A program made the position numbers and the translations under genes. DNA of 64,000 nucleotides from Reichenbachiella agarivorans (GTDB lineage Bacteria > Bacteroidota > Bacteroidia > Cytophagales > Cyclobacteriaceae): positions 2,511,501-2,575,500 of the forward strand of contig NZ_CP106679.1 in the NCBI RefSeq assembly GCF_025502585.1, read 5' to 3'. How positions within the stretch are numbered: position 1 is the stretch's first letter; each line of letters starts with the position of its first letter. The notes beneath the pieces are model-generated. The model made no database searches, had not been told where the DNA came from, and worked only from the letters and a program-made list of their open reading frames with translations. Positions 1 to 64,000 of this stretch are shown piece after piece.

Positions 1-330
1 TGTACTTTCTATCAGCAGGTAGTCAAATTTTTTCATTTTGGCCAGCCTTTCTACCTCTATCATCAAATCTTCACGCAAGGTACAACAGATGCAGCCGTTG
101 CTCATTTCCACAAGCTTTTCGTCCGTACGGGAAAGTTTGATTTCGTTTTGCACCAACTGACTATCTACATTTACTTCGCTCATGTCATTGACGATCACGG
201 CTACTTTCAGTCCTTGTCTGTTGTGCAGTACATGGTTGAGAAGGGTGGTTTTTCCAGCTCCTAGAAACCCGCTCAGTACCGTAACAGGTAATTTTTTTGT
301 TCCAAACATTTTATTTTGAAGTATTTTCAT
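1..330 (-). CDS. G3E-family (COG0523/CobW) GTPase, N-terminal part; runs off the left edge
   Basis: Only the first 110 residues are in the window. They contain a P-loop GFLGAGKT at residues 21-28 and the CxCC motif (C80, C82, C83) that marks COG0523 metallochaperone-type GTPases. Two in-frame ATG starts exist, at 330 (MKILQNK) and 309 (MFGTKK); the second gives the more usual short N-terminus before the P-loop. The gene follows the MerC-like gene on the same strand with almost no gap, so the two are probably co-transcribed from the palindrome-bearing promoter region near 775-809. The family delivers or allocates zinc or other divalent metals to client proteins, often when zinc is scarce. The specific metal is inferred from context, not shown. 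A second paralogue lies at 3758-4765. Confidence 0.85.
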
Positions 331-331
331 A

Positions 332-733
332 TTATTGACAATCGGGAAACTCCACATTGGATTGTTTTATCTGAGTCCAGTTGACAAGGTGAGCAATCGC
401 GACTACTGCCGCCCCACAAGATGTTAGTATGATTTCGTACCATTCGACCTGCAACCAGTGACCAAGACCAATGAGAGCAAACCCTGCTACAACAATGACC
501 AATGCCATTGGTTTTTGATGATGCCTGAGATAACCATGGATCAATGCATAAGAAGCAATAAAACCACTCACAAGGATGATGGTGTATTCAATCCATGGAT
601 TATTGAGAAACTGAAGGCCAGTTAAGGAGGCTAGACTGAGTAAGAACGGAAGTGCCACACAATGCAGGGCACAAAGCAACGAAGCACTGAAACCGACAAA
701 ATCCAAATGAGATCCAATAAACTGATTTTTCAT
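332..733 (-). CDS. MerC-domain small integral membrane protein
   Basis: A 133-residue membrane protein with about four hydrophobic segments. Near the start of the first helix it has the CALHC motif (C21, H24, C25) typical of MerC-domain proteins, which bind or move metal ions. The frame is also open from a TTG at 751, but the ATG at 733 is preferred. It is the first gene of a leftward unit with the G3E GTPase (1-330) and diverges from the ABC transporter gene at 842; the shared intergenic region carries a 35-bp palindrome. MerC was defined in mercury resistance, but no MerA, MerR or MerT is nearby. The neighbours instead suggest a role in zinc or other divalent-metal handling. Confidence 0.75.
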
Positions 734-774
734 ATTTTTCGTTAATAGCAACAGAGTTGCAAATATAACATCTA

Positions 775-809
775 AATCAATAAATGCAATATTGTTGCGT
801 TTATTGATT
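775..809. promoter_or_regulatory. 35-bp palindromic operator, candidate Zur box (site A)
   Basis: The two 10-bp outer arms (775-784 and 800-809) are perfect inverted repeats. The inner 13-mer at 786-798 is GCAATATTGTTGC, itself a near-palindrome. The same type of core recurs at 11023-11035 and 11059-11071, upstream of another metal-related operon. The site lies 42 bp before the MerC start and 33 bp before the ATPase start, so it could control both directions. Assignment to Zur is inferred from the neighbouring Fur-family gene at 3234 and the zinc-like gene content. Confidence 0.7.
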
Positions 810-841
810 TCACTTGATAGGTTTGCGATAAAAGAGAGAAA

Positions 842-1468
842 ATGTTTAAGACTCAGTCGCTATTTTTTACTTATAACAACTCTGTCGATTTTAGCTTCCC
901 AGACATAGAGCTAGATGCAGGTGAGAATCTATTAATCCTTGGTGAATCTGGCATTGGCAAAACCACTCTGCTACATTTGATCGCTGGGTTGCTACGTCCA
1001 GTATCTGGGAGTGTAGAACTGCTCGGGACCTCAATTCATCAACTATCTTCTACCCAGCTGGATAGTTTTAGAGGTCAACATATCGGACTTGTGTTTCAAC
1101 GTCCGCATTTTATTCATTCTCTTTCATTATATGAAAACCTAGCATTGGTACAATATTTAGCTGGAGAAAACCCGAATCAAAACAGGATAAATAATGTCCT
1201 TGCTAGTTTGGGGATTAGGCGTAAGCAAGGCGAAAAACCTCACCGATTGAGTCAAGGTGAACAACAGCGGGCAGCAATCGCCTTGGCGATGGTTAATAAT
1301 CCTCAGCTTATTCTGGCAGATAAACCCACCTCTAGTCTGGATGATAGAAACTGCATGAAAGTAGCAATTCTATTGAAAGAACAAGCCTTAGAAACAGGGG
1401 CAAGACTTATTATCATTACCCATGATCAGCGACTAAAGAATCATTTTTCACATACAATGCAGCTATGA
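842..1468 (+). CDS. LolD/MacB-type ABC transporter ATP-binding protein with an altered Walker B
   Basis: A 208-residue ATPase with Walker A GESGIGKTT (34-42), Q-loop Q86, signature LSQGE (136-140), Walker B LILAD (156-160) and H-loop H194. The residue after the Walker B aspartate, normally the catalytic glutamate (ADEPT), is lysine here: the codon at 1322-1324 is AAA and the motif reads ADKPT. The other motifs look intact. Its stop overlaps the start of the FtsX-like permease (ATGA), so the two are translationally coupled partners. The set of ATPase, FtsX-like permease and DUF3299-like protein recalls the zinc-regulated zrg locus described in Vibrio. That comparison comes from memory and was not checked by search. 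Confidence 0.88.
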   Translation: MFKTQSLFFTYNNSVDFSFPDIELDAGENLLILGESGIGKTTLLHLIAGLLRPVSGSVELLGTSIHQLSSTQLDSFRGQHIGLVFQRPHFIHSLSLYENLALVQYLAGENPNQNRINNVLASLGIRRKQGEKPHRLSQGEQQRAAIALAMVNNPQLILADKPTSSLDDRNCMKVAILLKEQALETGARLIIITHDQRLKNHFSHTMQL

Positions 1469-2712
1469 ATATTTTTAAGTTGAGCTATCGAAACATGATA
1501 AGTCGTCCGCTGAGCACGACACTCTGTCTGGTACTCCTGACTTTAGGTGTAGGAATGATTTCTTTGCTTTTGCAAGTCAACCACCACATAGAGCAGCAAA
1601 TGGGAAATAACGTGCGAGGCATTGATATGGTGGTTGGAGCAAAAGGTAGTCCGCTACAATTGATCCTTTCGGCGGTCTATCACATAGATGCTCCTACCGG
1701 TAATATTTCTATGAAGGAAGCAGAAAAGCTTAAAAGGAACCGACTGGTGGCTGCCGGCATCCCTCTTTCTTATGGTGATAGTTACAAGGGGTATAGAATT
1801 GTAGGCACGAGTTTCGACTATCCAAAGCTATATGAAGGTTCATTAGCCAGTGGCAGATTATGGCAGAAACCTAACGAAGTGACCATTGGAGCTATGGTAG
1901 CCAAAAACCTAGGGCTGAAGTTGGGCGATGCATTTGTTGGTTCTCACGGTCTCGCCGAAGGCGGTGAGGTTCACGATGAGCAGCGCTATGAGGTAGTTGG
2001 GATATTGAATTATTCCAATGCTGTGCTTGATCAACTTATCCTTACTGCTACCGAGAGCGTATGGGAAGTCCATCATCACGAAGATGAGGTGGACCATACC
2101 GCTAAGTCAGCAGAAAATCGTGAACCTGAAACACAGGAAGAAAATCACAGCGAAGAGCACATAGACGAACGTGAGATAACCGCTATGTTGATCCAGTTTA
2201 GAAATCCCATGGGCATAGTACAACTACCCCGCATGATCAATCAAAACACCAATATGCAAGCAGCTGTCCCTGCCTATGAAATCAGTCGATTGTTTAGCCT
2301 AATGGGAGTGGGTATTGACATGCTGAGCACTATTGCGCTGGTGATCATGGCCGTATCTGGCCTTAGTATCTTTATCAGTTTGTACAGTGCCTTAAAAGAT
2401 CGGGAATATGAAATGGCACTTTTACGTGCTTATGGTTCTACTCGTTGGCAATTAGTTTGGCTCGTATTGCAGGAGGGCTTGTTATTGACTCTGAGTGGAT
2501 TTGTGCTGGGTATTATTTCATCTAGGATAGGACTGTGGTTCATTTCTGTATTGATGGAGGCTGACTTTCATTATTCTTTTTCAGGCTGGATATGGCTCAA
2601 GGAAGAATGGGGGCTTTTGCTGACCGTTCTGATCATTGGTTTGCTGTCTTCCTTACTCCCAGCCATCCGTGTGTTTCATATTAACATCTCAAGAACATTA
2701 GCTGATGCATAA
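1465..2712 (+). CDS. FtsX-like (MacB/LolC-type) ABC permease with a His-rich periplasmic segment
   Basis: A 415-residue permease with the MacB/LolC layout: one transmembrane helix near residues 17-37, a large periplasmic domain to about 280, then three helices forming the FtsX domain. Within the periplasmic domain, residues 203-232 form a low-complexity stretch rich in His, Glu and Asp (HHHEDEVDH at 203-211, then H228 and H232). It looks like a metal-binding insert and is not a standard part of LolC/E. The gene overlaps the ATPase by 4 nt and the next gene by 8 nt. MacB-type transporters work mechanically on periplasmic or outer-membrane substrates. With these neighbours a role in zinc acquisition or transfer is likely, but the substrate is unknown. 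Confidence 0.85.
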   Translation: MNIFKLSYRNMISRPLSTTLCLVLLTLGVGMISLLLQVNHHIEQQMGNNVRGIDMVVGAKGSPLQLILSAVYHIDAPTGNISMKEAEKLKRNRLVAAGIPLSYGDSYKGYRIVGTSFDYPKLYEGSLASGRLWQKPNEVTIGAMVAKNLGLKLGDAFVGSHGLAEGGEVHDEQRYEVVGILNYSNAVLDQLILTATESVWEVHHHEDEVDHTAKSAENREPETQEENHSEEHIDEREITAMLIQFRNPMGIVQLPRMINQNTNMQAAVPAYEISRLFSLMGVGIDMLSTIALVIMAVSGLSIFISLYSALKDREYEMALLRAYGSTRWQLVWLVLQEGLLLTLSGFVLGIISSRIGLWFISVLMEADFHYSFSGWIWLKEEWGLLLTVLIIGLLSSLLPAIRVFHINISRTLADA

Positions 2713-3139
2713 ACTCTTAATCACACTATTTTTTGCTGTGAGCACACCTACATGGGCTCAAACTAAAATTACTTGGAAAACTCTGGCTGATGTAAGCTTT
2801 ACTGACAAATACAGTGAAGCTGAACAAGCATATTATTATTACCCGCATTTTGGTACTTCTGTGAAAGTACTGGAAGGTAAAGAAGTGTATATAAAGGGAT
2901 ACATGCTTGTCATTGACCCAGACGAAGGCATCTTTATTTTGTCCAAAAGTCCATATGCCGAATGCTTTTTTTGTGGAAATGGTGGCCCAGAATCGATTGT
3001 GGAACTCAAGCTTAAGCCCGGACATCCAAAATTCAGAATGGATCAGCTGGTGACTATGAAAGGGAAGCTAAAGCTCAATCGGGATGATCTTGATCTTTGT
3101 AATTATATATTAGTAGGTGCAGAGATATATCAAGAGTAA
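2705..3139 (+). CDS. Periplasmic DUF3299-like protein
   Basis: A 144-residue protein with a cleavable signal peptide (ending about residue 18 at TWA-Q). The body begins ITWKTLADVSF and carries a CFFCGNGGPES motif with C87 and C90, plus a later Cys near residue 131. This matches my memory of the DUF3299 family, which accompanies FtsX/LolD-type transporters in zinc-regulated loci. It overlaps the permease stop by 8 nt, so it is the third gene of the operon. The CxxC and the aspartate-rich surface could bind metal or form a disulfide; no enzymatic function can be assigned. The Fur-family regulator follows after 94 nt. Confidence 0.72.
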   Translation: MHKLLITLFFAVSTPTWAQTKITWKTLADVSFTDKYSEAEQAYYYYPHFGTSVKVLEGKEVYIKGYMLVIDPDEGIFILSKSPYAECFFCGNGGPESIVELKLKPGHPKFRMDQLVTMKGKLKLNRDDLDLCNYILVGAEIYQE

Positions 3140-3233
3140 TTCTTCCTGATCGAATTGTTTAAGAATAGTACTAAACTTAATTTTTCATTGGAGCGTTCAA
3201 TTGATAATAGACAAAAAATCAGTATCATCGAAT

Positions 3234-3671
3234 ATGGATAAGAAAAAAATGATTGGAGACCTACTCCATGACAATGGTTTGAAGAAAACTCCAATCCGTA
3301 CAGAGATGCTCGAACTCTTTATGAATCACGATTTTGCTCTTTCGGCTAGTGATATTGTATCCAAAATGAAAGCTGGGCATGATCGTGTGACAGTTTACAG
3401 GGCATTGGCTTCTTTCGAAGAACATGGCATTCTACACAAAGCATCCGAAGATGGACAAGGTGTAAAATATGCTCTTTGTGGTCATAGCTGTCCTGATGAA
3501 ACACATGCGGATCGTCACGCACATTTTATTTGTGACGAATGTCACCAGACCTATTGCCTCGAAGAAGTTGAAGTACCCGAAGTAGAGGTGTCTGAAGATT
3601 TTTCCGTAAACAAAGTCAACTACACACTCAGTGGTGTGTGTAAAGAATGTAATGTTTTCTCTCAATCATAG
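3234..3671 (+). CDS. Fur-family metalloregulator, Zur-like
   Basis: A 145-residue transcription regulator with the Fur fold: a winged helix at residues 10-70 (TVYRAL recognition region at 53-58), then a dimerisation domain with CDEC (C100, C103) and CKEC (C136, C139), the structural zinc site, and a His-rich HADRHAH segment at 91-97. The frame is open from a TTG at 3201, but ATG 3234 gives the normal N-terminus. The His/Cys pattern fits either Zur or Fur. I favour Zur because it sits beside G3E GTPases, MerC and a DUF3299 transporter, and because one palindrome type lies upstream of exactly these operons. No Shine-Dalgarno sequence is visible. It is convergent with the G3E GTPase at 3758. Confidence 0.85.
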   Translation: MDKKKMIGDLLHDNGLKKTPIRTEMLELFMNHDFALSASDIVSKMKAGHDRVTVYRALASFEEHGILHKASEDGQGVKYALCGHSCPDETHADRHAHFICDECHQTYCLEEVEVPEVEVSEDFSVNKVNYTLSGVCKECNVFSQS

Positions 3672-3757
3672 TCTCTTCATAACTGCTTTAAAAAAGTGAT
3701 CTTACCAGTTGAGACATCATAGAGAACAGTACCACAAGGAACTTGATTAGACGTTTT

Positions 3758-4765
3758 CTAATTCCTTGTACTATCTCCATTTGATACTGCATGACGATTA
3801 AACATTTTTTCAAATACCTCTCGCTTTAGCCCCCTGCCGATAAACACTAACTTACCTACTCTATCGTGCCCATCCTCCCACGGCGACCCATCCGTGGCAA
3901 TGAAGGTACTCCGGGCAGATTGAAGAATCACACGGTTGGGATAATTAGGAATGGCAATGAACCCTTTGACGCGATACACCTGATGTCGATAGAGATGAAC
4001 TATCCTATTCAAATCCAATGATAGGTTGTTGAGATCCAAAGGATTCGGGAAAGAAATTGTAAAGGTGGTGATCTTGTGGCTATTGGTTTCCTTGGTATCA
4101 TGCTCGTGATGATGAGTTGGCGCATGGGCGATAGATTCAATTGCTTTTGCCTTTGTTATGCCCAATTGAAGTAACTCATCAATGGCAAAAACACCTTGTT
4201 GGCCAGTAAATACCTTGGCTTGAGGGTTTATGCCTTCAAGTAAATTTTTGACTTCTATAAGTTCATGATTGCTTACTGTTTCCGATTTATTAATCAAGAT
4301 GGCATCTGCCAAAGCAATTTGTCGCAAAGCCTCTTCGGTCTCCGAAATCCATTCCCCGACTAAACCTGCATCGGCAAGACAAATGACTTGTTCTAGGTTA
4401 TAGACCTTTTCTACCGCAGGATTATCTAAAAAGGCCTGAATGATGGAGCTAGGATCAGCGATACCCGTTGTTTCTATAATCAAGCGATCATACTGATCCC
4501 TTTTCTTATATGCTGATTCCAGCACATCCAACAATCCATCCGAAAGCGAACAACAAAGGCAACCCGCGCTGAGTTCTACTACTTCTTCTACACCATCGAT
4601 TATCAGCGCACCATCTACATTGGTCTCCCCACATTCGTTTTCTATCACAAGGATTCGTTCTGGGAGACGTTGATTGATAAAGTAGTTGAGAAAAGTAGTT
4701 TTACCACTTCCTAAAAAGCCAGTGATGATATGTACCGGTATCCTATGATTTGTGGCTTGCAGCAT
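3758..4765 (-). CDS. G3E-family (COG0523/CobW) GTPase, probable zinc metallochaperone
   Basis: A complete 335-residue COG0523 GTPase. It has a P-loop GFLGSGKT at 16-23, the CxCC motif (C69, C71, C72), NKSE as the guanine-specificity region, a His-rich linker HHHEHD near 210, and a C-terminal CobW_C domain. It is the last gene of the leftward operon that starts at 10825, 45 nt behind the DUF3526 permease. Family members in zinc regulons (YciC/ZigA/ZNG1 types) supply zinc to essential enzymes in deficiency. Together with the truncated paralogue at 1-330, two such chaperones flank one Fur-family regulator. Confidence 0.9.
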   Translation of the reverse strand: MLQATNHRIPVHIITGFLGSGKTTFLNYFINQRLPERILVIENECGETNVDGALIIDGVEEVVELSAGCLCCSLSDGLLDVLESAYKKRDQYDRLIIETTGIADPSSIIQAFLDNPAVEKVYNLEQVICLADAGLVGEWISETEEALRQIALADAILINKSETVSNHELIEVKNLLEGINPQAKVFTGQQGVFAIDELLQLGITKAKAIESIAHAPTHHHEHDTKETNSHKITTFTISFPNPLDLNNLSLDLNRIVHLYRHQVYRVKGFIAIPNYPNRVILQSARSTFIATDGSPWEDGHDRVGKLVFIGRGLKREVFEKMFNRHAVSNGDSTRN

Positions 4766-4810
4766 GTTCCTTTTTAATTTAACGTTGTAGTGTTTTTCCT
4801 AAATGTTGAA

Positions 4811-6151
4811 TTATATCTTTCTTGTGTTCATCATTATACCGGCAAACATGATGGTGATAATCGAAATCAATGGCCATATTAACTTAAGCGGGTGCGAATC
4901 AGTATTTTTTGAAAAATATTTCGGTTTAAACTGACTCCAATCTTCACTCTTAACAGGGCGGTTTTCAAATATTTTTGGATAGAAATACAGCCTTGTTTTT
5001 TCATGAAACTCATTGGTTTTATCTTGAAACGCAAGATGGTCTCCCAGACTGGTGTTGGCAATATCGTTGAACAATAATTGTGTGTACATGGTAGGAATAG
5101 CCAATGCAATCAAGCGACTTGCGTGCTCGCGCTGCATTAGTTTTTCTCGCATAGCATTGCTCTGCTCCAAGGATTCATCGTCTCCCATTTGCTGCATAGC
5201 GTAATACCACATCCATCCAAATCCTTCCGTTGTATCGGTATAGTTTTTATATTGTGGGTAGTGGGCATAAAACTTCTCTATGGTTTCTTGTTTGTCCATA
5301 TCCCATTTTTTGTGGTATCCATCACGCTGTTTTACCATGGTGCTCAGCGCCTCGGGAACTGGATATTTGTTCGCCAAGAAATTATTGATAGTAGCAGGCA
5401 AAAGTATGGCGAGAACCACCCACAGCGAGAGTAGTGTCAGTAGGTTAAAACTTGAATTGCGTTGAAAAGAAACGACCCAAAAACACAGTACAAACCAAAA
5501 GGTTAAATACAATACACTGAGAACGATAAATTGAGCCAGTGATCCATTTAACTCAAGAGACAGAGCCAGTATGGCAATAGCAAATAGTATCGCCAATGAC
5601 GCATAGATCATTAAAGCTCTGATAGATAATTTGTACCATAAAAAACGAATCTTGGATTTGGATTGAATGGCAATAAGTCGCCATGTGCCAGTTTCATTTT
5701 CTTCGGATAGCAAATTGAAGGTAAAGGCAATAATGAGCAGCGGAAACAGGTAGATGATTACAAACCCAAAATCTAGGTTGCCAGATTGTAAATTGGCAGG
5801 ATTGTTTAGATCAGTGTCATATTTTTGCCCTTCTAGGTTGCGTATCGTTACACTTTGCAGGCTTGGGTTAATGTCACGTTGACCAATAGATAAAGCCGAG
5901 AGTTTATCTGGTTTGTTGATCAAGGCAAAACGTAAGTAGTACATCAATAGACCAAATTCGTCCTCATGATAGGCCACATTTCGTTCAATGTGCTCTTCTT
6001 GCTGACGTGTCACCTGAGCTATTGTCTTCTCTTGTTTTGCCAAAAATTGTTTCCCAATTAGGATACTTGTGATACCCATGATCAGAATCAGTACAAAAAT
6101 GAATATTACAGTTTTAGACCTAATGAATTGCTTTGCTATTAATGAAAACAT
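4811..6151 (-). CDS. ABC-2 type permease, DUF3526 family (second of two)
   Basis: A 446-residue membrane protein with one N-terminal helix (about 13-33), a periplasmic region to about 125, a block of helices at about 127-255, another periplasmic domain, and a final helix at about 425-442. This is the layout of DUF3526/NosY-like ABC-2 permeases. It follows the first permease by 2 nt, so the two probably form a heterodimer driven by the ATPase at 10130-10825. ABC-2 permeases are normally exporters or movers of envelope components, which is unexpected in an operon with an uptake receptor. The substrate is unknown. Confidence 0.8.
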   Translation of the reverse strand: MFSLIAKQFIRSKTVIFIFVLILIMGITSILIGKQFLAKQEKTIAQVTRQQEEHIERNVAYHEDEFGLLMYYLRFALINKPDKLSALSIGQRDINPSLQSVTIRNLEGQKYDTDLNNPANLQSGNLDFGFVIIYLFPLLIIAFTFNLLSEENETGTWRLIAIQSKSKIRFLWYKLSIRALMIYASLAILFAIAILALSLELNGSLAQFIVLSVLYLTFWFVLCFWVVSFQRNSSFNLLTLLSLWVVLAILLPATINNFLANKYPVPEALSTMVKQRDGYHKKWDMDKQETIEKFYAHYPQYKNYTDTTEGFGWMWYYAMQQMGDDESLEQSNAMREKLMQREHASRLIALAIPTMYTQLLFNDIANTSLGDHLAFQDKTNEFHEKTRLYFYPKIFENRPVKSEDWSQFKPKYFSKNTDSHPLKLIWPLISIITIMFAGIMMNTRKI

Positions 6152-6153
6152 GA

Positions 6154-7602
6154 TTAAATCGTTTTTACTTTTTTCGAAAATATGATGATGAATCCACTAG
6201 AAGCCAGAGTCCAAATAGCCAATGCTATGATTGACGATATTTCACTTTGAACGGCTGTACTGACGGAAAAAAACTGGTATTCGAAATCGGGAAATTCCAC
6301 CCAATGTTTTTTGCTGATGCTATTCGACTTGCCTGCCGAGCTAGTCGCATCGTTGCTGACGAACTCCATTTGTAACTCGTTCATTTTTTGCGCCAATTTG
6401 TATCTATACGCTTCTGCTTGCTCTTGAAAACTGACGTATGATTGAAAATCAGTGCCAGAGAGAGCCATCGAGATGTTTTTGACAGCAATGTATGGATTGA
6501 TAAATGCCGTGTATCTACTCACACTATTCTGTTGACGATAGGTTTGTAGCAATTCATTCAAGTGTCGATTGTAGATTTCACTGCTATTTTTTTCTCCTTC
6601 ACGCATGACAAAACCGCCATAGTTGAAAGGTAAATCTTTGACCGAACTCACGTTGTGGGCTTGCAACACAGAATCTTTTAGAGCTTTATAATGTGAATCG
6701 TCGGGATTATGGCTGTCTCCTTTTAGAACGAGTTCTTTCTCCATCTTTGAATCAAACTCAACCTTAGAAGGTGATGGATATAAATAATTGCCAAACGCTT
6801 GTGTTGTTTTGGGCAGCAAGACAACAAAGACTAACCACATAGCCAGAAGTTTGATCAATGCATCTTTGGATGTTTTGCTAGAGGCAGATACGAGGATGGA
6901 AATGGTGCATATGACTTGAAAAAAGAAGAAATAAGCTCCTACGATACCCATATATCTCCACCACTCGTCATTGGTAAAGACTATGCTATTGCTAAGCCAC
7001 AGCCACAAGAATAGTATTACAAATACTGGGATGAAAAGCAATAGGCTTAGACCTAGCATGCCAAGGGATTTGCCAAATAGTATATCTTTCCAACTTGCAC
7101 CTTGGGTGAGCATGATTTTCAAAGTGCCGCTTTCTCTTTCTGCAGCTATCGAGGCAAACCCAATAAAGAAAATAATCAAAGGGATAAGCGTCTGTAGCAA
7201 CATGGCCATGCTTATTTCTCCAAATCGGAGCAATCCAGTAGAAAAGCTTGCTTCAGAAAAATTGACCGTATTTTGCTTGTGTGCTTCTAAAAACACCGCA
7301 TTGCCTGTGAAACTCTCCATCCCAAAATCAAAGATGCTGAGTGGGTGTTTCAACCGAAATGCGAATGACCCAAAATGAGCCATCCTATGCGGATGTTTAT
7401 CTGGGTTGTTTTCCCAGCTCTCTCTCGCTTGATGCTGATAGTGCGTACGAATCTCATTTTGGATGACATAGCTTTGCCAGCCACTATACATCGCATATGC
7501 AAGCAGGATACATATAACAAAGAGCATCACGTATACTGGTTTGGACTTCAATGTATATGTCCAAAACTGCTTGGCTATCAGTATTGTCAATTTTAGATTC
7601 AT
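6154..7602 (-). CDS. ABC-2 type permease, DUF3526 family (first of two)
   Basis: A 482-residue permease with the same architecture as its downstream neighbour: N-terminal helix (about 24-44), a periplasmic segment, a cluster of helices at about 130-275 containing the SIAAERESGTLK stretch typical of ABC-2 permeases just after a helix, a large periplasmic domain, and a C-terminal helix. It lies 5 nt after the TonB receptor stop and 2 nt before the second permease. It probably pairs with that permease and the ATPase at 10130. The domain assignment is good; the transported molecule (metallophore, metal complex or envelope component) is unknown. Confidence 0.8.
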   Translation of the reverse strand: MNLKLTILIAKQFWTYTLKSKPVYVMLFVICILLAYAMYSGWQSYVIQNEIRTHYQHQARESWENNPDKHPHRMAHFGSFAFRLKHPLSIFDFGMESFTGNAVFLEAHKQNTVNFSEASFSTGLLRFGEISMAMLLQTLIPLIIFFIGFASIAAERESGTLKIMLTQGASWKDILFGKSLGMLGLSLLLFIPVFVILFLWLWLSNSIVFTNDEWWRYMGIVGAYFFFFQVICTISILVSASSKTSKDALIKLLAMWLVFVVLLPKTTQAFGNYLYPSPSKVEFDSKMEKELVLKGDSHNPDDSHYKALKDSVLQAHNVSSVKDLPFNYGGFVMREGEKNSSEIYNRHLNELLQTYRQQNSVSRYTAFINPYIAVKNISMALSGTDFQSYVSFQEQAEAYRYKLAQKMNELQMEFVSNDATSSAGKSNSISKKHWVEFPDFEYQFFSVSTAVQSEISSIIALAIWTLASSGFIIIFSKKVKTI

Positions 7603-7607
7603 ATCGC

Positions 7608-10115
7608 TTAAAAATTGTATGTGGCTGTTAACATGAAATTACGAGGCGCTCCAGGAAACAATCTCAAATAGTTTTGTGCTCCAATCCAGTAGGTAGTATC
7701 TAGCACATTGTTGACATTCAAGGCCAATTGCATGTTGGTTTTTGTAGGATTATAGTACAATGCCATATCCATAATCGTATAGCTTGGGACAGTAAAATCT
7801 CGTGTAAACCATGGGATTTTGTCCCCACTGTACTGCACTCCCAAACCAAGTCCTAAACTCTTCAAAGGACTGTTGGGAGAAAAATTGTAGCGTGTCCACA
7901 GATTTGCGCTATTTGTGGGTGTGTTTTCCTTGCGTTCACCATTTAAGCTGTTATCCTGATCTTCTACGATGCGGGCATCTATGTAACTATATGAAGCATT
8001 GACCTGCCAGTTTGGAGAGATGTAACCCGCCAATTCCCACTCGAAACCACGACTTCTGTCAGCTCCACGTTGCACCAATGAATCTGGATAACAGGGCAGA
8101 TTAGCATTCATCAAGATGTTTTTCTGGTTGATTTCATAAACCGACACAGTCATCGTGATGCTGTTATTGAGAAACGACCCTTTTGCTCCAATTTCCTTTA
8201 GATCACTGATGAGTGGCTCAAACCGTGCAGGGGAATTTGGATCCCAGAAAAATGCTGAGGTACTTGGCATCAGTGACACAGTATTGGACTGGGGTTGATA
8301 GCCTTGAAGGTAGGTAGCATACGCATTGATGTTTTTGGTCACTTCGTAAGTAATGCCTACCCGAGGAATCAGAGCAGTATTGGTAAAACTTGCTTCATTG
8401 GGCGCATCAAAGTTGGTGATGTCTTCGAACCACTCCTGTCGCAAACTTAACAATGCAGCAAATTTCCCGATTTTCAATTGCTCTTGGATATAAATGGCAT
8501 GAGTAGTTGTGAGAGCAGAAGGTACCGCGATCCTTGAGTTGATGACATAATCTTCTACATTCTTGATGGTGTAATTGGGGTTGTTGAGATCAAAATGCTC
8601 AACATTCGGTTTAGGCATAATGACTCCATTCACAGTCTCGGTTTGATAATTTGCCGCATTGTCAGGATCAAAGGCATTGGTTACAGTACCATCGTTCAAT
8701 AAATACCCTCTTGCCGAATTTTGCCCTCCTCCTTTGGTCTTGTGCCATCGACTCAAATCATAGCCTACTAATAGTTTGTTGCTGATCGATCCAGTCTTAA
8801 AATCAATGTTGAAATAGGAGTTGAAGTTATCAACATTCCAGAACTGTTGCCTTTGTACATAGCGCATAGCTGCCATGCTTGTAATGGGCTGATTGTTAAT
8901 ATCTACCGCAAAACCGTTGGTCGTACGATGCTCTTGCAAGTCCTCTGTCCAAGTCTGCTTCATGTATGTGGCATTGAAACTAAGATGATCAGTAAACTTG
9001 TGAGCCAAGCTGGTCGTAATGATGAGTTGTTTTGATTTGAAATAATCATTGGTAGCACCCAAATTCAATCCAATAGGTGTACTGTTGAGGTCAGTAGTCC
9101 CTGCTGTGGCACCAAATATTGGCTGTCCACGATCTAACGTACCATCGTTATTACTATAAATCATTTCGACATTTACAGCCGTTTGATCATTGGGGATGTA
9201 ACTGATGGAAGGTGAAAAAAGCAGCGCATTGTTTTCGACCAAATCCCTGTAAGATTGACCTTCCTGCATGGCTGCATTCAATCTATAAAGCAATGTTTTG
9301 GATTCGTTGAGTGGCCCTGTAAAATCAACTGTCCCTCTGATCGTACTAAAACTGCCCGCACTCATACTTACTTCTTTTCGATCCTCAATTAGAGGCTTTT
9401 TTGTCACCATATTGATACTGCCTCCTGGATCAACACTGGAAAATGTAACAGAAGCGGGTCCTTTCAACACCTCTACCCGCTCGATATTGGAGGTTATGGG
9501 CTGCAAGAAATAATACTGTCGGGTACGCATTCCATTTACTATTTGCCCTTCCTCGTTTTGGCTTATTCCTCGAATGTTGTATTGGTTGTACACACTAGAA
9601 GGAGAGACACCACTCACGATCTTCACGGCATCTGCCAATCGAAATGCTTGTCTATCAGAGATGAGTTCTTTGGTGATGGTGGATAGAGACTGGGGTAAAT
9701 CTTTGTTTTTTATGGATGTTTTGGTGGCAGAAAAGGAGTAATCACTGTTATAGTCTTGCTGCATTCGCCCTATCACTTCTACGGTTTGCAACTCCTGGCT
9801 ATGCTCTGTCAACAGTATGTCACCAAGGTCGTAGGTCTTGTCTTCAGCAAATTCATAGCGATTGATATAAGTTTTAAAGCCTATAAATCTGACTTCTAGT
9901 TGATACACTCCTGCTTTGACAAGGTCAATTTCAAACTCACCTGTTGAACTGGTAATTACGCCTTGTTGGTTATCTTGACTCTTTACAGAGACGGTCGCTC
10001 CCGGGATGGTGTTTTGTGACATATCTACCACCTTGCCCGTGATGATGGCTTGTCCGTTGGAGTGACGATAGAAAAGGATAATTATGGATATAGTAAGTAC
10101 AAATTTTAGTTTCAT
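7608..10115 (-). CDS. Siderophore-type TonB-dependent outer membrane receptor
   Basis: An 835-residue receptor counted from ATG 10115; the frame is open to a TTG at 10133 that would overlap the ATPase stop. It has a signal peptide, then a carboxypeptidase-regulatory-like domain (GKVVDMSQNTIPGATVSVKS), a plug beginning about residue 125 (SFSATKTSIKNKDLPQSLST) with NIRGISQ and VEVLKGPASV, and a 22-strand-type barrel ending in aromatic NF. The plug style is that of ferrisiderophore receptors (FhuE/FpvA/FecA group) and not the CirA/BtuB group of the receptor at 11240. In this operon, downstream of Zur-like boxes, the ligand may be a zinc-chelating metallophore instead of a ferric siderophore; that is inference. 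Confidence 0.88.
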   Translation of the reverse strand: MKLKFVLTISIIILFYRHSNGQAIITGKVVDMSQNTIPGATVSVKSQDNQQGVITSSTGEFEIDLVKAGVYQLEVRFIGFKTYINRYEFAEDKTYDLGDILLTEHSQELQTVEVIGRMQQDYNSDYSFSATKTSIKNKDLPQSLSTITKELISDRQAFRLADAVKIVSGVSPSSVYNQYNIRGISQNEEGQIVNGMRTRQYYFLQPITSNIERVEVLKGPASVTFSSVDPGGSINMVTKKPLIEDRKEVSMSAGSFSTIRGTVDFTGPLNESKTLLYRLNAAMQEGQSYRDLVENNALLFSPSISYIPNDQTAVNVEMIYSNNDGTLDRGQPIFGATAGTTDLNSTPIGLNLGATNDYFKSKQLIITTSLAHKFTDHLSFNATYMKQTWTEDLQEHRTTNGFAVDINNQPITSMAAMRYVQRQQFWNVDNFNSYFNIDFKTGSISNKLLVGYDLSRWHKTKGGGQNSARGYLLNDGTVTNAFDPDNAANYQTETVNGVIMPKPNVEHFDLNNPNYTIKNVEDYVINSRIAVPSALTTTHAIYIQEQLKIGKFAALLSLRQEWFEDITNFDAPNEASFTNTALIPRVGITYEVTKNINAYATYLQGYQPQSNTVSLMPSTSAFFWDPNSPARFEPLISDLKEIGAKGSFLNNSITMTVSVYEINQKNILMNANLPCYPDSLVQRGADRSRGFEWELAGYISPNWQVNASYSYIDARIVEDQDNSLNGERKENTPTNSANLWTRYNFSPNSPLKSLGLGLGVQYSGDKIPWFTRDFTVPSYTIMDMALYYNPTKTNMQLALNVNNVLDTTYWIGAQNYLRLFPGAPRNFMLTATYNF

Positions 10116-10129
10116 GGAAATGTTTAAGA

Positions 10130-10825
10130 TCAAATAGTTTTTAGATACAACTCTTGTAATTCATTGGCATTGATCTCAGTAGTAGAGACATCATATACCA
10201 ACTCACCTTCTTTCATAATACCAATCCGAGTTCCTATCTCCACGGCATTGAAAATGTCATGTGTGGCCATAAAGATGGCCTTCCCACTCGCAGCTAGGTC
10301 TTTGCAAATAGCTGTAAATTCTGCGGTGGCTTTTGGATCCAAACCAGACGTAGGCTCGTCCATAAAAATGGCCTTTGCGTTTTTGGCCAAAGCAATCGCC
10401 ACCCCTACCTTTTGTCTCATACCTTTTGAGTAGGTGGATAATTTCTTGGAATGAACCTCTGTGACCAAACCTACTCTGTTGAGGAATCCTCCTAAGTCCG
10501 TCGGGGAATAGGCGTAACCCGCCAGTCGGCTAAAGAAATCTAGGTTTTCGATTCCTGATAGATTGCCGTAGAGTTGCACGACTTCTGGTATGTAAGCAAT
10601 CATCTTGTTAGTAGTTTCACTGTTGTGTTTCACTTCTACATTGTTGATCAGTGCCTTTCCGTGGGTAGCTTCTAAAAAGCCAAGGAATAGGTTGATGGTA
10701 GTTGTTTTGCCAGCACCATTTTGTCCCAGCAGACAAAAAACTTCTCCAGGTTCAATTTTTAGATTTAAACCTTTCAGAGCGGTAAATGCCCCGTATTGTT
10801 TGTTAAGATTAATTGCTTCTAGCAT
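10130..10825 (-). CDS. ABC transporter ATP-binding protein (CcmA/NosF type)
   Basis: A 231-residue ATPase with Walker A GQNGAGKTT, signature region STYSKGMRQKVGVA, an intact Walker B MDEPTSGLDP and an H-loop histidine in MATHD. It is the first gene of a leftward unit: TonB receptor (14 nt downstream), two DUF3526 permeases and a G3E GTPase. It most likely energises the two permeases. The 414-nt region upstream holds two copies of the candidate Zur box, about 198-246 nt from the start codon, leaving room for a long leader. Unlike the ATPase at 842 it has a normal catalytic glutamate. Confidence 0.88.
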   Translation of the reverse strand: MLEAINLNKQYGAFTALKGLNLKIEPGEVFCLLGQNGAGKTTTINLFLGFLEATHGKALINNVEVKHNSETTNKMIAYIPEVVQLYGNLSGIENLDFFSRLAGYAYSPTDLGGFLNRVGLVTEVHSKKLSTYSKGMRQKVGVAIALAKNAKAIFMDEPTSGLDPKATAEFTAICKDLAASGKAIFMATHDIFNAVEIGTRIGIMKEGELVYDVSTTEINANELQELYLKTI

Positions 10826-11022
10826 GATATATACATTTAACTAAATTGTTCAACATCTGAGATATAGTTTCTGTGGGTATTAGAATGTTGCCGATTTGAT
10901 ATTTATATGTTCAATAAATTTTATCATTCAGATCATCTCTATACTTCTCCTAATCATTACCACTTCTATAATATTCTAAAGAGTAGCAACCAGATAAGCG
11001 ACAGCCTGGAGTATTCTTAAAC

Positions 11023-11035
11023 GCAACAATGTTGC
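11023..11035. promoter_or_regulatory. Candidate Zur box (site B1)
   Basis: GCAACAATGTTGC is a perfect inverted repeat of two 6-mers around one central base. It matches the core of site A (GCAATATTGTTGC, 786-798) in 11 of 13 positions. It lies 198 nt upstream of the ATPase start at 10825. Confidence 0.65.
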
Positions 11036-11041
11036 AAATAT

Positions 11042-11088
11042 ATAAATGTTTATTAAACGCACTATTATTGCGTTTAATAAACATTTAT
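11042..11088. promoter_or_regulatory. 47-bp palindrome containing a third candidate Zur box (site B2)
   Basis: Perfect 20-bp arms at 11042-11061 and 11069-11088 surround a 7-nt centre. The middle 13-mer at 11059-11071, GCACTATTATTGC, has the same GCA...TTGC frame as sites A and B1. Sites B1 and B2 are centred 36 bp apart. The element is more than a minimal operator: it could form a cruciform or act as a terminator-like hairpin, but no T-run follows on either strand, so an operator is the more likely role. Confidence 0.6.
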
Positions 11089-11239
11089 TATTTCTGAATA
11101 GATCTCTGCATAAGTGTGGAACTCTCTAAGATTTAGGAAGGACAACTAATTATCAGGGGTTGTAAAATGTTTAATTCAACATTGATTCCTAGGTGATGTT
11201 TTTCTGTTGTTTTCACTGGAGGGCAATTGGTGCGGCTCT

Positions 11240-13495
11240 TCAATACACGTGATATCTTAGACCGAAAAATCCTCTGATTCCTTGATTGGGAGCATATACA
11301 TAGGAGGGATCGAAAGTCAATGCGTGTGGATTTTCGGCAGTGGGTATCACCTGACCATTTTGATCAGATATTACTTGTTGATCAAAGGGATCATGCGCCC
11401 TGGCTATACTGTTGGCAGGGGGAGTAAAATTGAGTAGGTTCTTGATACCTCCATAGATTTCTAAGCCATTGACGAATTTTTTGGAGATCTGAATATTTTG
11501 GATGCTGTACCATGGTGAGTATTCGGGTCTGTTGTCTCCTTCACCCAGCAGAGGTAGCCTCATGGGACCATACAGGTTACCAGTATAATCTATGGATAGG
11601 AGAGAGGCTCCAAAAGTGTAACCGATGCTCCAAACACCTGATACTCTTTCGGTCAATAGTTGCCTGACTTTTTCTCCCTCTTCTGTCAATGTGACATCCA
11701 TCACAGTTAATCCTATGAGCGCCTTCAGTCCTCCGGACCATGAGATGTCAAAATTGGAAGATATGCCTTTGGACGTAGCTGATCCGTCTAGGTTGGCATA
11801 GATGATTTGATTGGGATTGCTATCATAGTCTGGCACGATGCGGTTATTGAAATAGGTGTAGAATATACTGGCATCCACTCCAATATAGGTTCCGTTTGGT
11901 GTTAAGAATTTCTTGACGAGATTGAGGTTGCTATTCCATGATTGCTCGGGTTTCAGTTCTTCCGTGAACACTACGTCTCTGGCACCTGTTAGTGCTGCAT
12001 GATCCTCAGTGAATACATTGGCTACACGGTATCCGTTACCTACACTTAATCGGACGACGGTCTTTTTGTCTTGTGTATTCCACTTGTAATTCAGTCGGGG
12101 AGTGATGATGCTGCCATGTATTGAGTTGTAATCGAATCGTGAGCCGATCAAAATCTTGTTTTGATTGTTGATAGAAATTTCATCCTGAACGAATACACCT
12201 GGCAAGTGTGTGATCGACCGCTCCATAGTTGCCGTGGTGTTGTCATTGTAGTAGGTGTACCTGTAGGCTGCTCCCACTAGCACATCATGGTGATTTCCGA
12301 CCGTTTTGTACCATGTCAATTGATTGAATAAAATACTTTGCTGAGCCCGAAATGATAAATCCCCGTAATAGGAATCTTGGTGGTGACCATTGGTACTAAA
12401 CTGGTACTTGATGATTTCTTGAGTAGGTAATTGGTAAGTACCGAAGGCTTCCCATCGTCGGGTATAAATACTCTCTCCATAAACCTGATCTCCACCTCTG
12501 TCCTCTGGTGTCCATTGCATTTCACCACCCCATCGATCTTCGTAGACATACCTGGCAGCTACTGAAAATTGCCGCTGCTGCGCTCTGTTTATCGTCCACT
12601 TGTTGAATACCGAGACACGATTTTGCAAAGTGATGTCAGTGAAGTTATCGCCATTGTTATCAATTGGGTTCTGATAGTAGAAATAATTGATACCTAGCAA
12701 GGAGTGTACTTTGGGGGAGAGTTTAAATTTGACCCCTACATCCGTATTTAGTTCGCCCCATGTGGTAGCGAATATATCGGTTGATACCATTGGGACATTG
12801 TCTGGTTGTTTGGTGATGAGATTGATGAGTCCACCGACTGCTTCTGATCCGTACAGCGTGGAAGCTGGACCTTTGACTATTTCTATTCTTTCGATGAGTG
12901 ATTGAGGTATGCCAGTGAGACCATATACAGTGGATAGACCACTTACGATAGGCATACCGTCGATGAGTACCATGGTGTAGGGACCTTCGAGACCGTTGAT
13001 ATGAATGTCTCCTGTATTGCAGACGTTACAGTTGATTTGAGGCCGGACACCATTCACATTTTGCATGGATTCAAAGATGGAGGGAGTTGGATTGGCTCTG
13101 AAAAACTGAGGTGAATAAACGTCTACTGGTACTGCACTTTCCATTTTACTGATTTCCTTCATGGTACCTGATATGACTACTTCATCCAGTGAGGTAGTGG
13201 CTTCTTGCAGGTGGATCTGGATGATATGAGCTCCTTGATTGAGAAGAATAGATTGACGATGGGTTTGGAATCCGATCATAGATGCGATGAGTTGGTACTG
13301 CCCATAGGGCATATCAGATATTATCAGTTGCCCGTTACTATCGGTCGCACCGCCTACGGTAGAGTTGCCTTTGAAAACAATGGACACAAAGGGCAAAGGC
13401 ACTACACCATCCATCACCTGTATGACTAGCTGACTTTGCTGTGCTTGGACATATGACGAAACTACAATAAGTAAACAGACAAGACGTAAATACAT
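11240..13495 (-). CDS. CirA/BtuB-type TonB-dependent receptor with a Cys pair in the plug
   Basis: A 751-residue outer membrane receptor: signal peptide (to about 18), a carboxypeptidase-like beta-sandwich domain (about 20-105), a plug with ESMQNVNGVRPQINCNVCNTG, then MVLIDGMPIV and IEIVKGPASTLYGSEAVGG, and a beta-barrel. The CNVC pair in the plug faces the ligand side in related proteins and could bind a metal or form a disulfide. Upstream of the start, a perfect 28-bp palindrome (13522-13549) differs from the Zur-like boxes and suggests a separate iron- or manganese-responsive control. The next gene downstream is the ATPase operon, more than 400 nt away, so this gene is probably transcribed alone. 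Ligand unknown. Confidence 0.88.
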   Translation of the reverse strand: MYLRLVCLLIVVSSYVQAQQSQLVIQVMDGVVPLPFVSIVFKGNSTVGGATDSNGQLIISDMPYGQYQLIASMIGFQTHRQSILLNQGAHIIQIHLQEATTSLDEVVISGTMKEISKMESAVPVDVYSPQFFRANPTPSIFESMQNVNGVRPQINCNVCNTGDIHINGLEGPYTMVLIDGMPIVSGLSTVYGLTGIPQSLIERIEIVKGPASTLYGSEAVGGLINLITKQPDNVPMVSTDIFATTWGELNTDVGVKFKLSPKVHSLLGINYFYYQNPIDNNGDNFTDITLQNRVSVFNKWTINRAQQRQFSVAARYVYEDRWGGEMQWTPEDRGGDQVYGESIYTRRWEAFGTYQLPTQEIIKYQFSTNGHHQDSYYGDLSFRAQQSILFNQLTWYKTVGNHHDVLVGAAYRYTYYNDNTTATMERSITHLPGVFVQDEISINNQNKILIGSRFDYNSIHGSIITPRLNYKWNTQDKKTVVRLSVGNGYRVANVFTEDHAALTGARDVVFTEELKPEQSWNSNLNLVKKFLTPNGTYIGVDASIFYTYFNNRIVPDYDSNPNQIIYANLDGSATSKGISSNFDISWSGGLKALIGLTVMDVTLTEEGEKVRQLLTERVSGVWSIGYTFGASLLSIDYTGNLYGPMRLPLLGEGDNRPEYSPWYSIQNIQISKKFVNGLEIYGGIKNLLNFTPPANSIARAHDPFDQQVISDQNGQVIPTAENPHALTFDPSYVYAPNQGIRGFFGLRYHVY

Positions 13496-13521
13496 GATTT
13501 GATAAATTAGTCTTGCAAATA

Positions 13522-13549
13522 TATAAATTTAGATTAATCTAAATTTATA
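13522..13549. promoter_or_regulatory. Perfect 28-bp palindrome, candidate metal-regulator operator
   Basis: All 14 base pairs of the inverted repeat match, with core TTTAGATTAATCTAAA. It lies 27 bp before the TonB receptor start at 13495. The TTAG...CTAA pattern resembles Fur or DtxR/MntR-family sites. It is unlike the GCAA...TTGC boxes elsewhere in the window, which implies a second regulator, not encoded here. Confidence 0.6.
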
Positions 13550-13610
13550 ATAAGATTAAAATAAAAATATAATTAGATGCTATTGTTTTATATCCTGACT
13601 GTTTTTCCTT

Positions 13611-13637
13611 TTTGCGTAATAATTTATTCTTATTTTG
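13611..13637 (+). promoter_or_regulatory. Possible Bacteroidota-type promoter for the PstS-like gene
   Basis: TTTG at 13611-13614 is followed after 19 nt by TTTG at 13634-13637, itself preceded by TA (TATTTTG, one base shorter than TAnnTTTG). This resembles the -33/-7 pair of the major Bacteroidota sigma factor. It lies about 95 nt before the ATG at 13733. Confidence 0.3.
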
Positions 13638-13732
13638 ATAATATGATACGAAGGGCTTTTGTGACCCTTGATTCATTGTTTTGCGTCCGGTTTCAGACAG
13701 AAACATCTACAATTTAAATTTCAAATAATAAC

Positions 13733-14587
13733 ATGGGGATAATAAAACTATTACCAGCAGTTTTAATCATTCTACTATTTTCTTGTGTCAGCAGCGAGAA
13801 GGAGAAAGCAGTATTAAAGGTCAAAGGCAGTGAATCAATGCATGAAACATTCAATGCACTGAAGAAGGATTTTGAGAAATTTCAAGACAAAATTGTTATT
13901 GAAATCGATGGAGGAGGTAGTCGAACAGGCCTCATGGGGATCAAAGATCAGCAGATTGATATTGGTCTCTCATCATACGAGTTCAATTTGGATTCTGTGT
14001 TGGGTACCAATCATGGTATCACAGATCACATTGTAGCATATGATGGTATCGTCATCATCAACAATGATAAGAACCCCATCAAGCAGCTCACCAATGAACA
14101 GATTACCAAAATATACAGTGGTGAAATTTCGGATTGGAGTGAGTTGGGAGGAGAACCTGGTAGGATACTGCCCATCATCAGAAATGAGAATTCTGGTACA
14201 CAGAAGTATTTTTCAGAATTTTTCGGATTGGATACTTTGAGTCATGAGGCAGTGATTGCTTCTGAAAACAATGAAATCGTGACCAAAGTGTACGAAGACA
14301 AAAGAGGTATTGGGTTCATTGGATTCGCGTATGTGACGATGAATGTCAACGAACTTCAATTGCCTTCGGTGAGAGAAGCGGATACTTTCTTTATTTCTCC
14401 TTCATTCAAAACCATCAGAAAGGGAGAATATCCATTGAGACGTGCATTGAGGATATATTATCAAAGTAGCGGAGATGAAAAGCTGAATACCTTTTTGACT
14501 TATTTGGAATCAGAGAGGGCACAAATGATCATAGAAAGTAATGGCTTGATTTCTAACAAGAAACACGAGAACTTGAGTTCATTGTAA
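13733..14587 (+). CDS. PstS-like phosphate/substrate-binding lipoprotein
   Basis: A 284-residue protein with a lipoprotein signal (LLFSC, C18) and a PBP-like domain: VKGSESMHE near the start, GGGSRTGLMGI as the anion-binding loop, then ITDHIVAYDGIVIINN and NEQITKIYSGEISDW, which are typical of PstS-type proteins. No pstCAB permease or phoU genes are in the window, so it may not serve phosphate uptake. In other bacteria such orphan PstS-like proteins sit next to YfiR and chemoreceptor-like genes. Here the TonB receptor-YfiR-MCP cluster is convergent with it. It may be a ligand-binding sensor subunit; that is inference. Confidence 0.8.
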   Translation: MGIIKLLPAVLIILLFSCVSSEKEKAVLKVKGSESMHETFNALKKDFEKFQDKIVIEIDGGGSRTGLMGIKDQQIDIGLSSYEFNLDSVLGTNHGITDHIVAYDGIVIINNDKNPIKQLTNEQITKIYSGEISDWSELGGEPGRILPIIRNENSGTQKYFSEFFGLDTLSHEAVIASENNEIVTKVYEDKRGIGFIGFAYVTMNVNELQLPSVREADTFFISPSFKTIRKGEYPLRRALRIYYQSSGDEKLNTFLTYLESERAQMIIESNGLISNKKHENLSSL

Positions 14588-14605
14588 GAATTGATGCAAA
14601 AAACA

Positions 14606-14631
14606 AGGGTCGAAACTTGCGCTTCGACCCT
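14606..14631. terminator. Hairpin terminator between convergent genes
   Basis: A 9-bp perfect stem (AGGGTCGAA with TTCGACCCT) around an 8-nt loop. Read on the minus strand it is followed by TTGTTTTTTG, so it fits best as the terminator of the receptor gene ending at 14655. It could also stop plus-strand transcription of the PstS-like gene. Confidence 0.75.
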
Positions 14632-14654
14632 ATTCCAAACCACCTAACCTATTC

Positions 14655-17036
14655 TTAAAAAAGTCTGTAGTTGAGGCCTGCACCATACATGGCACCAATT
14701 TGACTTAGTGTTGTATATCTCAAATGATCAGTATCAGCAACTTTACCGCTGTTGGTAATGTCATTACCAAATACATAAATGGATAACTTCTCATCCAACA
14801 ATTTCTTTTCTACTCTCAGGTTTACAATTGTGCGTGGTGCATTTTCAGCCACCAATGTGGGTAGAGGAGTAGTAGCAGGAGATAACTCATTTTCTATCAG
14901 TGTCGGGTATCTTTCTGTTTCTAGGTAATAAGCGCTCTCTGTTTTGAAAGTAGAGGTTTGAATCAAACTAGCTACTGCATTGAACCCTTGTCCAAATGAA
15001 TAATCAACCTTGAACCTAAAAACGTGCTTAGGCATGAATGATGTTGCCGGAGTGGGGTTTTGCGTCACACCGCTGATGTCAAAGTCGTCGTTTTTTTGGT
15101 ATTCCCAGTCTGTCTCTGTCCATGCATGAGATGCCTCTAGAATCAGTCCTTGCAAAGGGTTATATTTAATGACAGTTTCTAATCCTATGCTTTCACCACT
15201 CACATAATTGCCATAGAGGTAGTAGTCTGTGATTCGATTGTCTGTGATAGACTGCTGATCTGTCAATAGTTGCTGTCCTGGATTGACACTTACACCATCT
15301 GTAATGTACGTTTTGTAGAAGGTCGAATTGAATTGGAATTTATCTCCCCAATTGGTCTTAACACCTACTTCCCATGTTTGAAACTTGGTAGGAACTGTTT
15401 CTGTTCCATTTTTGACAGCTACGTTTGGTGCACTGTTTTCAGTAACCTGTGCATCGATCACAGCCATCCCTTCTTCTGATTGAATGTAGTTGGTAGCCTC
15501 AGATTGAGCCGCAGCATCGTCAGCTCCCATGTCAAGAGCTTGTTGGTAGGCTTGAGCATAGACTCCCTGAGTCACTTGGTCACCAATTAGTGTCGTCCAG
15601 GTAGCGTGATCGGGTGTTTGGAACAAAAACAAGTTGACATTGGTGTTGTTGAAACCAGGAGTGGTGTAAGATTGGGTGAAACCTCCCCAAACCGTGATAT
15701 GTCTGTTGGCGATGAAAGCTACTTTCGCCATAGGTGACAGATAGTATTTGTCATTCACCAAGGAATAGTTTTCCGCCTTTACACCTAATGTAAAGTTCAA
15801 TTTTTCATCCAATAATTTGATTTTGTCTTGTACAAAAGCCCCTTTGATTGACTCTGTAGTCTGAGGGTTGGTGTAGTTGATGTAATCGGTAGAGTTGATG
15901 TCATTTATATCAAAATTGACAATCCTGTAATTGGCTCCAATACTCAAATCATTGAACTGACCCAACGAAACATTGTCTTGTATCTCAAAATCATAGATAG
16001 AGTTGGAGATATTCATACCGCCACCTACTGGATAGAAGTCGTTTTCAATATTGGTAGATGCTCTCACGAATAAGCTATGGTTGTCACTGAAGTTATGATC
16101 AAACCGGACATTCGCAACTGTACGATTGGCGTTTACCTCATTCAGTATCAAATTGTCATCTCTGGTGAGTAGAAAATTCTGATCATAGACACTGCTGTAG
16201 ATGTTTTCTCTGCGCCCATTGAAGTGGACTCTTGCCGACAATTTTGATTTTTCTGTGACGTCAAAATTCAACTTGGCACCAAGGCTGTAGTAGTTTGATT
16301 CGTCATAGTTTTCTGTGAAGTCAGTAGTTCCATTTTGAAGAGCGACATCATTTCCATCCTCATCTTTACCTGCCATGGATTCCCACCCAGAGAAATAACG
16401 GTATTTGGCATAACCAGAGACGGCTATTTTTTCTGATATTTTACCTCCTGCTCTGACAGACACTGCTGCGTAACCTGGAGCTGCGCCTTCTGCACGTACG
16501 TTGACACCATCATATTTTTCTGGGTTCTTGGTGAAGATATTCACCACGCCAGTGGCAGAGTTGGCACCATATACCGTACCACCTGACCCTTTGATCACTT
16601 CGATTCGGTCAATCTCATCTAGTGGGATGTCAAAGTTGCGGAAGGAAAATACGGATCCCATCAAATCTTGTATAGGCGTTCCATCCAACAAGTAGAGAAC
16701 TGTTCCTGGATCAGTATTATCTGTAGGAGAGTTTCTCATGGAGGCATATACATTAGAGTAAGAAGTCTGTACGCCCCAGTAGCCAGGTACATTTCTCAAC
16801 ACTTCGTGTAGGGTAGTGGCTCCTGACTTCATGATGTCATCAGCAGTGACTACATAGATGGCTGATGCCACGTCTTGTAATCTTTCTGACTTTTTGGACA
16901 CGGAGGTGACCTCCATGTTCATCAGATCTTCCAGTGACAGATCGAGGATGTCCTCGTTTTCTTGAGCCAATACTTGTCCAGAGTTTAGGATGTAAAGTGA
17001 CAGGCTCAATATGAATATTGAACTTAACTTTTTCAT
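14655..17036 (-). CDS. TonB-dependent receptor of the YfiR-associated type
   Basis: A 793-residue receptor with a signal peptide (to about 24, VLA-Q) and no carboxypeptidase-like domain. Instead it has the short lead DLSLEDLMNMEVTSVSKK that directly precedes the plug, found in receptors coupled to YfiR-type signalling sets. The plug has VLYLLDGTPIQ and IEVIKGSGGTVYGANSATG; the barrel follows and ends LNYRLF. It is the last of three leftward genes (chemoreceptor 17602, YfiR-like 17069, receptor) with gaps of 23 and 32 nt. Its role may be signal input or nutrient uptake linked to the chemoreceptor. The ligand is unknown. Confidence 0.88.
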   Translation of the reverse strand: MKKLSSIFILSLSLYILNSGQVLAQENEDILDLSLEDLMNMEVTSVSKKSERLQDVASAIYVVTADDIMKSGATTLHEVLRNVPGYWGVQTSYSNVYASMRNSPTDNTDPGTVLYLLDGTPIQDLMGSVFSFRNFDIPLDEIDRIEVIKGSGGTVYGANSATGVVNIFTKNPEKYDGVNVRAEGAAPGYAAVSVRAGGKISEKIAVSGYAKYRYFSGWESMAGKDEDGNDVALQNGTTDFTENYDESNYYSLGAKLNFDVTEKSKLSARVHFNGRRENIYSSVYDQNFLLTRDDNLILNEVNANRTVANVRFDHNFSDNHSLFVRASTNIENDFYPVGGGMNISNSIYDFEIQDNVSLGQFNDLSIGANYRIVNFDINDINSTDYINYTNPQTTESIKGAFVQDKIKLLDEKLNFTLGVKAENYSLVNDKYYLSPMAKVAFIANRHITVWGGFTQSYTTPGFNNTNVNLFLFQTPDHATWTTLIGDQVTQGVYAQAYQQALDMGADDAAAQSEATNYIQSEEGMAVIDAQVTENSAPNVAVKNGTETVPTKFQTWEVGVKTNWGDKFQFNSTFYKTYITDGVSVNPGQQLLTDQQSITDNRITDYYLYGNYVSGESIGLETVIKYNPLQGLILEASHAWTETDWEYQKNDDFDISGVTQNPTPATSFMPKHVFRFKVDYSFGQGFNAVASLIQTSTFKTESAYYLETERYPTLIENELSPATTPLPTLVAENAPRTIVNLRVEKKLLDEKLSIYVFGNDITNSGKVADTDHLRYTTLSQIGAMYGAGLNYRLF

Positions 17037-17068
17037 GATATAGATTGATTTTGGTTTTTCTAAATTAT

Positions 17069-17566
17069 TTAATTGATTGACTGTCCTAGTGCCAAGAGTT
17101 TGGAGCTAGGGATCATTTTTTTGGACTCGATGTTGTTTTTATCGATTTTGAATCTCAGTTTCCCATCTTCAAGATAGAATCCGATATCGGCGCCTTTGCC
17201 CACTTTAGAGCTATTATCTGATACAAGTAGGATGCTTTTCTTGTTTATGAAAGAGGTGTAAAGACTAAGGTTTTTTTCTTCAGACTCTGGCACATATAGC
17301 ATGTGGCACTTGGCTGCATCAGAGGCAGATTTGATAGAGATTACCTCTAAACCACCTTTGGTTTCAGCAAAACTTGCCAATTTTTCTTTGACATCACTGG
17401 TACCTACAATTCCTACAGTCAAGACTGTTGGCGAAGTTGGCCACTGTACATATTCAGCAAATTTGTAGATAAACAATGCCTTAAACTTACTCTCTTGTGC
17501 AAAGGCCTGGTTGCCCAAACATGCGATAGAAAGTAGCAATGCAGATATTATAAATGTTTTTTTCAT
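17069..17566 (-). CDS. YfiR/DUF4154-family periplasmic protein
   Basis: A 165-residue protein counted from ATG 17566 (an in-frame ATG at 17578 also exists), with a clean signal peptide ending near QAFA. The mature part begins KFKALFIYKFAEYVQWP, a hallmark of the YfiR/DUF4154 family, and has VGIVGTSDVKEKL and GADIGFYLEDGKLRFKI. E. coli/Pseudomonas YfiR is a periplasmic inhibitor of the membrane diguanylate cyclase YfiN. Here no GGDEF protein is adjacent; the partner is more likely the chemoreceptor immediately upstream. It sits between the receptor and chemoreceptor genes of one operon. Confidence 0.85.
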   Translation of the reverse strand: MKKTFIISALLLSIACLGNQAFAQESKFKALFIYKFAEYVQWPTSPTVLTVGIVGTSDVKEKLASFAETKGGLEVISIKSASDAAKCHMLYVPESEEKNLSLYTSFINKKSILLVSDNSSKVGKGADIGFYLEDGKLRFKIDKNNIESKKMIPSSKLLALGQSIN

Positions 17567-17601
17567 ATTGATGTACACTTTAGTTGGCTGAATGATTTGG
17601 A

Positions 17602-19761
17602 TTAAACTTTATCTTGTAATTTGAACTGGCCAGCATACTCTTTAAGAGACGCTGCCACTTTGGTTAATTGTTCGGACTTCTGATTGTAATTGGTCATACC
17701 ACTAGACAATTCTGTTGCAGAAGAGGCTACTTCTTCTGTACCTGCTGCAGTTTGCTCCGCTATGACGACTACTGACTCAGTGATGGTCACTACTTGTGTG
17801 ATATCTACTGATTGTAGTTTGGTAGCGTTGACAATGTCTTCAGACAAGGCAAGTGATTGGTTAGTAGATTCGGCAATTTCTCTGAAGGCAATGGAGGCCT
17901 CTGTTGATGCTTCAGAACCAGTCGTTACACTCTTGGTCATGGTTTCCATCACTTTAGAAGCTTGTTGCGTATCAGATTTTACATCATCGACCAATTTCTC
18001 GATCTCTTGAGCTGATTTTCTAGAATCCTCAGCCAATTTTCTGATTTCTTCAGCTACAACCGCAAAGCCTCGTCCTGCATCACCTGCTTGTGCAGCTTCT
18101 ATCGCTGCATTGAGGGCTAGCAGGTTGGTTTGTGAAGCAATGTCGGTAATGACACCCAAGACCCGTGATATCTCTGTAGAGCGCTGTGTCAATATTTTAA
18201 TGGAGTCGTATGTTTCTCTGGAGTAGGTTGCAATCTCTTTCATCGCATTTCCGATGTTTTCAATCACGATTCTACCACGTTCACTTTTTGTCACACTAGA
18301 CTTTGCTGCTTCATTGATGGTTTCCGCCTTGGTACCCATTTGAGTAGCAGATGCCAAGATGTTTTCTACTAGGGTAGATGCTTCGTCTACTTTGACTACT
18401 TGATTTTGGGCGCCCGAACTCATTTGTGAGATCGCAGAGGCGATTTCATCCGTATTCGAACTCATTTCCTCACTTGCTCCTAGCATTTCGATCGAAGAAC
18501 TCTCTACGATGTTGGCATTGGTAACAATATTTCGGATGAGTGTATTGAGATTTTCAGAGGCCTTGTTGAGGCTGTCTACCAATATTTTGATGTCTCCATG
18601 ACTTTCTCCCGTAAACCTGTGCGTCAAGTCGCCTTCGGCAGTGGCAGCGACGATTTTGTTGACTTCCAGAATAGGTGTAGCAAAGGAAACAAGAAGGTCA
18701 TTGACAGCTTGTGCCAAATCGTTCCAAGCTCCCTCTTTGTCATCGACATTGATTCTAGAACCCAGTTTACCTTCCTGACCAGCCAATCTTACTACTTCAT
18801 TGGTGTCATTGATCACCAAAGAGAGATTGTCTCTCATAGATAGGAGTGCATTGCCCAAGACATCTTCATGGCTCAGCGCCGTGAATTCAGCTTTGAGGTT
18901 ACCTTTTCCAATCTGGCTGGCAAACTGAGAAGATGATTTGAAACCATCGATGAGCGAGTTGATGCCCATGCTCATCACACCGATTTCATCCTTGTTTTGG
19001 ATAGAAATTTTTTCTGGAATCTTACCCAACTGGATTTGTCCAATTTTATCTTGAAGGAATTTGATCGGAATCGTGATGTTCCTAGACAACCAATTCGAGA
19101 TCAAAAATGCAAATACCGCTGCAATGATACCTAGTACGATGATTGTAGTTCTCAAGTCTCCAAAGGAAGACTGCATGGTTTCTTTGAGCATGTCTGATTG
19201 CTCATTTTTGATCTTGATCGTAGCATCCAGTCTATCGATCAATTCGTCACTTTGAGGGATGATGTTGCTTTCGATGAGGTCTTCGCAGATGAAAACCATC
19301 ATTGGGTCTTCATAATCTAGTGCAGACTGGAGCGTTTCCATGATAGTCTTTTGATCTGTGAGTATGGCATCAAAAGAATCAATGATCGACGTGATTTCCA
19401 TTCTCTCTTCCTCCAGCTCTAACTGGTCGATCATTGATAATATTTTTGTTTTCTGCTCTGGATAGACAGTGTTGTGTATCTCTTGGAGCTTTTCTTTGTC
19501 TTTTTCGTAGGTACTGATGTATACCCAGTTGGTACTGTAAGCTTTAGCATCTTTGATTAACTGATTAAAATCTCCTAATGTCTTGAGCGTAGGGTTGACA
19601 TCTTGTGATATGGTATTCAGTACATTGATACTCGTACTTAGCGTCAGGGAAGTATAGATCACGTTGAATACGATCACGAGAATCAATACTAGAAAACTCA
19701 AACGAATTTTGCCGCCAATCGAAAAGTTCAAAGAAGAAATAAATTGCTTGAATTTATTCAT
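17602..19761 (-). CDS. Methyl-accepting chemotaxis protein
   Basis: About 719 residues from ATG 19761 (an in-frame ATG at 19794 would add 11). Layout: TM1 at about 17-37, a periplasmic four-helix-bundle-type sensor to about 200, TM2, HAMP, a second HAMP-like stretch (about 370-400), then a long cytoplasmic signalling coiled coil with the conserved hairpin tip containing [20 protein letters not shown] and [17 protein letters not shown]. No CheA/CheW/CheY genes are in the window. It is the first gene of a three-gene unit with YfiR and a TonB receptor, which suggests it senses outer-membrane transport status or a periplasmic ligand. In a gliding or non-flagellated bacterium the output may be surface motility or development. 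Confidence 0.9.
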
Positions 19762-19794
19762 GGTTAAGTAGGTATTGGTTTTTTGGTCTTTCAT

Positions 19795-20180
19795 TATTCT
19801 GGATGGATGCTAAATAAATTAAAAATTGGCTTCCTACCTTGATACCTGATTCTTGTTTTGAGTCAAATACAATGCAAAAGTAGCTGTGCCTTGTTATGTA
19901 AGTCAATTGGTTAAATCACATATTTTTTATCTCAGTGTTTTTGCCTAGACAAATACATAGCTGGGTTGTATGAATGAGATGTTGCTAAATATGGTTTGAA
20001 ATGAGTTCTTGGAAGGCTTTTTATGAAATATTTTTTCAAGATTCTTCAGATACTGCACTTCAATTTTAAGATAGCTTAAAAATAGGAATATAATTCAAGT
20101 GTTTGTTTCAAAGCTTTAATAAATCACATTCAAATCGACAAAATAACTCAATTTCATTCGTTCTCTTATTTTTAAGAGAA
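19795..20180. other. 386-nt AT-rich intergenic region
   Basis: This stretch lies between the chemoreceptor start and the MFS transporter stop, both on the minus strand. I see no coding frame of note. The part next to 19795 should contain the promoter of the chemoreceptor operon: reading leftward there is a TTTG followed about 20 nt later by TATCAAGG, a weak match to the Bacteroidota pattern. An 8-bp hairpin lies at the far end (20161-20180). Confidence 0.5.
20161..20180 (-). terminator. Small hairpin directly after the MFS gene
   Basis: A perfect 8-bp stem (TTCTCTTA with TAAGAGAA) and a 4-nt loop directly adjoin the stop codon at 20181. No T-run follows in the direction of transcription, so termination is plausible but weak. 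Confidence 0.35.
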
Positions 20181-21380
20181 TTACCTATTTTTGATACATA
20201 GATGGTTGATCAAAGCTAGAAATGGACCTATCGCTAGAAATGAAAGTGCTAATTCAAAATTTACGACTTCACTCAACCAGTTGATCATCTGAATACTTAC
20301 AATGGTTAGACCAAATCCAATACAATTGACCAATGTTAAGGCACTCCCTTTGAGATCTGCAGGCGCACTGTGTGCTACCAATGTAGAAAACATGGGAGAA
20401 TCTGCCACGACAAGTATACCCCAGAGGAGTAGAAATACATAGAGGATGAAGAACTCATCAACCATCAATAGCCAAGGCGTCATGATGCAACAGAGCATCG
20501 AACCAAACAAACTAAGATAGGCTATTTTTTGGGGAGCGAAGCGCTGCGAGAGTCGACCAGATAGATAGCATGCCAGTGCTCCCACTGCAATGATCAGAAA
20601 TGCTAAGAAGGCTGGATTGAGTGGGAGGGTAGTTTTTGGATGTTGTATTTGGAAATGCTGGATGATCAAGGGAACGAAAGCCCAAAAAGTATAGAGCTCC
20701 CACATGTGTCCAAAATAACCTATCGCTGCGGATCTAAATTGTTTGTTTTTGAAAATATCTAAGAAACGTCCAAGTTCAATTTTTTTGGCAGGGTTTCGGT
20801 AAGGCCCATCTGGTACTAGCCAATAGATCAAAAGACCTCCTGTGGTGCATAACATGGAGGTAACGATGAACACAAGCTGCCAATCCAACGCCTGAAATGT
20901 ACCCCTTAGCAGATGAGGTAGCGCAGTGCCTATGACCAACGCCCCCACCAATAGACCTAATGAATGTCCCAATCCATTTTTGAAATAATCAGCGGCAATT
21001 TTCATTCCTACTGGATAGATGCCTGCCAAAAAGAATCCGACAAAAAACCGCAACCCTGCAAATCCCAAAAGGTTAGGGTCAATGACAGTGATCATCACAT
21101 TGAATAGGGCTCCCAATACAGCGCTTAGTAGGAATACTTTGCTTGGAGAGTACTGGTCTGTCAGATTGAACAGGGCGTAAGTCAAGGTTCCAACGATGAA
21201 ACCAAACTGAACCGCAGAAGTCAGTACGCTGAGCGAATCATCTGCAAACCCATACACTGTTACTAGTTGGTCGATGACCGCATTGCTAGCAAACCAGATC
21301 GACGTACATAGGAACTGAGAGATGACAATGATGACAAGCACTCTCTTTTCATTGTGGGCGCTTGAGTTTGTTTCTGTCAT
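20181..21380 (-). CDS. Major facilitator superfamily transporter
   Basis: A 399-residue protein with twelve hydrophobic segments and a central loop near residue 200 (GPYRNPAKKIELGRFLDIF). The N-terminal half has the WFASNAVIDQL and GFIVGTLTYALFNLTDQYSP regions of drug/sugar-type MFS proteins. The substrate cannot be told from sequence alone. The aroA gene begins its leftward reading upstream and ends 23 nt away, so the two may be one transcription unit, although no functional link is obvious. Confidence 0.8.
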   Translation of the reverse strand: MTETNSSAHNEKRVLVIIVISQFLCTSIWFASNAVIDQLVTVYGFADDSLSVLTSAVQFGFIVGTLTYALFNLTDQYSPSKVFLLSAVLGALFNVMITVIDPNLLGFAGLRFFVGFFLAGIYPVGMKIAADYFKNGLGHSLGLLVGALVIGTALPHLLRGTFQALDWQLVFIVTSMLCTTGGLLIYWLVPDGPYRNPAKKIELGRFLDIFKNKQFRSAAIGYFGHMWELYTFWAFVPLIIQHFQIQHPKTTLPLNPAFLAFLIIAVGALACYLSGRLSQRFAPQKIAYLSLFGSMLCCIMTPWLLMVDEFFILYVFLLLWGILVVADSPMFSTLVAHSAPADLKGSALTLVNCIGFGLTIVSIQMINWLSEVVNFELALSFLAIGPFLALINHLCIKNR

Positions 21381-21403
21381 CTTCGTCTTGATTGGTTCAA
21401 AGA

Positions 21404-22633
21404 TTAGGAGATTTTAATCCCAGCTAGTTTCAAGTGATCCCAATATTCTGGATAGGATTTGACCACTACATCAGGTTCATGTATGATGACGTCATGATAC
21501 ATACATACAGGAGCCAAAGCCATTGCCATGCGGTGATCGTCATAGGTGTCAAACGCCAACGGCTCTGTGATAGAGTATCCTGCAGGAGCAGGAGTCAATA
21601 TCCAAGTGCCAGGCTTGGTTTCCTCCAGTTTCGCACCCAATTTGTGTAATTCAGTTGCCATGGCGGCTGTTCTGTCGGTTTCTTTGATTCTGAGGCTTTC
21701 CAGTCCTGTCATTTCTAGGCTTACGCCTTTGATCGCAGCACATACGAATACCGTCTGTGCCAAATCTGGACAGGATTTGAAATCAATAACCAGATGATCT
21801 TTTTGATCACATTTGGTCAATAATACTGCGTTGTCTTTGAATTCGGATTTTACACCGATGCCTTCCATGATCTGGGCGATGGCACTATCTCCTTGGTTGG
21901 ATTGCTCCCGCAAGCCTGTCAGCGTGACTTCTGCGTCGCTGGCTAGTGCAACCATACTGTACCAATAGCTGGCTCCTGACCAATCCGATTCGATGGTGTA
22001 GCTGTTGCTTTGGTATGGTTGGTTTTTTACTGTGATGGTTTGTCCTTCAAATTGGCCTTCTACTCCAAATCGTTTCATCAGATTCAAAGTCATTTCTATG
22101 TAAGGTCTGCTGTAGATTTCGCCTTCTAGGGTGATGGTTAGTCCGTCTGGCAAGGTAGGAGCAATCATGAGCAAAGCAGAGATGTACTGGCTGCTGATGT
22201 TGCCAGGGATGGTCAGACTAGCAGTTTTTTGTTTGGCAAAAGGCTGGAACTCCAACGGAGGAAATCCTTCTTCTCCCAGATAGGTTATCTGCGCACCGAG
22301 TTGGTTGAGTGCTTCGACCAATATCTTGATAGGTCGCAGACACATGCGAGGTGTACCAGTGATGATTTTTTTCTCCGAACCAGTAGCCAAGTAGGCAGTC
22401 ATAAATCTCATCACAGTGCCTGCATCCAGTACGTCCAAGGTTTCGTCTGACGAAGAAAGTAGTCGCTCCATGGTGACGGTATCTCTCGCAGTAGATAGGT
22501 TGTCTAGTTGTGCTAGGTCTCCTCCTAGTTTTTTGATCAATAATGCTCTGTTGCTCTCGCTCTTGGAAGAGGTCAAAGGCACGGTTAATGATAGTTTGGA
22601 TTGATGTTTTGCGAGATTTATCGATTCACTCAT
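21404..22633 (-). CDS. aroA: 3-phosphoshikimate 1-carboxyvinyltransferase (EPSP synthase)
   Basis: Catalyses transfer of enolpyruvyl from PEP to shikimate-3-phosphate, the sixth step of the shikimate pathway. From ATG 22633 (MSESINL) the protein is 409 residues; the open frame reaches 22711 but the extra part is not protein-like. Visible signatures: SKSESNRALL near the N-terminus, DAGTVMRFMTAYLA, a PRMCLRPI loop, and the second family signature around RIKETDRTAAMATELHKLG, then TYDDHRMAMALAPV. It sits close to aroB (23113-24159), also on the minus strand, separated by a small plus-strand gene. Confidence 0.96.
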   Translation of the reverse strand: MSESINLAKHQSKLSLTVPLTSSKSESNRALLIKKLGGDLAQLDNLSTARDTVTMERLLSSSDETLDVLDAGTVMRFMTAYLATGSEKKIITGTPRMCLRPIKILVEALNQLGAQITYLGEEGFPPLEFQPFAKQKTASLTIPGNISSQYISALLMIAPTLPDGLTITLEGEIYSRPYIEMTLNLMKRFGVEGQFEGQTITVKNQPYQSNSYTIESDWSGASYWYSMVALASDAEVTLTGLREQSNQGDSAIAQIMEGIGVKSEFKDNAVLLTKCDQKDHLVIDFKSCPDLAQTVFVCAAIKGVSLEMTGLESLRIKETDRTAAMATELHKLGAKLEETKPGTWILTPAPAGYSITEPLAFDTYDDHRMAMALAPVCMYHDVIIHEPDVVVKSYPEYWDHLKLAGIKIS

Positions 22634-22940
22634 TTTGTACACGTCTATATATTCGGCAATATTAATTCGAAAATCATAGAGCACCCATCTACACCATGGG
22701 AAATTGAACAAAGAATGTTTTTGGCGAGTAGATTTTTATCCCTGCAAAACTACGCTTAAACGCCTTGAGGATAGAAATATAGGATGAAAGAAAGAAACAG
22801 TATTGCCTTTCAAATTTGATGGAAAATATTTTCGCATTTGAGAAAATAAATAGTTCAAAAGGCGCATTCTTATTCTAACAGTTCGATGAGCTTTGCGTTT
22901 AACAGGAAGCAAGCACTGGCTCAAAGGTGGTGAATGGTAA
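22634..22940. other. 307-nt divergent intergenic region
   Basis: This region lies between the aroA start (minus) and the small membrane protein start (plus). No repeat, RNA or strong dyad stands out. It must carry promoters for both directions, but I cannot place them with confidence. Confidence 0.4.
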
Positions 22941-23120
22941 ATGTTTAAGAGTATGAAAAAAAAGGACAGAAAACAGAAAAGCATCGTTCCGACGCTGATC
23001 GCAGGATTGACCGCTACGGTACTGGGATACGCGACGTACACGATGATCAGAGGCGACAAATCTGCCAAGAAGGTAGAACCGAGCGACTCTAAAAAGAAGC
23101 AAGAGCGCATGTTTATTTGA
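22941..23120 (+). CDS. Small single-span membrane protein, 59 residues, unknown function
   Basis: Starts MFKSMKKKDRKQK, has one hydrophobic segment (about residues 15-36, SIVPTLIAGLTATVLGYATY), and ends in a charged tail SKKKQERMFI. A basic N-terminus followed by one helix suggests an inner-membrane protein with its N-terminus inside. Codon use looks normal (GCG, ACG, GTA mixes) and it fills a gap that otherwise has no gene. Its last 8 nt overlap the 3' end of convergent aroB. It is not a recognised family to me. Confidence 0.6.
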   Translation: MFKSMKKKDRKQKSIVPTLIAGLTATVLGYATYTMIRGDKSAKKVEPSDSKKKQERMFI

Positions 23121-24159
23121 TGCGTTCATTGACGTAAAACATGCTATCAATCATATCTGGTATCCCTATCGGTATGTTGATAGCACATTTTCCTATTTCG
23201 TTGAGCAAGCTGAACTGTACCACACCTCCCTCGTTTTTCTTGTCTTGCATAGTCAGTGCCAATATCTCATCAAACAATTTCGGATCAATAGCCTTGGGCT
23301 CATACACCTGGATCAAAAAATCAGTGATTTCATCCAATTGTTCTTGACTCAGCCCTGTGAATTTATACGACAGGTATGCTTCGCATATCATTCCCAAAGC
23401 GATCGCTTCTCCATGAAGCAGTCTTTCGCCTGGGATTTCCAGAAAATGAGATTCGATGGCATGACCGATGGTGTGACCAAAATTCAGGATTTTTCTTAGT
23501 CCCGATTCAAAGGGATCTTCAATCACGACTTTCTTTTTGATTGCTATCGAATGAGACACGATGGCTGTCCAATCATGATCAAATGGATCAATCGTTTTGA
23601 TTTCTTCCCAATATTTGGCATCATAGATCAACCCATGTTTGATGACCTCTGCAAATCCTGACCTGATCTCCGCTTGAGGCAATGTTTTATAAAAGTCCGT
23701 GTAGATCAGTACATTCTCAGGTTGGCAGAAAATGCCGATATGATTTTTGAACCCATGAAAATCTATACCTAGTTTACCTCCCACACTAGCATCTACCTGC
23801 GAGAGTAGGGTAGTTGGGATATTAAGAAAATCAAAGCCTCTTTTATAAGTACTAGCCACAAAACCACCCATGTCTCCGATCACACCACCGCCGAGATTGA
23901 TCAAGAGAGCTTTTCTGTCGAAACCTGCTTCAGTCAATGCGAGCCAGACTTGCTCGCAAGTATCTAGATTTTTGTTGTCCTCGCCACTAGGGATCGATAT
24001 CAAGAAGTGCTCAGGTAGAGCATCTAGAATCTTGGGGAGGCAGTGCTTTTCTGTGTTTTCGTCGACCAGTACAGCGATTTGGCTGTATTTTCTGGTGGAT
24101 AGAAAGGCAGTGATACTTTGATTGATGTCTGTGGTTACTTCGGTGTTGTGGTTTTTCAT
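23113..24159 (-). CDS. aroB: 3-dehydroquinate synthase
   Basis: Converts DAHP to 3-dehydroquinate with NAD+ and a divalent metal (second step of the shikimate pathway). From ATG 24159 (MKNHNTEV) it is 348 residues, the normal size. NAD-binding SGEDNKNLDTCEQVW, then GGGVIGDMGGFVASTYKRG and PTTLLSQVDASVGGKLGID are diagnostic; the metal ligands E (FAEVIKHGLI), H (NFGHTIGHAIE) and H (LLHGEAIALG) are all present. The open frame extends to 24198, but ATG 24159 agrees better with family N-termini. Confidence 0.96.
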   Translation of the reverse strand: MKNHNTEVTTDINQSITAFLSTRKYSQIAVLVDENTEKHCLPKILDALPEHFLISIPSGEDNKNLDTCEQVWLALTEAGFDRKALLINLGGGVIGDMGGFVASTYKRGFDFLNIPTTLLSQVDASVGGKLGIDFHGFKNHIGIFCQPENVLIYTDFYKTLPQAEIRSGFAEVIKHGLIYDAKYWEEIKTIDPFDHDWTAIVSHSIAIKKKVVIEDPFESGLRKILNFGHTIGHAIESHFLEIPGERLLHGEAIALGMICEAYLSYKFTGLSQEQLDEITDFLIQVYEPKAIDPKLFDEILALTMQDKKNEGGVVQFSLLNEIGKCAINIPIGIPDMIDSMFYVNERIK

Positions 24160-24272
24160 CGTCTGTAATTGAGCGGCAAAGTTAACACCGAATCCCAATT
24201 GTCAAATGGATGAGCCAAAATTGACCCAATTACTTCCAAACAACTTACAGCTTATGCCGTAAAGTGTGACTT

Positions 24273-25514
24273 ATGAATAGATTGGTGTTTTTGTTTTTCT
24301 TGTTCTTGGCATTCGTTGCCCTCGATTATTATGTTTTTCAAGCGATTCGACTTTTGTCTCAAGGGCAGTCTACACTATTTCGAACTACCATTTATCTCTT
24401 GTATTGGTCACTGACTTTGCTGTCTATCATTGGATTGCTATCTTGGAACCTACTTGATACTTTCGAATTGGCGACCATCAGAAATTTCGTAGCTACAGGC
24501 ATTGTGATGAATTTGGTGTTCAAACTCTTGGCTGGGATTGTCGTTTTCTTTGATGACATAATTCGATTTGGGAAATACACCTACCGAGGCATTGTCAACA
24601 ATGGCGCAGTAACTCAAGCAGCTGAAGGGATCACGCGATCGGAATTTTTAGCCAAATCGGCAATTGTTGCCGGAGCAATTCCAGTGGCGGTGATGGGGTT
24701 TGGGATCGTGTCTGGTGCCTATGACTACAGAGTCAGGCGTAGAACCATCACTTTGAAAAACCTCCCCAAAGCATTTGATGGAATCAAAATCGCACAGTTG
24801 TCAGACATCCATAGCGGCAGTTTCTACAACAAACGAGCGGTGAAAGGAGGTGTCGATTTGATGCTGGCTGAGAAACCTGACTTGTTTCTATTCACAGGAG
24901 ATCTGGTCAACAATGAGTCAAGAGAAGTAGCAGAGTACGTGGATATTTTCTCCAAAGCGAAAGCACCTTTGGGGCAATTTTCTGTATTAGGCAACCACGA
25001 TTATGGAGACTACAAGCAATGGACATCACCAAGCGCCAAGCAGAAAAATCTCCAAGATTTGATTCAAACGCACAAAAATATGGGCTGGGATATTCTGCTC
25101 AACGAGCATCGCTATGTTGAAGTAGATGGTGAGCGATTGGCTTTGATTGGGATTGAAAATTGGGGAAAAGGGCGTTTTGCCAAGTACGGAGATCTGGCAA
25201 AAGCCCATCAAAATGTAGAAGCCGATACCAAGATATTGTTGTCTCACGATCCGAGTCATTGGGATGCGCAGGTGAGACCCGATTTTGGCGACATAGATTT
25301 GACATTGTCGGGACATACACACGGGTTTCAGTTTGGAGTAGAGATCGGGGATTTCAGATGGAGTCCCTCACAATACCTCTACAAGCAATGGGCGGATCTG
25401 TACCAAGAAGGCGATCAATACCTGTATGTCAACCGTGGATTTGGATTTTTGGGTTATCCCGGACGAATTGGTATCCTGCCAGAAATCACCATGCTAGAAT
25501 TGAAGCGAGCTTAG
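24273..25514 (+). CDS. Membrane-anchored metallophosphoesterase
   Basis: A 413-residue protein with four hydrophobic segments in the first 150 residues, then a calcineurin-like phosphoesterase domain carrying all the metal-binding blocks: QLSDIHSG, TGDLVNN, LGNHDYGD, LLSHDP and LSGHTHGFQFG. The order and spacing match YkuE/YaeI-type membrane phosphoesterases. It is probably located in the inner membrane with the catalytic domain outside. The substrate is unknown; some relatives act on lipid intermediates such as UDP-diacylglucosamine. No operon partners on the same strand. Confidence 0.88.
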   Translation: MNRLVFLFFLFLAFVALDYYVFQAIRLLSQGQSTLFRTTIYLLYWSLTLLSIIGLLSWNLLDTFELATIRNFVATGIVMNLVFKLLAGIVVFFDDIIRFGKYTYRGIVNNGAVTQAAEGITRSEFLAKSAIVAGAIPVAVMGFGIVSGAYDYRVRRRTITLKNLPKAFDGIKIAQLSDIHSGSFYNKRAVKGGVDLMLAEKPDLFLFTGDLVNNESREVAEYVDIFSKAKAPLGQFSVLGNHDYGDYKQWTSPSAKQKNLQDLIQTHKNMGWDILLNEHRYVEVDGERLALIGIENWGKGRFAKYGDLAKAHQNVEADTKILLSHDPSHWDAQVRPDFGDIDLTLSGHTHGFQFGVEIGDFRWSPSQYLYKQWADLYQEGDQYLYVNRGFGFLGYPGRIGILPEITMLELKRA

Positions 25515-25573
25515 GGGGTAAGGAGTTGAAGTAGAATGTCTATAAATGAGGAAAGCGATTCGTGTCAAGCGAA

Positions 25574-27262
25574 TCAGCGCTTATACATTACTTCTCCATT
25601 TACAATGGTGTATTCGATTTGCGTTTGTAGTATTTCTTGTTCCTTGACGGTGAGAATGTCCTGGGACAGGATGGTGAAATCTGCTAGCTTCCCTATTTCT
25701 ATTTTTCCTTTGATGTCTTCTTGAAACGAACCGTAAGCATTGTTGCAGGTCATAGATTTGAGTGCTTCCATTCGGGTCATTTTTTGGTCTGGTTCGTAAC
25801 CGTCTTCTGGCTCTCCTTCCAAAGTTTTTCTGCTAACGGATGCGTAAAAATTAGCAATAGGATTGATAGGTTCTACTGGTGCATCGGTACCGTTGACGAT
25901 GGTAGCGCCAGAGTCGATGAGTTTTCTCCACACATAGGCACCTTCGTTGATTCTTTCTTCCCCTAGGCGATCAATCGCCCATGGCCGATCAGATGACATG
26001 TGAATGGCCTGCATGGATGGGATCACTCCCAATTGACCAAATCTTGGTATGTCATCAGTAGAAATGTGCTGCGCATGTTCGATCCGGAAACGCGGATTTG
26101 CTTTGGTCGTGTCAGATTGTAGCACGATTTTGTAAATATTCAGAATTTCACGGTTGGCTCTGTCACCGATGCAGTGTGTCGCAATTTGGAATCCTTTGGC
26201 GTATGCCTCTTGAGAAACTCTCAAGATATGGTCTGATGAAGCTATTTTCAGTCCAGTTTCTCCAGGAGCATCTGTATATTCTTCGAGCAGGAGTGCACCA
26301 CGTGAGCCCAATGCACCATCTGCATAGAGTTTGATTGCTCTCACCGTGAGGAACTCACTGTCAGTCTTTGGGCCGTTTTGAAACCAATGTTTGAGTAAAG
26401 CCTCATCACTACCGTCTAGCATTGCATAAATCCTTATTTTCAACATTTTGTTGGCCAAAAAGGACTCGTACAAGGTGATGGTTTTTTGACTGACACGCGC
26501 ATCATGCAGTGCTGTGATGCCATTGCTAAGACATTCTTCTATGGCTAGATTTAGTGCTTCTATTTTTTTCTCATCACTTGGCTGAGGTATGATTTTGTTG
26601 ATGATTCGTTGCGCTGATTCATTGAGGATTCCTGTGGGTGCTCCCTCTTCTGTTTTGATGATTTCTCCTCCAATTGGGTTTTCTGTTTTGGCAGAGATTT
26701 TGGCTCTTTTCATGGCTCGCTCATTGATCAAGCTGACGTGACCACTGGCATGCATGAGTACAACAGGGTTGTTGGGCGAGATGAGTGACAAGGAGTCGTG
26801 TACAGGGAATCCTTTCACCATAGTGCTAGGTAGACTGTCCCATTTGTCTTGGTGCCAGCCTTCACCAATAATCCACTCGCCTTTTTTGGAGGAGTCTACT
26901 TTGGATTTGACCATTTGGATGATTTCCGGGTAGCTTTTGGCCTTTGATAGATCCAGATTCAAAAAACTAAACCCCAAATCCATCATGTGAGCATGACCAT
27001 CAATGAAACCTGGGACTACAGTTTTCCCTTTCAAATCAAGTACTTCTGTGCTGTCGCCTAGCCAGGTATTGGCGTTGAGATTGTTGCCTACGTAGACGAT
27101 CTTTCCGTCTTTGACCGCTAGTGCCTCTGCTTTGGGTTCCTTGTCACTGAGGGTGTGAATTGTCGCATTGAAAATGATCATGTCAGCCACTGGATGTCGG
27201 TCTATGCATGATACAAACAAAGTAACCATGATAATGGCGACAAGTGGGGAAGATAATTTCAT
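25574..27262 (-). CDS. YtcJ-like amidohydrolase, predicted lipoprotein
   Basis: About 562 residues from ATG 27262, with a lipoprotein signal (VTLFVSC). Metal-dependent amidohydrolase fold: VVPGFIDGHAHMMDLG supplies the HxH motif, IATHCIGDRANREIL and RIEHAQHIS the later histidines, and NGTDAPVEPINP the catalytic aspartate. The domain order is that of the amidohydrolase family 3 (YtcJ) group. The lipobox suggests it is exported to the periplasm. The substrate cannot be inferred; the neighbours on both sides are unrelated and read in the opposite direction. Confidence 0.88.
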   Translation of the reverse strand: MKLSSPLVAIIMVTLFVSCIDRHPVADMIIFNATIHTLSDKEPKAEALAVKDGKIVYVGNNLNANTWLGDSTEVLDLKGKTVVPGFIDGHAHMMDLGFSFLNLDLSKAKSYPEIIQMVKSKVDSSKKGEWIIGEGWHQDKWDSLPSTMVKGFPVHDSLSLISPNNPVVLMHASGHVSLINERAMKRAKISAKTENPIGGEIIKTEEGAPTGILNESAQRIINKIIPQPSDEKKIEALNLAIEECLSNGITALHDARVSQKTITLYESFLANKMLKIRIYAMLDGSDEALLKHWFQNGPKTDSEFLTVRAIKLYADGALGSRGALLLEEYTDAPGETGLKIASSDHILRVSQEAYAKGFQIATHCIGDRANREILNIYKIVLQSDTTKANPRFRIEHAQHISTDDIPRFGQLGVIPSMQAIHMSSDRPWAIDRLGEERINEGAYVWRKLIDSGATIVNGTDAPVEPINPIANFYASVSRKTLEGEPEDGYEPDQKMTRMEALKSMTCNNAYGSFQEDIKGKIEIGKLADFTILSQDILTVKEQEILQTQIEYTIVNGEVMYKR

Positions 27263-27370
27263 TAAGTGTGGCTTTTTGGGCACTTTAGTTTTAGCAAACG
27301 ATAAGTTTACGATATTTGAAAACAATAAGCAATATAAAGGTTGACAATGAATGTTTCAACAAGAGAATAG

Positions 27371-27919
27371 ATGAAAATTTACACAAAAGGAGGAGATAAA
27401 GGGGAAACCAGTTTGCTAGGTGGTACGCGACTACTGAAGTCCAATATCAGAATAGAATCATACGGTACCGTCGACGAGTTGAATAGCTACATCGGACTAT
27501 TGCGCGATCAGGAAGTCAACACGAGCAAAAGGGCTGAACTGATTGATATTCAGAATGCTCTGTTTGTGATAGGAGCTGATTTGGCAACTGATCCCGCTAA
27601 AACCAAAGTGAAGCGGCCTCCAGTGACAGAGGAGTTTACTGTGAGACTAGAAAATATGATTGATGCGATGGATGCCCAATTGCCAGCCATGAAGTTCTTT
27701 GTATTGCCAGGAGGACATCAGTCAGTTTCGTTTGCGCATATTGCTCGTACGGTATGTAGACGAGCTGAGCGTCAGGTGATTGCGTTGGCTGAGCAGGAGT
27801 TTGTGTCAGAGGAAGTAAAGGTTTACCTCAATAGACTGTCAGACTATATTTTTGTGCTGAGCAGGTGGATGTCTCAGCAACTGTCAGCAGAGGAAATTCC
27901 CTGGCAGCCAAAATCATAA
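27371..27919 (+). CDS. PduO-type cob(I)alamin adenosyltransferase
   Basis: A 182-residue enzyme that makes adenosylcobalamin from cob(I)alamin and ATP. The N-terminal ATP-binding stretch KIYTKGGDKGETSLLGG and the later RTVCRRAERQV and YLNRLSDYIFVLSR are diagnostic for the PduO-type family. Full family length. It stands alone between a leftward amidohydrolase and ilvE; no other cobalamin genes are near. Confidence 0.93.
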   Translation: MKIYTKGGDKGETSLLGGTRLLKSNIRIESYGTVDELNSYIGLLRDQEVNTSKRAELIDIQNALFVIGADLATDPAKTKVKRPPVTEEFTVRLENMIDAMDAQLPAMKFFVLPGGHQSVSFAHIARTVCRRAERQVIALAEQEFVSEEVKVYLNRLSDYIFVLSRWMSQQLSAEEIPWQPKS

Positions 27920-28035
27920 CAATTGTCCATCCAATTTTGAAAATCTGAGAGAATATACGTGTCAAATTATTTAACTTAGCACCGTCCATTGTCTCTTGTG
28001 AGAGAAAATGATAACATTGAGAAAAATATAAGGAA

Positions 28036-29097
28036 ATGAGTAGTACTACGATCGATTTTGATGTCAGACTGGTGACGGAATCCAAGCTTCCGTCGGTTGA
28101 CTTTAATCACATTGAGTTTGGTAAGGTGTATTCTGATCACATGTTTGCTGCAGAATATGAAGAGGGGGAGTGGAAAAATTTTAGAATCGAGCCGTATGCT
28201 AACTTATCCATCAGTCCAGCCAATGCGACTTTGCACTATGCACAGTCTGTATTCGAGGGATTGAAAGCCTACAAAAACGATGCAGGTGAAATTGTCGTAT
28301 TTCGTCCACAGGCCAATGCCAAGAGAATGATCATTAGTGCAGAGCGCATGTGCATCCCTCCGATATCTGAGGAGCTGTTTATGGAAGCGTTGACAGAGTT
28401 GCTCAAGTTGGATGCTGCTTGGATTCCAACCAAGCCAGACACCTCATTGTATATTCGTCCAGTGATTTTTGCCAATGACCCATATGTCGGCATCAGACCG
28501 TCCAACACGTATAAGTTTTTGATCTTCACAGGTCCAGTGGGGGCTTACTATTCTGAGCCTGTCAATGTGAAGATCGAGACCAAATACACCCGTGCAGTAG
28601 CAGGGGGCGTTGGTTTTGCCAAAACAGCAGGTAACTACGCAGCATCTTTGTACCCCGCACTTCAAGCACAAAAGGAAGGTTACCACCAGTTGATATGGAC
28701 AGATGGCCAGGAGCATCAATACATCGAAGAAGCAGGTACGATGAATCTGATGTTTTGCATCAATGATACCTTGATCACGGCTCCAGCAGGAGGTAGCATT
28801 TTGGATGGGATTACCAAAAACTCTATTCTTACCATCGCTAGAGATTGGGGGATGAAAGTAGAAGAAAGAAAATTGCGTGTCACTGAACTAATTGAGGCTT
28901 TTGAAGCAGGTCAGGTTCAGGAGGCATTTGGAGCGGGTACAGCAGCTACCGTGTCCAAGATCAAAATGATCGGATATGAAGGCAAGCAATACAATCTACC
29001 AACCGTCACGCCCGTAGCTGACAAACTGCTTAAAGAGATGGAAGACATCAAAATGGGCCGCAAAGAAGATGTCCATGGCTGGATATACAAAGTGTAG
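28036..29097 (+). CDS. ilvE: Branched-chain amino acid aminotransferase
   Basis: A 353-residue class IV PLP aminotransferase that makes Leu, Ile and Val from their 2-oxo acids with glutamate. Features: HYAQSVFEGLKAYKN, RPQANAKRM, the PLP lysine region GGVGFAKTAGNYAASL, and QHQYIEEAGTMN-like ending of the active site block (EHQYIEEAGTMNLMF), then LDGITKNSIL. Length fits the eukaryote/Bacteroidota-type BCAT. It ends before a strong inverted repeat (29109-29159) likely to terminate it. Confidence 0.95.
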   Translation: MSSTTIDFDVRLVTESKLPSVDFNHIEFGKVYSDHMFAAEYEEGEWKNFRIEPYANLSISPANATLHYAQSVFEGLKAYKNDAGEIVVFRPQANAKRMIISAERMCIPPISEELFMEALTELLKLDAAWIPTKPDTSLYIRPVIFANDPYVGIRPSNTYKFLIFTGPVGAYYSEPVNVKIETKYTRAVAGGVGFAKTAGNYAASLYPALQAQKEGYHQLIWTDGQEHQYIEEAGTMNLMFCINDTLITAPAGGSILDGITKNSILTIARDWGMKVEERKLRVTELIEAFEAGQVQEAFGAGTAATVSKIKMIGYEGKQYNLPTVTPVADKLLKEMEDIKMGRKEDVHGWIYKV

Positions 29098-29108
29098 CTT
29101 TAAATCTT

Positions 29109-29159
29109 AGTAGTGAGACATTAGATTTTGAGATCCAAGACATCTAATGTCTCACTACT
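29109..29159. terminator. 18-bp inverted repeat between convergent genes
   Basis: Perfect 18-bp arms at 29109-29126 and 29142-29159 around a 15-nt loop. It lies between the ilvE stop (29097) and the stop of the next gene (29165, minus). It is longer than a usual terminator and has no clear T-run. Its arm words (GACATTAGAT) recur in other gaps of the window, for example 59080-59125. Confidence 0.55.
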
Positions 29160-29164
29160 CACTA

Positions 29165-29620
29165 CTATTTTCTACTAAAGAATCCTTTCTTTTTCGTTTC
29201 AGGTTCTTCGGGTTTTGCGGTGAGCCAGTTGGATGCAGGGAAGGGCATGTCAAATTCCTTGAACTCAATCTTGGGATTGTGCTCGATGAGTAGATCTATG
29301 AGTACGTTGGACGAAAGTTGTGCCATGGGGTCATGTGCCACGACAGCAGCTATCTTGTCAGTTTTTTGGATGAGTTCCTTCCCGATTTTATTCACGAAAT
29401 CATTTTTGACCCAGATTCTACCTCCTGGATCATAAGCTTCCAGCTGCCGCCTATCGATCATCCAATGTATGGAATCGGTAAGATAAGAAGCTTTGGCAGC
29501 CAATGAGAGTACTTTGATGATGGATGCCTCGCTTACGATACCTTTCCAGGTGAAAACGACGGTAGATTGCTCTTCGTCAAATTGTAGTACGGCATCCTCA
29601 GCCTCGTGAATAGTTTTCAT
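29165..29620 (-). CDS. Conserved-looking protein of unknown function, 151 residues
   Basis: A soluble 151-residue protein with mixed alpha/beta pattern (FDEEQSTVVFTWKGIVSEASIIKVLSLAAKA, then a repeating helix-strand arrangement) and a Lys-rich tail (TKKKGFFSRK). The size and the order of segments recall STAS/SpoIIAA-like domains, but I see no conserved phospho-serine motif, so this is only a suggestion. It is monocistronic and convergent with ilvE. Confidence 0.6.
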   Translation of the reverse strand: MKTIHEAEDAVLQFDEEQSTVVFTWKGIVSEASIIKVLSLAAKASYLTDSIHWMIDRRQLEAYDPGGRIWVKNDFVNKIGKELIQKTDKIAAVVAHDPMAQLSSNVLIDLLIEHNPKIEFKEFDMPFPASNWLTAKPEEPETKKKGFFSRK

Positions 29621-29825
29621 GCTTTTTTGGGTTTATGAAAAGTCGGGAGCGGATGGCTTTTTGAGCCAGCGGCAAAATTAACAAAAAAGTAACACAGAAA
29701 CTTACATCTCTTCTTTATAATAATGAATGGCAATTAATATGTGCTATGTCCTCTCTGCTGTCTAAATTTGAATTTTCATATTAACTCCTGAGTGAAAGGA
29801 TTCAGGTTTAGATTAAAAAAAGAAG

Positions 29826-30924
29826 ATGACAACAGATCAATTGAAAGATGTAAAGGCCCGTGTCGCAGCACTACGGGGGTATCTTTGACTATGATGTCAA
29901 AGTAAAGGAAGTAGAAGAGGAGGAGTCAATTACCACACAAGCAGATTTTTGGAATGATCCTAAGGAAGCAGAAAATTTCCTAAAGCAGATCAAAGCCAAG
30001 AAAATCTGGACCGATGGGTTCGAGCACATCAACACGCTAGCGGAGGATTTGGAGACTTTGTTGGAGTTTTACGAAGCAGACGAAGTAGAAATGTCCGAAG
30101 TGGATGTAGAATACAAGAAGACCATCAAAGCACTGGAGGAGCTGGAGTTTAAGCGCATGCTGAGTGGTGAAGAAGATCAGCTAGGTGCCGTCATGGAAAT
30201 CAATCCAGGGGCAGGAGGAACAGAGAGCAATGATTGGGCAGAAATCCTACACAGAATGTACATCATGTGGGGAGAAAAGAATGGATTCAAAGTCAAGCAA
30301 CTCAACTATCAAGCTGGGGAGACGGCAGGGTTGAAATCTGCAACGATCGAGTTTGATGGCCCATTTGGCTATGGATTTTTGAAATCCGAGATTGGCGTTC
30401 ATCGTTTGGTGAGAATCTCACCTTTTGACTCTGGTGGAAGACGACACACCTCATTTGTATCAGTCTATGTCTACCCAATCGTAGATGACACGATAGAGAT
30501 AGAAGTCAATCCTGGAGACATCGAGTGGCATACCTCTCGGTCAGGCGGAGCGGGTGGACAGAATGTCAACAAGGTCGAGACCAAAGTGCAGTTGACTCAC
30601 AAACCATCAGGTATCGTAGTGATCTGTCAGATCGAAAGATCTCAGCTGGCCAACAAAGAGCACGCGATGAAAATGCTAAAATCTCGCTTGTATCAGAAGG
30701 AAGTAGAAATCAGGAATGCCAAGAGAGATGAGATCGAAAGTACCAAAATGAAAATTGATTTTGGTAGTCAGATTAGAAACTACGTCTTGCATCCCTATAA
30801 ACTCATCAAAGATGCACGTACAGGAGTGGAAAGAACAGACGTGCAAAATGTGTTGGATGGTGATTTAAATGACTATATTAAGGCCTTTTTAATGGAACAG
30901 ACCACTTCGTCGGAAGAGGATTAA
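29826..30924 (+). CDS. prfB: Peptide chain release factor 2, expressed by programmed +1 frameshift
   Basis: Recognises UGA and UAA stop codons. Frame 0 starts at ATG 29826 and runs 20 codons to an in-frame TGA at 29886-29888. Skipping one base at CTT-T joins it to the long frame beginning at GAC 29887 and ending at 30924, giving a 365-residue protein. The long frame carries [14 protein letters not shown], the SPF stop-codon recognition motif ([12 protein letters not shown]) and the catalytic GGQ ([12 protein letters not shown]). The frameshift makes the gene autoregulatory: low RF2 favours the shift at UGA. Annotating only the +1 frame would miss the true N-terminus. Confidence 0.96.
29871..29889 (+). 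promoter_or_regulatory. RF2 programmed +1 frameshift site
   Basis: The sequence is CTACGGGGGTATCTTTGAC: a G-run acting as an internal Shine-Dalgarno-like element, three bases before the CTT slippery codon, then UGA and C. This matches the classical prfB recoding signal (AGGGGGTATCTTTGAC) apart from the base before the G-run. Confidence 0.95.
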
Positions 30925-30934
30925 AGATGAAAAT

Positions 30935-31834
30935 ATGAAGTTAGCTGCAATCGATATTGGATCCAATGGTGTTCGTTTTCAAGTCACCAATGTGATTCGT
31001 TATGGGGATGATACCACCTTCAAGAGACTGCATTTTATGCGATTCCCTTTGAGGTTAGGTACGGATGTGTTTGAGAAGAAACGCGTCAGCCCTGAAACGA
31101 TGGATCGTTTTGTTCGATTGATGACTTCCTTCAAAATGATAGTGGATCTCTACAATGTGGATGACTGTTTTGCCTGTGCTACCTCTGCCATGCGTGAGGC
31201 AGAAAATGGTGATGAACTGATCGCTATGGTCAAAGATGCCTGTGGACTAGAGATAGAAATCATCTCTGGGGACATAGAGGCTGATATGATCAACAAGGTG
31301 ATTTCCTTTCATCTGACAGACCAAAACCACATTCATATAGATGTAGGAGGTGGTAGTACCGAGTTGATCTTGTATAAAAACAAAAATCAACTCGCTGCTA
31401 AATCCTTTAGACTAGGGTCTGTCAGGACCTTGAATCCCTCGCAAGAAAAGGCTACTTGGGCAGAGGTCAATGACTGGCTGAAAGAAAACCTGCCCAATCA
31501 GGAGGAAATCATCGCTTTGGGAACGGGGGGCAATATCAAAAAACTGTCCGAACTCGCCAATGGTGTCAAAGGAGGTACAGTAGAACTCGTGCAATTAGAG
31601 CAGATGAGAAAGAAGCTCTCTACCATGAACTATGAGGAGAGGATGAACAAACTCAATCTGAATGCCGATCGTGCTGACGTGATCATCCCAGCATCCAAGA
31701 TTTATATCAACGCCATGAAATTCTCAGGTGCCAAGCAAATCATCGTCCCCAATGTAGGTCTGAAAGACGGTATCATTACCTATCTATATGAAAAGAATAT
31801 TTCCAAAAAGGGGAAATTCAGATACAACAATTGA
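30935..31834 (+). CDS. Ppx/GppA-family phosphatase
   Basis: A 299-residue ASKHA-fold protein that would hydrolyse polyphosphate or pppGpp. The N-terminal phosphate loop AAIDIGSNGVRFQV and the second phosphate loop HIDVGGGSTELILYK are clear; E in CATSAMREAENG is the usual catalytic position. It covers only the two ASKHA domains, lacking the C-terminal HD-like domains of long Ppx enzymes, as is common in Bacteroidota. It lies 10 nt after prfB and just before the YihY-like gene, so the three are probably one unit. Confidence 0.9.
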   Translation: MKLAAIDIGSNGVRFQVTNVIRYGDDTTFKRLHFMRFPLRLGTDVFEKKRVSPETMDRFVRLMTSFKMIVDLYNVDDCFACATSAMREAENGDELIAMVKDACGLEIEIISGDIEADMINKVISFHLTDQNHIHIDVGGGSTELILYKNKNQLAAKSFRLGSVRTLNPSQEKATWAEVNDWLKENLPNQEEIIALGTGGNIKKLSELANGVKGGTVELVQLEQMRKKLSTMNYEERMNKLNLNADRADVIIPASKIYINAMKFSGAKQIIVPNVGLKDGIITYLYEKNISKKGKFRYNN

Positions 31835-31836
31835 TT

Positions 31837-33168
31837 ATGGAGAAGTTGAAGGCTAAATTGAATCGTGCCTCCCAGTTTCTTCATGATGATATATGGAGGG
31901 ATGGTCAAGTCGGAGGGATTCGGGAGTTTTGGCACAAGGTACTGCGTGTCATGATGATTGTGGTGTCAGAGTTTAAGAGAGACCAAGTCGGTCTCAAGGC
32001 TTCTGCTACCACATATCTCTCTATCTTGTCAATTGTCCCTTTGGTGGCCATTGTTTTCGCCATTTCCAAAGGCTTTGGCCTAGAAGAACTGATAGAGGAA
32101 GAGCTAGATAAGCTATTCTTGGGACAAGAAATGGTCAAAGATTCGATCTTTCAGTATGCTCAGAATATGCTCAACAATGCCCAAGGGGGTGTGATCGTAG
32201 GAGTCAGTGTGGTTTTTTTGTTCTTCACAGTGATGAGGTTGCTCAACCATCTAGAGGAGGTGTTTAATGAAATTTGGGGCAAGCAACGTGGGCGAAATTT
32301 GGTCAGAAAATTTACAGATTACCTTGCTCTTTTGATCATCGCACCGATTTTGATTGTGCTGTCCAGTGGAGTGACTATATACATCGAAAACAAAATCAGG
32401 GCCTTTGGCAAGGGTACAGAGATCGAGGATTTACTCAGCCCTGTGGTTGCATTTTTTATGCAGCTGTCACCCTTTGTTTTGATTTGGGTGTTGTTTACAC
32501 TGATTTTTATCATCATGCCCAATGTCAGGGTCTCCTTCAAAAGTGGCTTGATAGCTGGGGTGATCACAGGTACCTTGTTTCAGTTTTTGCAATGGGCATT
32601 TATCAATTTCTCCTTCTTGATGGGCAACTATGGTGCGGTGTATGGAGGTTTGGCGGTGTTGCCCTTGTTTTTCATCTTTACACAGTTGAGCTGGACCATT
32701 GTATTTGTAGGAGGGGAGCTGTCCTATGCCGTTCAGATGGTGGATGAATTTATTCCCGAGGAAAAGAACATTCGATTTAGTTATTCAGAGCGAAAAAAAA
32801 TAGCTTTATCGGTCATGCAAGCCATTGTCAAAGCCTTTGAGCAGGGAGAAGCTCCCTATTCCAAGATGTCTTTGTCCAAGTATTTGGGTATCCCTCATCG
32901 TTTTGTGTCCAATGCAGTCAATCGGTTGGTCACCTGCAAAGTCCTGACCAAAAGTGTTGCTGTGCCAGGTGCACCTCATGTTTATTTGCCATCCATGGAC
33001 ATCAACAAACTCAGCATAGAATATATCTATACCAGACTGGACGAAACAGGGGTAGGAGGTCTTTATGATCAATCCAATGCTGTGGTCGGCTCGATCCATG
33101 AGGTAATGAAAAGCTTGAAGGAAGAAATGAAAAAGTCTCCCAACAATAAATTGCTCAAAGATTTGTGA
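31837..33168 (+). CDS. YihY/BrkB-family membrane protein with C-terminal winged-helix-like domain
   Basis: A 443-residue protein counted from ATG 31837 (the frame is open from a TTG at 31831). Residues about 30-305 hold the YihY core with six helices, including SATTYLSILSIVPLVAI and the GAVYGGLAVLPLFFIF region. The last 120 residues (from KKIALSVMQAIV) are soluble and read like a winged-helix domain (MSLSKYLGIPHRFVSNAVNRLVTCKVL). Family function is unsettled; an old assignment as ribonuclease BN is incorrect. It starts 2 nt after the Ppx/GppA stop. Confidence 0.85.
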   Translation: MEKLKAKLNRASQFLHDDIWRDGQVGGIREFWHKVLRVMMIVVSEFKRDQVGLKASATTYLSILSIVPLVAIVFAISKGFGLEELIEEELDKLFLGQEMVKDSIFQYAQNMLNNAQGGVIVGVSVVFLFFTVMRLLNHLEEVFNEIWGKQRGRNLVRKFTDYLALLIIAPILIVLSSGVTIYIENKIRAFGKGTEIEDLLSPVVAFFMQLSPFVLIWVLFTLIFIIMPNVRVSFKSGLIAGVITGTLFQFLQWAFINFSFLMGNYGAVYGGLAVLPLFFIFTQLSWTIVFVGGELSYAVQMVDEFIPEEKNIRFSYSERKKIALSVMQAIVKAFEQGEAPYSKMSLSKYLGIPHRFVSNAVNRLVTCKVLTKSVAVPGAPHVYLPSMDINKLSIEYIYTRLDETGVGGLYDQSNAVVGSIHEVMKSLKEEMKKSPNNKLLKDL

Positions 33169-33251
33169 ATAGGTGATTTCCTCTCACATTTACTAACAGC
33201 TTTTCATTCTAAGTAGTAGCTTTGCGCTGCAATCAATAAAACTAAAGATAT

Positions 33252-33782
33252 ATGACAAACCCCTGGCATGACGTCCGTATAGGACAAGGAGCACCAGAAG
33301 TGGTATCTGGTATCGTAGAAATACCAACGAATACTAGAGCAAAATACGAGTTGGACAAAGAAAGTGGCCTGTTGAGATTGGATAGGGTACTGTACTCTTC
33401 GATCAATTATCCTGCAAACTACGGTTTCATCCCGCGCACTTACTGTGACGATGGTGATCCATTGGATATCTTGATCATGTCTCAGATCGAAGTAGTACCG
33501 ATGTGTATCGTGCAAGCCAAAGTGATCGGTGTGATGAGAATGCTCGATGAAGGTGAAGCAGATGATAAGATCATCGCAGTAGCTCTCAACGACATGAGTG
33601 TGAATCACTATGACGATATTTCAGAACTGCCTCCTCACTTTGTGATCGAATTGAGAAGCTTCTTTGAGGACTACAAGAAACTTGAGAATAAATCTGTACA
33701 TGTAGAAGACTTTCAAAGTAGAGAAATAGCGTTGGAGATCATCAATCAAAGTATTGTAGATTATCAGGCTAAGTTTGGTTGA
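33252..33782 (+). CDS. ppa: Inorganic pyrophosphatase (family I)
   Basis: A 176-residue soluble enzyme that splits pyrophosphate to phosphate. All family I blocks are visible: [42 protein letters not shown] with the metal-binding aspartates, and [20 protein letters not shown]. Normal length. It is transcribed after the YihY-like gene with a gap of 83 nt. Confidence 0.96.
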
Positions 33783-33788
33783 AATAAA

Positions 33789-34301
33789 TCAATTCAGCAC
33801 CTTGAAATTCCAAGAGAAATGGAACACTGAAACCAGTGTTCCATTTTTTGTTTTACCCTCTACATGGAGAGAAACGGTAATTGGTTCTTTGCTTCGTTTG
33901 GCTTGATCCACTGCTGCCAGGACTTTCTGTCCCTCTGTGCAACTGAAGTAAATCCTTTCTTTTGCTTGCTTGACAAACTCAGCACGGTTTTCTACAATGA
34001 TGGCTAGTATTTTTTTCTTTTCCCCCTGTACGGCCGTCAGTGCCAGTACACCTGTGGACAACTCTGCCGCCATGGCCTGTACGGCAAAATACATCGATCC
34101 AAATGGGTTCTGATTGAGCCAGCGATGATTGACAGTCGTGACGGCCTTTTGTTCATTGATTTCGGTGACCTTCATGCCACTCAGCCATCCCATGGGTAAT
34201 TTGGTCAAGAGAAAAAGTCTAAGTTTCCATGGGCTGAGAAACTGTCTGGTAAACTTCGTCTGCGCTGCGTTAAAACCGAAATGCTGAGTTGTGTTGTTCA
34301 T
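33789..34301 (-). CDS. DUF4442 hotdog-fold protein (thioesterase-like)
   Basis: A 170-residue protein with the DUF4442 pattern: LFLLTKLPMGWLSGMKV, then NHRWLNQNPFGSMYFAVQAMAAELSTG, where N(Q)NPFGSMYF is the characteristic hotdog active-site helix. Relatives are probable acyl-CoA thioesterases. It ends only 6 nt from the convergent ppa stop. Catalytic role inferred from family only. Confidence 0.82.
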   Translation of the reverse strand: MNNTTQHFGFNAAQTKFTRQFLSPWKLRLFLLTKLPMGWLSGMKVTEINEQKAVTTVNHRWLNQNPFGSMYFAVQAMAAELSTGVLALTAVQGEKKKILAIIVENRAEFVKQAKERIYFSCTEGQKVLAAVDQAKRSKEPITVSLHVEGKTKNGTLVSVFHFSWNFKVLN

Positions 34302-34421
34302 GTGATCAAGATAAACAAATCGGACAAAATAATCTAAGTCAGAAGGTGATGCCTATCAAGGGCAATCACATACCGTCTATTTTTTTATTAGAATCTACGG
34401 CAAGAGCCTCCTCTTCAAATG

Positions 34422-35066
34422 TTAGTTAGGCAATTGGTTATGCGGCTGATCAAACATGTCTGCATGTACTTTTCCTTTGAGGATTTTGCGAGAACCTTGT
34501 CCTAGTTTTTTGGAGATTTTCATGGCATTGACTTCTGTGATGTCCAGTTTTCGGAGACGTTCGTTTTTGACCAAGACGACTGAGCCAGACAGTGGACTCG
34601 GTGCGCCAGGTAAGAAAACAGTACTGATTTCATCATCTATTCTATCCATCAGAAACCCTACCTGCCAGGTTTCTTCCATGTCTACCAGCACCACTTCGTT
34701 CATGTTGTCAGATTCTAAACCTGCGAGGGTTTCTGTCATTCCTTTGATCAATGAGTAGCCAGGGATAATTGACTGTAGTTTTTGTTCGAGCCAAGTTTTC
34801 TTCTTACTGATTCTCCGAGACCGTGCCAATAGACCTGCCACAAAACATAGAAACAACAGTAGCAAGAAGGCAATGATGCGATTCAATGTGATGCCTCCGA
34901 TGTGCTCGATAGGGATTTGATTGGATATAGGCGCTACGATCACTCTGAAAATCACCAATGCCTTCTCAAACAAGAAAATCAATACGCCAAAGGGTACAAT
35001 CAACAAAAAACCTCCAATCAGTGTGGTCTTTACAAATGTCAAGATGTCTTTGAGGATTTGTTTCAT
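34422..35066 (-). CDS. DUF502-family membrane protein
   Basis: A 214-residue protein counted from ATG 35066 (MKQILKD), with two transmembrane helices in the first 90 residues (LIGGFLLIVPFGVLIFLF and IIAFLLLLFLCFVAGLLA), then a beta-rich cytoplasmic domain (VVLVDMEETWQVGFLMD, TVFLPGAPSPLSGSVVLV) diagnostic for DUF502. Function unknown. The open frame reaches 35123 but the extension is not protein-like. Confidence 0.85.
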   Translation of the reverse strand: MKQILKDILTFVKTTLIGGFLLIVPFGVLIFLFEKALVIFRVIVAPISNQIPIEHIGGITLNRIIAFLLLLFLCFVAGLLARSRRISKKKTWLEQKLQSIIPGYSLIKGMTETLAGLESDNMNEVVLVDMEETWQVGFLMDRIDDEISTVFLPGAPSPLSGSVVLVKNERLRKLDITEVNAMKISKKLGQGSRKILKGKVHADMFDQPHNQLPN

Positions 35067-35665
35067 ATTGTTGATGGGGTAAGTGATTGGGGCAGTATAT
35101 GCTGCAACTATATCTATGAGCAAAATAAAGCCAATCCCCTGAAAGCAACAAGTCTGTAGGGCGGAGCTGTCGTCATACTCTTGAAAAGGACACTTAGGAC
35201 GGTCTTTGAGTATATCTTTAGTGGAATAAATAGTGTCTGAATGTCAATGTTTGGTTTGTGAAGCTTATCAATATGTACATATTTTCATCTCATCAAACCT
35301 CTTGACGATCTTGATGGCTGTATAGAGCTGGGCTGGTTTTAGTTGATTGAGAACCGAAATACTCCATTCGCCATAGTACACGTAATCGTCCTTTAGCTCC
35401 TGTCTCCCACCCATCTTCATTCTCTTTTCCTCTGTGTTATACCACAAATAAATCATTCCTTCTAGGTTTAGCTGATAGATGTTTCAAATCTGTCATGAAT
35501 TGCCACAGGAGTAAAATTATTTCGATCATCAGCCAAAATGATCCGATGAATAACCGAAACATGGGCGATTAGCTGGTTCACTTATGTACTAGGCATTAAT
35601 TCTCCTTGAGACACTGCAATTGGCAATTCGGTCTTAACTTGCAGCAGAATTATTATTTGCATGAC
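35067..35665. other. Long intergenic stretch of about 600 nt
   Basis: Only one weak coding candidate (35268-35456, minus) lies here. The rest is AT-rich with no clear repeats or hairpins. A promoter for the rightward flavin reductase gene should be near 35600-35660. I see no RNA gene. Confidence 0.5.
35268..35456 (-). CDS. Possible small protein, 62 residues
   Basis: The frame opens at ATG 35456 and reads MIYLWYNTEEKRMKMGG, then YYGEWSISVLNQLKPAQLYT and ends in DEMKICTY. The composition is protein-like and it fills an otherwise empty region, but there is no recognisable family and several internal starts exist. It could be a chance frame. Confidence 0.3.
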   Translation of the reverse strand: MIYLWYNTEEKRMKMGGRQELKDDYVYYGEWSISVLNQLKPAQLYTAIKIVKRFDEMKICTY

Positions 35666-36187
35666 ATGATTAGCATTATCAGCGGTACAAACAGAAAAAA
35701 CTCCGTTTCTAAGAAAATAGCTCACATCTATCAAACCATTCTGGAAGCAAAGGGCGAGCAGGCAACCATTATTTCTTTAGAGGATTTGCCTATCGATTTT
35801 ATGGGGACCGCTCTATATGAAAATTCTGGAAAGAATGAACTGTTCAATCCCTTCAGAGAGCTGATTGCCCAGTCTCAGAAGATGATTTTTGTTGTACCCG
35901 AGTACAATGGTTCTTTCCCAGGAGTGTTGAAAGCCTTCATTGATGGGATGAAATACCCAGATTCATTTAGAGACAAGAAGGCAGCCTTGGTAGGGTTATC
36001 ATCTGGAATCCAAGGGGCTGGATTGGCGCTCAGCCATTTGACCGATATATTTAATTACTGTGGCATGCACGTACTGGCTCAAAAACCCAAACTATCTCGT
36101 ATCGAACAAAACTTGACCGAAAACAAGCTTTCAGAATTGTATCATAGCCTACTGGAAGAACAAGTTGATAAGTTGTTAAAATTTTAG
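35666..36187 (+). CDS. NADPH-dependent FMN reductase-like flavoprotein
   Basis: A 173-residue protein from ATG 35666 (MISIISGTNRKNS). The upstream frame to 35606 is not protein-like. It has the flavodoxin-like FMN-binding loop SGTNRKNSVSKK, VVPEYNGSFPGVLKAFIDG and a GLSSGIQGAGLALSHL turn, as in the YieF/ArsH/azoreductase group. It would reduce quinones, azo compounds or metals with NAD(P)H. Stands alone between a leftward and a convergent gene. Confidence 0.86.
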   Translation: MISIISGTNRKNSVSKKIAHIYQTILEAKGEQATIISLEDLPIDFMGTALYENSGKNELFNPFRELIAQSQKMIFVVPEYNGSFPGVLKAFIDGMKYPDSFRDKKAALVGLSSGIQGAGLALSHLTDIFNYCGMHVLAQKPKLSRIEQNLTENKLSELYHSLLEEQVDKLLKF

Positions 36188-36252
36188 ATGAGACCTTCTC
36201 ATGGCAAAACCTTACAGATGCGCCTGAGTAGAAGGTGTGGGTTGTATCGGAT

Positions 36253-36702
36253 TTATGACAGCTGCATGTGCAGTATCGGATAGGGTTTACCCGAAGCATC
36301 CAACTCTGATCGGCCGATAGTCTTGAACCCCTCATGCTCGTAAAAGCCAATTGCTTGTTGATTTTGCTCATTGACATCTACTTTGATGATGCCTAACTCA
36401 GCTACAGCATATTGCAATAGTATTTTACCAATGCCTTGACCTCTCACGCTAGGGTGGACAAATAGCATTTCAAGGTTATCCTCAGCAGCACCAACAAAAG
36501 CGATGATTTTCCCTTCTTCGTTCCGCACACCTCTCAGCTCCACAGCATACAAATATTCATTGAGGATGAGTGGCTTAAAGTAAGCAATGTCCTCTTCCTT
36601 CAAAAAATCATGCGTAGCTCTGACGGATGCTTCCCATACATCTAGCACCACTGTGTATTCATTTTCTTGGATTGAATCAATTCTCATATCTGCCTTCCTC
36701 AT
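36253..36702 (-). CDS. GNAT-family N-acetyltransferase
   Basis: About 149 residues from ATG 36702 (MRKADMRID; ATG 36687 is an alternative). The acetyl-CoA loop is LEMLFVHPSVRGQGIGKILLQYA; a C-terminal NQQAIGFYEHEGFKTIGRSE stretch completes the fold. It starts 22 nt after the ccsBA stop and is probably the last gene of the nrf unit, although its substrate has no evident link with nitrite reduction. The longer frame to 36879 overlaps the ccsBA gene and is unlikely. Confidence 0.85.
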   Translation of the reverse strand: MRKADMRIDSIQENEYTVVLDVWEASVRATHDFLKEEDIAYFKPLILNEYLYAVELRGVRNEEGKIIAFVGAAEDNLEMLFVHPSVRGQGIGKILLQYAVAELGIIKVDVNEQNQQAIGFYEHEGFKTIGRSELDASGKPYPILHMQLS

Positions 36703-36724
36703 AATTGTACTACAATCTATAAAA

Positions 36725-39700
36725 CTACCTCTTCTTCCCATGCAGTTTCTGGTAGTTCCATCTCGACAGCAGTGCCAATAGTACCACACTCGCCACGATC
36801 CAGTACACGAACTGTGGGATTGGTACAGGGTCTCCTTTGGCATAGGAATGCAAACCTGCCAGGTAGTAGTTGACCCCAAATGAGGTCATGATGATGCTGA
36901 AAAAAGCCACGACACTTGAGAGGCTGTAGACGTAGAGGTCGTTGAGTTTGGGTACGAGGCGCAGGTGTAGTACGGTGGCATAGACGATCACTGAGATCAA
37001 GGCCCAGGTCTCTTTCGGATCCCAACCCCAGTAGCGTCCCCAGGATTCGTTGGCCCAGACGCCACCCAAGAATGTCCCGATGGTCAACATGAACAAGCCG
37101 ATGGTCATCGACATCTCTGAGATGTAGCTCAGCTCTTTCATGCTATTGTACAACCTGTCGTTACCCTTTTTCTCTACGATCATAAACGCCAGCGTCAAGA
37201 TGCCTAGCAAAGCAGATAGTGCGAGTGGTGCATAGCTACTCACGATGATCGCTACGTGGATTTTGAGCCAGTAGGATTTGAGCACGGGTACGAGATTGGT
37301 GATCTCAGGATTGAGCCAATCTAGGAAGGCTACAAACAACAGCGTCCCTGCAAACAAGGCCGCCAAGGGAACAACAAAATCAGATTTCTTATAAAAGCCA
37401 AATCCAAACAGCATCAATGCCCACGACACCAAAATGATCATCTCATAGCCATTGCTCCATGGTGGGTACTGCGCAGCATACCAGCGCAAGATCAGATTGA
37501 AAGTCAAGGCAAGGAATCCTAAGAATATCAATCCTGTGAACACTTGATTCGTACGCTTCACACCTACACTCTCTGGATAGAATACCGCGAAAATCGCTAC
37601 AACCAACAGTACCAATCCTACCAGCCAGAAGAAGGAGAAAAGGTGGTTGAATAGTCTCAGTTTGTTGTAGAGCAGCTCTGCTTTTTGGATGTTCTCGCTT
37701 GGGATGACAGCTGTCCCTTTGATGTTTTGGAAAGTATGGATGTAGCTCAGTGTCTCATCCGCCATTGTCCAATCTTTGTCTCTGCTGGCTTTCAAGACAC
37801 TTTGGTAATACATCGGCAGGATGCGTTTGACAAACACAGAATCCTCTCCTTTGAAAGCTTCACCTTCATATTTGTCATGAAACCAAGTGTTTTCTGGATC
37901 GCCCTCTAGTGGAAATAATTTGAGGTAATAACCAGTCAGTCCTTGAAAAAAAACATTGAATCGCTCATCTACATTGATCAGTTCTTTGTCAAGATTGGAT
38001 CGTTCGGAGGGCTTCTTTCTGTTGGCTTCTTCTACCAAATCGAGTAGGAGGTAATTGCCCTGCTCGTCGAGCAGATCTGAGAATGCCAGATACTTTGTTT
38101 CGTCTTTACCGATCGTTTTGAGAATCTCTCCTCCTTTTTTAGGGTCGATTTTGATGATGGGAACTGCTTGCCAGATCAGTGGATTGATTTGCATCATCAG
38201 AAACTGCTGGTCACTGTTGAGTTTCATGTCAGGTGTCAAAGCAAACGACGAACGGCCATGTACTTTGCGCAAAAACTCCGAAGACAGGGTGTTGACAGGC
38301 TTGATCCTGCCGTCCAAATCCTGGACCAGCAACTTTCCAAAATCATTGGCTTTGTCCGCAGGAATGTAACCTGATTTGAGACTTTCGAGGAAGGGTTGAA
38401 CGTCTTTTTTCTCCTGCGCCGATGCGCTGCTCCACATCCCCATGATGAGCAAAAGAAAAGCGGTGACTTTCCTGACATTGAGATCAGATAGCTTTTTGTT
38501 GATGATTTGAAATCTGGAATTCTTCCAGAACAGTGTCAAAAACATCCCAATACCCAGCAAAGTATAGCCAATATAGGTTATGTTGGTTCCCCACCAATCG
38601 CTGTTGACCGATAAGACTGTCCCCAATTCATCATTGTCATAAGATGCCTGAAAAAAGCGATACCCACGGTAATCCAAAACATTGTTCATGTAGATGTGAT
38701 AAGGAAACGCTGTCTCTCCATCGATCACCGTCACACGACTGGAGTAAGACGAAGGACTCACCGAACCAGGGTAACGAATCAGTTCAAAGTCTTTGAGTGC
38801 AATTTCAAATGGCAATTTGATAGGTTTGGGACCATAAGATATATCGACATGGTAGTCTGCCATTTGGATATGTTGTGTATCACTGTAGTTGCCATCAAAG
38901 GCGGGAAGCAATACTTCATGGGTCATTTGTCCATCACTTATTTTCACAAACAACAAGTCATCGAGTTGTTTGGCATTTTTTTGATCTTCTGACTGACGAT
39001 ATACCACTGCACTGTTGGCAAATACCTCAGGGACAACAAAAGCCACTCCTTCGCCACGGTAGAGTGCCCTCAGGTTCAGGTCTTGCAAGGTGTCTGCTTT
39101 CAAGCTACCGCCAGACTGGGTTGCCATGATCATGAATGTCAAATCCACAGGTGATTGAATTTTCAATTCTCCTTCGATCTCATAGATATTAACCGCCCCA
39201 GTCACTGGGTTGTTGAACGTCACTGGGTAGTTATTGACCAAAATCGAACCGCCAGACTGGAGGTAGAGATTCTCTCTACCGGTAGTTCCTGCCGTGACGA
39301 TTGTCAAAACGGTACCGCCATTTTCTGACTGCACCACCTTTTGCTCAGCTTGTGGTACAAAAGCTGCCGCCTTGATAGACAGCTCATCCTTTTGACCGAG
39401 TGACAAGTCAAAATCAGGTTGATTGAAAAAGGATAGATTCAGTTTCTGATCCAAGGCTTCTTTATAATCGCCCTTGGAAACTTCGATTTGCAAATAGCGA
39501 TCTTGGGATACAATCTCGGACGAAGCAGCTCCTTCACGAATGTGCATCAACCCCTCGAACCCGAAATAGCGAGTTACAAACGCCCCCATCAAGGTGACGA
39601 TGAAAGCGACGTGAAACAGAAAAATAGGAAATTTCTCCTTTCTCAGGAGCTTATACTTGAATATGTTGCCAGCGAAGTTCAGAACGAGTAAAAACATGAT

Positions 39701-39859
39701 CAGCTCAAACCACCAAGACTTGTAGATCAAGGTTTGTACAGCCTGCGTCCCAAAATCATTTTCTAAAAAAGTACCATAGGCCATCGCTATGGCAAAAAGC
39801 AAAAGAAGTACTGTTGTCAACTGGTTAGAAAACAATACTTTAAAAATTCCTGACTTCAT
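36725..39859 (-). CDS. ccsBA: Fused System II cytochrome c synthase (ResB-CcsA)
   Basis: A 1044-residue membrane protein that exports haem and attaches it to CxxCH motifs on the periplasmic side. Residues about 1-450 are ResB-like (four helices, a large periplasmic domain), 450-720 an extracytoplasmic segment, and about 720-1044 the CcsA part with WGRYWGWDPKETW, the haem-handling WWD domain. This fused form is a known solution in Bacteroidota and epsilonproteobacteria. It follows nrfA by 13 nt in the same leftward operon, so it probably matures NrfA and NrfH. It may also handle the CxxCK haem of NrfA. Confidence 0.94.
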   Translation of the reverse strand: MKSGIFKVLFSNQLTTVLLLLFAIAMAYGTFLENDFGTQAVQTLIYKSWWFELIMFLLVLNFAGNIFKYKLLRKEKFPIFLFHVAFIVTLMGAFVTRYFGFEGLMHIREGAASSEIVSQDRYLQIEVSKGDYKEALDQKLNLSFFNQPDFDLSLGQKDELSIKAAAFVPQAEQKVVQSENGGTVLTIVTAGTTGRENLYLQSGGSILVNNYPVTFNNPVTGAVNIYEIEGELKIQSPVDLTFMIMATQSGGSLKADTLQDLNLRALYRGEGVAFVVPEVFANSAVVYRQSEDQKNAKQLDDLLFVKISDGQMTHEVLLPAFDGNYSDTQHIQMADYHVDISYGPKPIKLPFEIALKDFELIRYPGSVSPSSYSSRVTVIDGETAFPYHIYMNNVLDYRGYRFFQASYDNDELGTVLSVNSDWWGTNITYIGYTLLGIGMFLTLFWKNSRFQIINKKLSDLNVRKVTAFLLLIMGMWSSASAQEKKDVQPFLESLKSGYIPADKANDFGKLLVQDLDGRIKPVNTLSSEFLRKVHGRSSFALTPDMKLNSDQQFLMMQINPLIWQAVPIIKIDPKKGGEILKTIGKDETKYLAFSDLLDEQGNYLLLDLVEEANRKKPSERSNLDKELINVDERFNVFFQGLTGYYLKLFPLEGDPENTWFHDKYEGEAFKGEDSVFVKRILPMYYQSVLKASRDKDWTMADETLSYIHTFQNIKGTAVIPSENIQKAELLYNKLRLFNHLFSFFWLVGLVLLVVAIFAVFYPESVGVKRTNQVFTGLIFLGFLALTFNLILRWYAAQYPPWSNGYEMIILVSWALMLFGFGFYKKSDFVVPLAALFAGTLLFVAFLDWLNPEITNLVPVLKSYWLKIHVAIIVSSYAPLALSALLGILTLAFMIVEKKGNDRLYNSMKELSYISEMSMTIGLFMLTIGTFLGGVWANESWGRYWGWDPKETWALISVIVYATVLHLRLVPKLNDLYVYSLSSVVAFFSIIMTSFGVNYYLAGLHSYAKGDPVPIPQFVYWIVASVVLLALLSRWNYQKLHGKKR

Positions 39860-39872
39860 ATTTTTGATTTCC

Positions 39873-41384
39873 TTACTTCATGGAGACGGCTTTTTTCATC
39901 CCCATATTTTCCTCACGTTTCTTAGCTTCTTCTAGCCACTTAGGAATAATGTTCTTTTTAAACTCTTCCTTCTCTTTTTCCAAGGCTGCACGATCGATAC
40001 CCATCAATTGCTGCGCTTTGGCCTTTGTGGAAATATCCGGGTATGGCAGTTCCTGATTGAAACCCAAAGTTGCCAGCAATCTGGCCAATTTGAGTCTCCC
40101 TTCTTCGGCGACTTCCATCGCAGAACTTACCACCCTACCCACCTCTACTGGTGAGTGAAATGAAGCCCCATGGGACGCTACTGCATAGTCCCATCTCCAC
40201 TGTGCATGACGAATATCTTGCAGGATTTCCTTCATATTTTCTTCGCTAGCACCGAGCTCCCAAGCCTTACCCGCTTCCAAATGCAAACGAACTAAAACTT
40301 TCTCCAACTTCTCCATGTTTTCACCAATCTTTTGTTGTCTTGTATAGACATCTGCTACCAAATCTTCTTTGTCCTGTCTGTGGCATACCTGACAAGAGTT
40401 GGTGACATTGTTGAGGGGTGATTGAATATGGTGATCGGTGAACTTCTGTCCACCTTCTGAGGTGTAGGGCATGTGGCAATCCGCACAGGATACACCACGC
40501 TTGGCATGGATGCCAGTGCTGTATATTTCATAGCCTGGGTGCTGAGCTTTGAGCATAGGTGCTTTGCTGACGGCATGAGTCCAATCGCTAAAGTTAATCT
40601 CATCATAGTATCCTTCCATTGCCTCCACCGTCATTCCATCTCTCCATGGGAACACCAAGTAGGGCACACCTTCTTTGCCAGGCAGGTCTTTGTTGAAATA
40701 GTACTCTACGTGGCACTGCGCACATACCAGAGACCTCATCTCTTGGTGACTAGATTCGTTGATGTCTTTGCCCATCGCTTCAAAGGCCTCTATCAATGCC
40801 GGGCGAGTGATTCGCAAACTCATCGTCTCAGGATTGTGACAGTCAGCACAACCGATGGCGTTGACTACTTCAGACCCTTTGTCGGCCCATTTACCACTAT
40901 AAAATTCGTCAATGCCGATCTCATTCATCAATCGTGGGACATCTGGACTCTTGCATGTCCAGCATGTACTTGGCATTGGACCTGTCCCAGGGCCAGTAGG
41001 TGCGCCAGTTCTTAGGATATTTCGTATGTCATCTACTGCATAATAATGACCTCTAGGGGCATTGTATTCTTTGGAAAATGCATATCCAGCCCATAATATG
41101 ACGAGTCTTGGGTCTTTGTCCAACATGTCAACCATTTTGCTCCCACCTTGGTAGCTCTGAAAGGTCGTATCCTTGGTTTTCAAAAAGGATTGGTACTGTC
41201 TCGGAAAATTTTCTCCCCAAACTTGGTTACGCGGTTCGTTGTCCGCCAACTGCACCATAGGTTGATAAGCAAATTTTGATTCCGTTTTTCTGCTGATAAT
41301 GCTGTTGGCCAGCAAGCTCAGCAAAAAAGCCGCGACTGCAGTGGCAAAGAATAATAGGACGTGTCGTTTTTTGATAGAGGCCAT
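39873..41384 (-). CDS. nrfA: Cytochrome c nitrite reductase, ammonia-forming (pentahaem)
   Basis: A 503-residue periplasmic enzyme that reduces nitrite to ammonia with six electrons. One N-terminal anchor/signal helix (HVLLFFATAVAAFLLSLLA) is followed by the active-site haem motif CWTCK (lysine-ligated) and four CxxCH motifs: CADCH, CAQCH, CADCH and CQVCH. The CxxCK is the diagnostic feature. The order of motifs and the total length are those of NrfA. It lies between nrfH (15 nt upstream) and ccsBA (13 nt downstream). Confidence 0.97.
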   Translation of the reverse strand: MASIKKRHVLLFFATAVAAFLLSLLANSIISRKTESKFAYQPMVQLADNEPRNQVWGENFPRQYQSFLKTKDTTFQSYQGGSKMVDMLDKDPRLVILWAGYAFSKEYNAPRGHYYAVDDIRNILRTGAPTGPGTGPMPSTCWTCKSPDVPRLMNEIGIDEFYSGKWADKGSEVVNAIGCADCHNPETMSLRITRPALIEAFEAMGKDINESSHQEMRSLVCAQCHVEYYFNKDLPGKEGVPYLVFPWRDGMTVEAMEGYYDEINFSDWTHAVSKAPMLKAQHPGYEIYSTGIHAKRGVSCADCHMPYTSEGGQKFTDHHIQSPLNNVTNSCQVCHRQDKEDLVADVYTRQQKIGENMEKLEKVLVRLHLEAGKAWELGASEENMKEILQDIRHAQWRWDYAVASHGASFHSPVEVGRVVSSAMEVAEEGRLKLARLLATLGFNQELPYPDISTKAKAQQLMGIDRAALEKEKEEFKKNIIPKWLEEAKKREENMGMKKAVSMK

Positions 41385-41399
41385 GGTCAGTGGATTTGG

Positions 41400-41999
41400 T
41401 TATTTGGAAGATTTTAATTGTTGTTTGATCCAATCAGGCACAAACTCCTTTTGTTGCTGACGGACGGACAGGGGCTCGATAAAAGCACCGATTGCTGCTA
41501 GGCTTTTGACTCTGCCATGTGGGGTTTCTCTATGGCATTCCCAGCATGCTCTGCTGGTTCTATTTTGTTCGTGATTTTCTACCCAAGCGCTCATTTTGGC
41601 ATCTGTGACTTGATCCATGTGGCATCTGATACAATTGTTTTGGACTACATGTTGGGAAGGCTCTCTCATGGTGATCGTTTGGGGTTCCATCCTCATCGTA
41701 TAGATGGAGGCATGATAGAGACCATCCATGGCTTTGAAGTAGTACTTGTTTACCACGTTGTTGTGTGGTACATGACAATCGTTGCACACGGTCACACTCT
41801 GGTGTGAGCTATGATCCCAAGTGATGTACTCAGGTGTCATCACATGACAATTGATGCAGGCTTTTGGATCATCCGATAAGTAAGAAACTGCGTTGGAGAC
41901 TCTGAGGACATAAAAACCCAAACCTGCCATGAGGCCACATACCAAGGTAACTGGCACAATCCATTGATCGGGTGGTGTTATTCTTTTCAGGAAGCTCAC
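41400..41999 (-). CDS. nrfH: NapC/NirT-family tetrahaem quinol dehydrogenase
   Basis: A 199-residue membrane-anchored cytochrome that takes electrons from menaquinol and passes them to NrfA. One N-terminal helix (WIVPVTLVCGLMAGLGFYVL) and four CxxCH motifs: CINCH, CNDCH, CIRCH and CWECH. The start read from the sequence is GTG at 41999 (MSFLKRI); no in-frame ATG precedes it. It sits between the porin gene (15 nt upstream) and nrfA. Confidence 0.95.
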   Translation of the reverse strand: MSFLKRITPPDQWIVPVTLVCGLMAGLGFYVLRVSNAVSYLSDDPKACINCHVMTPEYITWDHSSHQSVTVCNDCHVPHNNVVNKYYFKAMDGLYHASIYTMRMEPQTITMREPSQHVVQNNCIRCHMDQVTDAKMSAWVENHEQNRTSRACWECHRETPHGRVKSLAAIGAFIEPLSVRQQQKEFVPDWIKQQLKSSK

Positions 42000-42014
42000 A
42001 TTTAGGTCATTTGG

Positions 42015-43331
42015 TTAGTTGTTTTTTTCGGATTTAAAAAGTTGAGGATGAAAATCCACCATCAACCAAGCCCAGTTGTTCCAAGCAGAAGCATCTCCAT
42101 TGTAGCCAGTCACGAAACCTTTGATCTGCTCCATGGATTCCGTAGCAAACATCTGAGAATACCCCAGATTGATTGTCACTGCCTTGTCCAACTTCCAGGC
42201 CATTACCAAATCTACTTCAGTGCCTAGGGTACTAGAATATTGGCGACTCACATCGTTGACATCCACGATATCCACAGGGCTCAAAAACTCATGAAGGTTA
42301 ACTTTCAAAGCCCAATTCTCATTGAGTTTCCAATCACTCAACAAATAAATATCTACCAATCCTGTACCGTAAGTTTCACCCTGCAAGCGATGAGGGTTGG
42401 CCAGATAAAAATAATCCATATACCCATAAAACTTGTGATTGGAACCAAACAATGGAGTAAATGAGTGATCTGAAGTACTGCCATATCCAGTACCAGACAT
42501 ATAATCCACTCCCAAGGTAAATGGCGCAAAATCGGTCTTGTAGGTCAAGTATCCTCCCAACATGGTCGCCGAAACATCCGCATTCACTACATTTTTTCCT
42601 CCTTGATAATAGGCTTCTCCACCTAGCTGCAGTTTGTCATTGATTTTATAATCCAGCATCACCGCATAATTCTGTAAGTTGGCGGTGACGGAGTCCGCGG
42701 CCTGTTGGTAGCCATTGTTCACAAACATGGCATTGACAGACAGCTTGTCAAAATCCTTGGTCAGCCAGATGTACTGCATGTACTTGTAGTTGACAATACC
42801 TGTATAGAAGGTGCTTTGTACTAGGGTAGGTTCGAACCCATTTTGATTGAATGCCAAACCTAGGTCAGCCTTTAGTCCAAGGTCATTCTTGTGATACATC
42901 AGGAGCAATGCATCGTGACTTCTACCCTGTGGTTGCCAGTTGGAGGCGCCAAAGAATCGCTCATTGTGATAAGCGATTGGCATTCTCCCCATTTTGAAAG
43001 AAAAATCATCTGAAAAATGATACATCCCCCAAGCTTCAGACAAATGAACGCTGTTGTTAGGATCAGCCTTGTATGGCTGACTGGTAGTACCCCACATCCG
43101 TACATCTTGTACGGTGACTTTGATTTCATATTTGTCCTGCATAAAACCCACGTATAGTCTGGTTCTTTGCTCGGTATATAGGGCAGGCTCTACATCTGGA
43201 TCGTTCAATTCTTTGGAACCATTTCTAAACTCTGTTCTTGGTCTGAGTTGAGCGTCTATGGTAAACTGGGCATGAGAAGAATGAAAGCTTAATAGAACTG
43301 TAAGCAGCAACAGGCAGTAATGTTTAGTCAT
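42015..43331 (-). CDS. Alginate-export-type outer membrane porin
   Basis: A 438-residue protein with a signal peptide (to about 21, SHAQ). Beta-barrel composition with repeated aromatic-ended strands; QFTIDAQLRPRTEFRNG and TEQRTRLYVGFM match the alginate_exp family of 16- to 18-stranded porins. It is the first gene of the leftward nrf unit. A likely role is entry of nitrite or nitrate, which is inferred from position. Nothing in the barrel sequence specifies the substrate. Confidence 0.82.
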   Translation of the reverse strand: MTKHYCLLLLTVLLSFHSSHAQFTIDAQLRPRTEFRNGSKELNDPDVEPALYTEQRTRLYVGFMQDKYEIKVTVQDVRMWGTTSQPYKADPNNSVHLSEAWGMYHFSDDFSFKMGRMPIAYHNERFFGASNWQPQGRSHDALLLMYHKNDLGLKADLGLAFNQNGFEPTLVQSTFYTGIVNYKYMQYIWLTKDFDKLSVNAMFVNNGYQQAADSVTANLQNYAVMLDYKINDKLQLGGEAYYQGGKNVVNADVSATMLGGYLTYKTDFAPFTLGVDYMSGTGYGSTSDHSFTPLFGSNHKFYGYMDYFYLANPHRLQGETYGTGLVDIYLLSDWKLNENWALKVNLHEFLSPVDIVDVNDVSRQYSSTLGTEVDLVMAWKLDKAVTINLGYSQMFATESMEQIKGFVTGYNGDASAWNNWAWLMVDFHPQLFKSEKNN

Positions 43332-43357
43332 GATTAGCGTTTGATCCGATTCTAACT

Positions 43358-43390
43358 TAAAAGTACAGCTAACCCATGTACAATAGCAAA
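43358..43390 (-). promoter_or_regulatory. Possible promoter of the nrf operon
   Basis: Reading leftward, TTTG (complement of 43387-43390) is followed after 21 nt by TACTTTTA (complement of 43358-43365), close to the -33 TTTG and -7 TAnnTTTG pattern. A GTACA...TGTAC inverted repeat with a 9-nt spacer overlaps the interval and could be an operator. It lies 27-59 nt before the porin start at 43331. Confidence 0.35.
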
Positions 43391-43594
43391 TATTAAAACC
43401 TGATAAAATTCATATTTCGGAACAAAGGAAGGGTAGAGAGGATCATGTATTGAGACAGTCTCTACGAGCTTCGTAAATAGGTTGAACCTGCTACATAGAT
43501 TAGGTTGTAAGACAGAAGCCCGTGTAAGCTTAGGGAGTAAGGGTGATATTATGGTTCGGTTGCAAGGGTATTTCAGTTGAGACTTTTTGAGATG

Positions 43595-44710
43595 CTAAAA
43601 TTTCTCCATCACCAGTCTCTTGGGTTGTAGTGTGGAGCTGAGGATGATTTCAAAATCAATCACACCTAGCACGAGTCCTTCTTCTGTGAGGACTTCTACT
43701 TGCCAGGTGCCGTTCCATAGGTTGTTTTTGTAGGTGTAGCCGCGGTAGCCACCGTCTCTACCACCCGTGATGTTGAACCCTATGTCTTCGATCAATACCC
43801 ATTCTCTTGTCTCTGAGTTGTATCTTTTCCATCGATGGAAAATTGACTTTTTTAAACTAGTCGGTGCAAATATGGAGGAGAAAATGTACACGTTTTCATG
43901 GGGTTTGAGAATGAATTTTAACCTGTGCTTGCGCCAAAACAAATGCCACTCGTCGGTCTCATAGGTGACGAGGTATTGGTCGTTTTCGACTTGGATGCTG
44001 TGGGCAACTATGCCGTTGCTCAGTGCCAGAGGTACGGGTGGAATCAGTTTGAAATAGTAAAACAGGGCGATCGTACCATAGACTGCCAACACGATCCCGA
44101 TCAATTTTCTCTTGCGTATCTCAGCTCGTGTGCTTGGACTCATGGCATAGATCAAACCAATTAGTACCAGTGTGCACCCCAGGCTGATGAGACCCGAATA
44201 GGCGAAGATAGCTGTACTCAATTCTTTGATGAATACAGGGATCATAAAAGCAAAAAACGTAAAACTGATGAAGGAATAGACTCCAAACTGTAGGTACTTG
44301 TTGGAGATTCTTTTTTTGAGGAACTCATTGGCAACCAGTAGTGCCACAAGAATAATGAAAAAGTAGACGGTCCTAGACAAGGAGACACTCCGAGAAAAAT
44401 AAACCACATAGGCACTAGACAATGCTCCAAAGAAAAACTGAATCGCCAAGGGAAAGTAGACTTCAAACCGCTCAAGGAAGGTGTTTTTCCATTTGCCATC
44501 CTCTGCCAAATTGTACAAGTATAGCGTAGCGGTGAGGCAGGTCATGTGTGAGCACAATACAAAGAGATCATATAGTCGATCAATGCGTCCCAGTGTCAAT
44601 GAATCAAAAATGAAACCACCTATAAAAAACACAACAGGAGCGTATTTTTGATGTCTGCCGATAAATCTTCGAAATGCACTATCCTTGAACCTTGCCAATG
44701 TTTTTCTCAT
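43595..44710 (-). CDS. Multi-span membrane protein with C-terminal DUF2914
   Basis: A 371-residue protein counted from ATG 44710 (a GTG at 44737 would add nine residues). About seven to eight helices occupy residues 30-240; the C-terminal about 130 residues are a soluble beta-rich domain ending in NGTWQVEVLTEEGLVLGVIDFEI, the DUF2914 signature. Function unknown. Upstream, between it and the divergent hydrolase gene, lies a hairpin-capable repeat (44772-44841). Confidence 0.82.
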   Translation of the reverse strand: MRKTLARFKDSAFRRFIGRHQKYAPVVFFIGGFIFDSLTLGRIDRLYDLFVLCSHMTCLTATLYLYNLAEDGKWKNTFLERFEVYFPLAIQFFFGALSSAYVVYFSRSVSLSRTVYFFIILVALLVANEFLKKRISNKYLQFGVYSFISFTFFAFMIPVFIKELSTAIFAYSGLISLGCTLVLIGLIYAMSPSTRAEIRKRKLIGIVLAVYGTIALFYYFKLIPPVPLALSNGIVAHSIQVENDQYLVTYETDEWHLFWRKHRLKFILKPHENVYIFSSIFAPTSLKKSIFHRWKRYNSETREWVLIEDIGFNITGGRDGGYRGYTYKNNLWNGTWQVEVLTEEGLVLGVIDFEIILSSTLQPKRLVMEKF

Positions 44711-44771
44711 ACCGTTCTCTACATGTTGTTGCTTCACACTTACACGCTATTTGTCGTGAAGCTACTTTTTT

Positions 44772-44841
44772 TAGACGCTAGATTGATAGTATTTAGGTTT
44801 TAGACAATAACCTAGCATCCAAATCTAAATACTAACGTCTA
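44772..44841. repeat. Hairpin-forming intergenic repeat
   Basis: Nested inverted repeats: TAGACG/CGTCTA (44772-44777, 44836-44841) and TAGTATTTAG/CTAAATACTA (44787-44796, 44825-44834). The words CTAAATACTA and AACGTCTAAT recall the gaps at 29109 and 59074. It lies between divergent genes, so it is not a terminator. Confidence 0.55.
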
Positions 44842-44896
44842 ATTACTAATATCCAAAAAGCATACCTTTATACATTCATCCCAATTTTAAAATTAT

Positions 44897-45886
44897 ATGA
44901 AGCAAATCGTCGTAGTGGTTCTTGTGTTGATGTTGAATAGTTGTGACTGGGGAAAGGGGAGTTCTTATGACCCAACCAAAATCCAGCAGGAGTTGGACGA
45001 AGAGTTCGGGAAATATGAGGAAGAAGTAAAATCCGAAGACAAGGAATATTACCAAGCCTATAATCAAACACTTTCACTCTGGAATACACCCTATCACGAA
45101 GTGCATGTCCCGACCAGTCATGGCAAAGCACATGTCATCGTCAGTGGTCCTAAAAGCGGAGAGCCATTGGTGCTGCTGCACGGAATGAATGCCAGCTCCA
45201 CGATGTGGTATCCTAATGTAAAGGCGTTGTCTCAGCACTATAGGGTGTATGCCATAGACTATCTGCTCGAACCTGGCAAGTCTCAGATGAACAAAGAAAT
45301 CGGAGACATGGACGACCTGATGAACTGGTACCATGAGGTGTTTGAAGGATTGAAACTAGAGGAGTTTAGCCTGATTGGTGCATCCGAAGGAGGATGGTTG
45401 GCTGTGAGGAATGCCCTTCGTCAGGAATCTCGGGTCAAGCGTTTGATTTTATTGAGTCCTTTGCAGACTTTCATTTGGATTCCACCAGGGTTGAAGATGA
45501 GCCACAATATTACCTACTCAATAGCACCTAAGCGAGAAGATTTGCGAGACGTCTTGTCGACCATGTCCACCCAGGTAGATGAGATGGAGCAGGCCTATAT
45601 TGATCAGTATTTCATCGCGACACAGATTGCAGAAAAGCGCTTGTTGATGTTTAAGATGACACCCTTTTCGGATGATGAATTGAAATCATTGACCATGCCC
45701 ATTTTGGTGTTGATAGGAGATCAGGATATCGTCAACAAAGAAAAGAGCCTAGAAAACGCCAAGGAATTGCTACCCAAAGTAGAAACAGGTACCATCAAAG
45801 ATGCAGGACACTTCCTATCTATGGATCAACCCAAAATAGTCAACAAGTGGATGTTGGAGTTTTTGAAGGCGAATAGTATTGAGTAA
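44897..45886 (+). CDS. Alpha/beta hydrolase, predicted lipoprotein
   Basis: A 329-residue protein with a lipoprotein signal (VLMLNSC, C16), a charged linker to about 60, then an alpha/beta hydrolase domain. Oxyanion region LLHGMNASSTMW, nucleophile elbow GASEGG, acid VLIGDQDIVN and catalytic His in DAGHFLSMD. The enzyme is likely an esterase in the outer or inner membrane leaflet. Substrate unknown. Immediately downstream begins a remarkable repeat block. Confidence 0.88.
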   Translation: MKQIVVVVLVLMLNSCDWGKGSSYDPTKIQQELDEEFGKYEEEVKSEDKEYYQAYNQTLSLWNTPYHEVHVPTSHGKAHVIVSGPKSGEPLVLLHGMNASSTMWYPNVKALSQHYRVYAIDYLLEPGKSQMNKEIGDMDDLMNWYHEVFEGLKLEEFSLIGASEGGWLAVRNALRQESRVKRLILLSPLQTFIWIPPGLKMSHNITYSIAPKREDLRDVLSTMSTQVDEMEQAYIDQYFIATQIAEKRLLMFKMTPFSDDELKSLTMPILVLIGDQDIVNKEKSLENAKELLPKVETGTIKDAGHFLSMDQPKIVNKWMLEFLKANSIE

Positions 45887-45893
45887 TTAGATT

Positions 45894-46016
45894 CAAGAAC
45901 CAAGATTCAAGAACCAAGATTCAAGAACCAAGATTCAAGACTAGAAAACTAGTTGAACCAGAAAACTAGAAAACCAGTTAACTAGCTGAACCAGAAAACC
46001 AGTCCAACCAGAAAAC
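45894..46016. repeat. Phrase-type repeat block, left arm flanking nrnA
   Basis: Three tandem copies of the 14-mer GATTCAAGAACCAA (45894-45935) plus a partial fourth, then a block built from AACCAGAAAACTAG/CCAGTTAACT words. The 40-nt segment 45964-46003 is a perfect inverted copy of 47111-47150 on the other side of nrnA. It starts 8 nt after the hydrolase stop. Confidence 0.85.
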
Positions 46017-46086
46017 CAGTTCACTTCATCTCAAATACTTTCGTACCTTCGTGGGCTAATAAAAACAGCACAGTTAGTACGTTATC

Positions 46087-47088
46087 ATGAATATATATCA
46101 GCAGATTACCACCGAAATCCTCAATGCATCTCATATTGTCATCACCTCTCACAAGTCACCCGATGGGGATTCTATTGGTAGTTCGCTGGGTTTGTTGCGC
46201 TTTATCGAAAAGCTGGGTAAGAAGGCTGTGATTTGTCACCCAGATGTAGCACCTGAGTTTTTGTCTTGGTTGGATTCGTCAGCGATTTTGTTGATGACGG
46301 ATCAACCAGCGGAGGTCACTGCTGCTTTTCAGCAAGCAGATTTGATATTCTGTTTGGACTATAATGGTACGGATCGGATAGGGGCAGACATGCAGGTGCT
46401 GTTAGAGGCTGCCACTTGCCAGACGATCATGATTGATCACCATCTTGATCCACAGGACTTTCCTACTTTGGCGGTTTCTGATACTACAGCATCCTCTACA
46501 GCTCAGCTGATTGTAGAATTGATTGTAGAATCAGGGCATAGAGACCTGTTGGATGAACATATCGGTACGCCTTTGTATCTCGGTATATTGACAGATACGG
46601 GGAGCTTTAGATTCCCATCTGTGCAAGCTCGAACACATGAGTTACTCGCGATGCTCTTGAGTGCAGGGGTGAAGCATCACTTGATCCATGAGGTACTCAA
46701 TGATAACAATACGGCTAGCCGTTTGCGTCTGCAAGGATTCGCAATGAGCGAAAAGTTGGAAATCATGGAAGATTACCATGTAGCCATTATCCCCTTGTCG
46801 AAAGAAGAGCTGGAAAGATACCAGTACCAAAAAGGTGACACGGACAACTTGGCGAACCTAGCCTTGTCAATTAAAGGCATGAAGGCTGCCATCGTGTTTT
46901 CTGAGCGTGATGGGATGATCAAAATCTCATTCCGCTCCAAAGGCCAAGAAAACCCAGTCAATGTATTGGCAGCAGAGCATTTCGATGGAGGAGGTCATGC
47001 TAACGCTGCAGGAGGTATGAGCGAATTGTCCGTGACTGAGACCTTAGAGAAGATCAAGGGGTTGATTCCAAGCTATTTTTCTAACTAG
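46087..47088 (+). CDS. nrnA: DHH-family nanoRNase/pAp phosphatase
   Basis: A 333-residue DHH/DHHA1 enzyme that degrades 2- to 4-nt RNA and pAp. Motifs: SHKSPDGDSIGSSLGL, FCLDYNGTDR, IDHHLDPQDFP (the DHH), TDTGSFRFPS and C-terminal GGGHANAAGG of DHHA1. Full family length. It sits alone between two mirror-image repeat blocks, so it may be framed by terminators on both sides. Confidence 0.93.
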   Translation: MNIYQQITTEILNASHIVITSHKSPDGDSIGSSLGLLRFIEKLGKKAVICHPDVAPEFLSWLDSSAILLMTDQPAEVTAAFQQADLIFCLDYNGTDRIGADMQVLLEAATCQTIMIDHHLDPQDFPTLAVSDTTASSTAQLIVELIVESGHRDLLDEHIGTPLYLGILTDTGSFRFPSVQARTHELLAMLLSAGVKHHLIHEVLNDNNTASRLRLQGFAMSEKLEIMEDYHVAIIPLSKEELERYQYQKGDTDNLANLALSIKGMKAAIVFSERDGMIKISFRSKGQENPVNVLAAEHFDGGGHANAAGGMSELSVTETLEKIKGLIPSYFSN

Positions 47089-47090
47089 TT

Positions 47091-47180
47091 TAACTGGTTT
47101 AACTGGTTTAACTGGTTTTCTGGTTCAGCTAGTTAACTGGTTTTCTAGTTTTTTAGTCTTGAATCTTGGTTCTTGGTTCT
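47091..47180. repeat. Phrase-type repeat block, right arm flanking nrnA
   Basis: Four tandem copies of the decamer TTTAACTGGT (from 47091) run directly after the nrnA stop, followed by TTTTCTGGTTCAGCTAGTTA and TTTTCTAG words, then CTTGAATCTTGGTTCTTGGT. The segment 47111-47150 is the exact reverse complement of 45964-46003. It also lies between nrnA and the convergent helicase. Confidence 0.85.
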
Positions 47181-47197
47181 TGAACCTTGACTCTATC

Positions 47198-48511
47198 TTA
47201 CTCTAGCAGACTAATTCTCACTTTCTTGGATTTGAGTTTGCTGTTGTTGAGGTCTTTGACGAGCTGACGTACTTTGCTGCGATGTACTGCCACGAAGGCA
47301 CAGTCGGACTTGAGTTCGATGGTACCGAGTTCATCTTTTTGCAAGGCGCCTTGCTTGAAGAATAAACCTGCAATGTCTCCTTTAGAGATTTTGTCTTTTC
47401 GTCCTCCTGAGATGAACAGCGTTTCCCAGTTGCTCAAGGATGGAGTCATGTCTTTGCGGATTTCTTCTATCTCTGCACCTTGTGCGAAATCAGACAGGCT
47501 TTCTTTTTTGCCCTGTAGGATGTAAGCCGTCCCGTTGCTGTTCATACGTGCAGTTCGTCCATTTCTGTGCGTAAACTCTTCCTTTTTATAGGGCAGTTCA
47601 TAGTGAATGATGAAGTCAAGCTCGGGTACATCAATGCCTCTCGCTGCTAAATCAGTAGCGATCAATAGACGATGCGTCCCGTTGCGAAACTTAATCAAGG
47701 CGCGTTCTCGATCAATCTGCTCCAATCCTCCGTAGAAGCAGGCATGCCCAATGTGTCTGTCCTCCAAGTAATCTGACACGTCCTGAATCGTGTCTTTCAG
47801 ACTGCAAAAGATGATGCCGTTTTTGTCTCCAAGATGCCCAATCAACTGGATCAGTGTTTCTAGTTTGTTGGATGAAGCGGAGACTACTGTACGGATTTGT
47901 AGTTGGCTTGTGGCTTCTCCGAGGTAGTTGAGTAGTTTGGGCTCTCTGATCCCCACGAAATGCGGAATCTCTGATTTCTGGGTAGCGGAGGTCAATATTT
48001 TCTTGTCGAGGTAGCGGAGTGACTCCACGATTTCTCTCATTTCTGTTTCGAATCCCACCTCCAGCGACTTGTCAAACTCATCGAGCACGAGGGTCTTGAT
48101 GCCATCGATGTTGATGGTTTCGCGTCGGAAATGATCGGCGATTCTGCCGGGCGTACCTACGAGGATGGCCGGGGCGTGTTTCAGGTCTATTTTGTCCTTG
48201 GAGCCTGCACGTCCGCCATAGACAGCATTGGTTTTGAATCCGCTGCCCATCTCACGGATCACTTGCTCGATCTGGATGGCGAGCTCTCGGGATGGAACCA
48301 AAATCAATACCTGAACCATATCAGAGGCTGGATCCAACGCAGTGATGATTGGCAGGAGAAATGCCAGAGTCTTGCCCGTACCAGTGGGAGAGAGGAGGAC
48401 AACCTCTGGGTGCTGAGAGATGGCTTGATGTGCATCCTCTTGCATAGGGTTGAGTTTTTCGATCCCCAGTTTTTCTAGGATGGCTTGTTGGTCTTTGATT
48501 CTTCCTGACAT
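47198..48511 (-). CDS. DEAD-box RNA helicase with DbpA-type C-terminus
   Basis: A 437-residue helicase: Q-motif LGIEKLNPMQEDAHQAI, motif I SPTGTGKTLAF, motif II LVLDEFDKSLE (DEFD in place of DEAD), motif III TSATQKSEI, motif VI HRNGRTARMN. The last 75 residues resemble the DbpA RNA-binding domain (KGDIAGLFFKQGALQKDELG). The DEFD variant is common for this group in Bacteroidota. Likely role is rRNA or ribosome maturation; that is inference. Confidence 0.9.
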   Translation of the reverse strand: MSGRIKDQQAILEKLGIEKLNPMQEDAHQAISQHPEVVLLSPTGTGKTLAFLLPIITALDPASDMVQVLILVPSRELAIQIEQVIREMGSGFKTNAVYGGRAGSKDKIDLKHAPAILVGTPGRIADHFRRETINIDGIKTLVLDEFDKSLEVGFETEMREIVESLRYLDKKILTSATQKSEIPHFVGIREPKLLNYLGEATSQLQIRTVVSASSNKLETLIQLIGHLGDKNGIIFCSLKDTIQDVSDYLEDRHIGHACFYGGLEQIDRERALIKFRNGTHRLLIATDLAARGIDVPELDFIIHYELPYKKEEFTHRNGRTARMNSNGTAYILQGKKESLSDFAQGAEIEEIRKDMTPSLSNWETLFISGGRKDKISKGDIAGLFFKQGALQKDELGTIELKSDCAFVAVHRSKVRQLVKDLNNSKLKSKKVRISLLE

Positions 48512-48596
48512 GTGGCAAAGGTATTCTAAATATGTCGCTGTGGAGAAACCTTCATTATATTGATGATTAAATACTTTACTGTTCTATTTTCGAGCC

Positions 48597-49760
48597 ATGG
48601 AATTTGTTTTCAACCATCCTTATATCAGCTTGATTGTTATGATCTTATTACTCAACGCCATGGTTCACAAAGTTTCACAAAAGGAACACTCCCCACTGGC
48701 GTATTTGTTTTTGGCTGTTTTGTCACTCATAGCACAGGCATGCAGTCCTTTTTCAGGAGTAGTCAATGAGGAACTCTCAGGCAATTACTATTACAACAAG
48801 CGTAAGAGCGACATCCAATACAGTCCGATGGGCAACTGGTTTGAACTGGGCAATACCAAGATGAATGCGGATGTCGCAAGCTTTGAGGTGCTAGAAAGGG
48901 ACTTTGCCAGGGATAAGAATCACGTCTATTTTAAGGAACACGCCATCGATTCGGAATTAGATGCTGCTACGATAGAAATCAGAGATTATACGATCTTTGA
49001 TCAATACCATGTGTATATCCCCGTGGATTACATGCCTTACGACCTGAGCGAACAAATCATGACGGATAAGCAGCTCTATGTAATCGAGGGAGCCGATCCT
49101 AAATCATATCAGGAACTGGACAGAGACTGGGCGAGAGATGCTCAAAACTGGTTCTACAACTATCGGATCATCGCCGTGGATTACGACAGTTTTGAAATCG
49201 TCAATGACAACTTCTGCAAGGACAAAGACAAAGTTTATCTGCGCAAGAATGACATCTTATTGCCCTCAGACATAGATGCAGCGAGCTGTAAAAAACTGGA
49301 TGCTCGCTATGTGGTGGACAAAGATTTTATCTACGACTTTCAAGAGTGGAAGGACGGTGAGCAGGTGGATAGATTGAGACGCTTTTCGTACCGCAGTCTG
49401 GACAATTGCCGAATTGACCGTGAAGACTACCTGATTTTTGATGACCAAGTGATCTATGATGGAGAGCCAATCAAGGGAGTAGATCAATCCACCTTTTTCG
49501 TGATGAAGGGCGACTGGAACTCCTATGCCAAGGATGCGAATCGTGTCTATTTCTGCGGAAAAGTGATCGAAGGAGCCGATCCTGCTAGCTTTGTCTTGTA
49601 CAAGTACAACCTCTATGCCCATGACAAGGATTTTGTCTACCACCGTGGTGAAAAAATGCCGATGGCTGATGTAGCCACTTTCGGCCCTGCGGACAAGGAC
49701 GGGTTCATCTATAGAGACAAAAATCATCGCTATGTAGGAGGCGAGATCAGGGAGGATTAG
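48597..49760 (+). CDS. DKNYY-repeat protein
   Basis: A 387-residue protein with one N-terminal hydrophobic segment (SLIVMILLLNAM), and a second (YLFLAVLSLIAQACS) with a possible lipobox. It then has repeated units of the DKNYY family: DKNHVYFKEH, DKDKVYLR, DKDFIYD, DANRVYFCG, DKDFVYHRG and DKNHRYVGG. Each unit couples a loop with a Tyr-rich strand. Such proteins are surface or periplasmic with unknown function. Monocistronic. Confidence 0.8.
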   Translation: MEFVFNHPYISLIVMILLLNAMVHKVSQKEHSPLAYLFLAVLSLIAQACSPFSGVVNEELSGNYYYNKRKSDIQYSPMGNWFELGNTKMNADVASFEVLERDFARDKNHVYFKEHAIDSELDAATIEIRDYTIFDQYHVYIPVDYMPYDLSEQIMTDKQLYVIEGADPKSYQELDRDWARDAQNWFYNYRIIAVDYDSFEIVNDNFCKDKDKVYLRKNDILLPSDIDAASCKKLDARYVVDKDFIYDFQEWKDGEQVDRLRRFSYRSLDNCRIDREDYLIFDDQVIYDGEPIKGVDQSTFFVMKGDWNSYAKDANRVYFCGKVIEGADPASFVLYKYNLYAHDKDFVYHRGEKMPMADVATFGPADKDGFIYRDKNHRYVGGEIRED

Positions 49761-49795
49761 CCCTTATTCACGAGACTTTAAGTAACCTCTTTAAT

Positions 49796-50716
49796 TTATT
49801 CTTTTACCGCAGGAGTGCGGAAGCTCCAGGCGAGTATGCGGCTGGTTTTGTTGCCTTGTCCCATGGGGATGGTTTTGACGGTGACGGCTCCTGCTTTGTC
49901 GAGCAACCAATATGCATTCTTGAGATGAGCTTGTTTGGAGATCAGGGTGGAGAACCAACGGCAAGACTTTGCGAACTGCTTACTCTCCTCGATCATGTCT
50001 CGGACGAATCTTTCTTCACCTCCTTCGCACCAGAGTTCGTTGGATTGTCCTCCGAAGTTGAGGACGGTCTTCTTTACTTTTTTGCGCTTCAGGTTTTGGA
50101 GTTTGCGGGTCGATCCCGCTTGCGCTGCAGCTTGCGAAGCGTGAAAAGGGGGATTGCACATTGTCAAGTCAAACCTTTCATCTTTTTGGATGATCCCTGT
50201 GAATATGGAACGAGCGTTGGATTGCAGTCTTAGTTCTATTTTGCCACTTAGAACGCTGTTTTGATCAATGATCTGCTGTGCAGAACGGATCGCGAGAGAG
50301 TCTATATCTGCCCCCACGAACGACCAACCGTAGGCTTGAATCCCAATGATAGGATATACGCAATTTGCACCCACACCCACATCCAAGCAACGCACCGGAG
50401 TAGATTGCTCCCCCAACAGATCAGCAATGTGATGAATGTAATCCGCTCTACCAGGAATCGGCGGACAGAGGTAGCCATCTGGGATGTCCCAGTACTCAAT
50501 CTGATAATAACTACTCAGCAAGGCTTTGTTGAGGGTCTTGACAGCCTTTGGATCAAAAAAGTCAATGGATAGATCACCATAAGGATTCGGTCTGACGAAG
50601 GCCTTCAATGCAGGACAAGCCCCGATGAGCCGATCAAAATCGTATCGCTCGCGATGTAGATTGCGAGGGTGCAGTTGGCTCTTTTCTTGGGGACGTTCTT
50701 TCTTGATTGGAGGCAT
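49796..50716 (-). CDS. rlmF: 23S rRNA (adenine-1618 N6)-methyltransferase
   Basis: A 306-residue SAM-dependent methyltransferase that modifies A1618 of 23S rRNA. Motifs: RPNPYGDLSIDFFDPKAVKTLNKALL in the N-terminal block, CLDVGVGANCVYP as the SAM-binding motif, MCNPPFHAS as the N6-adenine catalytic NPPF. Length and order are those of RlmF (YbiN). It stands alone before a pair of palindromes. Confidence 0.93.
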   Translation of the reverse strand: MPPIKKERPQEKSQLHPRNLHRERYDFDRLIGACPALKAFVRPNPYGDLSIDFFDPKAVKTLNKALLSSYYQIEYWDIPDGYLCPPIPGRADYIHHIADLLGEQSTPVRCLDVGVGANCVYPIIGIQAYGWSFVGADIDSLAIRSAQQIIDQNSVLSGKIELRLQSNARSIFTGIIQKDERFDLTMCNPPFHASQAAAQAGSTRKLQNLKRKKVKKTVLNFGGQSNELWCEGGEERFVRDMIEESKQFAKSCRWFSTLISKQAHLKNAYWLLDKAGAVTVKTIPMGQGNKTSRILAWSFRTPAVKE

Positions 50717-50738
50717 CTATGCTAGTGTTGATATATTG

Positions 50739-50819
50739 AAACCTGACAGGTTTTTTACATTATATGGCAAATGAAGTCTTAGTCTCGTTACTTTGAAATT
50801 GAATAAACCTGTCAGGTTT
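50739..50819. repeat. Pair of AACCTGACAGGTT-type palindromes
   Basis: AAACCTGACAGGTTT (50739-50753) and AAACCTGTCAGGTTT (50805-50819) are 15-mers differing only at the central base, each palindromic. They are each other's reverse complement, 51 nt apart, between the rlmF start and the pldA stop. They may be operator sites or a hairpin. Confidence 0.75.
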
Positions 50820-50871
50820 AACGGTACATTGTAAAATGTAAAGGTACAGCATTAGCCATATTCAAATTTTC

Positions 50872-51720
50872 TTATCCCTTGAATAAAAAACTAAGGTCTT
50901 TGATCGCAAAACCAATCCTGAGCATGTTGACGTGTTCGGAATAGTTGAGCAAGGATTCTGCATAGCCGTTGTAATATTGCAGGTAGATGAACTGGTCTGC
51001 CTTTTCGGTGATGCGCCAGCTTGCTGAGAGCATCAGTTTGCCTTTCCAGTCGGGGGTAAAGGATTTTCTGATCTCGGATTGAAAGATCCATTTGGGGTGT
51101 GGCCGATAACCCAGCCCTAGTTCGAAATAGGATTTATAATCCATGAGGTCCTCGTTGCCTTTGAGGTCGTCTACACGCATCCAGGTTTTGAGGGATGCGG
51201 TCAAGTCTTGCATGGGTTTGGTGATATACATGAGGGAGATGTAGTTCCATCCTCGGGATTCATCACCTCCTCGTCCGTTGGACTCATGCTCAAAAGCGAG
51301 CCACAATCCACCGTGCAGTTTTTTGTCCTTGAATAGCATTTTGCCCAGTCCCAAACTGGGATGAAAGACATGATCCCTGAATGGATACGACTTCTCGTAG
51401 ATATTCCATAGGGAAGTCTGCTGGTAGGTGAAGTATAGAAAAGTATTGCCTGGGAGAGTATGTCTGGTCAATCGCTGCTTGAATCCAAACTGCAGTTTGG
51501 CATCACTGTTTTGAGCAGTAGGGTGCTCACCTAGAGTGGTACCAGTGATCAGGTAGTTGTCTCCATAGATGGTAAATGACGGCAGGTTTTGGATGCTGTC
51601 TTTGTAGTGTCGCTCTATTGCTTCGTTGGACTGGCCCAACGAAGGTTCATAGAGACATATAAAGCTGAATATCAGCAGGAATAGGATCGTAGTGTGTTTG
51701 AAGGTGCCTTGATTGATCAT
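50872..51720 (-). CDS. pldA: Outer membrane phospholipase A
   Basis: A 282-residue beta-barrel enzyme from ATG 51720 with signal peptide (SLGQ) and the catalytic HESNGRGGDESRGWN motif of OMPLA (His, Ser, then Asn/Asp). The barrel strands end in aromatic residues and the N-terminal region YLITGTT matches the family. It releases fatty acids from phospholipids in the outer membrane. Its ATG overlaps the FAH-family stop (TGATG), so the two are translationally coupled, which is unusual for pldA. Confidence 0.9.
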   Translation of the reverse strand: MINQGTFKHTTILFLLIFSFICLYEPSLGQSNEAIERHYKDSIQNLPSFTIYGDNYLITGTTLGEHPTAQNSDAKLQFGFKQRLTRHTLPGNTFLYFTYQQTSLWNIYEKSYPFRDHVFHPSLGLGKMLFKDKKLHGGLWLAFEHESNGRGGDESRGWNYISLMYITKPMQDLTASLKTWMRVDDLKGNEDLMDYKSYFELGLGYRPHPKWIFQSEIRKSFTPDWKGKLMLSASWRITEKADQFIYLQYYNGYAESLLNYSEHVNMLRIGFAIKDLSFLFKG

Positions 51721-52331
51721 CAAGCTACTTTGAAATCCAGGATGTTTTTGCCCTCAAAGCTGGCAACCAACTGATCTCCTGACTTGACGCTACCTGTACC
51801 ATGTGCAGGTGTCCCAGTCAAAATGATGTCTCCTGGATTGAGGGTCATAAACTGACTCACGTATGCGATGATTTCTGGCAAGGTGTACACCATCAGTGAT
51901 GAATTCCCTGTTTGCACCCTGTTGCCGTTGAGATCCAATGCGAAATTGATGTCATGGGTATCCTTGATTTCGGACAACGGAATAAAGTCTGAAATAGGTG
52001 TAGCTCCATCAAATCCTTTGGCCAATGCCCACGGACCTTTGCCTTCTCTGCTTTTGGTCAAGACGTCTTTGGCGGTGAAATCGATCGAAAGAGCAACTGC
52101 ATCTACATAAGACAAAGCTGACTCTTGCGCGATCATTTTTCCTTTTTTACTCACTCTGTAGGCCAATTCTACCTCGTACACCACATCGTTGGTGACCGCT
52201 GGGATTTCGAATGGAGCATTACCAGTCAAAATCGTTGTTTCTGGTTTGGTGAAGATGATAGGATCCCACTTTGGCGTGGGCATCTCTTCCACGCTGTTGA
52301 CATAATTTTTGCCGATGGCGATGATAATCAT
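51720..52331 (-). CDS. Fumarylacetoacetate hydrolase-family protein
   Basis: A 203-residue protein with the FAH fold: PFEIPAVTNDVVYEVELAYRV, LSIDFTAKDV, ILTGTPAHGTG and SGDQLVASFEG. The metal-binding E in VVYEVELAYRV and D in AVALSIDFTA are present. Members decarboxylate or hydrolyse 2-oxo acids; the specific reaction is unclear. It is followed by pldA by TGATG coupling and preceded by the radical SAM fragment. Confidence 0.86.
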   Translation of the reverse strand: MIIIAIGKNYVNSVEEMPTPKWDPIIFTKPETTILTGNAPFEIPAVTNDVVYEVELAYRVSKKGKMIAQESALSYVDAVALSIDFTAKDVLTKSREGKGPWALAKGFDGATPISDFIPLSEIKDTHDINFALDLNGNRVQTGNSSLMVYTLPEIIAYVSQFMTLNPGDIILTGTPAHGTGSVKSGDQLVASFEGKNILDFKVA

Positions 52332-52450
52332 TGTAGTCTATTTTTTATGATGAGTCACAAAAATAGGACTTGCTATGTAAACTACAATTGTATTGCTGGG
52401 ATTAGATTGACCGATGGGTCATTGTCTCGGCTTAATATCCTGGCTCCAAC

Positions 52451-52625
52451 TCAGGCTTGCTTCCTGAACCGGTTGGTGAAACTACAGTGTTGACAAAATT
52501 CTTCCACTAGGACGCCATTGAGGAATCCCGTGCGCATAGCCGTAAAGCGCTCGCTGTTGATGATTTCCATCAGGGATTTTTCTTTGACGTTGCCTAGGTT
52601 GATCATGGCTTTTTGATCTAGCAAC
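52451..52625 (-). pseudogene. 3'-end fragment of the radical SAM gene, duplicated
   Basis: The C-terminal 56 residues of a radical SAM/SPASM protein (LDQKAMINLGNVKEKSLMEI onward to the second SPASM cysteines, EEFCQHCSF) with a different tail (NRFRKQA). About 155 nt are nearly identical to the end of the intact gene at 54701-55579. No start or radical SAM core precedes it; the upstream part is unrelated. It is a gene remnant produced by duplication. Confidence 0.88.
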
Positions 52626-52789
52626 AAGATGCCACTCAGCCGAGTGCGAGTATGTCGAGCACGAGGATAGTCATTATGATGAGTCAAAAAATAGACTGCG
52701 ATATGAGAATTACAACTTAATGTAGGGTTGGAAACACGGAGGTGTGAGAATAATATCTACTTACATGCCATATTGCTGATCAGGCAGTA

Positions 52790-53230
52790 TCAATTAGGCA
52801 GTTGATTGGTCAACATCCAGTAGAGACTGATGTCTTTGGTAGCGCGCGTAAAATCTTCAAAAGAAATAGGTTTGACCACATAACTATTTGCTCCGTTTGA
52901 GTAGCATTCTTTGAGATCTACAATTTCCTCTGATGAAGTCATTATTACTATAGGAATATTTTTGATGTCAGAACTGCTTTTGATAGCTTTTAATATTTCA
53001 TGACCGCTTACTTTGGGTAGCTTTAGGTCTAAAAGTACCACCTTGGGATTGATGGATAGATCTCGTTCTCTGTACTTGTTCCTGGCAAAGAAGAAATCTA
53101 GTGCTTCTTCACCATCTTTGAGCCAAAGAATGTTGTTTTGTACTTTCATTGATTTCAAAGCCCTCATGGTCAATTCTGCATCATCTGGATTGTCCTCAAC
53201 TAAAACGATTTCTATATTGTCGTAGTTCAT
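52790..53230 (-). CDS. Single-domain response regulator (Rcp1-like)
   Basis: A 146-residue receiver domain: acidic pocket VEDNPDDAE, phospho-acceptor aspartate in VVLLDLKLPKVSGHE, conserved Thr/Ser in VIMTSSEE and Lys in VVKPISFEDF. The length and the NPDDAEL pattern match Rcp1-type regulators that receive phosphate from phytochrome-class kinases. It follows the ethylene-receptor-like kinase with 8 nt between the stop and this start, so the two form a pair. No output domain is present. Confidence 0.93.
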   Translation of the reverse strand: MNYDNIEIVLVEDNPDDAELTMRALKSMKVQNNILWLKDGEEALDFFFARNKYRERDLSINPKVVLLDLKLPKVSGHEILKAIKSSSDIKNIPIVIMTSSEEIVDLKECYSNGANSYVVKPISFEDFTRATKDISLYWMLTNQLPN

Positions 53231-53238
53231 TAGTAGTA

Positions 53239-54390
53239 TTATTTTGGTAATGCAATTGTAAATTTAGCGCCCTTGTTTATCACGCCTTTGGCAGTGATCG
53301 TGCCATGGTGTCGATCTATTATTTTTTTACATAACGACAAACCTACACCGGTTCCTTCAAATTCGGAATCGCTGTGTAGTCTTTGAAACACTTCGTATAG
53401 TTTGTTTTCATATTGCTGGTCAAAGCCTATTCCGTTATCTTCAATATGAATGATGTTGTCTTTTTTATCACTTTCTGACCAAATCTTGATTTTCGGTTCT
53501 GCCACATTCGAACTGTATTTGACGGCATTGGAGATCAGGTTTTCAAACACTTGTTTGATCATGTCCTTGTCTCCTTTTATGCTTCCCAAAGTGCCTATTT
53601 CAAATATACTTACATCCAACTTAAAATAATTATCCAGCAAAATGTTTTTGACCAGCATGTCCAATGAAAATATCTCTATGCTTTCAGTACTTCTGCTCAT
53701 TCGGCTAAATGACAATAGGTCATCAATAAGCTTTCCCATTTTATTGCTGTTTCTGATGATACGTTTGAGATAATTGGTCTCTTGCTCGTCTAGTTTTGAT
53801 CCTACGTCCTCTAATAGTGCGGAAGAATAGCCTTGCATGGCGCGCAAGGGTGCTCTCAAATCATGTGATACCGAATAACTGAATGATTCTAGTTCTTGGT
53901 TGGTCTCTGATAGACTGAGGGTTCGTTTTGCTATTTCTTTTTCGAGTAGTTCTTTGGATTCTAGGATTCGTAGGTAGTCGGCTTCTGTTTTCATGCTCAG
54001 CGCGATCGGTATGGCGCGAACCATGGCAAGTGCAGTAAAGAGCGAAATCACCGCGGTTAAGAACTTTACAAATCCACTCAAGCGATACACAGGCTCCCAA
54101 AACAGCACCACATCGATCAAATGCGTAAAGCCACAGGCCAATATGAATACCCCAAAGAGAATAAAAAATCGTCCAAATGGGATTTTCTTATACTTCCAGT
54201 AAAAGAATATCAGAAGCATTGGAATAGCAGAATAGGATAGAAAGATGGTGAGGTCGGATAGGATGTAGAACCAACCTTCGGTTTCTGACCATTGTCCACA
54301 ACCCCATCTGGCTGGCCATGCAGAAGTATCTAGGAGGTTGGAAAAGTAATCTGAGACCGAAGACACCTGCACTACAGGTTGTGCGCTCAT
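53239..54390 (-). CDS. Ethylene-receptor-like sensor histidine kinase
   Basis: A 383-residue kinase from ATG 54390. Residues 40-130 hold three helices with SDLTIFLSYSAIP (D46, Y53, I56, P57) and LACGFTHLID (C86, H90). In plant ETR1 the matching positions are D25, Y32, I35, P36, C65 and H69, and the last two bind the copper cofactor. After a coiled coil come the H-box SYSVSHDLRAPLRAM (H176), N-box FENLISNAVKYSS, G1 IEDNGIGFD and G2 GTGVGLSL. No GAF or PAS domain intervenes. The response regulator follows. The frame is open upstream to a TTG at 54453; ATG 54390 is preferred. Confidence 0.9.
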   Translation of the reverse strand: MSAQPVVQVSSVSDYFSNLLDTSAWPARWGCGQWSETEGWFYILSDLTIFLSYSAIPMLLIFFYWKYKKIPFGRFFILFGVFILACGFTHLIDVVLFWEPVYRLSGFVKFLTAVISLFTALAMVRAIPIALSMKTEADYLRILESKELLEKEIAKRTLSLSETNQELESFSYSVSHDLRAPLRAMQGYSSALLEDVGSKLDEQETNYLKRIIRNSNKMGKLIDDLLSFSRMSRSTESIEIFSLDMLVKNILLDNYFKLDVSIFEIGTLGSIKGDKDMIKQVFENLISNAVKYSSNVAEPKIKIWSESDKKDNIIHIEDNGIGFDQQYENKLYEVFQRLHSDSEFEGTGVGLSLCKKIIDRHHGTITAKGVINKGAKFTIALPK

Positions 54391-54700
54391 GGTGTTGTTG
54401 CAGGATGCAAAACTAGTATCTATCGGTACGATGTGGGTGGAAGATGGAGTCAAGTTGTGGGTGGTTATGTGTGTTTTTTAGATAGTTTAAGTAGCAGATG
54501 GCTAATAATTTATGAATTTAAGGGGACTTATAGAAAGATTAAATTGTTTATTTTGATCAGAAGGAATCAAAGGAGTCAACTGTGCAGATGTACGATCTGG
54601 GGTCTTTTGTTGTAGAGGATGGCGTCAAAAGTGGAATCCAGACCGTGATATTCACCATGACCTGGCCCTATGATTTACCAGCAGTGGATGGCTATATTTC
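54391..54700. other. 310-nt region between the kinase and the radical SAM gene
   Basis: It carries the promoter of the leftward kinase-regulator pair. A plus-strand open frame 54543-54758 (72 codons from a stop; first ATG 54588) reads protein-like (KESTVQMYDLGSFVVEDGVK) and ends in the radical SAM gene. No family is recognisable. No hairpin or repeat other than the neighbouring duplication is seen. Confidence 0.4.
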
Positions 54701-55579
54701 TTATGCTATGGCCAAAGGGGGCTGCTTCTTGAATCGATTGATGAAACTACAGTGTTGACAAAATTCTTCCACCAGGACGCCATTGAGGAATCCCGTGCGC
54801 ATAGCCGTAAAGCGCTCGCTGTTGATGATTTCCATCAGGGATTTTTCTTTGACGTTGCCTAGGTTGATCATGGCTTTTTGATCCAAACAACAGGGTACTA
54901 CCGAACCGTCCGCATGTATGCCGATGTGGTTGAGGACACCATTGCAGCGACCTTGGGTTCCTTGGAGGGGTAGCTCCATAGAAGGCCACTCGAAACGCGA
55001 ATCAAAATGTAGATAGAGTCTGTTCCAGATGTTCTTCGATTTGATCGCACCCACCTCGATGTTGCGGTTGATGCTGATCTCAAAGTATGATTCGATGGCA
55101 GTGAATAGCTCTTCGTTGTCCGAGTCGCTGCTGTCCTGATTCCATAGTCTGAAATTGGTGTAGAGAGCCGGTCTGATGTGCTGCGCCTCCTTCACAAACT
55201 CAAAAATGGGCGTGAGATAGGGTGCCAATTCCCGCTCTGGAAAATTGTCTCTAAACGCCTGCAAGGAAAAGTTGACTTGACGCACACAGCTCGAATGCAA
55301 CAGGAGGTCCTTATGACGACCGATCAGGAGTCCGTTGGTCGTCAGGTCGATCTGTGTGTTGTATTGATCGCACAGTGCTAGGATTTGAGCAAATTGAGGA
55401 TGGGCAAGCGGCTCGCCCAATAGGTGCAAACAGATGATCTCCGCAAGTGGCGCCACTTGCTTCAATATCTCTTCGAACTCGGCGATGTTCATGATCTTTT
55501 TGTCCTTCTCCATGACAGGACAAAACGAACATTGCACGTTGCAAATATTAGAAATCTCTAAATAGATTCTCTTAAACAT
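54701..55579 (-). CDS. Radical SAM/SPASM-domain protein
   Basis: A 292-residue enzyme with the N-terminal [4Fe-4S] motif CNVQCSFC (CxxxCxxC, C13-C20), GEPLAHPQ, LTTNGLLIG, and a C-terminal SPASM-like region with C around VVPCCLDQKAM and EEFCQHCSF. It may modify a small peptide, or another substrate, but no peptide precursor is obvious next to it. Its 3' part is duplicated at 52451-52625. It is transcribed leftward, away from the Kunitz lipoprotein gene. Confidence 0.88.
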   Translation of the reverse strand: MFKRIYLEISNICNVQCSFCPVMEKDKKIMNIAEFEEILKQVAPLAEIICLHLLGEPLAHPQFAQILALCDQYNTQIDLTTNGLLIGRHKDLLLHSSCVRQVNFSLQAFRDNFPERELAPYLTPIFEFVKEAQHIRPALYTNFRLWNQDSSDSDNEELFTAIESYFEISINRNIEVGAIKSKNIWNRLYLHFDSRFEWPSMELPLQGTQGRCNGVLNHIGIHADGSVVPCCLDQKAMINLGNVKEKSLMEIINSERFTAMRTGFLNGVLVEEFCQHCSFINRFKKQPPLAIA

Positions 55580-55749
55580 GTGGTTGCATCTTTAGCCCAG
55601 ACAAACGCTTTTCGGAATACAAGACCTATGCAATTTTCGGGTGCGCGAATTTAGAATAGTGGAGCAATATTTCAACTCATCGCAGATATATTTTTGTTAG
55701 CTAGTTAAGTGGTTTACAACTATTTGGGACATGGAGGTGTCTGAAGTCC

Positions 55750-56007
55750 ATGAGCAGATTAATGATAGCTGTATTGTTGATAGGGGTCCTGTCACAATGC
55801 AAAGAGGATTGTACGCAAAGTGATAAGTGTAGTTTAGCACCAGACGCTGGGTTTTGCTATGCATACATCCCGAAGTATTATTACGACAAAGAAGAAAAAC
55901 AATGCAAGTCGTTCATTTATGGTGGCTGTGGTGGAGAGGTGCCATTTGAGACCTTGGAAGCATGCGAAAACGGATGCTATTGTGATAGACAAGTAGAAGA
56001 GATGTAA
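55750..56007 (+). CDS. Kunitz/BPTI-domain lipoprotein
   Basis: An 85-residue protein with lipobox LLIGVLSQC (C17) and a single BPTI/Kunitz domain. Six cysteines C27, C36, C52, C60, C72, C76 reproduce the BPTI spacing (9-16-8-13-4) except for one residue fewer in the fourth gap. The core YYYDKEEKQCKSFIYGGCGG matches the family. The P1 position after the second Cys is Y37, suggesting a chymotrypsin-like target in place of trypsin. It would be a surface-anchored serine protease inhibitor. Eukaryotic-type domains of this kind are rare in bacteria. Confidence 0.9.
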   Translation: MSRLMIAVLLIGVLSQCKEDCTQSDKCSLAPDAGFCYAYIPKYYYDKEEKQCKSFIYGGCGGEVPFETLEACENGCYCDRQVEEM

Positions 56008-56013
56008 ATCCCT

Positions 56014-56292
56014 GTTGTTTTAGTTCTTCCGCAGGGTGACTCCACACCATTAAAATGAAAAGCAGAGCCCGCCTGCCGACCGTGTCAGAGACACTGCTTA
56101 TCATGTCATCCTGAATCTCTCCCTGTCATGGTGAGGTTCTCGAACCATCGGACAGGCGGTGCAGAAGCCTCGGAGCTGCCTATTTACCCTTCGAGAACCT
56201 CAGGGTGACAGGGGAAATTGCTGCTCGCTGGTTTTACTCAGTTGTTTTAGTTCTTCGGCAGAGTGACTCCAAAACATCGAAATGAAAAGCAG
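56014..56292. repeat. Direct repeat pair enclosing an inverted repeat
   Basis: Copies at 56014-56065 and 56241-56292 agree at about 46 of 52 positions (starting GTTGTTTTAGTTCTTC). Between them, 56121-56144 and 56190-56213 form a 24-nt inverted repeat with three mismatches. The arrangement recalls a small non-autonomous element, but no terminal duplication is proven. Confidence 0.65.
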
Positions 56293-56483
56293 TGTGCCTA
56301 TAATGGTTGAGTTTGAAGTTATCTTTCAGAACACTTCAAACAACTAGTTCATTGCTGTTAACTCCTGCACTCTCTTGCGGATACCAATGCTCAGGGTAAA
56401 GCAACAACGGGAGTCATCTAGCCTTTGTTATACTTGCTTGATAAGGTAGAGTTGCCTTGTGTTACCGCACAAGTAGCAAAAAT

Positions 56484-56564
56484 GATATATATCTTATTTG
56501 AAAAAGACTTATATCATTTTTGAATAAGATATATATCTAAAGTAAAAAAGATATATATCTTTTT
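56484..56564. repeat. Cluster of three GATATATATC palindromes
   Basis: The perfect 10-bp palindrome GATATATATC occurs at 56484-56493, 56528-56537 and 56550-56559. The third is extended to a 20-bp palindrome (56545-56564). Starts are 44 and 22 bp apart, close to whole helical turns. It lies about 315 bp upstream of the 56879 gene pair and may be a cooperative operator. Confidence 0.6.
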
Positions 56565-56627
56565 GGTTATTCATAAGCAACCATGAACCTGATGATGCTG
56601 TAGGTGCCACCCATAGCAAGGCTCTAA

Positions 56628-56780
56628 GCAAGCAGATGTACCGTTACCGAGCGCAAATACACCTGTTACCTCCACGAATCTTCTCCCTATATCTGGGTAT
56701 TTTTAGGATGGATCTTGATCTTTGAGACAGGCTTACTTGCCGCTATGCTGGGAAAGGGGTATTCTTGGGGGAATCAATGA
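56628..56780 (+). pseudogene. Possible gene remnant encoding a hydrophobic C-terminus
   Basis: An open frame of 50 codons without a proper start reads YTCYLHESSPYIWVFLGWIL then IFETGLLAAMLGKGYSWGNQ and stops at 56780. It looks like one or two membrane segments, as in a decayed membrane protein. There is no similar intact gene in the window. Could be chance. Confidence 0.3.
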
Positions 56781-56878
56781 TAGACATCTATGATGGATAT
56801 ACTCGAACAGCTTGAGATGAAAGAGTAGCAATTACTTTTTGAAATGAGAATATACGAAATATATAATATTGTTTGATT

Positions 56879-57283
56879 ATGAGTGAGTCAAGTTACGAAG
56901 ATTCGATCAATAAAATACGAGACTACAGTATTGAACAATTTGATAAGAACATTGTTTTTATAGCATCTGGTGCCCTAGGCATATCGTTCGCTTTTATCAA
57001 GGACATTGTCGACTTATCTAAAGCAATATGCATCCAACAGTTGATGTGGGCATGGGGTACTTTCGCTGGAGTTATTTGTTTTAGTTTATTAGGACATTTC
57101 ATTTCCATGCAAGCACACTCGTGGGCTTGGGCTAATCAAGAACTAAGTGATGATGCTTACAATAAAGTTGTTAGAAAATGGAGTCTATCCATAAGGATAT
57201 TAAATGTGGCTATGATTCTCGCTATCTTTATTGGAACGTTATTACTTATCAGTTTTATCAACCAAAACTTAAACGAAACATGA
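56879..57283 (+). CDS. Small membrane protein of unknown function (first of a pair)
   Basis: A 134-residue protein from ATG 56879 (MSESSYED; the frame opens at a TTG at 56873). It has an amphipathic N-terminus, two helices (VFIASGALGISFAFIKDIV and WAWGTFAGVICFSLLGHFI), a hydrophilic loop, and a third helix at the end (ILNVAMILAIFIGTLLLISF). Base composition is more AT-rich than its neighbours. Its stop overlaps the next start (ATGA). No family is recognised; the pair may be a mobile or accessory module. Confidence 0.72.
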   Translation: MSESSYEDSINKIRDYSIEQFDKNIVFIASGALGISFAFIKDIVDLSKAICIQQLMWAWGTFAGVICFSLLGHFISMQAHSWAWANQELSDDAYNKVVRKWSLSIRILNVAMILAIFIGTLLLISFINQNLNET

Positions 57284-57546
57284 GCGAAGACAAAGAAAAA
57301 AATGAGAGGGAATCTAAACAAGGTAAATCATCAGATGATGATACTCTATCATCTAAAGGGGAAGATTTATTTCACAACGTTGTTCGCTTTAAAAGAGTAG
57401 AAAAGGGTGCTAATCATTTTCCTGATCCTATTGGGGATTTTAATTTCGAGTATTTAAGAAGAGCTGCAGAGGTTAAACTAAGGCCTGTTCGTGCGAAAAA
57501 AGGTGGGGATAACGAACAACCAGAAGAAAATAAAGACAAAGATTAA
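57280..57546 (+). CDS. Small charged soluble protein (second of a pair)
   Basis: An 88-residue protein from ATG 57280, which overlaps the stop of the membrane protein by 4 nt; the earlier frame from 57178 inside that gene is a shadow. It is very rich in Lys, Glu and Asp at both ends (MSEDKEKNERESKQGKSS and NEQPEENKDKD) with a structured middle containing ANHFPDPIGDFNFEYLRRAA. No known family. Coupled expression implies it partners the membrane protein. Confidence 0.68.
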   Translation: MSEDKEKNERESKQGKSSDDDTLSSKGEDLFHNVVRFKRVEKGANHFPDPIGDFNFEYLRRAAEVKLRPVRAKKGGDNEQPEENKDKD

Positions 57547-57625
57547 TTTTAATCAAGACCTATGACTAGAAATTTAAATCACCATTGGTCTTAGTATCCA
57601 CTAAGACCCAAAATATAGAAGGGCG

Positions 57626-57685
57626 TCTGCCTGTCATGACAAGGTCGTAGTGGACGAGACGACCAGAGGTGTAGATTGACGGCAG
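57626..57685. repeat. Copy 1 of a 60-nt foldable dispersed repeat
   Basis: Begins TCTGCCTGTCATGACAAGGT and ends GATTGACGGCAG. Outer pairing CTGCC/GGCAG and GTCA/TGAC encloses an inner hairpin GGTCGT/ACGACC. The second copy is at 58971-59030. The loop differs between copies while the stems are kept. Confidence 0.72.
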
Positions 57686-57783
57686 AGCAACTACCGTAGT
57701 CCTCGCTCTCAACGAGAACCACGGTACAGCATTTGCCATGCGATCCACTGCCTATCCTAGTGGAGTTTAGTGAGATCTCACCC

Positions 57784-58248
57784 TTATTTCACTACAGTAG
57801 CTTCTAATTCTACTTTTAGTGTTTCATATAGTGCTTGTACTTCTAGCACGGTGCTGGCTTGTTTTATATGATGGCGATTGCACCAATTTTGAAACAAATC
57901 AAAGCAAGAAAAAAGCTCTTCTGAGGAGGTAGTATAGATATTTAATCGTACAATGTTTCCACATTCGTACCCAGCATCTTCTATGACTTTTTCTAGATTG
58001 GCTATTGCTTCACTGAGCTGGGTTCTCATATCAGCTGTACTCGAAATACCATCGTCACTGATGGCTGTTTGACCAGAGACGTATAAGGTACTCATCACAT
58101 TGGTCACTTCAACTGCTTGAACATAACTACGATCATCCTGCCATTTCCATGGGTTAATTACTCTTCTTTCCATTGTTTTTTTGTTTTGCGCCTGGACACA
58201 GGCCATTGTGAATAACATGAAGGTTAAAACTGTACCTAGCTTTTTCAT
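57784..58248 (-). CDS. Exported RidA/YjgF-family protein
   Basis: A 154-residue protein with a signal peptide (ending ACVQAQ), unlike the cytosolic RidA. The RidA-like domain shows VSGQTAISDDG, MRTQLSEAIANLEKVI, VRLNIYTTS and a C-terminal ASTVLEVQALYETLKVELEA. In E. coli RidA the arginine needed for 2-iminobutanoate deamination precedes the final VEV; here the equivalent residue is Ser or Ala. It is probably not a classical iminopropionate deaminase. A near-consensus Crp-type site (58304-58319) lies 56-71 nt upstream, and the Crp/Fnr gene follows on the same strand. Confidence 0.82.
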   Translation of the reverse strand: MKKLGTVLTFMLFTMACVQAQNKKTMERRVINPWKWQDDRSYVQAVEVTNVMSTLYVSGQTAISDDGISSTADMRTQLSEAIANLEKVIEDAGYECGNIVRLNIYTTSSEELFSCFDLFQNWCNRHHIKQASTVLEVQALYETLKVELEATVVK

Positions 58249-58303
58249 TTGTTTGATTGTAATATTGACTAGGCAAAGTTGTCAGAAGGGCATGAGAGTC
58301 ACT

Positions 58304-58319
58304 TGTGACATATGTCACT
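58304..58319. promoter_or_regulatory. Crp/Fnr-type operator
   Basis: TGTGACATATGTCACT: the 14-mer GTGACATATGTCAC (58305-58318) is a perfect palindrome, and the whole matches the CRP consensus TGTGA-N6-TCACA in all but the last base. It lies between the Crp/Fnr stop (58365) and the RidA start (58248), so it probably controls the RidA gene. Confidence 0.7.
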
Positions 58320-58364
58320 ATTGTGAATCTTGGTGTTTGGACAGACTTGTCCGCAATAGACTAG

Positions 58365-58931
58365 TTATTGGATAAACAGTCTACTCAATGTTTCTCGAGA
58401 AACCCCTAGGTAGGAAGCAAGTTGAGTTTTGGAGACTCTTTGCAGAAGAGATGGAGATTGAGTGATGAGTTGTTCATACCTTTCCTTAGCATTGGTAGTG
58501 AGTAGCGACAATACCCGCTGTTGAGCACCAATGAATCCCATGTTGGATTTTTGCAGGAGGAATCTTTCTATTTTCGGCATGCTATTACACAAACTCCAAT
58601 AGTCATCGTGTGCTATACAATAGACGGAGGTTTCTTCTAGACATACCAAAGACATGGTCGCTCTAGTCTTCATAAAAAAGGCACTGAAGTCACTCTCCCA
58701 CCAATCTTCCATCGCAAACGATACAATGTGCTCAGATGCGTCCTTGTCTACAAACACCAATTTTAAAAGGCCAGAGACTACATAGTAGGCGTACTCCACT
58801 TTTTGTCCTCGTTCAAAAAGGAATTCCTTTTTATGAAAATGCTTGAGTGTGAAGTAGGGCAATAGAAGATCAAACTCGTCATCAGTCAGAGTAACTGTCT
58901 TTTCTATGTGTGCTCTTAGTTTTTTGTGCAT
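58365..58931 (-). CDS. Crp/Fnr-family transcription regulator
   Basis: A 188-residue protein with the cyclic-nucleotide-binding jelly-roll domain (KKEFLFERGQKVEYAYYVVSGLLKLVF) and a C-terminal helix-turn-helix (KTQLASYLGVSRETLSRLF). There are no N-terminal cysteines for an FNR-type cluster and the ligand pocket is not of strict CRP type. Likely it binds the palindrome at 58304-58319 and activates or represses the RidA gene, perhaps as a simple two-gene circuit. Confidence 0.9.
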   Translation of the reverse strand: MHKKLRAHIEKTVTLTDDEFDLLLPYFTLKHFHKKEFLFERGQKVEYAYYVVSGLLKLVFVDKDASEHIVSFAMEDWWESDFSAFFMKTRATMSLVCLEETSVYCIAHDDYWSLCNSMPKIERFLLQKSNMGFIGAQQRVLSLLTTNAKERYEQLITQSPSLLQRVSKTQLASYLGVSRETLSRLFIQ

Positions 58932-58970
58932 GATTCAAGGAAATAGATTCTGGTATGTTGACTAAAAAAA

Positions 58971-59030
58971 TCTGCCTGTCATGACAAGGTCGTAGCATCT
59001 GCTGCGACCAGTGGTATCGATTGACGGCAG
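58971..59030. repeat. Copy 2 of the 60-nt foldable dispersed repeat
   Basis: Same ends as copy 1 (57626-57685) and same outer pairing. The inner hairpin differs in sequence (GTCGTAGCA/TGCTGCGAC with one G-T wobble) but keeps the fold, which points to selection on structure. It is followed by an intergenic block of TCTAACATCTA-like words (59074-59125). Confidence 0.72.
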
Positions 59031-59116
59031 TACAAGTCTGTTGCCCTCTGCATTCAATATCGCCAACCCCTTGTCTAACATCTAGTATCTAAAATCTAAC
59101 GTCTATCATCTAACAT

Positions 59117-61039
59117 CTAATACATCAACTCAAAGGCACTCCTATAAGCATCGATCTCCTGTACATAGTCGAGGAATTTGTTGTAGAAGGGATGCTGTCC
59201 GATGGTGGCACTGTCGCCGATTACGACCAGTTTCTTCTTGGCGCGGGTGAGGGCGACATTCATGCGGCGGGTGTCGCCGAGGAAGCCAATCTCTCCGTTT
59301 TCGTTGGAGCGGACGAGGCTGATGTAGATCACGTCACGTTCCTGTCCTTGGAAGGAATCCACTGTGTTGACCTGAACCTTGCTGGCGACCGCTGTGTCTA
59401 AGCCACTTTCCAGTAACTTTTCGGTGAGTAGGAGGGTCTGCGCCTTGTAGGGGGAGATCACGCCGACACTTTGGAGGTCGTCTTGGTGGCCGATGGTGTC
59501 GAGTTGGCCGAGGTACTCGATCAGGTGTTTGAGGAGGATGTCCGCCTCTTCGGTGTTGAAGGAGCTACGGGTCTCTGGGTCGATTGCCTCGAAGAACCCA
59601 CAACCCGCTGTGTCGATGAACTCCACGGGCGTGTCCTCAGAGAAAACCTTCCACTGGCGTACCCTATCGTCTGCTTTCAGTTCGTTTTTGTAGAACATGC
59701 GGCTGGAGAAGTTCATGATTTGCTCGTGCATCCTGTACTGGATGGACAGCATCACATCTGCTTTGTTGCGCTGGATGGCCTTTTCGAAGAGGGTCACTTC
59801 CAGTCCTTTCTTCGCCGCATCGAAGGATCGAATGGTCGGTGGCAGTTGACAGTGATCCCCTGCAAAAATTACTCGTTGTGCTCTCAGAATCGGAATCCAA
59901 GAGGCTGCCTCTAGTGCCTGTGCCGCCTCGTCGATGAACACCGTCCCAAAGCTCATGCCTTTGATGTAATTGTTGGTCGCGCCGACCAGCGTGCTCACGA
60001 TCACCTGAGACTTGGAGACGATATCGTTGATGATGTAGTACTCTAGGTTGTTGGCGTCATCTTTCAGTCTCAGTGCTTCGGACTTGATGGCGCGGCGTTG
60101 GACCTTCTCGGCATGACCAAAGCTGCGTTTGTATTTGCTCGCGAGTTTGAAGTATTCTTCGGACTGCTTCCGTAGGTCTTTCAGGCTTTTGAAGTCGGCA
60201 TGGTTGGCGATTTTGGCATCCAGTGTCTTGCTGAGGATGTCCTCATGTACTCTGGCGGGATGTCCCACTCGCAACACTTCTATTTTTTGCTCCCCCAATT
60301 TCTCGGCGAGTAGGTCTACGGCAGCATTGCTGGGTGCGCAGACGAGCACTTGGTTTTCCCTGTGCAGCGTCTCGATGATGGCTTGCACCAGTGTGGTGGT
60401 TTTGCCAGTGCCAGGAGGGCCATGGATGATGGCGACATCTTGGGCGTTTTTGACGAGGCGTAACGCTTCGTTTTGGCTGTCGTTGAGTCCCAGGTCTCTG
60501 ATGGTATCTTGGTTGTCGAAGGATGCCTCTTTCGTCCCTAGGATCACTTGTTTCAGGTGATCGATGCGATCGTCTCCGCCTTTGATGACTTTTTGGAGCG
60601 CTTTCTCCATTTCCCGATAGGCATTCTCATCGAAGAGCAACTGGATGCCAAGTTGGGAATGTTGTGCCCACTGAGGCAGTTCATCGACGTTGATGGTGAT
60701 GTGCATCTCCGTCTTGGTGACGTTGTTGACCACACCAGAGACAGCCTCGTCGGAGTTCTCGCCTCCACCGCTAGAGAAGAGGCTCACCAACTTGCCAGAT
60801 TGAAAGGAGTGCGCATCGACATGTTCCTTTTGTCGGGACACCTTCACCATCAATCGCTCTCCCGCATCGAAATGTGTCTTGAGCAAATCCACGGGGTACC
60901 AGCATACGCCTGATTTTCTACGCTCCTTCAGCGAAGTGCTGGACATCTTGAGGCGGTACTGACGCAGGTCTTCTTCCTTCTCCTGATGGAGGAGTTGCAG
61001 TTGGGTTTTGAGTTCTTCCTGAATGTTGCTTTTGGACAT
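59117..61039 (-). CDS. UPF1/IGHMBP2-like superfamily 1 DNA/RNA helicase
   Basis: A 640-residue helicase: motif I HGPPGTGKTTTLVQA, motif II FIDEAAQALEAAS (DEAA), motif III GDHCQLPPT, motif IV QYRMHEQIM, motif V VDSFQGQERDVIYISLV and motif VI RRMNVALTRAKKKLVVIG. The N-terminal 150 residues form a beta-barrel-type insertion domain. Full-length and conserved; bacterial relatives of human IGHMBP2/SMUBP2. It is followed by HAD and HD genes in the same direction. Confidence 0.93.
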   Translation of the reverse strand: MSKSNIQEELKTQLQLLHQEKEEDLRQYRLKMSSTSLKERRKSGVCWYPVDLLKTHFDAGERLMVKVSRQKEHVDAHSFQSGKLVSLFSSGGGENSDEAVSGVVNNVTKTEMHITINVDELPQWAQHSQLGIQLLFDENAYREMEKALQKVIKGGDDRIDHLKQVILGTKEASFDNQDTIRDLGLNDSQNEALRLVKNAQDVAIIHGPPGTGKTTTLVQAIIETLHRENQVLVCAPSNAAVDLLAEKLGEQKIEVLRVGHPARVHEDILSKTLDAKIANHADFKSLKDLRKQSEEYFKLASKYKRSFGHAEKVQRRAIKSEALRLKDDANNLEYYIINDIVSKSQVIVSTLVGATNNYIKGMSFGTVFIDEAAQALEAASWIPILRAQRVIFAGDHCQLPPTIRSFDAAKKGLEVTLFEKAIQRNKADVMLSIQYRMHEQIMNFSSRMFYKNELKADDRVRQWKVFSEDTPVEFIDTAGCGFFEAIDPETRSSFNTEEADILLKHLIEYLGQLDTIGHQDDLQSVGVISPYKAQTLLLTEKLLESGLDTAVASKVQVNTVDSFQGQERDVIYISLVRSNENGEIGFLGDTRRMNVALTRAKKKLVVIGDSATIGQHPFYNKFLDYVQEIDAYRSAFELMY

Positions 61040-61047
61040 GGATGCGG

Positions 61048-61731
61048 CTATAGATGCTGTAAGAGTTCTTTGATATCGGTGAGTTGGATCAGTTGGTTGT
61101 GTTCAATTTTTCGATCTACTTTTTCATGTTCCCACGTGATATGATAGGGGATATGAAAGGCATGACCACCGAGATTGAGCACGGGCAGTACGTCCGACTT
61201 GAGGGAATTCCCAATCATGGCAAACTCGTCTGCTTGGATGTCTAAGTGGCGGATCACTTTTTCGTAATCAGGTTCTTTCTTCTCCGACATGATCTCGATG
61301 TGGTGAAAGTACTTTTCCAAGCCTGACTTCTTGAGTTTGCGCTGTTGGTCGAGGAGGTCGCCTTTGGTAGCCAAGATCAGTCGGTACTTTCCTTGCAGAG
61401 TGGACAAAACATCTTCTACTTCGTCGATAAGGATGACGGGTTTTTGGAGGAGCTCTTTGCCGATGCGCAGGATCTGCTCGATGTCCGTGACGTTGAGTGT
61501 GCGGCCGGAGATTTCGATGGCACTCTCTATCAGCGACAGGACAAATGCCTTGATGCCATAGCCGTAGAGCTCCATGTTTTGCAGCTCGATGCGGTAGAGT
61601 TCCTTGGCGACACTGTGCTGTGGCATGTATGCCTCCAGCAGTTGACAAAACTCCGTCTCTGCCTCACGAAACAAGCCTTCGTTGTGCCACAGGGTATCAT
61701 CCGCATCAAAGGCAATGGTTTTGATCTTCAT
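61048..61731 (-). CDS. HAD-family hydrolase
   Basis: A 227-residue phosphatase from ATG 61731 (MKIKTIAFDADDTLWHNE); an ATG at 61761 is also in frame. The HAD motif I is AFDADDTLW, motif II is LATKGD, motif III is EKKEPDYEKV and motif IV MIGNSLKSDVLP. Cap type C1. Probable phosphoglycolate or nucleotide phosphatase-like enzyme; the specific substrate is unknown. 8 nt from the helicase start. Confidence 0.9.
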   Translation of the reverse strand: MKIKTIAFDADDTLWHNEGLFREAETEFCQLLEAYMPQHSVAKELYRIELQNMELYGYGIKAFVLSLIESAIEISGRTLNVTDIEQILRIGKELLQKPVILIDEVEDVLSTLQGKYRLILATKGDLLDQQRKLKKSGLEKYFHHIEIMSEKKEPDYEKVIRHLDIQADEFAMIGNSLKSDVLPVLNLGGHAFHIPYHITWEHEKVDRKIEHNQLIQLTDIKELLQHL

Positions 61732-61773
61732 ATTGGGATTGGAAAATGAATGATTTGCCAAAGAAAGTACATT

Positions 61774-62310
61774 TTAGCGTCTCAGCATAGGGAAGGGACG
61801 GTTTAGATGTGTGAGGGCATAGCGTAGTACTTTCCGGATGATGTTTTTTTGGAATTCCAAGAAAGGAAATTCTTCTTTGAGGTGGGCGTATCTGGATTTG
61901 GGAAGTTTATAGTTGAAGAAACCAAAACTCAAGTCCATCTTATCTGCTTTGCGAAAAGCCTCGGCCAGCGCATTGTCCTTATGGATTCCCAGTTTGTGAT
62001 GCATGATGATCAGCGAGCGGACTGCCTCATCGAGTTCTGTGCTGTTGTTTTCTCTCAGGTATTCGGAGGCCAAATCGGCACTCGGCTCCAAATAATCTAG
62101 GGTGTTGTGTGTCCAGATACCTAGGTCATGAAAGGCCGCAGCGACCGCCAAGGTCTCAGATGCTGGATAGTTCAGTTCGTCGTGATGCAGGAGTAGCGTC
62201 AAGTGATAGACCCGATAGACGTGGTTGCGGTAGGCATTGTAGTCCGCACCCAATGCCTTGGTGTAGTAGAGGAGAATGCCTTCGATGCGGGGGATGGATT
62301 TGTTGGCCAT
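61774..62310 (-). CDS. HD-domain protein
   Basis: A 178-residue metal-dependent phosphohydrolase-like protein. The HD core has YNAYRNHVYRVYHLTLLLHH, VAAAFHDLGIWTHNTLDYL (the HD pair) and SLIIMHHKLGIHKD. It lacks the RelA/SpoT synthetase and is a short stand-alone HD. It precedes the HAD and helicase genes on the same strand. Function not specified by the sequence. Confidence 0.86.
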   Translation of the reverse strand: MANKSIPRIEGILLYYTKALGADYNAYRNHVYRVYHLTLLLHHDELNYPASETLAVAAAFHDLGIWTHNTLDYLEPSADLASEYLRENNSTELDEAVRSLIIMHHKLGIHKDNALAEAFRKADKMDLSFGFFNYKLPKSRYAHLKEEFPFLEFQKNIIRKVLRYALTHLNRPFPMLRR

Positions 62311-62473
62311 GGTGCTAACTTGTATTTGTTCACTAAGCTAAGGGATATAATACTGAGTTCCGATTTCATCTTGGCACTTTCGGAATCTTGTTTTCCTGAA
62401 AACATACCTAACTTAACCGCCATGTGGTGATTTATCTCAAAGATGAACTTCAAAAACGCTTAAATGACTACCA

Positions 62474-63100
62474 ATGAAAATATATAAACTACTTATCCTA
62501 TTTACTTTGATCTTAATTTGTGTCACTTGTTATGCTCAAGATGTTAAAATGAATAAGGAAGTAACAGCAATTGTATCTCTGGGCAAGGACTCCCTTGTGC
62601 AGATGGCCCTAGAGCTAGTGGACGAAAAGGTAGGCGTTGAGTATTTTGCCAAGATTAGGGTCATGACAGATGGGAGAGAGGTTTATGTTTCGTTTCAGAA
62701 TCCAGTGAAATATCTTCCAATGAACTCAGCGTACTATTTTGATTTGAACGTGTCACTGCTCGACCAAGTAACTAGCTATGGTGCTGTCACCAATGGGATC
62801 GTTAGAGCAGAAGAAAAACCTAGATTCTATCAACAGACGCAAGAAACTAAGGAGAATATCCAGTTTGTGGTCGATGCAATTAATCGTAGTGATGCAACGG
62901 GCACAATTAATTTAGCAGATTTCAAGAATGAGATGACCATTCGAGAACAAAAACAATACTACGATATCACAGTCATTTCAGCATTTCAAGAGTCATCCTA
63001 TAAAATAGAAAAGACCTCAGGAAAGTTATATAATGTAGAGCATGCTCAACTCGTCCCACCTCCATTTGAAGATGAAAGGGTATTAATGGAGATAAATTAG
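62474..63100 (+). CDS. Secreted protein of unknown function, 208 residues
   Basis: A signal peptide (KLLILFTLILICVTCYA) precedes a beta-rich mature part: MALELVDEKVGVEYFAKIR, YVSFQNPVKYLPMNSAYY and NEMTIREQKQYYDITVISAF. No motif of any known enzyme. It is the only plus-strand gene between two leftward ones and lacks neighbours on its strand. Probably periplasmic. Confidence 0.7.
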   Translation: MKIYKLLILFTLILICVTCYAQDVKMNKEVTAIVSLGKDSLVQMALELVDEKVGVEYFAKIRVMTDGREVYVSFQNPVKYLPMNSAYYFDLNVSLLDQVTSYGAVTNGIVRAEEKPRFYQQTQETKENIQFVVDAINRSDATGTINLADFKNEMTIREQKQYYDITVISAFQESSYKIEKTSGKLYNVEHAQLVPPPFEDERVLMEIN

Positions 63101-63141
63101 TGCCAAGAGTCCATATTTATCTCCTCAATATTGCGCTCACT

Positions 63142-63915
63142 TCAATGTTTGAACTTGTACTTAGTTGCTGCTTTGAGTTTGTCTGAATTCACGATTTTGT
63201 AATCGATGGCTATATCAGAGTAAGTGGGAGGGGCTATTTTTAGTTTTTTGCTCGACTTTTTGTAGAATTCCTCCTTGGTTGGGTGATTGGGAGAGCAGAC
63301 GTTGAAGGTCTCACCCCAAAGTTCTTGCTCTAGGATCGTCTCTATCACACCTATGCAGTCATCCAAGTGAATCATATTGACAGGACTGTCTTTGCCTCCA
63401 ATTTTCTTTCCAGACAAAGTCACGGCAGGGTGTCGTTCTGGTCCGTATAGTCCAGCCATGCGTAAGACTGTTGTGTTTTTTTCTTTGCTGAATATTTCTT
63501 CGGCTTTCAGTAGCGATACCCCACCTCTGGAATAGCAATCATAGCTGGCATCTGCTTCGGTCACCTCGGCATTTGGAGACGGATAGACCGCCGTTGAGCT
63601 GATGAACAGGACTTTCGTTTTGTCAAAATCTATTTGATTGGCAATGGCTTGCAACTGGTCAAGATGAAAATTGGGATCCTCTGGCGTATTGCGTGGAGGT
63701 ATGTTGATCATGAAGATTTCGTTATCGAAGAAATCAGAAGAGTCAATCGTCTTTTGTCCTTTTTCACTCAGATAGGGTTCTATGCCTTCATCTTCCAATG
63801 TCTTTAGTTTGGTAGGTGTAGAGGTACTGCCTTTAACCTGATATCCTTTTTTGATCAGGTCGATCGCTAGTGGCATACCCAACCAACCACAACCCATGAT
63901 ACTAATTTGCTTCAT
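63142..63915 (-). CDS. NAD-dependent epimerase/SDR-like protein
   Basis: A 257-residue protein from ATG 63915 (MKQISIMGCGWLGMPLA). The nucleotide-binding GCGWLG replaces the usual GxxGxxG; later come NIPPRNTPEDP, SSTAVYPSPN, RMAGLYGPERHP and MIHLDDCIGVIE, as in extended SDRs such as YeeZ-like proteins. The frame is open to 63996 but the extension is not protein-like. Function: sugar-nucleotide or related oxidoreductase, unspecified. Confidence 0.85.
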   Translation of the reverse strand: MKQISIMGCGWLGMPLAIDLIKKGYQVKGSTSTPTKLKTLEDEGIEPYLSEKGQKTIDSSDFFDNEIFMINIPPRNTPEDPNFHLDQLQAIANQIDFDKTKVLFISSTAVYPSPNAEVTEADASYDCYSRGGVSLLKAEEIFSKEKNTTVLRMAGLYGPERHPAVTLSGKKIGGKDSPVNMIHLDDCIGVIETILEQELWGETFNVCSPNHPTKEEFYKKSSKKLKIAPPTYSDIAIDYKIVNSDKLKAATKYKFKH

Positions 63916-63940
63916 AAGCGCAAGGATACACAATCCTTGG

Positions 63941-64000
63941 TTAACCTGTCTGCGTGAGTTGTGCGGCCTCCCGACCAATGAGGCTGCCGATGGCAATACC
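63941..64000 (-). CDS. C-terminus of a gene entering from the right edge
   Basis: A 19-residue C-terminal piece reading GIAIGSLIGREAAQLTQTG with TAA at 63941-63943. It ends 25 nt before the epimerase-like gene's start, so the two may be an operon. The sequence is too short to name a family. Confidence 0.5.
   Translation of the reverse strand, partial: GIAIGSLIGREAAQLTQTG

Follow-up and report, generated by a model that had tools for sequence, protein, structure and literature searches.

A putative ethylene-receptor-type histidine kinase of Reichenbachiella agarivorans and the different settings of its sensor domain in Bacteroidota

Reichenbachiella agarivorans encodes a membrane-bound histidine kinase that, judged from its sequence, is probably a two-component, Cu(I)-dependent receptor of the ethylene type. 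The protein was found in a stretch of 64,000 nucleotides (hereafter the window), and it shares with the plant receptor ETR1 a sensor of three helices, the seven ethylene-binding residues, and a histidine kinase following the sensor. The sensor domain (ETR1_N) is common among the Bacteroidota relatives of this genome. We start from the window kinase and its binding site, compare both with known receptors and with relatives from the same family, and afterward move on to the two-gene receptors, the fusions with a copper ATPase, and the phage proteins in which the same domain occurs. These last three forms, which were not reported among the literature searched, are in our view of greater interest than the window kinase itself.

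The kinase and its response regulator

The kinase gene lies on a contig of 4.47 Mb, together with the gene of a separate response regulator. Their features are listed below, with coordinates in the window.

53239..54390 (-), ethylene-receptor-type sensor histidine kinase, 383 aa (open reading frame, Pfam, predicted model)
54298..54300 (-), C31, an additional cysteine near the N-terminus, present in 76 of 91 rows, bacterial as well as viral
54253..54255 (-), D46 (ETR1 D25) in helix 1, with Y53, I56, and P57 later in the same helix (alignment)
54121..54135 (-), C86-x3-H90 (ETR1 C65 and H69) in helix 2, with I83 (ETR1 I62) just before (alignment)
53995..54276 (-), ETR1_N three-helix membrane sensor domain, residues 39-132 (PF25487, 107.6 bits, cut-off 27)
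53698..53889 (-), HisKA dimerisation/phosphoacceptor domain, residues 168-231 (PF00512, 59.3 bits)
53245..53574 (-), HATPase_c ATP-binding domain, residues 273-382 (PF02518, 83.6 bits)
52790..53230 (-), single-domain response regulator, 146 aa, 8 nt downstream of the kinase (PF00072, Response_reg alone, 67.3 bits)

The protein is composed of ETR1_N, a helical linker, HisKA, and HATPase_c. Translation starts at the ATG at 54390, and an in-frame TTG upstream (54453) would give a protein of 404 aa. The ETR1_N match has an E-value of 4e-31, and a search of the whole R. agarivorans genome returned one such domain, at 111.2 bits and above the family cut-off. Scanning a collection of genome contigs with the whole window kinase yielded four kinase relatives, and no ETR1_N was found in the DNA available for them. 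Neither GAF nor PAS was matched in the 383-aa protein at E 0.001, in line with the preliminary description of this DNA, which had remarked on the missing GAF domain. We take a GAF domain after the sensor to be the mark of a canonical plant or SynEtr1-type receptor, and the window kinase does without it. ETR1 carries both a GAF domain and a fused receiver, whereas the window kinase has neither and is accompanied by a separate response regulator instead.

The kinase motifs are intact. H176, N288, and G320 are invariant across 16 aligned kinases, and H176 is the likely phosphoacceptor. In the regulator, D68, T98, and K120 can be recognized by eye in the translation as the phosphorylation-site residues. 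With HisKA, HATPase_c, a phosphoacceptor histidine, and a receiver partner, all parts of a two-component system are present, and the pairing with a receiver protein that had been claimed earlier is borne out by the 146-aa protein next door. A gene of the same regulator cluster directly adjoins 22 of 48 other fused ETR1_N kinases, a count covering 60 stretches besides the window, with 11 further Bacteroidota ETR1_N stretches left out.

In a predicted model, the sensor consists of three helices (36-66, 73-98, and 102-132), and a long helix (136-199) runs from the linker into HisKA. The model was built from only 12 aligned rows and deserves modest confidence (mean pLDDT 77.6, pTM 0.47), with block means of 81 to 95 pLDDT over sensor residues 41-130. 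No template for the sensor domain was found among the sequences of solved structures, 56 of which match the window kinase without covering anything before residue 125. The same holds for the 50 listed of the 340 Foldseek matches to the model (E 0.001 or better), which are histidine-kinase entries given without aligned ranges.

As for copper, the genome encodes one Cu(I)-ATPase over the cut-off (584.9 bits vs 397), unlinked to the kinase, and no copper gene was matched among the scanned neighbours of the window kinase. Gene order was considered as evidence of gain or loss and set aside: an FAA hydrolase (75-78%) is retained throughout the rest of the genus in the draw, but the order of genes around it differs from that of the window. 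The radical SAM gene of the window has no close copy in these four genomes either.

Two further observations concern the surroundings and the genome at large. An 85-aa open reading frame at 55750-56007 (+) of the window contains a Kunitz/BPTI protease-inhibitor domain (53 bits, cut-off 21), a domain that is mostly found in animals. The Por secretion tail has 63 matches in the R. agarivorans genome, which supports its assignment to the Bacteroidota, although 2 of 14 control genomes match too.

The ethylene-binding site

When aligned with Arabidopsis ETR1, the window kinase presents D46, Y53, I56, P57, I83, C86, and H90 at the positions of D25, Y32, I35, P36, I62, C65, and H69, seven out of seven, within an alignment in which 42 of 107 residues are identical. 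The preliminary description had listed six of these residues at ETR1 spacing; the alignment agrees and adds I83. Its central proposal, an ethylene-receptor-like kinase retaining the copper ligands, finds support in the ETR1_N score and in the placement of C86 and H90 on C65 and H69. Like the preliminary description, we take Y32 to be the seventh ethylene-binding residue of ETR1. Seven residues are needed for ethylene binding according to two papers (PMC11819568, PMC6682694). D25, C65, and H69 are named among them in the former, and I35, P36, I62, C65, and H69 in a third (PMC6586836).

C86 and H90 are the presumed Cu(I) ligands. In the model, D46, Y53, I56, and P57 fall within helix 36-66 and I83, C86, and H90 within helix 73-98, which places the aspartate in helix 1 and the cysteine and histidine in helix 2. 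A cysteine and histidine that do not share the helix position had been named beforehand as the outcome speaking against the proposal; both lie in helix 73-98. ETR1 S98 and K91 likewise have counterparts in the window kinase. The N-terminal cysteines C4 and C6 of ETR1, on the other hand, differ in spacing from C31 of the window kinase, and neither is matched at the same spacing. C31 is a possible disulphide or metal contact.

The site is well kept across the family. Of 82 aligned rows, 80 have H69, 78 have I62, and 70 have D25; Y32, I35, P36, and C65 each occur in 79. All of these positions except D25 rank within the nine most conserved columns (ninth place being tied with the S98 column), a ranking in which conserved positions are favoured by the gathering of rows through similarity to the family. 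Among 91 rows, the complete set of seven is present in the window kinase. It also occurs in 44 of the 56 kinases from Bacteroidota, in 11 of the 12 split sensors, in 9 of the 10 plasmid rows from other phyla, and in 3 of the 9 viral rows, but in none of the 3 CopA fusions. The pair of cysteine and histidine is retained more widely, namely in 52 of 56 Bacteroidota kinases and in every split (12), plasmid (10), CopA-fusion (3), and viral (9) row.

Some rows have drifted. The D25 position is occupied by N in nine and by E in two of the Bacteroidota kinase and CopA-fusion rows, 4 of the 56 Bacteroidota kinase rows are without Cys or His, and two rows (L132 and L133) are without most of the seven residues. 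Given this drift, selection may have acted on something other than ethylene binding in parts of the family. One further ETR1_N kinase (L073; G558:C12:281246-293527) has an in-frame TGA within its sensor domain and is either a decaying copy or the result of a sequencing error.

Comparison with known receptors

Ethylene binding has been reported for cyanobacterial and Azospirillum receptors (PMC6682694, PMC11819568), and putative ethylene receptors are described from other bacterial phyla, plant-associated proteobacteria included (PMC11819568). The window sensor shares 44 of 114 residues (39%) with a protein encoded on a plasmid of Azospirillum brasilense Sp7 (L141), and both possess the seven residues. 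This 525-aa open reading frame fits AzoEtr1, having the same length as published. AzoEtr1 is reported to bind ethylene, to contain a PAS domain, and to have a response regulator gene beside it (PMC11819568). In contrast to this plasmid-borne protein of 525 aa with its PAS domain, the window kinase lacks PAS and is encoded on the 4.47-Mb contig. The cyanobacterial SynEtr1 and GeiEtr1/2 resemble it as prokaryotic ETR1_N kinases, and the seven residues are reported to be conserved in GeiEtr1/2 (PMC6682694). Three cyanobacterial plasmid rows (L142-L144) fall outside the tree group of the window kinase.

Distribution and phylogeny

ETR1_N is present in 48 of 196 genomes drawn from the window's family, spread over 26 of 84 genera, and in 21 of 395 genomes drawn from the phylum (own genome included in both draws); none of 14 control genomes contains it. 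The preliminary description had hinted that such a kinase would be a rarity in this group, and the family counts contradict that hint. Within the family draw, the genus is represented by five genomes, two of which have the domain, one as the fused kinase of the window and the other (G175) in a two-gene form. Surroundings were fetched for all but 5 of 55 ETR1_N places, these five being G091:C1:7016424, G132, G093, G015, and G031:C64.

Phylogeny had been suggested as a check, and it places the window kinase with Bacteroidota of its own family. The tree, built from 89 rows and 116 columns without L073 (whose frame contains a stop), L132, and L133, comes from a brief search, and SH-aLRT values are its sole measure of support. 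The window kinase groups with seven larger kinases of the family (L074, L083, L086, L088, L089, L091, and L097; support 91, a value not starred in the tree). A recent transfer from cyanobacteria or plants was considered and is unsupported, as the window kinase groups with Bacteroidota of its own family in a tree of few columns with weak deep forks and ETR1 on a long branch.

The seven nearest kinases reach up to 60% identity, and six of them have a regulator next door. They measure 671-950 aa and contain PAS in the four that were scanned (L074, L083, L088, and L089), unlike the window kinase. In 6 of the 7 loci, the regulator is followed by a gene of a receiver-PAS-kinase cluster (one member scanned, in L074), and in 3 of the 7 then by a gene of a LuxR-type regulator cluster (one member scanned), for example at L074:9088-11521(+). 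Neither of these adjoins the window locus. Judging from the downstream genes of the nearest relatives, the window regulator may be a single link in a relay whose subsequent members are absent from the locus or located elsewhere.

Receptors divided over two genes

In 12 of the 61 ETR1_N proteins in the fetched stretches (window included), ETR1_N stands alone in a small protein of 143-179 aa (L055-L066, e.g., L058:5914-7966; L060 ends at the contig end). A gene of a histidine-kinase cluster comes directly after it in all 12 loci, followed in 10 by a gene of a response-regulator cluster; Pfam checks covered the kinases of L055, L056, and L058 and the regulators of L055 and L058. Nine of the 12 partner kinases were examined, and these start with a markedly hydrophobic region some 110 residues long, in which about four helices can be seen by eye; no Pfam domain was found in this part of the two that were scanned. 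The 12 split sensors form one clade (support 95). From the gene order, we infer that in the two-gene form sensor and kinase have become separate subunits of one receptor.

Fusions with a copper ATPase

In three of four genomes of one Bacteroidota genus, ETR1_N is fused to a copper ATPase.

L067:3400-7998(+), CopA-ETR1_N fusion
L068:4291-8889(-), CopA-ETR1_N fusion
L130:1-3078(-), CopA-ETR1_N fusion, ending at the contig end

In G375 and G560, a single frame of 1532 aa combines HMA, E1-E2 ATPase, hydrolase, ETR1_N (868-963), PAS, HisKA, and HATPase_c. G646 has the matching N-terminal 1026 aa up to the contig end, and since this part is 63% identical to the first fusion, a single recurring assembly error does not account for the arrangement. 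Against the Cu-ATPase model TIGR01511 (cut-off 397), the fused ATPase scores 560.6 bits in G375 and G560 and 532.7 in G646, and the CxxC, CPC, DKTGT, and GDGxND motifs are intact in all three. Beside the fusion, G375 and G560 each encode a separate, unfused Cu-ATPase that exceeds this threshold (618 and 617 bits); the other candidates of G646 stay below it, the best being a partial match of 385 bits. A blastp search with the fused ATPase for a Cu-ATPase beside other ETR1_N loci matched only two fused proteins in 61 stretches, and nothing was found when viral sequences were scanned with the CopA-ETR1_N junction. The seven residues of the fusions read NYIPICH, so that D25 is replaced by N.

In Arabidopsis, ETR1 is a direct interaction partner of the Cu-ATPase RAN1, which has been proposed as its main copper source and would hand the metal over by contact (PMC6656775). 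The window genome also has a Cu(I)-ATPase, but the two genes are unlinked. By analogy, the fusion looks like the pair of RAN1 and ETR1 in a single molecule, although it may also have a copper-sensing role. It offers a single natural protein in which to ask how a receptor acquires its copper.

ETR1_N in viruses and phages

Eight ETR1_N loci (L153-L160) emerged when viral contigs were scanned twice; seven encode short proteins without a kinase (114-269 aa), and one (L154) encodes a kinase. Viral genes were called mechanically, and longer frames overlap the ETR1_N frame in L156, L157, L158, and L160, where the domain scores 55 to 80 bits. Ten viral neighbours were scanned, of which three match phage structural families, namely portal (L153), head-closure (L159), and tail (L156). 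The others gave nothing or an unknown family, so neighbours leave the viral origin of those loci unconfirmed.

Searching annotated phages with L157 returned eight records, all from the cultured Maribacter forsetii phages Molly and Colly (best E 7e-5, 35% over half the query). Eight records of the phage collection were matched with the L157, L158, and L153 queries, and none with a 157-aa piece of the window protein or with the viral L159.

L161:5890-6759 (+), stand-alone ETR1_N of the Molly/Colly phages, directly upstream of an amidase endolysin
L162:5890-6759 (+), stand-alone ETR1_N of the Molly/Colly phages, directly upstream of an amidase endolysin

The Molly_1 protein (289 aa, annotated as hypothetical) matches ETR1_N with 60.9 bits. 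It keeps Cys65 and His69, but D25 and P36 are replaced by N and S, respectively. The three viral rows with all seven residues include the kinase L154. For the phage proteins, sensing and a holin-like function next to the endolysin are equally conceivable, and it is worth asking what use viruses make of such a domain, given its stand-alone occurrence in phages that infect a member of the Bacteroidota.

Our searches for literature on ethylene receptors together with Bacteroidota or Cytophaga, a Cu-ATPase fusion, or phages gave no title or abstract opening on these forms among the matches listed. The word 'ethylene' is absent from one phage paper (PMC8776804), as are 'bacteria' and 'fused' from the main text of another article (PMC12586476). 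An earlier mention of Bacteroidota ethylene receptors in the literature is nevertheless quite possible.

How the receptor may work, and what else it could be

The account that follows goes beyond what is shown for the window system (sequence, domains, the seven residues, predicted helix placement, gene arrangement, and a Cu(I)-ATPase gene in the genome) as regards the dimer, the copper and where it comes from, ethylene as the ligand, the transfer of phosphate, and the resulting response. The three-helix domain would dimerise in the inner membrane and hold Cu(I) between C86 and H90, with D46 assisting. A small olefin, most likely ethylene, would bind the copper from within the membrane, shift the helices, and via helix 136-199 alter the autophosphorylation of H176. 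The phosphate would then move to D68 of the adjoining regulator, which, because it has no output domain, may act through protein contact or hand the phosphate on. Copper would be supplied by the ordinary Cu(I)-ATPase of the cell.

We favour an ethylene-type receptor on account of the 107.6-bit domain match, the complete set of seven residues, the likeness to AzoEtr1, the conserved columns, the intact kinase motifs, the adjoining regulator, the Cu(I)-ATPase in the genome, the fusions, and the parallel with RAN1. Counted against it are the drift in other rows, the unmatched C4 and C6, and the occurrence of ETR1_N in only two of the five genomes of the genus.

The most serious competitor, to which we give appreciably less credence, keeps the fold and the Cu(I) site and changes the signal to Cu(I) supply, redox state, or another Cu(I) ligand, for example a larger alkene or CO. 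The ATPase fusions with ETR1_N, PAS, and kinase in three genomes would be expected of a copper sensor too, and C65 and H69 persist where D25 or P36 has changed, without exception in the split, fused, and viral rows. The window kinase, however, retains all seven residues, D25, Y32, I35, and P36 among them, it has no copper gene matched among its scanned neighbours, and cyanobacterial and Azospirillum receptors are reported to bind ethylene (PMC6682694, PMC11819568). It is improbable that the sensor binds no ligand and serves as a mere membrane anchor or dimeriser for the kinase: such decay does occur in the family, as L132 and L133 illustrate, but six of the seven positions stand among the nine most conserved columns and the window kinase keeps every one. 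Chance resemblance in an unrelated membrane kinase, conceivable in that a small set of residues dominates membrane helices in general, can be ruled out for practical purposes by the domain score (E = 4e-31), the 42 of 107 residues shared with ETR1, the failure of the spacing pattern to arise when the N-terminal 135 aa were shuffled 200,000 times, and its restriction to ETR1_N loci among 3137 open frames of 80 or more codons (L115, printed as outside, is itself an ETR1_N match).

Significance

A module familiar from plant hormone receptors and from the small number of bacteria studied so far proves to be common in Bacteroidota genomes. Going one step further, we tentatively suggest that ETR1_N might be a general copper-loaded gas-sensing module of this phylum. 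It would be used as a fused kinase, as a separate membrane subunit driving a membrane kinase encoded by another gene, joined in a single chain to a Cu(I)-ATPase of its own, and as a stand-alone phage protein that reads or scavenges the same signal or belongs to the lysis machinery beside the endolysin. If so, the domain would not be a plant or cyanobacterial speciality, and copper loading and receptor would be one molecule in the fusion. With ETR1_N this common in one family, ethylene or another Cu(I) ligand may be a routine signal there.
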